A stretch of DNA of 20,041 nt from positions 1-20,041 of the IMG/VR virus record IMGVR_UViG_3300043419_000229. One strand, given 5' to 3'. Below are positions 1 through 20,041 of the stretch, in pieces. Below the pieces are notes generated by a model. That model saw only the letters and a list, made by a program, of their open reading frames with translations, made no database searches and had not been told where the DNA came from. How positions within the stretch are numbered: the first letter of the stretch is position 1; each line of letters begins with the position of its first letter. A program made the position numbers and the translations under genes. The DNA is from a virus.

Positions 1-99
1 GACATCGCTCAGGTTAAGGCACAACAAGAACTGGCGTCAGACGAGATAGCTTGCCGATGGATTTGTTCTGCGGCAGAGACTATGTTGAGTTTAGCGTAA
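1..99 (+). CDS. C-terminal end of an upstream gene (partial)
   Basis: Frame 1 is open from the first base to a TAA at 97-99 and encodes 32 residues, beginning DIAQVKAQQELASDE and ending ETMLSLA. The other two forward frames close within about 50 bases, so this is the likely coding frame of a gene that starts before the window. The fragment is mostly helical in character with two cysteines (in the CRWIC segment). I do not recognise the family. It is followed by a 39-base AT-rich gap and then the 931-aa gene on the same strand. Confidence 0.5.
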   Translation, partial: DIAQVKAQQELASDEIACRWICSAAETMLSLA

Positions 100-100
100 G

Positions 101-108
101 ACTAAATA
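101..108 (+). promoter_or_regulatory. Weak candidate late promoter (ACTAAATA)
   Basis: The only AT-rich spacer before the large head-associated block contains ACTAAATA, 6 of 8 matches to the T4 late -10 octamer TATAAATA. It lies about 30 bases upstream of the ATG at 139, a reasonable place for a late transcript start. The match is weak in AT-rich DNA and the call rests on position as much as sequence. Confidence 0.2.
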
Positions 109-138
109 ATATTGTATTACAATTTATAGATGGATTAA

Positions 139-2934
139 ATGAAAGATTACAAACAACTAATCAAAGAACTACCTTCTAAATCGGTAGTAATGGCTTTTGG
201 ACGATTCAACCCTCCGACTATCGGACATGAATTGTTGGTTAAAGCAGTCAAAAAACTGGCTCAGCAAAAGAAAGCTGACCACGTAATCTATGCATCTCGT
301 TCGCAGGATGCCAAAAAGAATCCACTATCAGTTGATAAAAAGGTTAAGTATTTAAACCTTATGTTTAAGAGCACCAATTTTGTTGGTGCTAGCGACAATG
401 TGCGCACTTTTATCGAAGCAGCCAAAGAATTGAATAAAAAGTATAAGAATCTTATTATGGTTGCTGGTAGCGATCGTGTCCCAGAATTCAATCGTTTGTT
501 AAACACATACAACGGCAAAGAATTTAACTTTGACACAATCGAAGTTATCTCTGCTGGAGAACGTGACCCAGATGCCGATGATGCATCTGGTATGTCAGCA
601 TCTAAGATGCGTGCTCTTGCAGTTAAGGGTGATTACACTCAGTTCAAAAAAGGACTTCCATCCTCTGTTCGTGAGATTGATGGTCGTCGTTTGATGAATG
701 ATATTCGTGAAGGTATGGGTTTAGACCATATCAAAGAACAAATTGTTCTAGTTAAAAACGAACTACGAGAAAAATATTTCCGTGGTGATATTTTTAACGA
801 GGGAGATATTGTAGAATCAAATGGTGAAAAGTACACCATTATCAAACGTGGTTCTAATCATTTACTACTAAAAGAAGAAAGTGGATCGTTGATCTCCAAA
901 TGGATTTACGATGTTCAACCTACGGAAGAAAGAGATATGAACGAAGAACTAACAGATAAGACTCTAAAAGTTAACGACAAAGTAAAAGTGGCAAGAATGA
1001 TTGCTACTATGCTAGGTGTTGACAATGCAGAATCTTCATCTAATCCAGAGAATCTTGTTAACTCAGCATTACGTAAAGTGCGCACCAAAGCACTGAACGC
1101 AGAAGCTCTTGCAATCTTAGACAAGATGTTAGTGATGGCTACTGAAGTTGGTATTGATTATGACGCTACTCTAAAACCTTCTAAGTTAAAAGAAGAAACA
1201 ATTCATGTAGGTTATCGCAATTCAAGGGGTGATTGGATCAAGACTACCACACACGATAACTATCCTGATGCCAAAGCCGCAATGGAAAGATTAGTCAAAG
1301 CAGGTAAGAAGGGTGTTCAGCATCGTTACGATAATAACGGAAGCATTGACCCTGGGATGAGAAAACTAGCTAATGAAGCTACAGTTAATAAGAACAGCAA
1401 GTATAATATTGCTAAAGATGTTCTACGTTTTAATGACTTTAAGAAGCTGAAAAAGATTCAAGAGCACGAAGAATCTGAAAGTGACAACAAGAAAGACAAT
1501 GAATCTGATCACGACCATGAACACAACCATAAAGGTGTAGATAAATCTGAAGTTGGTCACACACTAGTTGGTCCAGGTAAACAAGATAACTTACGTCGTC
1601 GTAAAGTTAAATATCATCTTGGCGAGCAAAGCAAGCCGCAACATATGGATATGACTTCTTATGGTGATGAAGCTGGTCATGAGAATACTGCTCAACATAT
1701 CGCTACTAGCGGTGAGCACACAAAGAAACAAAAGAAACTTGCACAAGGTTTCCTTAGCAAGATGCAAGGTTCTGTGAGCGAAGCCATGTCTGCCAGATTA
1801 AAATTGGCAGATGCACTACGTAAGCAAGAAGAAAAGCGTAAAGCATCCGAAGCACGTGCCAAGTTAATGATGCAGCAAGCAAAAGAAAAAGATGATCTTG
1901 TCGCTGCACATAAAAAAGAAAAAGAAAACTTAACAAAAGAAGAAGTTGATCTTGAAGAAGGGATGAAACAGACTCTACGCAAGGTTGTTCCTGGATATGC
2001 CAAGCGTGAAATAGATCAAAAGATGGACGCTGGCAAGTTTGGTAAGACTGACGTTGATAAAGATGCTAACTTCCAACGATATAAAAAGATTCAAGATAAA
2101 TTAAATAAAGAAGAAGTTGAACTAGAAGAATCAATGACAGCTTCTTGGCAAAAAGTACAGAGCATGGACAAAGGATCTATCACTGGAAGTAAAGAAGATG
2201 CCAAGAAGCGTCTGGCATACTTACATGCTGTTCATGCGCACCACAAGAAATTTGGTAACGATACCAAAAAGGTTAAAGATGAAATCGAGCGTATTAATCG
2301 TTCTCGTTTAACCGAAGAGCAAGAAGAGCCATGCGAAGTTTGCGGTATGTCTCCATGTCAGTGCGATCATTCAGACACTTCTCCAGCTGTAGACATGTCA
2401 GCTTATGAGCCAGATCTACCAGAGATGTCTGATGACGAAATCGAAAAGATGGCTGACGAGTTGACTGATGACGATTACTTAGAAACATATGACGATGATG
2501 AACTGGCTATCATCGACGACGAAACTGGCGAAGAAATCGAACCAGAAAACGAAGAAGAAAAACTTAAAGAAGATGCTATCATGGAAGTTCTTTCACGTGT
2601 AGAAAGAATTAAAGCAGCTACAAGAATCCGTCGCACTCAAGCCAAGCGTGAACGTGCAGCTAAGATTGCCATCAAGCGTTACTCAAACACTGCTACAATT
2701 AACAAGCGTTCACGTAGACTAGCTATCAAGTTAATGAAGAAGCGTTTGTTGCGTGGTAGAGATCCAGCGAAACTATCTGTTGGAGAAAAAGAACGTATTG
2801 AGCGCACCATCGAGCAACGCAAGGCAGTCATCGGTAGAATCGCTATGCGTTTAACATCACGTGTTCGTAAGATGGAAAAGGCTAGATTGTCTCATTCAAA
2901 ATATACACAAGGGAGTCAAAATGTTGCATTTTAA
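139..2934 (+). CDS. Large modular virion protein with N-terminal nucleotidyltransferase domain and head-targeting-like N-terminus
   Basis: 931 aa. Residues about 15-185 form a nucleotidylyltransferase (cytidylyl/NMN-adenylyl) fold: FGRFNPP with T27-I-G-H30 (the [HT]xGH motif) and SASKMR at 153-158 in the place of the ISTxxR motif. Residues about 220-262 look like a small KOW/SH3-like barrel (EGDIVESNGEKYTI). A conserved helical module lies around 267-348, a His-rich patch at 457-464 (DHDHEHNH), and a CxxC...CxC cluster at C732, C735, C740, C742. A very acidic stretch (about 745-810) is followed by a strongly basic helical C-terminus (about 815-931). Acidic linkers occur at 598-608 (KEEVDLEEG) and 655-665 (KEEVELEES). 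The N-terminus MKDYKQLIKE resembles the T4 internal-protein targeting peptide. The ATG directly follows an in-frame TAA, so no longer start exists. Established: such fused nucleotidyltransferase proteins occur in T4-like aquatic phages. Inferred: a prohead core or packaged protein. The activity is unproven. Confidence 0.75.
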   Translation: MKDYKQLIKELPSKSVVMAFGRFNPPTIGHELLVKAVKKLAQQKKADHVIYASRSQDAKKNPLSVDKKVKYLNLMFKSTNFVGASDNVRTFIEAAKELNKKYKNLIMVAGSDRVPEFNRLLNTYNGKEFNFDTIEVISAGERDPDADDASGMSASKMRALAVKGDYTQFKKGLPSSVREIDGRRLMNDIREGMGLDHIKEQIVLVKNELREKYFRGDIFNEGDIVESNGEKYTIIKRGSNHLLLKEESGSLISKWIYDVQPTEERDMNEELTDKTLKVNDKVKVARMIATMLGVDNAESSSNPENLVNSALRKVRTKALNAEALAILDKMLVMATEVGIDYDATLKPSKLKEETIHVGYRNSRGDWIKTTTHDNYPDAKAAMERLVKAGKKGVQHRYDNNGSIDPGMRKLANEATVNKNSKYNIAKDVLRFNDFKKLKKIQEHEESESDNKKDNESDHDHEHNHKGVDKSEVGHTLVGPGKQDNLRRRKVKYHLGEQSKPQHMDMTSYGDEAGHENTAQHIATSGEHTKKQKKLAQGFLSKMQGSVSEAMSARLKLADALRKQEEKRKASEARAKLMMQQAKEKDDLVAAHKKEKENLTKEEVDLEEGMKQTLRKVVPGYAKREIDQKMDAGKFGKTDVDKDANFQRYKKIQDKLNKEEVELEESMTASWQKVQSMDKGSITGSKEDAKKRLAYLHAVHAHHKKFGNDTKKVKDEIERINRSRLTEEQEEPCEVCGMSPCQCDHSDTSPAVDMSAYEPDLPEMSDDEIEKMADELTDDDYLETYDDDELAIIDDETGEEIEPENEEEKLKEDAIMEVLSRVERIKAATRIRRTQAKRERAAKIAIKRYSNTATINKRSRRLAIKLMKKRLLRGRDPAKLSVGEKERIERTIEQRKAVIGRIAMRLTSRVRKMEKARLSHSKYTQGSQNVAF

Positions 2935-3190
2935 AGAGTGGTTAAACGAAGCAACATATCAAGGACGTGATGTTCCTCTTAACAAACCAATGGCTGGTGA
3001 TGTTAAGAAGTCTAAAGTGTTCGTTGATTTAGATGGTGATGGTAAAGCAACCAAAGTAAACTTTGGTGACAAGAACATGACTATCAAAAAGAACATCCCT
3101 GCTCGTCGCAAGTCTTTCCGTGCTCGCCACAACTGCGATAATCCAGGACCAAAAGACAAAGCAAGATACTGGTCTTGCAAGGCATGGTGA
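2921..3190 (+). CDS. 89-aa conserved phage protein with capsid-targeting-like N-terminus and EF-hand-like loop
   Basis: The start is the ATG at 2921, preceded by a good Shine-Dalgarno AAGGGAG (2909-2915). A longer in-frame start at 2861 lies deep inside the upstream gene without such a site. The gene overlaps the 931-aa gene by 14 bases. The N-terminus MLHFKEWLNE-A aligns residue for residue with the T4 targeting peptide MKTYQEFIAE-A. Residues 36-41 (DLDGDG) form a calcium-loop-like motif. The C-terminal third is basic and Cys/aromatic rich (ARRKSFRARHNCDNPG, ending ARYWSCKAW; C72 and C86) and resembles a short C-terminal motif I recall from other T4-like phages without an assigned function. 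Inferred: a small head-packaged or structural protein. I cannot assign a biochemical role. Confidence 0.7.
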   Translation: MLHFKEWLNEATYQGRDVPLNKPMAGDVKKSKVFVDLDGDGKATKVNFGDKNMTIKKNIPARRKSFRARHNCDNPGPKDKARYWSCKAW

Positions 3191-3195
3191 AATAA

Positions 3196-3684
3196 ATGGC
3201 ACAAAAGCATATAATCAAACACACTGAAACAGAAATTGTTATCAAGTGTTATGTCACTGCTGCAAATGGTGGTGATATTGATATCAGTGTTCAAAATAAC
3301 TGCACAAAAACTGCTACACAAGAGTATGTAGCACCAACAACAATTCCAGATGAAACTGGTGGTGGTTTAGTTACTTATACTGGTTCAAGAGTTTACATAA
3401 CTGGATTGTGGTGGGGTCTAAAGAAAGACAAACAATTAGATGTGACCAGGATTCTTAATCCAACTGGTCCAGTTCTACACGGACACTATTATCTGATTAA
3501 CTCTGGTTTTTACGATTTTCACCAAACTGGTATCGCAGACAGAGTTTATGCTAATAAAGACCTTCGTTTTACATTCGATGGTCCAGGACATTGCATCATT
3601 CGACTGCGTAAGGAAGGTTGGCTTCCAAAGGTTGAGACTGCTGCATTTGGACCTTATGATGATGAAACTGTGGTAGGAAGTTAA
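3196..3684 (+). CDS. 162-aa uncharacterised, probably beta-rich virion protein
   Basis: The gene follows the 89-aa gene after 5 bases and precedes the Dps-like gene by 1 base, so it is almost certainly co-transcribed in the virion block. The sequence alternates polar and hydrophobic residues with many G, T, N and aromatic positions (YITGLWWGLKKDKQLDVTR; HGHYYLINSGFYDFH; FTFDGPGHCIIRLRKEGW). This suggests a compact beta-sandwich without signal peptide or membrane segment. No enzyme motif is visible. Position among head-associated genes suggests a capsid decoration or head-completion protein, but this is inference from context. The ribosome-binding site (GGTGAAATAA) is weak, consistent with translational coupling to the preceding gene. 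Confidence 0.6.
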   Translation: MAQKHIIKHTETEIVIKCYVTAANGGDIDISVQNNCTKTATQEYVAPTTIPDETGGGLVTYTGSRVYITGLWWGLKKDKQLDVTRILNPTGPVLHGHYYLINSGFYDFHQTGIADRVYANKDLRFTFDGPGHCIIRLRKEGWLPKVETAAFGPYDDETVVGS

Positions 3685-3685
3685 T

Positions 3686-4126
3686 ATGGAACATGTAGCC
3701 GCACTTAAAGTAGTCCTTGGAAATACATTTGTTATGTATTTCAAGGCACACTCATATCATTGGAATGTAGAAGGTTCAGACTTTGCGCAGTTCCATACAT
3801 TCTTTGGTGAACTGTATGAAGAACTACATGGCGCAATTGATCCAACAGCAGAGCAGATTCGTGCTGCACAAGATTATGCACCATTCAGTATGGGTGATTT
3901 GTACAGAATGAAAACCATAGAAGAAGACGCAGCACGTCCAGATACTGTTGCTGCTATGATAGGCAATCTGTTGTCCGCTAACAACGAAGTCCTGGAATCC
4001 CTAAATAAATTATTCAAGGCAGCAGATGTTGCAGATGAGCAGGGCTTGGCTGACTTTGCGGCAGGTAGAATAGATATTCACAAAAAACACGGATGGATGT
4101 TAAGATCCTTCATGAAGGGCGAATAA
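3686..4126 (+). CDS. Dps-like ferritin (DNA-protection / iron-storage family)
   Basis: 146 aa, the size of a minimal Dps subunit. The Dps signature is clear: AHSYHWNVEGSDFAQFH followed by AIDPTAEQIRA, and a C-terminal helix KKHGWMLRSFM matching the KHIWMFKAF-type end of Listeria Dps. Aligned without gaps to Listeria innocua Dps (from memory), the inter-subunit ferroxidase ligands are H25 (H31), H37 (H43), D52 (D58) and E56 (E62). The D47 position is G41, with E42 beside it, so one iron ligand is missing or shifted. Dps dodecamers bind iron, detoxify peroxide and often bind DNA. The short N-terminus lacks a Lys-rich tail, so direct DNA binding is doubtful. It sits between structural genes, with a 1-base gap upstream and an ATG directly abutting its stop downstream. 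Whether it protects phage DNA, manages host iron or is a virion component cannot be told from sequence. Confidence 0.85.
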   Translation: MEHVAALKVVLGNTFVMYFKAHSYHWNVEGSDFAQFHTFFGELYEELHGAIDPTAEQIRAAQDYAPFSMGDLYRMKTIEEDAARPDTVAAMIGNLLSANNEVLESLNKLFKAADVADEQGLADFAAGRIDIHKKHGWMLRSFMKGE

Positions 4127-6466
4127 ATGAAAACTTATAAAGAAATTGCAGAAGCATTAAAAGGTAAACAGCATAAGATCGACAAGAACAAGAATGGTAA
4201 GATCGATGCACATGACTTCAAACTTCTTCGTAAAGAAGAAGTAGAAGAACTTGATGAAGGTGTTGACCCATCTGAGGTTGCTGGTAACCCAAAGATGTAT
4301 GATGCTGCTACTGTAAAGAAAGCATACTACCATAAGAGTGCAACTCCAGAAGATAAGAAAACTCTTGAGCGACATTTAGATCGTCATCATGGTATGAATA
4401 ACTGGCGTAAACCAGTGAAAGAAGAAACAATCGCTGAAGCAACAGTTAAGACTCAGAAGTATTCTTGGGGTACTATGAAGACAGTTCACCATGGTGCTGA
4501 CTTCTCTATTCCACTACACCCAGAACATCATCAAGCGATTGCTAAGTTAAAAGATGAGCAAGAGCATAAGTTTAAAGATGAAACTGGTCGTCACTGGACT
4601 GCTCGTCGTAAAGGTGAAGATGTACACTTCCACTCAGCCAATGATGGTCCAAAGACTACAGTTAAGCACTCAGCATTAAAAGAAGCAGTTGAAGACGAAG
4701 AACGTATGGCTCGTTCTGACTACAAAGTTTCTCCTTCTGGTCGCAAGTCTCACAAAGAGATCGTATTTAAACACGGCGAAGAAGACAAAAAATCATCTAT
4801 CCAAGAAGTTTCTCCTCCAGGATTCGAAGGTACAGTTAAGGCAATGAAGAAGCACAAAGAGATCGATAATCCTTATGCTCTTGCTTGGTACATGAAGAAC
4901 AAAGGTATGAAGTCTCACAAGAAAGCAGACGGTACCATGAAAGAAGACCATGTCGAAGAAGGCGTGACTGGCGCAGTTGCTGGTGGTATCGCTGGTGGTT
5001 TAGCTGGCGGTCCACTTGGTGCTCTTGCTGGTGCTTATCTTGGTCACAAGATTCAACAAGGTGCTAACAGTGCCAAGAAACTAGCCAAGGAAAAAGAAAA
5101 ACTTCGTAGAGAAGAAGTCGAACAAATCGATGAGAAGTCTGAGCAAGCCAAACGTAATAAGACCATGAAGAATATGATGGATGCTTCTCGTGGCGCTCGC
5201 TACAAAGCGTCTGGTAATCCAGTACCTGATGCTGAACCACAGCACAAAACACCTCAAGCGTACAACAAAGCAATTGGTCGTGCCCTACGCAACGAAGAAC
5301 TAGATGAAGCCGAAAAGGCAACAGGTGGTTTAAAAGATGCTTGCTGGAAAGGTTACACTGCAGTTGGTATGAAGATGAAGAACGGTAAGAAAGTTCCTAA
5401 CTGTGTTCCAGTTAATGAACACGCTGAGATGTCTACCGCACGTGAATACCAATATATCAGCGAGGGAATGAGAACTACTCATGAAGATCCACTAGTGACT
5501 GTTCATGATAAAGATGGTTTACATACTCACGCAAATCTTTCTACTGCCAATGGAATCTTTGGAACAAAGGTTAAACATACTGCTGTTCATGCTGGTCCAG
5601 TTAAAGTTAAAGATGGTCATGAAACAAAACGTGACTTAACATTTGCTATCTCTCAACACCACGCACAAGCTGTTAAGGATGAAGAGAAGTTTAGAAAACA
5701 ATTCGGCGAAGAAACTAAACAAGAAGATCCACCATTCGATGGTCCATACACTAAGGTTAAGGCTGATGCCAAAGACAAGTCTGGTGCTACACATACACCA
5801 ATGTCAAGAGCAAAGCACTTAGCACGTATGGCTATGAAGAAACAAATGAAAGAAGACATCGATCGTTTGTTTGAAAAGGATGACTCTGAGTACAACTACG
5901 AAGGTGAGATGGCTGTTACTCAACTAAAGACTATCATGCGTCACGCTGAGGCACTGCAAGCAAAAATGCAACCTGACACTAACTTGCCTGAGTGGGTTCA
6001 GTCTAAGATTACTCTTGCTGCTGACTACATTCAAACAGCATCGGATTATCTACACTCTGAAATAGAAGAACAAGCACCAGTTGCTCCAGTCCCAGGACAG
6101 AAGTGGAATTCACATGCTGTTATGGTTAATGGTAAACAACGTGTAGTTATTCCTCGCAAGAGTGTGAAGAACTACCCAGAGCATGAAGGTTGGAAAGAAG
6201 TGTCACCAGGACAAAAATTAAAAGAAGACGATGAAGTACAGTTTTCTTATAAAGAGTTTGCTATGATGCTTGAGTATGAAACAAAAGATGGTGTGTACAG
6301 ACACAAAGGTACTTACGGTGGCAACTATGTTGATCCAGAAGGTGCTGATGATGCCGACGATAAAAAATCAAAACAACAACCAGCTGAGAAGCGTGGTCGT
6401 GGACGCCCAGCTGGGGCTAAATCAGGTGCTCGTAAAATCACTGGCACTTCAAAGCTATACAAATAA
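4127..6466 (+). CDS. 779-aa modular head-associated protein with T4 internal-protein-like targeting peptide and repeated protease-like linkers
   Basis: Starts MKTYKEIAE-A, nearly identical to the T4 internal-protein capsid-targeting peptide MKTYQEFIAE-A. Residues 19-30 (DKNKNGKIDAHD) form a canonical EF-hand loop. Basic modules are then separated by acidic linkers ending in (I/L)-x-E: L42-D-E44/G, I102-A-E104/A, I225-Q-E227/V, I334-D-E336/K, L392-D-E394/A, I444-S-E446/G, I646-E-E648/Q. Modules include a glycine zipper with GxxxG spacing (about 279-307), a two-Cys motif (ACWKGYTAVGMK...VPNC, 405-426), a helical module (NLPEWVQSKITLAADYI, 619-635) that I recall from other T4-like phage proteins, and an AT-hook core RGRP at 758-761 near the C-terminus. 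No catalytic domain is recognised. The stop of the Dps-like gene abuts this ATG. Inferred: packaged internal or core polyprotein cut by the prohead protease. An intact elongated structural protein is the alternative. Confidence 0.7.
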   Translation: MKTYKEIAEALKGKQHKIDKNKNGKIDAHDFKLLRKEEVEELDEGVDPSEVAGNPKMYDAATVKKAYYHKSATPEDKKTLERHLDRHHGMNNWRKPVKEETIAEATVKTQKYSWGTMKTVHHGADFSIPLHPEHHQAIAKLKDEQEHKFKDETGRHWTARRKGEDVHFHSANDGPKTTVKHSALKEAVEDEERMARSDYKVSPSGRKSHKEIVFKHGEEDKKSSIQEVSPPGFEGTVKAMKKHKEIDNPYALAWYMKNKGMKSHKKADGTMKEDHVEEGVTGAVAGGIAGGLAGGPLGALAGAYLGHKIQQGANSAKKLAKEKEKLRREEVEQIDEKSEQAKRNKTMKNMMDASRGARYKASGNPVPDAEPQHKTPQAYNKAIGRALRNEELDEAEKATGGLKDACWKGYTAVGMKMKNGKKVPNCVPVNEHAEMSTAREYQYISEGMRTTHEDPLVTVHDKDGLHTHANLSTANGIFGTKVKHTAVHAGPVKVKDGHETKRDLTFAISQHHAQAVKDEEKFRKQFGEETKQEDPPFDGPYTKVKADAKDKSGATHTPMSRAKHLARMAMKKQMKEDIDRLFEKDDSEYNYEGEMAVTQLKTIMRHAEALQAKMQPDTNLPEWVQSKITLAADYIQTASDYLHSEIEEQAPVAPVPGQKWNSHAVMVNGKQRVVIPRKSVKNYPEHEGWKEVSPGQKLKEDDEVQFSYKEFAMMLEYETKDGVYRHKGTYGGNYVDPEGADDADDKKSKQQPAEKRGRGRPAGAKSGARKITGTSKLYK

Positions 6467-6494
6467 TTAAAGTCCAAATTTAAGGAGACATAAA

Positions 6495-7520
6495 ATGGCA
6501 CTATGGGGAAATAGAGATAGCAAATCTGCATCAGGCACTATTGCTATCGCAACTAACGGAGCAGTAACTGGCTCAAGCACTTTATTCACAACACAAGCAA
6601 AGATTGGTAACACAATCCGTGCTGGTGGCAGAGATTACGTAATCACAGCTATCGCTAGCAATACAGCTGCTACAGTAGAATCTGGAACTAATGGTGGTGC
6701 AATCACTGCTGTTACTGCAGGTGCATCATACACACTATCTGAGAAACCAGTATTCGTTTCTCAATCAGAGTCATCAAGCACTAGTGGTGTTCATGGTGAC
6801 GCATCTAAGATATTCGGTGTAGACACTATCAGTAATGGCGAAAACTATGATTCAGCTGGTCGTGTAGTTGAAGTGGGTGTTGCTCTTGCTGGTACTGGTT
6901 ATCTAGAAGTACCTAATGTTACTATCACTGGTGGTGGCGGTTCTGGTGCTGCAGCTACTGCAACTATCTCTGGTGGCTCAGTTACTGTTATTACATTGAC
7001 TAACAATGGTGGTTCTTACGAGAATGTTCCATCTGTTTTCGTAGACGTTCCTCGTCGCACTATCCCAACTTCTGGTGTTAATACTACTACTGAAGTTATC
7101 ACTTACACTGGTCATGGTTTAGCAACTGGTGATCGTATCAAATATTATGATGCTAATGGTACTACTATTGCTGGTCTAACTGACGAAACAATTTACTATG
7201 CTATCGCAGTTGACCCAAATACTTTCAAAGTTGCTACTACTGCTGCAAACGCTACTGCTGGAACTGCTGTTAACTTGACTGGTACTGGTAACAATGATCA
7301 GTACTTTGACTTGCTAGATGAAACTACTGCCACTGCAGTTGCTGCTCTTGGTGGTGGTAACGAAGAAGGTGAAAGCGTAAGTAACATCACTCACACTGGT
7401 TGGGTTCGTCGTACTACTGGTACTGGTGGTCGTGCTGGTCGTGTGTTCTATGAAACACTAGTTGCTGGTGGTTCTATCTCTGGCGACCAAGCTGACGATC
7501 GTCAGTTCCCAGACGACTAA
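6495..7520 (+). CDS. 341-aa glycine-rich virion structural protein
   Basis: A strong Shine-Dalgarno AAGGAG (6482-6487), 7 bases from the ATG, marks a highly expressed late gene. The protein begins MALWGNRDSKSASG and is built of beta modules rich in G, T, S, A and V. One is a repeat of the type GxGYxxxPxVxIxGGGGSGA (about 133-160), common in phage virion and fibre proteins. A second module (THGL/GHGLATGD...LTDETIYYAIAVD) and a conserved-looking C-terminus (GWVRRTTGTGGRAGRVFYE, ending ADDRQFPDD) follow. There are no cysteines, no signal peptide and no membrane helix. I recall similar MALWG-starting proteins with this C-terminus from T4-like cyanophage virions, without an exact role. A head, neck or tail-associated structural protein is the best call. 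Confidence 0.7.
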   Translation: MALWGNRDSKSASGTIAIATNGAVTGSSTLFTTQAKIGNTIRAGGRDYVITAIASNTAATVESGTNGGAITAVTAGASYTLSEKPVFVSQSESSSTSGVHGDASKIFGVDTISNGENYDSAGRVVEVGVALAGTGYLEVPNVTITGGGGSGAAATATISGGSVTVITLTNNGGSYENVPSVFVDVPRRTIPTSGVNTTTEVITYTGHGLATGDRIKYYDANGTTIAGLTDETIYYAIAVDPNTFKVATTAANATAGTAVNLTGTGNNDQYFDLLDETTATAVAALGGGNEEGESVSNITHTGWVRRTTGTGGRAGRVFYETLVAGGSISGDQADDRQFPDD

Positions 7521-7526
7521 TAAATA
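7517..7526 (+). promoter_or_regulatory. Candidate T4-type late promoter (CTAATAAATA)
   Basis: AATAAATA (7519-7526) matches the T4 late octamer TATAAATA at 7 of 8 positions. It overlaps the stop codon of the structural gene and sits 19 bases before the next ATG. By T4 geometry a transcript would begin near 7532, just before the hairpin at 7536-7556. It is the best late-promoter match in a usable position in the window. The chance of such a match in AT-rich DNA is not negligible. Confidence 0.4.
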
Positions 7527-7535
7527 CATTATGAA

Positions 7536-7556
7536 GAGGGGAGAATGGCTCCCCTC
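7536..7556 (+). promoter_or_regulatory. Perfect hairpin enclosing the ribosome-binding site and start codon
   Basis: GAGGGGAG (7536-7543) and CTCCCCTC (7549-7556) are perfect reverse complements separated by a 5-base loop AATGG that contains the ATG at 7545. The left arm is the Shine-Dalgarno sequence of the 135-aa gene, so the RNA stem would hide it. There is no following T-run, which argues against an intrinsic terminator. The sequence is directly visible. A role in translational control is inference. Confidence 0.55.
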
Positions 7557-7952
7557 ACCTATGTGAAAAATATGGTTAGTGAAAAAATAAATGATAATAA
7601 TTTTTTAGTCTATGCTATGCACCACTACGATAATCCGCAGTGCCATAGTTTAGCAGAGTTCGAAGAAGATTTAAAAAAGTTTCTTTATCTTAAAAAATTA
7701 TTATCAAGATATAAAAACAATGGTGAATTAAGAGAGCGTTTGATTCTCAACCATATCATTGTTTTATATAATATCTTTGGTGATGCAGCAACTAAAATGC
7801 TTTTTCATAAAATTGATGAAGAGTGTTGGGCTGCTTTAGTTACATTTTTGGTATACCTTAACAGGATGCCAGAAGAAGTGCCAGAATACAGTATAGTATT
7901 ATCTAATGTTGTTCTTGACGAAAGAATTATCTCTACTCTAAGGAAGATATGA
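7545..7952 (+). CDS. 135-aa conserved T4-like phage protein of unknown function
   Basis: An all-alpha, charged soluble protein: NNFLVYAMHHYDNPQC near the N-terminus, then EEDLKKFLYLKKLLSRYK and RERLILNHIIVLYNIFGDAA. I recall closely similar small proteins (YAMxxYDNPQC, LNHIIVLYN) conserved in aquatic T4-like phages, always paired with the gene that follows here, but know of no demonstrated function. The ATG at 7545 is favoured because AGAGGGGAG lies just upstream; the in-frame ATG at 7572 has no ribosome-binding site. That site is locked in the hairpin at 7536-7556. The gene overlaps the next by 4 bases (ATGA), so the two are translationally coupled. No catalytic motif, membrane helix or metal site is seen. 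Confidence 0.75.
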   Translation: MAPLTYVKNMVSEKINDNNFLVYAMHHYDNPQCHSLAEFEEDLKKFLYLKKLLSRYKNNGELRERLILNHIIVLYNIFGDAATKMLFHKIDEECWAALVTFLVYLNRMPEEVPEYSIVLSNVVLDERIISTLRKI

Positions 7953-8458
7953 GTCGTATAATTGATAACCTTATTGCTTATCGTATACTAACGATGCTTG
8001 TCACTAATTTTGAAGACACAAAAGCATTTAAGTTAGGTATCATTGATAAGAATGGTAAAAATTTAAAGAAGTCTAGTACTCTCAAAACTTCTGAAGAGAA
8101 GGATGCATACACGTATTTGCATCGTTTATCTTTTAACATGAAAAAGATCATTAACAAAATCGGTGGCGAGCAAAAGACTAAATCGTTAGTTGCAGCACTG
8201 TGGTTAGTTAAAGAACACTACGCATCAGGAAGTCGTTCTATCTCAGGTATGGAAGAAAAATTTGACAATCTACTTGAGATGATGGATAATAGAGTGTCGC
8301 TTGTTGAAGAAGAGATTCTTGTTAACAAATTCCTCTCTGAAGAGGCTCCTGTCAACTCTACAGCTGGTGCAGCTGTTAGCGAACCAAAGATCCAAAAGAA
8401 AGACATCAAGAAGTATCAGGTCATGGCTAGGAGAAAGCCTGTAAATGTTCCTGCTTAA
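7949..8458 (+). CDS. 169-aa conserved T4-like phage protein of unknown function
   Basis: The start overlaps the previous stop (ATGA) and is preceded by AAGGAAG. The N-terminal two thirds are helical and look well conserved in type (IIDNLIAYRILTMLV; SSTLKTSEEKDAYTYLHRL; VAALWLVKEHY). The C-terminal 50 residues are a flexible Ala/Pro/Lys-rich tail ending in RRKPVNVPA. I recall homologues adjacent to the 135-aa family in marine T4-like phages, annotated only as hypothetical. The late position and tight coupling suggest a head- or tail-assembly or late-regulation role, but no motif supports a choice. The last 14 bases overlap the i-spanin gene. Confidence 0.75.
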   Translation: MSRIIDNLIAYRILTMLVTNFEDTKAFKLGIIDKNGKNLKKSSTLKTSEEKDAYTYLHRLSFNMKKIINKIGGEQKTKSLVAALWLVKEHYASGSRSISGMEEKFDNLLEMMDNRVSLVEEEILVNKFLSEEAPVNSTAGAAVSEPKIQKKDIKKYQVMARRKPVNVPA

Positions 8459-8900
8459 CTTTATACCAGACGCATTCCTTGCATTAGTTGTCAACGCTGT
8501 CCTAATCGCAGGACTCGTTGGCACAGTAGCATCTATACTATTCAAACTAGTAATAAGATACATCCCTTGGTTTATCCCGTACAGAACAATACTACAAGCA
8601 GTTAGCGTGTTGCTATTGGTTGCTGGTGTTTACTTTAAGGGTGGGATCGGCGTAGAGATGGAATGGCGAGCAAAGGTAAAAGATCTAGAAGAAAAGATCG
8701 CCAAGTCTGAAGCCGAGTCTAAAGTAGCAAACCAAAATATCGTAACTGTCTATAAAGACAGAGTCAAAGTTGTTAAAGAACAACAAGTGGTCATCCAGGA
8801 AAAGATCAAAGAAGTCGAAGTGAAGATTGATTCACAATGCACCATCACACCTGAGACTATTGACATACTAAATAATTCTGCAAAAGGACCACAGAAATGA
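8445..8900 (+). CDS. Putative inner-membrane spanin (i-spanin, Rz-like)
   Basis: 151 aa. Two hydrophobic segments (about 8-35 and 45-64) are separated by a positively charged loop (KLVIRYIPWFIPYR). A long charged coiled coil follows (about 72-125; AKVKDLEEKIAKSEAESK, KEQQVVIQEKIKEVEVK), then a single Cys and a short tail. By the positive-inside rule the loop is cytoplasmic and the coiled coil periplasmic. It overlaps the next gene by ATGA, and that gene encodes a lipoprotein, the standard arrangement of two-component spanins that fuse inner and outer membranes in the last step of lysis. Classical Rz has one membrane segment, so two is unusual. The start has AGGAG at 8429-8433, rather far (11 bases) from the ATG. 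Confidence 0.7.
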   Translation: MFLLNFIPDAFLALVVNAVLIAGLVGTVASILFKLVIRYIPWFIPYRTILQAVSVLLLVAGVYFKGGIGVEMEWRAKVKDLEEKIAKSEAESKVANQNIVTVYKDRVKVVKEQQVVIQEKIKEVEVKIDSQCTITPETIDILNNSAKGPQK

Positions 8901-9166
8901 AAAACTTATTTCTAGTTCCTTTGATATTCGTTCTTAGTGGTTGTTTTTTTGGAACAGCCCCTGTGAAACGTAATTTTCCAGAAGTACCTAAAGAACTAAT
9001 GGAATCATGCCCAGATTTAAAACTTGTAGAAAAGACAGAAAAATTATCTGATGTTCTAAAAGTTGTGACTGAAAATTATTCTCAGTACCACGAGTGCCGT
9101 ATCAAAGCAGATACTTGGATGGAATGGTATAAGACCCAAAAACAAATCTTTGATAGCGTAAAGTAA
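8897..9166 (+). CDS. Putative outer-membrane spanin lipoprotein (o-spanin, Rz1-like)
   Basis: 89 aa with a lipoprotein signal peptide: a Lys start (MKN), the hydrophobic core LFLVPLIFV, and the lipobox L13-S14-G15-C16. The residue after the cysteine is Phe, not Asp, consistent with sorting to the outer membrane. The mature part is about 74 residues and contains a short Pro-containing stretch (NFPEVPKELMESCPDL) and two further Cys in a helical region (NYSQYHECRIKADTWMEWY). Together with the overlapping upstream gene it forms a two-gene spanin unit. A Gram-negative host follows from this assignment. The endolysin and holin are not in this neighbourhood. Confidence 0.78.
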   Translation: MKNLFLVPLIFVLSGCFFGTAPVKRNFPEVPKELMESCPDLKLVEKTEKLSDVLKVVTENYSQYHECRIKADTWMEWYKTQKQIFDSVK

Positions 9167-9177
9167 AAGGAATAAAG

Positions 9178-11199
9178 ATGGCAAATGTAACAAATAAAAT
9201 CTTCGTTGACAAGATGGGTGGACGCCCAGCGACTTCTTATATCGGGCAACCTGGAGAAATTTTCTATGATCCAGCGGTGGGTGATCTTCGTTTATCCGAT
9301 GGTGCAACTGCTGGTGGTAAATCTTTATTAAGTAGTCAAGATTCTGGCACATATCGTGGATTCCAAGCTGGTTGTAATCAGTTCTTGAATAACACTGAGA
9401 CAAACATTGCTCAGATCGTCATTCACAATGCCGAAGAAAAAGTTGATTACATTAAGTACACTGGCAATAAAACTAACCGTGATGACTTCTATGTGACTTC
9501 TCTTAACGAAGGTCAAGGTGGTAGTAGCGCAAACACTGTTGTATTGCTTAACGTGTACAGTAATGATACTAACAATAGAGAAACTCTTCTTACTATTGAT
9601 CTTCTTCGTGCGTTTGTTCGTAAGTTCGTTGACTTAGTATTATACGACGACAATGACGAAAGAAGAACCGATATTAATGATATGAAGGAAGCATTCTATG
9701 ATAATAGTAAAGAACTAAACAGCGTTTTCCCAACAGGAACTCTATACCCAAACTTCGGTTTTGAAGATGGTTTCCGTATCACTGACCCAGAATATGTTTG
9801 GCCAGAGACAAACACAAATCCAGAAAATTACACTGCTGGATTTAGAGTTACTGTGAATGCAGACAACTTTAGTTCATTGTATGATGATAACGCTAGTGTA
9901 ACATTTTACGATTCAGGCGAAGGATTTGAAGTTGGAGATGTAATAATTGTCCCTGGACAGCAAATGTATGGTATCGATGGCGAGCATGATTTGACTCTTA
10001 CTGTTACCGAACTAAAGAGTGGTCACATCAAATCTTTACAAATGACCAATCCAGGCTCTGACATTATTCCACAGGAGCGAGATAACTCGTATAGTATAGG
10101 TGGCGAAGTCGGCGGCACTGGAGCTTCAATTAGAGTTATCAGTTGTACATCATCTGGTGCTATTGAACAATGGGAAATGGTCAATGATGGTCAGAACTAC
10201 CAGGTTGGTGATACTCTCATTTTGAATACTGGCGGTACATCTGCACAATTTGAAGTTATTGAAATCGGCACAGATGGTATTAGTGATTGGACTGTATCAG
10301 GCACTGCATACCGTGGTTCACCACATAGAGTTTCAAATGGTTATTGGCCAGAGTACTTCATCCAAGATGGTGGTGAAGATCAATATGATACAGCCAATTT
10401 TATCAGTTCTGACAAGAGCACTTCATCATATATTGCAGATTTCTATAACGGTAAGATGACACTAGGTAATGGAATTAAAATTGGTATCGACTTAGAGTCA
10501 GGTATGTATGGAATGATTAGATACGCAGATGGTGATTTTAATACATTTAGACTAATATCTCAAGCTACTGATAATAGCAATGTTTGGTATATCACTGGTG
10601 AAGGTATTTCTGATGAGGGTGCCACAGTAAGGTTTGACAGTATTCCATACGGTGCTGGAGACGTTATCAATAGTAATGGAAACGGACCATTCGGATTTGG
10701 TAGCAGCTACTGCACTGTATACGAAGATAGCATTTGGGGTATGATTATTACCGACAATAGTTCTAATAGCATTTACTACAATGGTAATCATGGCGCAGAT
10801 GGTAATGGATATGCTCAACAATCTGTGTTAATGGGTGAAACTGGTACTAACCAAACTAGCGTACAAATCCCACAAATTAAAGTTGACCAAGATGAGTATA
10901 CTTTAAAATCTTCTGCCGCAGGTAGTCATATTTACTATAACAATGGTGGTGATAATACTGTCCGTGTTCCAACAGAAGCACATGAGTTGTTCCCAGTTGG
11001 TACAGCAATTACTATCGTTTCTGGTACTGATGGAAGGACTTATATTGATCCACAAGACAGTGACATAACTAGAATCTACGGTGCTGGTTTTGACGAATAT
11101 AATGTTGCATGGTATATTCCAGCAAACTCAATGGCGACTCTATTGAAGATTGCTACTGATAGATGGATGTTGTCTGGTGCTGGATTAGGGATCGATTAA
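9178..11199 (+). CDS. 673-aa tail-fibre / adhesin-type structural protein
   Basis: The first 50 residues carry the motif GEIFYDPAVGDLRLSDG followed by TAGG, resembling the N-terminal attachment domain seen in fibres such as the major tropism determinant (GE-x-D...L-x-DGxTxGG). Central beta repeats have the pattern GxGFxxGDVI...GxIxxxxMxNPG and GQNYQVGDTLIL (about 245-375), common in T4-like baseplate and fibre proteins. The C-terminal half is rich in N, G, S, Y and D and ends with a WYIPANSMATLLKIATDRW-type segment, typical of fibre tips. The ribosome-binding site AAAGGAA lies upstream. The N-terminus aligns without gaps to that of the 225-aa protein at 11907, so both probably dock on the same virion site. 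The role in host attachment is inferred. Confidence 0.75.
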   Translation: MANVTNKIFVDKMGGRPATSYIGQPGEIFYDPAVGDLRLSDGATAGGKSLLSSQDSGTYRGFQAGCNQFLNNTETNIAQIVIHNAEEKVDYIKYTGNKTNRDDFYVTSLNEGQGGSSANTVVLLNVYSNDTNNRETLLTIDLLRAFVRKFVDLVLYDDNDERRTDINDMKEAFYDNSKELNSVFPTGTLYPNFGFEDGFRITDPEYVWPETNTNPENYTAGFRVTVNADNFSSLYDDNASVTFYDSGEGFEVGDVIIVPGQQMYGIDGEHDLTLTVTELKSGHIKSLQMTNPGSDIIPQERDNSYSIGGEVGGTGASIRVISCTSSGAIEQWEMVNDGQNYQVGDTLILNTGGTSAQFEVIEIGTDGISDWTVSGTAYRGSPHRVSNGYWPEYFIQDGGEDQYDTANFISSDKSTSSYIADFYNGKMTLGNGIKIGIDLESGMYGMIRYADGDFNTFRLISQATDNSNVWYITGEGISDEGATVRFDSIPYGAGDVINSNGNGPFGFGSSYCTVYEDSIWGMIITDNSSNSIYYNGNHGADGNGYAQQSVLMGETGTNQTSVQIPQIKVDQDEYTLKSSAAGSHIYYNNGGDNTVRVPTEAHELFPVGTAITIVSGTDGRTYIDPQDSDITRIYGAGFDEYNVAWYIPANSMATLLKIATDRWMLSGAGLGID

Positions 11200-11200
11200 T

Positions 11201-11890
11201 ATGAGCATGTTTCAATCAATCATCGGAACCGCCATCTATTCAGAACAAGGTGGCGGTGGGGGGTGGATCTATCCCCCACCAGGTAATGGATATCCCATTT
11301 CTGTAGTAACTCAAACAGCAGTGACACAAGCTCCTGTTTCTGGATACTACGAAGCATCTAGTGTAGGAACGCCATCGCTTGGATTGTATCGTAGAACATT
11401 TCTTGGTCAGGCATTCGGTAGCAACTATGTTCAAGACCCTGACTTCCCAGCTACATATAATATAGTTCAAAATTTGAATGACCCTGCTGTTGGTTTTGGT
11501 TTTGATCTTGATGTTGCAACAAATTTCACTATGGAATGGATGGGCTACTTCAAACCAGCACAGAGTGGCGATTTTATCTTCTGTGCGCAAGTTGATGACT
11601 TTTTTGCGATGTGGATAGGTCAGGACGCAGTTTCTGGATTCACTGGTTCTAATGCTATAGTAAAAGCGAATAATGAATTTGCCGCATCACTAGCTTATCC
11701 ATTGATTGCTGATAAGTATTATCCTGTTAGACTTCGTTTTGTTGAAAATCAGGGTGGTCACAGCTGCACTATTTGGTCTGGATTGAAAGGTAATACACCG
11801 CAGCATAACCAAAACTCTGCAGCTACTGGTCAATTCTTCTATGACCCAACATTCGTTATGGGATTCCCAGGATCTGGATTAATCGTATAA
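11201..11890 (+). CDS. 229-aa PA14-like virion protein (putative glycan-binding adhesin)
   Basis: The N-terminal 30 residues are a flexible Gly/Pro linker (QGGGGGWIYPPPGNG). Residues about 60-215 resemble a PA14/GLEYA beta-barrel: TMEWMGYFKPAQSGDFIF, then VDDFFAMWIG, NAIVKAN, and KYYPVRLRFVENQGG in the expected order. The DD pair in the VDDF segment is where PA14 lectins often hold calcium. PA14 domains bind carbohydrate in several adhesins and occur in phage fibres. The gene lies one base after the 673-aa fibre gene and just before the 225-aa fibre gene, so a receptor-binding or fibre-associated role is likely. Sugar specificity cannot be read. The domain is recognised from pattern memory, not from a search. 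Confidence 0.65.
   Translation: MSMFQSIIGTAIYSEQGGGGGWIYPPPGNGYPISVVTQTAVTQAPVSGYYEASSVGTPSLGLYRRTFLGQAFGSNYVQDPDFPATYNIVQNLNDPAVGFGFDLDVATNFTMEWMGYFKPAQSGDFIFCAQVDDFFAMWIGQDAVSGFTGSNAIVKANNEFAASLAYPLIADKYYPVRLRFVENQGGHSCTIWSGLKGNTPQHNQNSAATGQFFYDPTFVMGFPGSGLIV
11228..11280 (+). repeat. Two overlapping inverted repeats with a six-G run inside the PA14-like gene
   Basis: ACCGCCA (11228-11234) pairs with TGGCGGT (11251-11257). GGTGGGGG (11255-11262) pairs with CCCCCACC (11273-11280). The arms share 11255-11257, so the two hairpins exclude each other. A run of six G at 11258-11263 is unusual in this AT-rich genome. The stretch encodes a Gly-rich then Pro-rich linker, which may be explanation enough. 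Confidence 0.4.
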
Positions 11891-11906
11891 TTTTAAGGAA
11901 GTATAA

Positions 11907-12584
11907 ATGTCTAATAAAACATTCAAACCATTCGTAGAAAAGATTGGCAACACAGACGCCGAAGATTTTATCGGTAACGAAGGCGATCTATTCTATGATC
12001 CAACTACTACAACACTAAGAATCTCTGATGGAGAGACACCTGGAGGTAATGTAGTTTCTGGTGGTGGCGGTGGTAGTAGCACCCCTGCTCCAGTGTTGGT
12101 ATCTGCTCTAGGTAGTGCATCAACTGCTGGTGTTGGTGCTACAAGATTCGTCACTAACGCTAACTCAAGAACATTCGGTGCTATTGTTGCTGCTGGCGAT
12201 GGAACTAACACTGCCAGTATCACAATACTTGGTCGTCAAAGTATGATGGAGATGGGTAGCGTTACTTTTGGTTCTAATGGTTCATCAATTCAAATTGCTA
12301 GCGTAGCTGGTGCCTTCTTGACTGCGCTACAAGCTGGTGTGCCTATTGGTTCTACTTTAACAGCTACTGGTAATAGTGGTTCACCTAGTGTATTCACTTT
12401 AACTAGTGTGTTTACATACGATGCAATGGCTCAAGGTGGAAGTGGTGCTTGGGTAGCTAACACGACTCCTGTTTCTGGTGCAACATCACCAATGAGCGTT
12501 AATACTATCTCAATCGTTACACCAACTACTTACACTGTACCAAGTCCTGTGTACAGCGACGGAACTAACTGGCGTATTGGTTAA
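11907..12584 (+). CDS. 225-aa short fibre-type structural protein
   Basis: Strong ribosome-binding site AAGGAAG (11895-11901). The first 47 residues align gap-free with the 673-aa fibre (24 identities by my count): FIGNEGDLFYDP, then LRISDG and TPGG. A Gly/Ser linker (SGGGGGSSTPAP, about 50-62) leads into a repetitive S/T/G/A-rich beta domain with hydrophobic beta strands and a C-terminus SPVYSDGTNWRIG typical of fibre ends. There are no Cys residues. It is probably a short fibre or collar/whisker protein sharing a docking site with the long fibre, or an alternative receptor-binding protein. No trimerisation or chaperone gene is seen immediately downstream. Confidence 0.65.
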   Translation: MSNKTFKPFVEKIGNTDAEDFIGNEGDLFYDPTTTTLRISDGETPGGNVVSGGGGGSSTPAPVLVSALGSASTAGVGATRFVTNANSRTFGAIVAAGDGTNTASITILGRQSMMEMGSVTFGSNGSSIQIASVAGAFLTALQAGVPIGSTLTATGNSGSPSVFTLTSVFTYDAMAQGGSGAWVANTTPVSGATSPMSVNTISIVTPTTYTVPSPVYSDGTNWRIG

Positions 12585-12593
12585 GAGTGACGT

Positions 12594-12953
12594 ATGGAAC
12601 AAGAGAGAATTGCAAAATTGGAAGCCCAAGTGGAATCTATGCAGGAAGATGTGAAAGAGATGCGAACTGACATCAAAGACTTACACTCTCGTGTCACAAC
12701 TCAAACTCGAGAAATTGTCGATAAGATGGATGATATGCAAACTCGTTTGGAAAATAGAATGAATTTGCAAGCAGAAATGTCTAAACAGCAACATAATGAA
12801 ATGAAAAATGAGTTGCAAAACGACGTCAAACAAATTTCAGAAAGAGTTGATGTTCTTGAGAGATGGCGTTGGATGATTGTTGGTGGAGCAGTCGTTCTTG
12901 GTTACATCGTTGGTCACATGGATCTAATTGCTACGCTAATCGGATCAAAATAA
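12594..12953 (+). CDS. Coiled-coil protein with C-terminal membrane anchor (XhlA-like lysis accessory?)
   Basis: 119 aa. Residues 1-90 are a continuous highly charged coiled coil (KLEAQVESMQEDVKEMRTD, RLENRMNLQ, ISERVDVLERW). A single transmembrane helix follows at about 92-115 (WMIVGGAVVLGYIVGHMDLIATLI). This layout, with a V-L-E-R-W junction before one C-terminal helix, is that of XhlA/holin-associated proteins of other phages, which help holins or lysins at the membrane. It is also near the spanin genes, though separated by fibres. A tail-tip or membrane-anchored structural role is the alternative. The gene starts 9 bases after the fibre stop, with a modest GAGTG ribosome-binding site. It is the last gene before the promoter at 12956. 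Confidence 0.6.
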   Translation: MEQERIAKLEAQVESMQEDVKEMRTDIKDLHSRVTTQTREIVDKMDDMQTRLENRMNLQAEMSKQQHNEMKNELQNDVKQISERVDVLERWRWMIVGGAVVLGYIVGHMDLIATLIGSK

Positions 12954-12955
12954 AC

Positions 12956-12984
12956 TTGCTTTATAACAAGAGATAGAGTAAAAT
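12956..12984 (+). promoter_or_regulatory. Candidate sigma70-type promoter for the replication/nucleotide operon
   Basis: TTGCTT (12956-12961) and TAAAAT (12979-12984) are separated by exactly 17 bases. TAAAAT matches the -10 consensus TATAAT at 5 of 6 positions, and TTGCTT keeps the important TTG of the -35 box. A transcript would start near 12991, 18 bases before the primase ATG. It is the only spacer over 40 bases in the second half of the window and marks the change from structural to DNA-metabolism genes. This suggests an early, host-polymerase promoter. Confidence 0.5.
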
Positions 12985-13010
12985 AACTCTCTATCTCTTG
13001 GAGTTGTTAT
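12963..13010 (+). promoter_or_regulatory. Long inverted repeat spanning the promoter and primase start
   Basis: CAAGAGATAGAG (12967-12978) and CTCTATCTCTTG (12989-13000) are a perfect 12-bp inverted repeat with a 10-base loop that contains the -10 box. An alternative fold keeps 9 bp of it (12970-12978 with 12989-12997) and adds ATAACAA (12963-12969) paired with TTGTTAT (13004-13010). That buries the first two bases of the ATG at 13009 and bulges out TTGGAG. There is no T-run, so a terminator is unlikely. It may be an operator or an RNA start-codon switch. Confidence 0.55.
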
Positions 13011-14037
13011 GTTATACATTGATGCAAAGTACGCCCAAATACTGGGCAGTCGCTTGCGAAATTTCAAACAAAAAGACGAATATCTCTGGAACTATTCTTG
13101 TCCAGTGTGTGGTGACTCATCCAAAAATAAGTTGAAGGCACGTGGTTACATTTATCGTGCGAAGCAAGACTTATTTGTAAAGTGTCACAACTGTGGACAT
13201 GGCACAAACATTGGTAATCTTATCAAGTATGTTGACAGTCATTTGTATGACCAGTATGTATTGGAAAGATATAAGTCTGGTGCTTCGAAATATAACTCAC
13301 ACAAAGACGTAGCGGAAATGCTACCAGAACAGAATGAATTGCTTGAAGATGATTTTCTTAGTTCTCTTAAAAGGCTTGATAAACTTGCGCTAGAAAACCC
13401 ATCTCACCCAGCTATAAAGTATGTTGAAAACAGAAAGATACCACGTGACAAATGGTATCTTTTGTATTTTGCACCTAAGTTTAAAAAGTTCACTAACTCG
13501 GTATCACCCAAGTTTCAAGAACCAATCATCGATGAACATCCTAGAATGATCATCCCATACTTTACTCCAGCTGGTAAATGTTTTGCCTTTCAAGCTAGAG
13601 CGTATGGAAATGAGGAGCCTAAGTATTATACCATCAAGGTAGATGACAATGAGGAGAAAATTTATGGACTCGATCGTATTGATTATGGAAGAAGGATTTA
13701 TGTTGTTGAAGGACCAATTGACTCGCTATTTCTACCAAATGCAGTGGCTGTTTCAGGAAGCAGTTTTGATACCCCTACTATTCGTAAGCTGCTCACTAAT
13801 GCAACGATTGTGATGGACAATGAGCCAAGAAACAAAGATATCGTCAGACAGTTAGAAAAATATATTGAACTAGGTTACAGTGTTTGTATGTTCCCAAACA
13901 CAGTGCCACAAAAAGATATAAATGAGATGATTTTACATGGCGGTTTAACGTCGGAAGAAATTATTGATCTAATAAATACAAACACCTATAATGGTATTGC
14001 TGCCAAATTGAATTTTAGTACATGGAGAAAAAATTGA
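13009..14037 (+). CDS. 61: DNA primase, T4 gp61 family
   Basis: 342 aa, as long as T4 gp61, and collinear with it from memory. An N-terminal zinc ribbon has C31-P-V-C34-GDS and C59-H-N-C62, with KARGYIYRAK between. The middle contains LDKLA...HPAIKYVENRKIPRDKWY, as in gp61. The Toprim-type catalytic centre shows VVEGPIDSLF (E234) and VMDNEPRN (D270). The family makes short RNA primers on the lagging strand, in complex with the replicative helicase (gp41 in T4). The start has GGAG at 13000-13003, within the inverted repeat. It is the first gene of the promoter-led run and overlaps thyX by 16 bases. I see no missing key residue. Confidence 0.93.
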   Translation: MLYIDAKYAQILGSRLRNFKQKDEYLWNYSCPVCGDSSKNKLKARGYIYRAKQDLFVKCHNCGHGTNIGNLIKYVDSHLYDQYVLERYKSGASKYNSHKDVAEMLPEQNELLEDDFLSSLKRLDKLALENPSHPAIKYVENRKIPRDKWYLLYFAPKFKKFTNSVSPKFQEPIIDEHPRMIIPYFTPAGKCFAFQARAYGNEEPKYYTIKVDDNEEKIYGLDRIDYGRRIYVVEGPIDSLFLPNAVAVSGSSFDTPTIRKLLTNATIVMDNEPRNKDIVRQLEKYIELGYSVCMFPNTVPQKDINEMILHGGLTSEEIIDLINTNTYNGIAAKLNFSTWRKN

Positions 14038-14723
14038 AAGTTAAGTTAATTAGTTACAGTAAACCCAGTCGTGAAATGTATGATGAAGGTTTAGTGGATG
14101 TTCAAGAACTAGTAGCATTCTGTGCTCGTGTCAGCAATCCCAACAACCAATTCAACACAGAGACATCAGAAAAATTGATTCGTTATCTAGTGAAACATAA
14201 ACACTGGTCGCCACTTGAGATGGTCAGTGCATGTTTAGAGATAGAAACAACTCGTGATATTGCTCGTCAGATTTTACGCCATCGTTCTTTCTCATTCCAA
14301 GAGTTCAGCCAAAGATATGCTGACCCAACTAAAGAAATCGGAGAAGCATTTACACTTCGAGAAGCAAGATTTCAAGATACCAAGAATCGTCAGAACAGCG
14401 TAGAAATTGATAAGACAGATGAAGCGCAAAGGCTTTTAGCCATTGAATGGGAACGTGCTCAAAAGCGTGTTCTTTATGCAGTTCAAAAAGAATATAAGTG
14501 GGCTATTGAAAATGGTATTGCCAAAGAGCAAGCACGTGCTGTCTTACCAGAAGGTCTTACAGTTAGTCGTTTGTATATGAATGGTACACTACGTAGCTGG
14601 ATCCACTTCATCGAATTGCGTAGTAGTAATGGTACACAAAAGGAACACATGGAAGTCGCACGTGAATGTGCCAAAGTTATCGCAGAGGTATTCCCTCTGG
14701 CGAATGAATTCATAAATCAATAA
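14022..14723 (+). CDS. thyX: Flavin-dependent thymidylate synthase
   Basis: The signature RHRxxSxxxxSxRY is intact at residues 86-99 (RHRSFSFQEFSQRY). WSPLEM at 62-67 and the C-terminal LTVSRLYMNGTLRSWIHFIELR segment also fit the family. ThyX makes dTMP from dUMP using methylenetetrahydrofolate, FAD and NADPH and works as a tetramer. At 233 aa it has the usual length. Start choice is uncertain: the ATG at 14022 has no ribosome-binding site, whereas an in-frame TTG at 14034 has GGAG (14024-14027) 6 bases upstream and overlaps the primase stop as TTGA. That start would shorten the protein by 4 residues. The enzyme and the adjacent reductase genes form a dNTP-supply set. Confidence 0.95.
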   Translation: MEKKLKVKLISYSKPSREMYDEGLVDVQELVAFCARVSNPNNQFNTETSEKLIRYLVKHKHWSPLEMVSACLEIETTRDIARQILRHRSFSFQEFSQRYADPTKEIGEAFTLREARFQDTKNRQNSVEIDKTDEAQRLLAIEWERAQKRVLYAVQKEYKWAIENGIAKEQARAVLPEGLTVSRLYMNGTLRSWIHFIELRSSNGTQKEHMEVARECAKVIAEVFPLANEFINQ

Positions 14724-14742
14724 TAATAAGGTGGAGCAACAA

Positions 14743-16551
14743 ATGGAAAATGTCGTGCATGGCATAAAGGTAGACTTTTCTCGTGATGAATTGTTTGATG
14801 AACTAGGAAAAATTAGATTAAAAGAAAGTTATATGAGAGACGATGAAGTCTCTCCTCAAGAAAGATTCGCATACGTTTCTTCAAAGTTTGGTAGCAATCC
14901 TGAGCATGCTCAGCGTTTGTATGATTATTCATCAAAGCACTGGCTATCATACTCAACACCAATTCTTTCATTTGGAAGATCGAAACGTGGTTTGCCAATC
15001 AGTTGCTTTTTAAATTATATTGAAGATACAGCGGAGGGTTTAGTTGATAATCTTAGTGAAACTAATTGGCTTAGTATGCTCGGTGGCGGTGTTGGGATTG
15101 GTTTTGGTATTCGTTCGTCGGATGACAAGTCTACTGGCGTTATGCCGCACCTCAAAATTTACGATGCATCTAGCTTGGCGTATCGCCAAGGTCGCACTCG
15201 TCGTGGGTCTTATGCTGCTTATCTTGACATTTCCCATCCAGATATTATTCCCTTCCTTGAGATGAGAAAGCCAACAGGTGATCAAAACATGCGCACGTTG
15301 AACATGCACCATGGTATTAACATCCCTGATGCATTTATGGAAATTATCGAACGATGCATGATTGACTCTGATGCAGATGATTCATGGCAACTTATTGATC
15401 CAGCTTCTAACGAAGTTCGTGAAGTTGTTTCTGCCAAAGAACTGTGGATGCGTATTCTTGAAATGCGTATGACTACTGGTGAACCATACCTGCACTTTAT
15501 TGATGAGTCTAATCGTAAGATGCCACAATGGCTTAAAGACAAAGGTCTGAAGATTCACCAGTCAAATCTGTGCTCTGAGATTATTCTGCCAACAAACGAA
15601 AAGCGTACTGCTGTTTGCTGCTTGTCTTCTCTAAACTTAGAATACCATGATGAATGGAAGAATCATCCTACGTTCTTGCGTGACGTCGCAGAAATGCTAG
15701 ATAATGTTCTTCAATACTTTATTGATCATGCACCCAACGCTATTAAACGTGCAAAGTATTCTGCGATGCGTGAGCGTAGTATTGGTATTGGTGCGCTTGG
15801 ATGGCATGCATTACTACAGCGCAAGAATATCCCATGGGAATCAAGCATGGCAGTAGGACTTAACAAACAAATCTTTTCTACAGTTAGAGAGAAACTAGAT
15901 GTTGCAAATAAAGAATTGGGTGCCGAGCGAGGTGAAGCTCCTGATGCAGTTGGGACTGGGAATCGCTTTAGTCATCTTATGGCTATTGCTCCCAATGCTT
16001 CTTCTTCCATTCTCATGGGGAATACTTCTCCTAGTATTGAACCTTATCGTGCCAACGCTTATCGTCAAGACACTCTATCGGGTTCTCACTTGAACAAGAA
16101 TCGCTATCTTGATCAAGTCATTGAAAACCATTTGGCTGATGAACAAGGGGCAATTAATACGGATGAGTATAATGAAATCTGGCGTAGTATTATTGCGAAT
16201 GATGGTAGCGTTCAGCACCTTGATTGGATGGACGACTGGACAAAAGATGTTTTCAAGACGTCTATGGAAATTGACCAGCGTTGGGTCGTACAACACGCCG
16301 CAGATAGGCAAGTATATGTAGATCAAGCACAGTCTTTGAATGTATTCTTTAGACCAGACAGTCATATCAAATATATCCACGCTGTACACTTTATGGCATG
16401 GAAGACTGGTCTTAAGACTATGTACTACTGCCGTAGCGATAAGATCGCAAAAGCCGATAAAGTCGCAAAGCGTATTGAACGTGAAGTTATCAAAGAAATT
16501 AACTTACACGACTTAGCGCAAGGTAATGAATGTTTAGCTTGTGAGGGGTGA
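14743..16551 (+). CDS. nrdA: Class I ribonucleoside-diphosphate reductase, large (alpha) subunit
   Basis: 602 aa from the ATG at 14743. A GTG at 14731 is in frame but is itself part of the Shine-Dalgarno AAGGTGGAG, so the ATG is preferred. Catalytic features are complete: C88 (GLPISC), the thiyl cysteine C277 in NLCSEI, its redox partner C292 (AVCCLSS), the radical-transfer tyrosine pair in TMYYCRS, and the C-terminal swinging-arm CxxC (C597, C600; ECLACEG). The enzyme reduces ribonucleotides with NrdB. The N-terminus goes almost straight into the catalytic barrel region, with no room for the roughly 90-residue ATP-cone, so dATP feedback inhibition through that domain is absent, as in some other phage reductases. 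No intein or split is seen. nrdB follows after one small gene. Confidence 0.95.
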   Translation: MENVVHGIKVDFSRDELFDELGKIRLKESYMRDDEVSPQERFAYVSSKFGSNPEHAQRLYDYSSKHWLSYSTPILSFGRSKRGLPISCFLNYIEDTAEGLVDNLSETNWLSMLGGGVGIGFGIRSSDDKSTGVMPHLKIYDASSLAYRQGRTRRGSYAAYLDISHPDIIPFLEMRKPTGDQNMRTLNMHHGINIPDAFMEIIERCMIDSDADDSWQLIDPASNEVREVVSAKELWMRILEMRMTTGEPYLHFIDESNRKMPQWLKDKGLKIHQSNLCSEIILPTNEKRTAVCCLSSLNLEYHDEWKNHPTFLRDVAEMLDNVLQYFIDHAPNAIKRAKYSAMRERSIGIGALGWHALLQRKNIPWESSMAVGLNKQIFSTVREKLDVANKELGAERGEAPDAVGTGNRFSHLMAIAPNASSSILMGNTSPSIEPYRANAYRQDTLSGSHLNKNRYLDQVIENHLADEQGAINTDEYNEIWRSIIANDGSVQHLDWMDDWTKDVFKTSMEIDQRWVVQHAADRQVYVDQAQSLNVFFRPDSHIKYIHAVHFMAWKTGLKTMYYCRSDKIAKADKVAKRIEREVIKEINLHDLAQGNECLACEG

Positions 16552-16553
16552 CC

Positions 16554-16742
16554 ATGGACGCTTACGACATAGCTGGAAAGATTCAAAAATATTGGGCAGC
16601 ACTCTACCCTAAAGCGAGTGGAGAGTTGCCTAAACCCAAACAAATAATTAAGGTTTTGGTTAATACTGAATATGGAATGCGTGAAGTGGTCGGAGTTTCT
16701 ATAGTGGACAATCACATACAACTAGAATTGGACAAAGAATAA
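16554..16742 (+). CDS. 62-aa unknown protein between nrdA and nrdB
   Basis: The ATG at 16554 has a strong GAGGGG (16543-16548) upstream, overlapping the end of nrdA; a GTG at 16548 is less likely. The gene ends in TAATG, sharing a base with the nrdB start. The sequence (MDAYDIAGKIQKYWAALYP, then IIKVLVNTEYGMREVVGVSI, IQLELDKE) predicts one helix and a small beta sheet, with no Cys and no membrane segment. It is not glutaredoxin or NrdI/NrdH. A reductase-associated or simply inserted small protein is possible. I do not recognise it. Confidence 0.7.
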   Translation: MDAYDIAGKIQKYWAALYPKASGELPKPKQIIKVLVNTEYGMREVVGVSIVDNHIQLELDKE

Positions 16743-17731
16743 TGGTAAAGAAAAATAATAAACTAACAGATGAGAGAACATACTTCAAACCCTTTAACTA
16801 TCCATGGGCATATGAAGCATGGTTGAAGCATGAACAAGCACATTGGTTACACACTGAAGTGCCAATGGCAGAAGATGTCAAAGACTGGAAAAAGAAGTTA
16901 ACTAAAGAAGAAAAAGAGTTCTTGACGAACATCTTCCGTTTCTTCACACAAGGTGACATCGACGTTGCTGGTGGATATGTTAAGAATTATCTACCGCACT
17001 TTCCACAACCAGAAGTTCGTATGATGCTTTCTGGCTTTGCTGCACGTGAAGCACTACACATCGCTGCATACTCTCACTTGATTGAGACTCTTGGATTGCC
17101 AGAGTCAACATACAATCAGTTTCTTGAGTATCAGGCGATGCGTGACAAGCACGATTATGTTATCGAGCAAAGTTCCAAGAATGGTACAATTGAATCTACT
17201 GCAGCACACATTGCTATCTTCTCGGCATTCACTGAAGGTATGCAGTTGTTCTCTTCGTTCATCATGTTGTTGAACTTCCCACGTCATGGTATTATGAAGG
17301 GTATGGGTCAGATTGTTACATGGTCCATCGTTGATGAGACTATGCACGCTGAATCAATGATGAAGTTATTCAAAGAATACATCAAAGAAAACCCAGAGAT
17401 TTGGAACGATGAATTAAAGGGTAAAATCTACACCATCGCTGAAAAGATGGTAGAGTTAGAAGATAAGTTTATTGATCTAGCATTCGCTTCTGGTGATATG
17501 CGTGATCTAAAAGCAGAGGATGTTAAAGAATATATTCGTTATATCGCAGATCGTCGCTTGATTGGTTTGGGTATGAAGGGTATCTTTAAACGTAAGAAGA
17601 ATCCTTTACCATGGGTTGAAGAAATGATCAATGCACCAGTGCATGGTAACTTCTTCGAGAACCGTGTGACCGATTATGCCAAGGGTGCGCTATCTGGTTC
17701 TTGGGATGATGTTTGGGGTAAGGCTGCTTAA
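16742..17731 (+). CDS. nrdB: Class I ribonucleoside-diphosphate reductase, small (beta) subunit
   Basis: 329 aa, ferritin-like. Metal ligands and radical residues can be placed against E. coli NrdB: E103 and H106 (EALH; E115/H118), Y110 (AAY; radical tyrosine Y122), E165 (FTEG; E204), and E199 and H202 (DETMH; E238/H241). The first acidic ligand lies in the TQGDIDVAG segment. Near the C-terminus, E-NRVTD-Y keeps the E350-x5-Y356 spacing needed for radical transfer to NrdA. The tyrosine supports a class Ia/b-type Tyr-radical protein rather than a Phe-containing class Ic. It overlaps the preceding 62-aa gene and the following aldolase-family gene by one base each (TAATG), so all are translationally coupled. 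Confidence 0.95.
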   Translation: MVKKNNKLTDERTYFKPFNYPWAYEAWLKHEQAHWLHTEVPMAEDVKDWKKKLTKEEKEFLTNIFRFFTQGDIDVAGGYVKNYLPHFPQPEVRMMLSGFAAREALHIAAYSHLIETLGLPESTYNQFLEYQAMRDKHDYVIEQSSKNGTIESTAAHIAIFSAFTEGMQLFSSFIMLLNFPRHGIMKGMGQIVTWSIVDETMHAESMMKLFKEYIKENPEIWNDELKGKIYTIAEKMVELEDKFIDLAFASGDMRDLKAEDVKEYIRYIADRRLIGLGMKGIFKRKKNPLPWVEEMINAPVHGNFFENRVTDYAKGALSGSWDDVWGKAA

Positions 17732-18354
17732 TGTTAGAAACTATTTGTGATACTATGGTAGAAGCATACCGTCGCAACTGGATTACTAGTCGTGATGGTA
17801 ATGTTTCTATTCGACACCACGATCGTGATCACTTTTACATCACACCTTCGGGTGTGCGCAAACAGACTATGCAACCTGATCAGTTTAAGAAGATCAAGAT
17901 TGTTAGCAGTCTTATGTGGAGAGAAGAGTTTTATACTGATATTAGCAAAAACCTAAAACCAAGTGGGGAGATTCCTCTCCATTTTGGATTACAGTGTAAC
18001 ATGGGACAGCACAGTAATGATGTTCGTGTAGTTATGCACTTTCATCCAACTTACTGTGTTGCAGCTATGCATCGTGGCATTGAGTTGGCTACTCTGGCGG
18101 ATGACTTTCCAGAACTCAGTCGTTATACTAAGGTTGCGCCTAATGTTGGAGATGTTCCACCAATTAGTCAAGAACTTGCAGAACAATGTTTCACTAAGTT
18201 AAAACTAAATCACTATGGAAACATTGAATATGATATTGTAGGTATCAAAGGTCATGGTGTAGTAGCTATCGATTCGAGTCCATGGAGAGCGTTTGAACAC
18301 ATTGAACGATTAGAACATATTTGTCAGATTGTATTAGCATCAGGAAGGGGATAA
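17731..18354 (+). CDS. Class II aldolase/adducin-family protein
   Basis: 207 aa, the usual length for this fold. Visible family motifs: GNVS with N24 (phosphate/substrate loop), E80 in SGEIPLH (catalytic acid), H103-F-H105-P (metal ligands) and GHG with H175 (third metal ligand). Members include fuculose- and ribulose-phosphate aldolases/epimerases and methylthioribulose-1-phosphate dehydratase (MtnB); I cannot decide between them. Active-site residues look intact, so it is probably an enzyme. It is coupled to nrdB by TAATG, inside a nucleotide-synthesis run. That context hints at sugar-phosphate or methylthioadenosine salvage to feed pentose or methyl pools during infection, which is only inference. 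Acquisition from a bacterial host is likely, but base composition looks like the neighbours. Confidence 0.85.
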   Translation: MLETICDTMVEAYRRNWITSRDGNVSIRHHDRDHFYITPSGVRKQTMQPDQFKKIKIVSSLMWREEFYTDISKNLKPSGEIPLHFGLQCNMGQHSNDVRVVMHFHPTYCVAAMHRGIELATLADDFPELSRYTKVAPNVGDVPPISQELAEQCFTKLKLNHYGNIEYDIVGIKGHGVVAIDSSPWRAFEHIERLEHICQIVLASGRG

Positions 18355-18357
18355 CGA

Positions 18358-18507
18358 ATGGCAACTAAATACTTTGAGTGTACAGAATGTGGAGCGAGAG
18401 GAAAGATCACTCTCAAAGGAGATGACCACGGCACCGAAGATTGCGTATATTGCCCAGTCTGTTCAGCTGACATCTACGAAGAAGAGGATCTCGATGATGA
18501 AGAATGA
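18358..18507 (+). CDS. 49-aa zinc-ribbon protein
   Basis: A short gene starting at the ATG at 18358 after AGGAAGGGG, three bases beyond the aldolase-family stop. It carries two Cys pairs, C8-T-E-C11 and C32-P-V-C35, about 20 residues apart, in a rubredoxin/zinc-ribbon layout, with an extra C29. An acidic tail (EEEDLDDEE) ends the protein. The stop overlaps the next start (ATGA). Such mini zinc ribbons are common in phage early regions and may bind RNA polymerase or nucleic acid. Function here is unknown. The acidic tail argues against simple DNA binding. Confidence 0.75.
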   Translation: MATKYFECTECGARGKITLKGDDHGTEDCVYCPVCSADIYEEEDLDDEE

Positions 18508-18932
18508 CTTGGTATTATCAAAACAAACCAGTAGAAGAACTGCCTGAGGATTGTGTAGGATTCGTGTATCTAATCACCAATCTAACTAACGATCGTAAAT
18601 ATATCGGTAAAAAACTTGCTAAGTTTTCTCGAACTACCACCAAGACAGTTACGCTAAAGAATGGTACTAAGAAGAAAAAGAAGATCCGTAGCAAGATCGA
18701 CTCTGATTGGCAAGAGTATTTCGGTTCATCAGCAGAACTAAATAAAGATATAGACTCTCTTGGGAAAGAAAACTTCTCAAGAGAGATTTTATATTTTTGT
18801 AAATCAAAAGCAGAATGTTCTTATGTTGAATCACGAGAGCAATTCTTCCGAAAGGTACTTGAGAGCACCGAATACTACAACAATAACATTATGTGTAGGA
18901 TTCACGGATCTCATATTTTAAACAAACTATGA
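18504..18932 (+). CDS. GIY-YIG nuclease-family protein
   Basis: 142 aa. The motif is GFVYLI (Y22) with YIGKK (Y33) 11 residues later, the GIY-YIG spacing in a variant form. A Lys-rich insert (LKNGTKKKKKIRSK) and a Trp/Tyr patch (DSDWQEYFGSS) follow. The C-terminal half holds ECSYVESREQFFRK, where E109 or E112 is the candidate catalytic acid. I recall a well-conserved family in T4-like aquatic phages with this composition and length. It is freestanding, so it may be a homing-type nuclease or one with a phage DNA-metabolism role. It is coupled on both sides by ATGA overlaps, which is tighter integration than expected of a recent homing-element arrival. Confidence 0.85.
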   Translation: MTWYYQNKPVEELPEDCVGFVYLITNLTNDRKYIGKKLAKFSRTTTKTVTLKNGTKKKKKIRSKIDSDWQEYFGSSAELNKDIDSLGKENFSREILYFCKSKAECSYVESREQFFRKVLESTEYYNNNIMCRIHGSHILNKL

Positions 18933-20041
18933 CATACTTACTGTTTACTGTAGCGTTGGCACTATCAGCAGTAGCTGCATATTATGCAGTTGCTGGGTTA
19001 ATCGCCATCTTTGCAGCAGCAGTTATCCCAATTGCCATCATGGGTACTTTGTTGGAAGCAGCAAAACTCACGGTGGCATCATGGCTTTATCGTTCTTGGA
19101 AAGACATCCCAAGATTGATGAAGACATACTTCACGATCGCCCTAATTGTTTTAATGTTACTCACTTCGATGGGCATCTTCGGTTTCTTATCAAAGGCACA
19201 TTTGGATCAAGCAATTCCTACAGGAGATGCTCAATCTAAATTAGCTCTGATTGATGAGAAAATTAAAACAGAAAAGGAGAATATAAATGCAGCCCGTAAA
19301 GCAATTACTCAACTGGATCAGCAAGTTGATCAAACCATCGCAAGAACAGAAGACGCCAGAGGTGCCGAGCGTTCCATCGCCATCCGCAGAGGACAGCAAG
19401 CCGAGCGAACAAAGCTCCTTGGAGAAATCGGAGCAGCCCAAGGAAAAATCGCCAAGTACCAAGAAGAACGTGCGCCGATCGCCAGTCAAGTCCGTGAAAT
19501 CGAAGCAGAAGTCGGACCAATAAAGTACATTGCAGCACTAATCTATGGTGATAATCCAGAAACTGATGTGTTAGAAAAATCAGTTCGTTGGGTTATCATC
19601 TTGATTGTGCTGGTATTTGACCCATTAGCAGTTCTTATGTTAGTTGCTGCTAACTGGCAACTAAAGAGAGAAAGAGAAGGACAAAATGAGCACTTGCCCA
19701 ACTTGCCCACCGAGACCGCAACCAGTACCAGACCTAGCGAAGATACCACCAATCAAGAAGTGATTGGTTTAAATGATAGTGTCGATATCAAAGACACAGC
19801 AGATGTATCTACAGAAACAATCCCATCTGATATAGAAATCCCAGAGATAAACATAGAAGAACCAACAAAAGACTGGGAACCAGAATTGTACGAAAGAACT
19901 AAAAAGATAGAGTACGATTCTGCAGGTAGAAGAATAACACCTGTTCTTCAAGAAGAACCAAAAACAAAAACTCAATCGTTCCTTAATAAAGTCAGACAAT
20001 CTTTAACATCGGGTAACAAATCCATTGAAAAAGAAGTTGAA
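18929..20041 (+). CDS. Conserved phage multi-pass membrane protein with coiled coil (partial, runs off the window)
   Basis: Opens at the ATG at 18929, overlapping the previous stop (ATGA), and stays open for 371 codons to the window edge. Hydrophobic helices are at about 3-22, 24-45 and 66-88. A periplasmic or cytoplasmic coiled coil runs at about 100-195 (LALIDEKIKTEKENINAARK, QQAERTKLLGEIGAAQGK). A fourth helix at about 221-242 contains the distinctive FDPLAVLMLVAANW. A long acidic, Thr/Ser/Pro-rich tail follows. I recall similar membrane proteins (LE-A-KL...SWLYR-W..., FDPLAV) in many T4-like phages of aquatic bacteria, without known function. Candidates are superinfection exclusion, envelope remodelling or lysis control; nothing in the sequence decides. 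Codon use between 19330 and 19500 is unusually rich in C at third positions. Confidence 0.8.
   Translation, partial: MTYLLFTVALALSAVAAYYAVAGLIAIFAAAVIPIAIMGTLLEAAKLTVASWLYRSWKDIPRLMKTYFTIALIVLMLLTSMGIFGFLSKAHLDQAIPTGDAQSKLALIDEKIKTEKENINAARKAITQLDQQVDQTIARTEDARGAERSIAIRRGQQAERTKLLGEIGAAQGKIAKYQEERAPIASQVREIEAEVGPIKYIAALIYGDNPETDVLEKSVRWVIILIVLVFDPLAVLMLVAANWQLKREREGQNEHLPNLPTETATSTRPSEDTTNQEVIGLNDSVDIKDTADVSTETIPSDIEIPEINIEEPTKDWEPELYERTKKIEYDSAGRRITPVLQEEPKTKTQSFLNKVRQSLTSGNKSIEKEVE
19287..19523 (+). CDS. Possible overprinted 78-aa gene inside the membrane-protein gene
   Basis: In the +1 frame relative to the host gene, an ATG at 19287 is preceded by a near-ideal AAGGAG (19274-19279), 7 bases away, better than that of most real genes here. 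The product starts with an amphipathic segment (MQPVKQLLNWISKLIK), followed by a Pro/Ser/Lys/Glu-rich disordered tail. It has no Cys, so it is not an Rz1-type lipoprotein. The C-rich third positions of the main frame become second positions of this frame. The purine-rich main frame could produce the Shine-Dalgarno by chance, so this is only a candidate. Confidence 0.22.
   Translation: MQPVKQLLNWISKLIKPSQEQKTPEVPSVPSPSAEDSKPSEQSSLEKSEQPKEKSPSTKKNVRRSPVKSVKSKQKSDQ

Follow-up and report, generated by a model that had tools for sequence, protein, structure and literature searches.

The closest described system for carrying proteins inside the head is that of the phage T4 internal proteins IPI, IPII and IPIII, single small proteins in which unrelated cargo follows a conserved 10-residue tag with aromatic residues at positions 4 and 7, a hydrophobic residue at position 8, Glu at position 10 and Ala next. 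Mutational work on IPIII assigned residues 4 and 7 to targeting and residues 8 and 10 to processing, and gp21 of T4 cleaves after L/I-x-E (PMC9026906). In the host cytoplasm, IPI and IPIII counter host defences (PMC9391042, PMC3012670). T4 also packages an enzyme in its head, the ADP-ribosyltransferase Alt, whose propeptides are cut by gp21. The T4 core proteins gp22, gp67 and gp68, which have many I/L-x-E sites, are processed into several pieces, most of which are lost from the head (PMC9026906). In the giant phages phiKZ and SPN3US, a gp21-type protease cuts many packaged head and ejection proteins after x-x-E, with several sites in each propeptide, and it is mainly N-terminal propeptides that are removed. 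The polyvalent proteins of phages and conjugative elements (Iyer et al. 2017; PMC5512222; the word "cyanophage" is absent from that paper) are shuffled multidomain proteins that are proposed to enter with the DNA and to be freed by an embedded peptidase.

The locus described here shares with the T4 internal proteins the tag, the unrelated cargo behind it and the gp21-type protease (found here in relatives), but it differs in that two of its proteins, of 779 and 931 aa, are modular and have more candidate cleavage sites. Alt is likewise a head-packaged enzyme, but it has a different enzyme fold and lacks an exchangeable string of modules. Whereas the fragments of gp22, gp67 and gp68 mostly exit the head, the modules here are conserved and some are encoded singly; and in contrast to phiKZ and SPN3US, candidate sites lie between reusable modules. 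The polyvalent proteins are set apart by their embedded peptidase, compared with a T4-type tag, a separate head protease and tiny modules in the present case. We found neither a cyanophage capsid-targeting sequence nor a phage prohead-protease polyprotein described in the open-licence literature; the T4 internal-protein system is known, and its organisation into polyproteins, as predicted here, would as far as that literature shows be new.

The window, that is, the whole stretch of DNA that was analysed, is a virus fragment of 20,041 bases without head genes. In gene order, which runs from a nucleotidyltransferase through small genes and structural genes to primase and ribonucleotide reductase, it agrees with Pelagibacter phage HTVC008M and with Methylophilales phage Melnitz, two members of the Kyanoviridae, and its source is a T4-like (Kyanoviridae-like) aquatic phage. 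A sequence-only reading of this DNA had claimed that three neighbouring proteins start with a capsid-targeting peptide like that of the T4 internal proteins, that two genes among them do not, and had proposed that the set is packaged into the head. The three N-termini, read from the open reading frames, are as claimed (a slash marks the predicted cut): MKDYKQLIKE/LPSK for the 931-aa protein (139-2934, + strand), MLHFKEWLNE/ATYQ for the 89-aa protein (2921-3190, +) and MKTYKEIAE/ALKG for the 779-aa protein (4127-6466, +). The corresponding peptides occupy 139-168 (putative; cut predicted after E10), 2921-2950 (after E10) and 4127-4153 (after E9), all on the + strand. For the 89-aa frame an upstream GTG was preferred by the program that listed the frames; Shine-Dalgarno-like sequences lie upstream of both the ATG at 2921 (AGGGAG) and the ATG of the 779-aa gene (AAGGG). 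The two remaining genes, one of 162 aa with no function assigned (3196-3684, +) and one Dps/ferritin-like (3686-4126, +; PF00210, E=5e-19), are untagged, as had been said. Among the matches listed, a tag was found in 0 of 13 distinct homologues of the former and 0 of 26 of the latter, and these genes were rejected as tagged cargo.

The 89-aa protein clearly displays the T4-type features, with aromatics at positions 4 and 7, a hydrophobic residue at 8 and Glu at about 10, and its relatives (n=59) tell which positions are kept. Where aligned, E10 is present in 58/58, A11 in 59/59 and F or Y at position 4 in 40/40; position 7 is mostly F, Y, W or H and position 8 is I, L, F or V, while positions 2, 3, 6 and 9 vary. 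This is the outcome expected from the proposal that the cleavage site should be conserved among homologues and the rest should vary, and the kept positions match the genetics of T4 IPIII: the tag is of the T4 type. The tag of the 779-aa protein is one residue shorter and non-aromatic at position 7, and its E9 is invariant in an 18-sequence alignment. The 931-aa tag, the one that we trust least, matches only in part, with L both at position 7 and at P1' and with a poor profile score (see below); of the 74 distinct N-terminal extensions among the relatives of this protein, 65 have hydrophobic-x-E, and in two homologues Q replaces E at the cut site.

A tag profile was made from 36 N-termini of 89-aa relatives, with the T4 sequence excluded, and run against all 1,553 ATG starts of T4 that head a frame of at least 40 codons. 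It ranked ipII and ipIII at the top and gp61.1 third, with the fourth far behind. The profile did not recover ipI among the 1,553 starts, which is expected because the ipI propeptide is longer, with I-x-E at residue 19. The 931-aa start scored 0.8, and the other two starts in the window 28.4 and 15.0. A strict DNA pattern, ATG-x-x-[FY]-x-x-[FY]-[hydrophobic]-x-Glu, gave 29 matches in 19 phage records, against 5 when Asp was substituted for Glu and 5 when the pattern was reversed, and all three of the matches in T4 are ipII, ipIII and gp61.1. With internal Met residues as a null, the tag was found in 19 of 11,815 cases. Relatives were gathered by similarity to the window proteins, and the number of tagged proteins found there does not amount to a survey. 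False matches to the strict pattern also exist, for example within an apparent ribonucleotide reductase small-subunit gene.

A gp21-type protease (Peptidase_S77, PF03420) is encoded in 12 of the 18 records searched and in 11/11 of those of at least 140 kb, namely seven IMG/VR records (155-221 kb), HTVC008M, Melnitz, Flavobacterium phage immuto and T4. Among IMG/VR records of 100-111 kb it was found in 1/4, the other three, possibly incomplete, having no match; nor was PF03420 found in the three non-T4-like phages Kolga, HTVC202P and CRP-901. The protein at the position of gp22 (scaffold) has the top [IL]xE excess in T4, HTVC008M and the records G003 and G002, which argues that the protease of the relatives is probably also specific for I/L-x-E. 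HTVC008M, where both protease and scaffold are present, has zero genes scoring as tagged, and the tag is thus not universal in this phage group; its copy of the 89-aa module follows a different N-terminus. In the non-T4-like phages, untagged homologues of the 89-aa protein start M-A-[TK]Y[QK]G, that is, at the predicted P1' residue (M-A-K-Y-Q-G in Kolga, M-A-K-Y-K-G in HTVC202P and M-A-T-Y-K-G in CRP-901). The conserved positions, the ranking of ipII and ipIII and the gp21-type protease in relatives together bear out the idea of T4-type capsid targeting, which for the tagged proteins is well supported.

Published virion data bear on the same question. Purified particles of cyanophage S-SM1 contain the cytidyltransferase T4-GC190 (Sullivan et al. 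2010; PMC3037559). This protein, SSM1_190, starts MKKFSAFLNE/AERSF and is the sole strict-pattern match in the S-SM1 genome. The detection speaks for packaging of the protein family that includes the N-terminal domain of the 931-aa protein, and it bears on packaging, not on removal of the tag. The S-SM1 cytidyltransferase and the P1' starts in phages without the protease also strengthen the earlier proposal that the set is packaged in the head. In related records the tag precedes other cargo: an Fe/Mn superoxide dismutase (Pfam E=6e-23), a HAD-type protein weakly similar to polynucleotide kinase, and a DUF6267 protein; in Melnitz, a Zeta-toxin/AAA-like kinase has a weaker tag.

The 89-aa gene, with a predicted mature product of 79 aa (2951-3187, +) that begins ATYQGRDVPLNKP, also bears on cutting at internal sites. 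In the window this module is a tagged gene, and elsewhere it is embedded in larger proteins, one example being the C-terminal part of the nucleotidyltransferase of Melnitz. The residue before the embedded module is E in 22/22 distinct contexts with differing upstream sequences, and hydrophobic-x-E precedes it in 19/22. With E expected at about 10%, this gives p=8e-23, a value that is too small because the contexts come from related phages and are not fully independent, but the pattern is still clear. The structure of the 89-aa protein was predicted from an alignment from which three rows from annotated phage records were excluded; the model was of low confidence (mean pLDDT 62.5) and was kept out of fold searches, and the matches of the protein in a PDB sequence search were all weak and seemed irrelevant.

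Behind its tag, the 779-aa protein can be divided into a series of modules, all on the + strand. Module 1 (residues 10-44, 4154-4258), from ALKGKQHKIDKNKNG to EELDE, is the LKGxQHK module, with E before it in 22/23 contexts. It is followed by module 2 (45-104, 4259-4438), a predicted helical bead ending EETIAE; module 3 (105-186, 4439-4684), a predicted beta-rich bead ending HSALKE; and module 4 (187-227, 4685-4807), which ends SSIQE and was modelled at low confidence. Module 5 (228-277, 4808-4957), the VSPPGF module beginning VSPPGFEGTVKAMKK, is preceded by hydrophobic-x-E in 8/8 contexts. The glycine-rich module 6 (278-336, 4958-5134; ending EEVEQIDE) has few relatives, in 2 hosts. The remaining modules recur more widely: module 7 (337-394, 5135-5308; ending NEELDE) in 30 host proteins, module 8 (395-446, 5309-5464; KDACWKGY...VPNCVP, ending YQYISE) in 57, module 9 (447-583, 5465-5875; ending IDRLFE) in 35, module 10 (584-648, 5876-6070; from EYNYEGEMAVTQL to HSEIEE) in 42 of mixed architecture, with matches in cyanophages as well, and module 11, or the C-terminal part (649-779, 6071-6463), in 33. 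One I/L-x-E inside module 10 is probably not a cut site.

The clearest case of exchange is module 5. Here VSPPGFEGTVKAMKK is internal and follows SSIQE; elsewhere a 56-aa gene reads MISFKQYITE/VSPPGFKGTVKAMK (MISFKQYITE/VSPPGFKG), with the same module directly behind a tag. Seven of the 16 host proteins of this module are short (at most 130 aa), and 12 of the 16 are neither 779-aa-like nor nucleotidyltransferase proteins. Similarly, the 57 hosts of module 8 comprise 6 with module 1, 17 with a nucleotidyltransferase and 34 with neither. Homologues of the 779-aa protein mostly match it piecewise, not across its whole length. Folding was limited to residues 1-277, and the full-length MAFFT alignment with homologue fragments was misaligned. 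Within this part, AlphaFold2 gave pLDDT values of about 77-86 at residues 51-90 and about 73-90 at 111-180, and values below 50 at 29-44, at 97-104 and from 187. The better-modelled beads thus span about 45-95 and 105-185, and the low-confidence linkers coincide with the predicted cuts after 44, 104 and 186. A fold search with the 1-277 model returned zero matches at E below 0.001. The protein contains 12 [IL]xE where 5.2 are expected from composition (p=0.003), and its similarity boundaries cluster at I/L-x-E (p about 0.01, circular shift). The boundaries could not be distinguished from a placement at other Glu residues (p=0.33), because the linkers are Glu-rich. In a pooled junction test, E was found at the junction in 41%, compared with about 17% at neighbouring upstream positions, a signal diluted because the linker between the CWxGY module and the site is variable.

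The 931-aa protein resembles a polyprotein less clearly than the 779-aa protein does. Its predicted first released product is a nucleotidyltransferase (cytidylyltransferase-like) domain (residues 11-265; 169-933, +), a fold that had been proposed before and is now confirmed by a PF01467 match above the curated cut-off (E=2.1e-6, 28.4 bits versus 21) and by a phrog_3041 cytidyltransferase match (E=2.7e-69). PF01467 spans several activities, and searching PDB sequences with the nucleotidyltransferase turned up nothing beyond weak matches that seem irrelevant. Among the homologues, several of 160-215 aa consist of scarcely more than this domain with its own tag, and the several I/L-x-E inside the domain are probably not cut sites. 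In the modular C-terminal part (934-2931, +), candidate I/L-x-E cut sites lie after residues 352, 442, 496, 607 (EEVDLEE/GM), 664 (EEVELEE/SM), 726, 762, 811 and 816. Similarity boundaries fall at I/L-x-E 89 times versus about 32 expected (p=0.005 by circular shift, p=0.03 against random E), and the total of 15 [IL]xE in the protein is not a significant excess over the 11 expected. The last module also occurs in 12 proteins that have no nucleotidyltransferase.

The sequence-only reading therefore holds for the tags and the targeting, but it overlooked that the large proteins are modular with inner I/L-x-E sites. Whether those sites are used is where the main alternative departs. Conceivably cleavage is confined to the N-terminal tag and leaves the large proteins intact, as multidomain proteins in the manner of polyvalent proteins, with Glu-rich linkers serving as spacers. 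Large multidomain proteins of other phages have been proposed to be injected intact or self-cut (PMC5512222); no peptidase domain was found in the 779-aa or 931-aa protein with Pfam and PHROGs. The failure of the 779-aa boundaries to lie nearer to [IL]xE than to other Glu residues, and the lack of an [IL]xE excess in the 931-aa protein, are what intact proteins would predict. Such proteins would not, however, account for the invariant E before the embedded 89-aa module behind differing upstream sequences, for the occurrence of the same modules as single tagged genes with the predicted cut at the same residue, or for the [IL]xE excess of the 779-aa protein, and we regard this alternative as rather unlikely.

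A further alternative, that these are scaffold or core components that are fragmented and mostly expelled like T4 gp22, gp67 and gp68 instead of being injected as cargo, draws on the gp22-like combination of many I/L-x-E sites with acidic stretches and on the fate of the T4 core proteins. It is very improbable given that a separate scaffold-position gene adjoins the protease in G003, G002 and HTVC008M, that the modules are conserved, with some predicted to fold and one an enzyme, and that a tagged cytidyltransferase is present in S-SM1 particles and a superoxide dismutase occurs among the tagged relatives. The notion that the similar starts reflect chance or a generic late-gene N-terminus is helped by the shortness of the tag and the weak 931-aa case. 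It is largely refuted, to the point of being scarcely credible, by the excess of strict-pattern matches over both controls, the rarity of the tag at internal Met residues, the prediction of T4 ipII and ipIII, and the finding that phages lacking the protease lack the tag too.

We consider it quite probable that the tagged proteins are head cargo, that a gp21-type protease cuts them at the tag and between modules, and that the pieces enter the next host with the DNA. The basis is sequence, conservation, shuffling and co-occurrence with the protease, together with the published virion presence of a relative's cytidyltransferase. On this preferred reading, the first 9-10 residues would act as a T4-type capsid-targeting sequence that brings the product into the prohead core, where the protease would trim the tag after hydrophobic-x-E and would also cut at I/L-x-E between the modules of the 779-aa protein and probably of the 931-aa protein. 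The targeted polyprotein would thereby give rise to small mature proteins (about 35-140 aa) and the nucleotidyltransferase domain, and these pieces would accompany the DNA in the head and on into the next host cell. Modules would swap between polyproteins and single tagged genes, a shuffling that could rapidly change the injected cocktail. Judged from the sequences, cutting at the internal I/L-x-E sites is likely; we infer tag removal, retention of the pieces in the head and injection, with delivery alongside the DNA presumed by analogy with T4. By the same analogy, the pieces may counter the first-response defences of the host or serve in its take-over. The more general account, in which T4-like aquatic phages make cargo polyproteins with one tag and a string of modules that the protease releases as a shuffled, injected mix, seems reasonably likely. 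Two hallmarks of a polyprotein, protease sites at module borders and modules that also occur singly, are present at the sequence level only.

Most genes of uncultured aquatic phages have no known role, and the tag offers a sequence rule for finding head-carried proteins in the T4 superfamily, including such phages. The findings suggest that infection may begin with the delivery of preformed enzymes, among them a nucleotidyltransferase, a superoxide dismutase and a phosphatase of the polynucleotide-kinase-like kind. Should the internal cuts prove genuine, they would constitute a head-protease polyprotein strategy in a dsDNA phage and would explain a large set of shuffled hypothetical proteins.

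The Dps/ferritin-like gene of the window (3686-4126) lies between genes whose products begin with a T4-type capsid-targeting peptide (tag), an arrangement found likewise in many relatives, and the tag is absent from the Dps/ferritin-like proteins among the homologues listed. Two of the tagged genes, those for the 931-aa and 89-aa proteins, overlap by 14 bases (2921-2934), which suggests that they are translationally coupled.

Several further proteins with such starts are encoded by related phages. A tagged DUF6267 protein (PF19782; L220:1501-2727) begins MINFSNFITEE and contains a KWDGAPA motif. The family to which it belongs, phrog_455, has a match to the 931-aa protein's nucleotidyltransferase as well, so some phages may carry a fusion of the two. 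A tagged HAD-type protein with the motif IFDIDDTLF and weak similarity to polynucleotide kinase was found in three records (L232:1501-2118, L226 and L213); its position in G003 is upstream of the 931-aa homologue. Another tagged protein (L224:1036-1530, minus strand) has a DUF6321 domain at its end; the RRKSFxAR...W pattern of this domain is similar to the C-terminus of the 89-aa protein. An Fe/Mn superoxide dismutase in a 155-kb T4-like record (L212:1501-2049) has the capsid-targeting-like start MKNFSHFIEE, and a Zeta-toxin/AAA-type kinase of Melnitz (L164:15855-16520) has a tag-like, but weaker, start, MKTFAELQEG.

Among the protein starts of phage T4 itself (NC_000866), the strict tag pattern is matched, apart from the internal proteins ipII and ipIII, solely by gp61.1 (54 aa; L166:18966-19130, minus strand), which begins MKTFKEFIKE and continues, after the predicted cut, with DMVAGD. 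Among the papers listed in a literature search that included the name, none mentions gp61.1. The protein is a candidate for a T4 internal protein that has so far gone unrecognised.

Follow-up and report, generated by a model that had tools for sequence, protein, structure and literature searches.

The primase junction and its promoter

The DNA analysed here, referred to as the window, is a viral record of 20,041 bases from a T4-like phage. A DNA similarity search with the window returned no match among cultured phages, and its primase is ~48% identical to the primase of Methylophilales phage Melnitz by tblastn. Relatives of the window were fetched via the primase, and the resulting family consists of uncultured T4-like water phages. 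The family provided ~70 distinct related junctions overall, with a first set of 57 junctions and a thinned set of 48 representatives, and six near-complete relatives (G001-G006) were used to define the promoter class. The features of the junction are listed in Table 1.

Table 1. Features at and upstream of the primase junction in the window (SD, Shine-Dalgarno sequence).
Feature	Position	Strand	Remarks
Late promoter motif AATAAATA, T4-type	7519..7526	+	Just upstream of ATG 7545; may supply the late read-through RNA
119-aa coiled-coil/TM ORF	12594..12953	+	Closes the upstream block, which is probably late
-35 box TTGCTT	12956..12961	+	
Left arm CAAGAGATAGAG	12967..12978	+	Inside the promoter spacer; would be missing from promoter-started RNA
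-10 box TAAAAT	12979..12984	+	Within hairpin loop 12979-12988
Right arm CTCTATCTCTTG	12989..13000	+	Spans the predicted start (~12991); its last base is also the first G of the SD
SD GGAG	13000..13003	+	First base is part of the last stem pair
Alternative pairing ATAACAA/TTGTTAT	12963..13010	+	12963-12969 with 13004-13010; predicted minor, P about 0.01
DNA primase (T4 gp61-like)	13009..14037	+	PHROG 47 E=4e-81; tblastn to T4-like phages

The upstream ORF ends with a TAA stop codon at 12951-12953, which leaves 2 nt before the -35 box, and the homologous gene stops 1–3 nt before the -35 box in most relatives. The window features one T4-type late motif, at 7519, which precedes the block ending at 12953. 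This motif and similar ones are strongly enriched upstream of genes in the relatives, with 41 occurrences of AATAAATA versus 0 in the coding background. No convincing terminator was found in the window between the late motif and primase. Judged from the motif, the upstream block is probably transcribed late, and we infer that late RNA runs through to primase. PHROG 451 matches both genes (window 12594-14037), its N-terminal part corresponding to the upstream ORF and the remainder to primase, which suggests that the two are fused in some phages.

The primase promoter has a 17-nt spacer between the -35 and -10 boxes and was not listed by a generic promoter scan of the window. A TTG-type -35 box, a 17-bp spacer and a -10 box precede primase in every related junction examined, and the 17-bp spacing is present in 57/57 distinct junctions of the first set. 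The six near-complete relatives feature a sigma70-type early promoter class with the consensus cTTGaCTTtaATT..TGnGGTATAAT, which was found at ~105 sites versus 0 in reversed controls. The primase promoters and most uvsY promoters have a -35 element of TTG(C/A/T)TTT in common, not TTGACTT. Many promoters of the relatives are leaderless, with 6 nt between the -10 box and the ATG, and this spacing places the predicted start 7 nt after the -10 box, at ~12991 in the window, in agreement with the start proposed in the preliminary description. About one quarter of the early-type promoters in G001-G006 are leaderless and have no SD (e.g. G004 +42638 and G006 +45831). Similar leaders of 62-66 nt (..aaagtcctctctaagtc..) follow early promoters at G002 +164502, G005 +25491 and G006 +32705 and may represent a leader RNA. 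A MotA-dependent middle promoter, with a TGCTTTA-like -35 element, was also considered; a search for MotA in the six relatives gave no hit, and the control was silent too.

The hairpin over the -10 box

The promoter is enclosed in an inverted repeat with perfect 12-bp arms and a 10-nt loop. The preliminary description had placed the -10 box in the loop, the left arm in the spacer between the -35 and -10 boxes, and the right arm at the predicted start, and this arrangement was confirmed in the window in all its coordinates. Its claim that RNA from the primase's own promoter lacks the left arm also holds for the predicted start, since the left arm lies upstream of it. No other perfect 12-bp stem with a 3-15 nt loop is present in the window, and none at all occurred in 20 first-order Markov copies of it. 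The region has a folding z of -3.3, with 0/200 shuffles equally stable, and the stem is predicted at P about 0.99 in read-through RNA. The same description had proposed a second fold that traps the ATG. This fold can be drawn, but it is 2.8 kcal/mol worse than the 12-bp stem and is not supported.

An Rfam search of the window gave no RNA family match at gathering score, and the hairpin was not listed by the terminator scan. The stem lacks the U-tract of an intrinsic terminator and is followed by GAGTTGTTATG. Elsewhere in the window, an ORF at 18504-18932 that looks GIY-YIG endonuclease-like by eye contains a 28-nt imperfect inverted repeat (18739-18801).

Conservation and covariation of the arms

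Promoter and hairpin are both retained in ~70 distinct junctions, in which the arm sequences change together, and a stem with the -10 box in or beside the loop is present in nearly all 57 junctions of the first set. Comparison of own arms with swapped arms gave 522 versus 435 ± 7 Watson-Crick cells, 11 versus 27 ± 4 A.C cells, and 97 versus 102 ± 6 G.U cells; such swap controls remove the shared ancestry of the junctions only in part. The pattern was identical in the 48 thinned representatives. The retention of G.U together with the depletion of A.C argues for a hairpin in the coding-strand RNA rather than a symmetric DNA operator. The helix was recovered again in a MAFFT alignment of 38 sequences; by independent alignment it is 93.2% paired versus 36-54% in slid registers. 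The covariation score is 0.281 versus 0.219 ± 0.015, and 0/500 shuffles reach the former value.

The geometry differs among clades. The L260-type clade has a leader reduced to 7-8 nt and a 14-15 bp stem that contains the AUG and codon 2; the AUG is predicted to be unpaired at about 0.001 in the long RNA versus 0.5-0.8 in the short RNA. A near-leaderless RNA is predicted for this clade, for which a translation block would hardly be needed. Melnitz-type relatives have a near-leaderless primase mRNA, and the window-type hairpin is absent from them. The Melnitz-like primase junctions L308-L317 and L328 feature inverted repeats that lie entirely within the promoter spacer, e.g. TACAGG-N7-CCTGTA, ahead of the near-leaderless primase. 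Five relatives have a TTCGG terminator between the upstream gene and the promoter. The hairpin at these loci is weaker, with a duplex energy of -8.2 versus -12.7 elsewhere (p=0.002, n=5), and three of the five share one common left arm, which leaves few independent events.

uvsY and other early promoters

In some relatives uvsY (PHROG 231), another gene of early type, lies directly behind the tail-tube gene (PHROG 45), a late gene. The group A uvsY junctions have the -10 box in a hairpin loop in a layout like that of primase, with arms unrelated to the primase arms, such as ATACTGC/GCAGTAT, ATGGGGTA/TACCCCAT and AGATTACTGT/ACAGTAATCT. The own arms of this group have a duplex energy of -11.8 versus -8.4 ± 0.5 kcal/mol for swapped arms, and the stems end some distance upstream of the SD. 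The group B junctions (L161, L165-L219) have no hairpin over the -10 box. Instead, the final codons of the tail-tube gene pair with the promoter spacer in a 13-14 bp hairpin, whose loop holds the -35 box and which lies about 25 nt from the ATG.

A test set of 35 early promoters that lie ≤12 nt from an upstream stop codon was searched for embedded hairpins of -7.8 kcal/mol or better. These were found at primase (5/5), at uvsY (2/5) and at one other promoter, and the other early promoters that adjoin upstream genes mostly have none. When all early promoters behind late motifs were considered, the tendency to stronger hairpins was suggestive only (p=0.066). A strong hairpin without a U-tract recurs after a 91-93 aa gene in G001, G002, G004, G005 and G006, and the genes on either side of it lie on one strand (e.g. 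at stop 50097 of G005). A U-less hairpin in G002 with a -10-like loop was set aside, as it lies inside an apparent coding sequence. An RNA insulator that is built into early promoters where primase or uvsY directly follows a late operon, with unrelated arms and at least two geometries, and that would keep late RNA from expressing early genes in a temporal inverse of T4 e/soc, is a possibility that falls a little short of an even chance.

Ribosome access and the proposed mechanism

In the window, opening of the region -20..+13 costs 15-20 kcal/mol in the read-through RNA versus 3-8 in the short RNA, and opening of the 30S footprint costs ~8-13 kcal/mol extra in the read-through RNA, varying with the RNA ends. 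Across the family the extra opening cost is 8.8 with own leads versus 6.3 with swapped leads, own leads being higher in 46/57 junctions, and at other early promoters it is 3.6 ± 2.9. There is some variation regarding the position of the stem. In the window it adjoins the SD, while the SD or AUG is buried in L056, L068, L079 and the L260-type and the SD is left free in several relatives, e.g. the L016-type, which makes the step acted on less certain. Pairing of the SD/AUG with pre-start RNA in the 48 representatives is not in excess (29 versus 31-41 with swapped leads).

In the proposed mechanism, late RNA from the upstream block would carry both arms and fold, and the stem adjoining the SD would deny the 30S subunit ~12 nt of its landing zone, making late RNA a poor template for primase translation. 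RNA from the sigma70-type promoter would start inside the right arm and remain open to the ribosome; as it would have no left arm, the fold would be possible only in late read-through RNA. Primase synthesis would thus depend on the gene's own promoter and be shielded from late transcription, by the mechanism of T4 e, soc and I-TevI with early and late exchanged. Compensating mutations have kept the fold in dozens of relatives, and late messages are therefore probably barred from making primase. The reading of the hairpin as a read-through-specific RNA fold within promoter DNA that blocks primase translation from late RNA is given about an even chance. The sequence itself shows the promoter, the hairpin, the upstream late motif, their conservation, the arm covariation, the RNA-like tolerance of G.U and the second type of junction at uvsY; activity of the hairpin in vivo and a block at translation initiation are what we infer. 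The inverse of the T4 e/soc arrangement, which the preliminary description had put forward, is favoured by the arm covariation, the uvsY junction, the terminator loci and the clade with the AUG in the stem; burial of the SD/AUG in the long RNA differs among the junctions and, over the family, is no more frequent than with swapped leads.

Alternative explanations

The hairpin may instead form or protect the 3' end of the late mRNA as an exonuclease barrier, a processing site or a weak terminator. The overlap with the promoter would then be due to just 2 nt between the stop codon and the -35 box, and early RNA would be without the hairpin by geometry alone. Such a role fits the position of the hairpin, which at every junction comes just behind the stop codon of the late gene, its weakening where a canonical terminator is inserted, and the uvsY group B hairpin, which is clear of the ribosome-binding site (RBS). 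It also fits the finding that U-less hairpins are common after stop codons in these genomes and that a separate upstream hairpin accompanies 28/50 of the other early promoters that have space for one. Against it stand the missing U-tract, the right arms that in the window and in several clades extend to or over the SD/AUG and are matched by corresponding changes of the left arm, and the own leads that raise the footprint opening cost more than swapped ones. This role is judged the less likely of the two, yet it stays a serious rival to the translation block because family-wide SD/AUG pairing is no higher than with swapped leads.

The repeat could also be a DNA operator, as the preliminary description had suggested, with a phage or host repressor on the palindrome over the -10 box. 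The dyad is centred on the -10 box and the core TAGRGTA/TACTCTA recurs in many relatives, but the window holds no second copy of the palindrome, the arms differ among relatives and those of uvsY are unrelated, and departures to G.T are tolerated while A.C is avoided, which is unlike a symmetric DNA site. An operator is therefore improbable. A DNA-level structure, in which a cruciform or single-strand hairpin aids or hinders promoter opening, would suit a -10 box in the loop and arms free to vary in sequence. It is absent from most other early promoters, and a G.T on the coding strand is an A.C on the template, so a two-strand cruciform should not tolerate G.T; this structure is considered very improbable. 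Chance or a by-product of conserved promoter sequence can be practically discounted, for although part of the left core (GGGTATAAT) fits the general promoter consensus, the right arm plays no part in the promoter, its shuffled versions reach a duplex energy of only -5.6 versus -12.3 kcal/mol for own arms, and the covariation of the arms contradicts chance.

Comparison with known systems

Phages carry early and late genes mixed on one strand with few terminators. To our knowledge, few studies have asked how they keep late messages from yielding early replication proteins. In IS10 and IS50, RNA from an external promoter covers the transposase RBS by folding of the element end, which RNA from the element's own promoter cannot do. 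Those systems concern a mobile element and its transposase, whereas the window concerns a phage temporal programme. The intrinsic terminators of the same phages (e.g. L026, L039, L075) likewise stand between the upstream gene and the primase promoter; unlike the window hairpin, they possess a U-tract and precede the promoter instead of overlying it.

The nearest known systems are the read-through hairpins reviewed for T4 e, soc, 49, I-TevI/II/III and segB and for Aeh1 mobE (PMC3014915, PMC2988022). Of these genes it was stated that "they are all late genes" (PMC2988022), and in the case of T4 e such a fold is able to cut synthesis about 100-fold (PMC3014915). The window resembles them in that the start region would be folded into a hairpin in the long RNA and the RNA from the nearer promoter would be without the 5' arm; in the T4-type systems this latter RNA is translated. 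Theirs are late genes on early or middle RNA, whereas here an early-type gene lies behind late genes, and burial of the SD is only partial in the window. Given the reversed temporal order, the window hairpin is not classed as a T4-type member, though it would work alike. The seg43(25) gene of Aeromonas phage 25 also has a stable hairpin that ends just upstream of a free RBS (PMC2988022), but it is a homing endonuclease gene, whereas in the window the hairpin surrounds a promoter of early type and its conservation is wide. The inverse case, an early gene behind late RNA, had no earlier description in the literature searched, the coverage of which was incomplete. If the proposal is true, a promoter that doubles as a read-through silencer needs no protein and almost no extra DNA, and it would define a class in uncultured T4-like phages that can be recognised from sequence and put to the test. 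The hairpin trick of T4 would then gain a second temporal direction.
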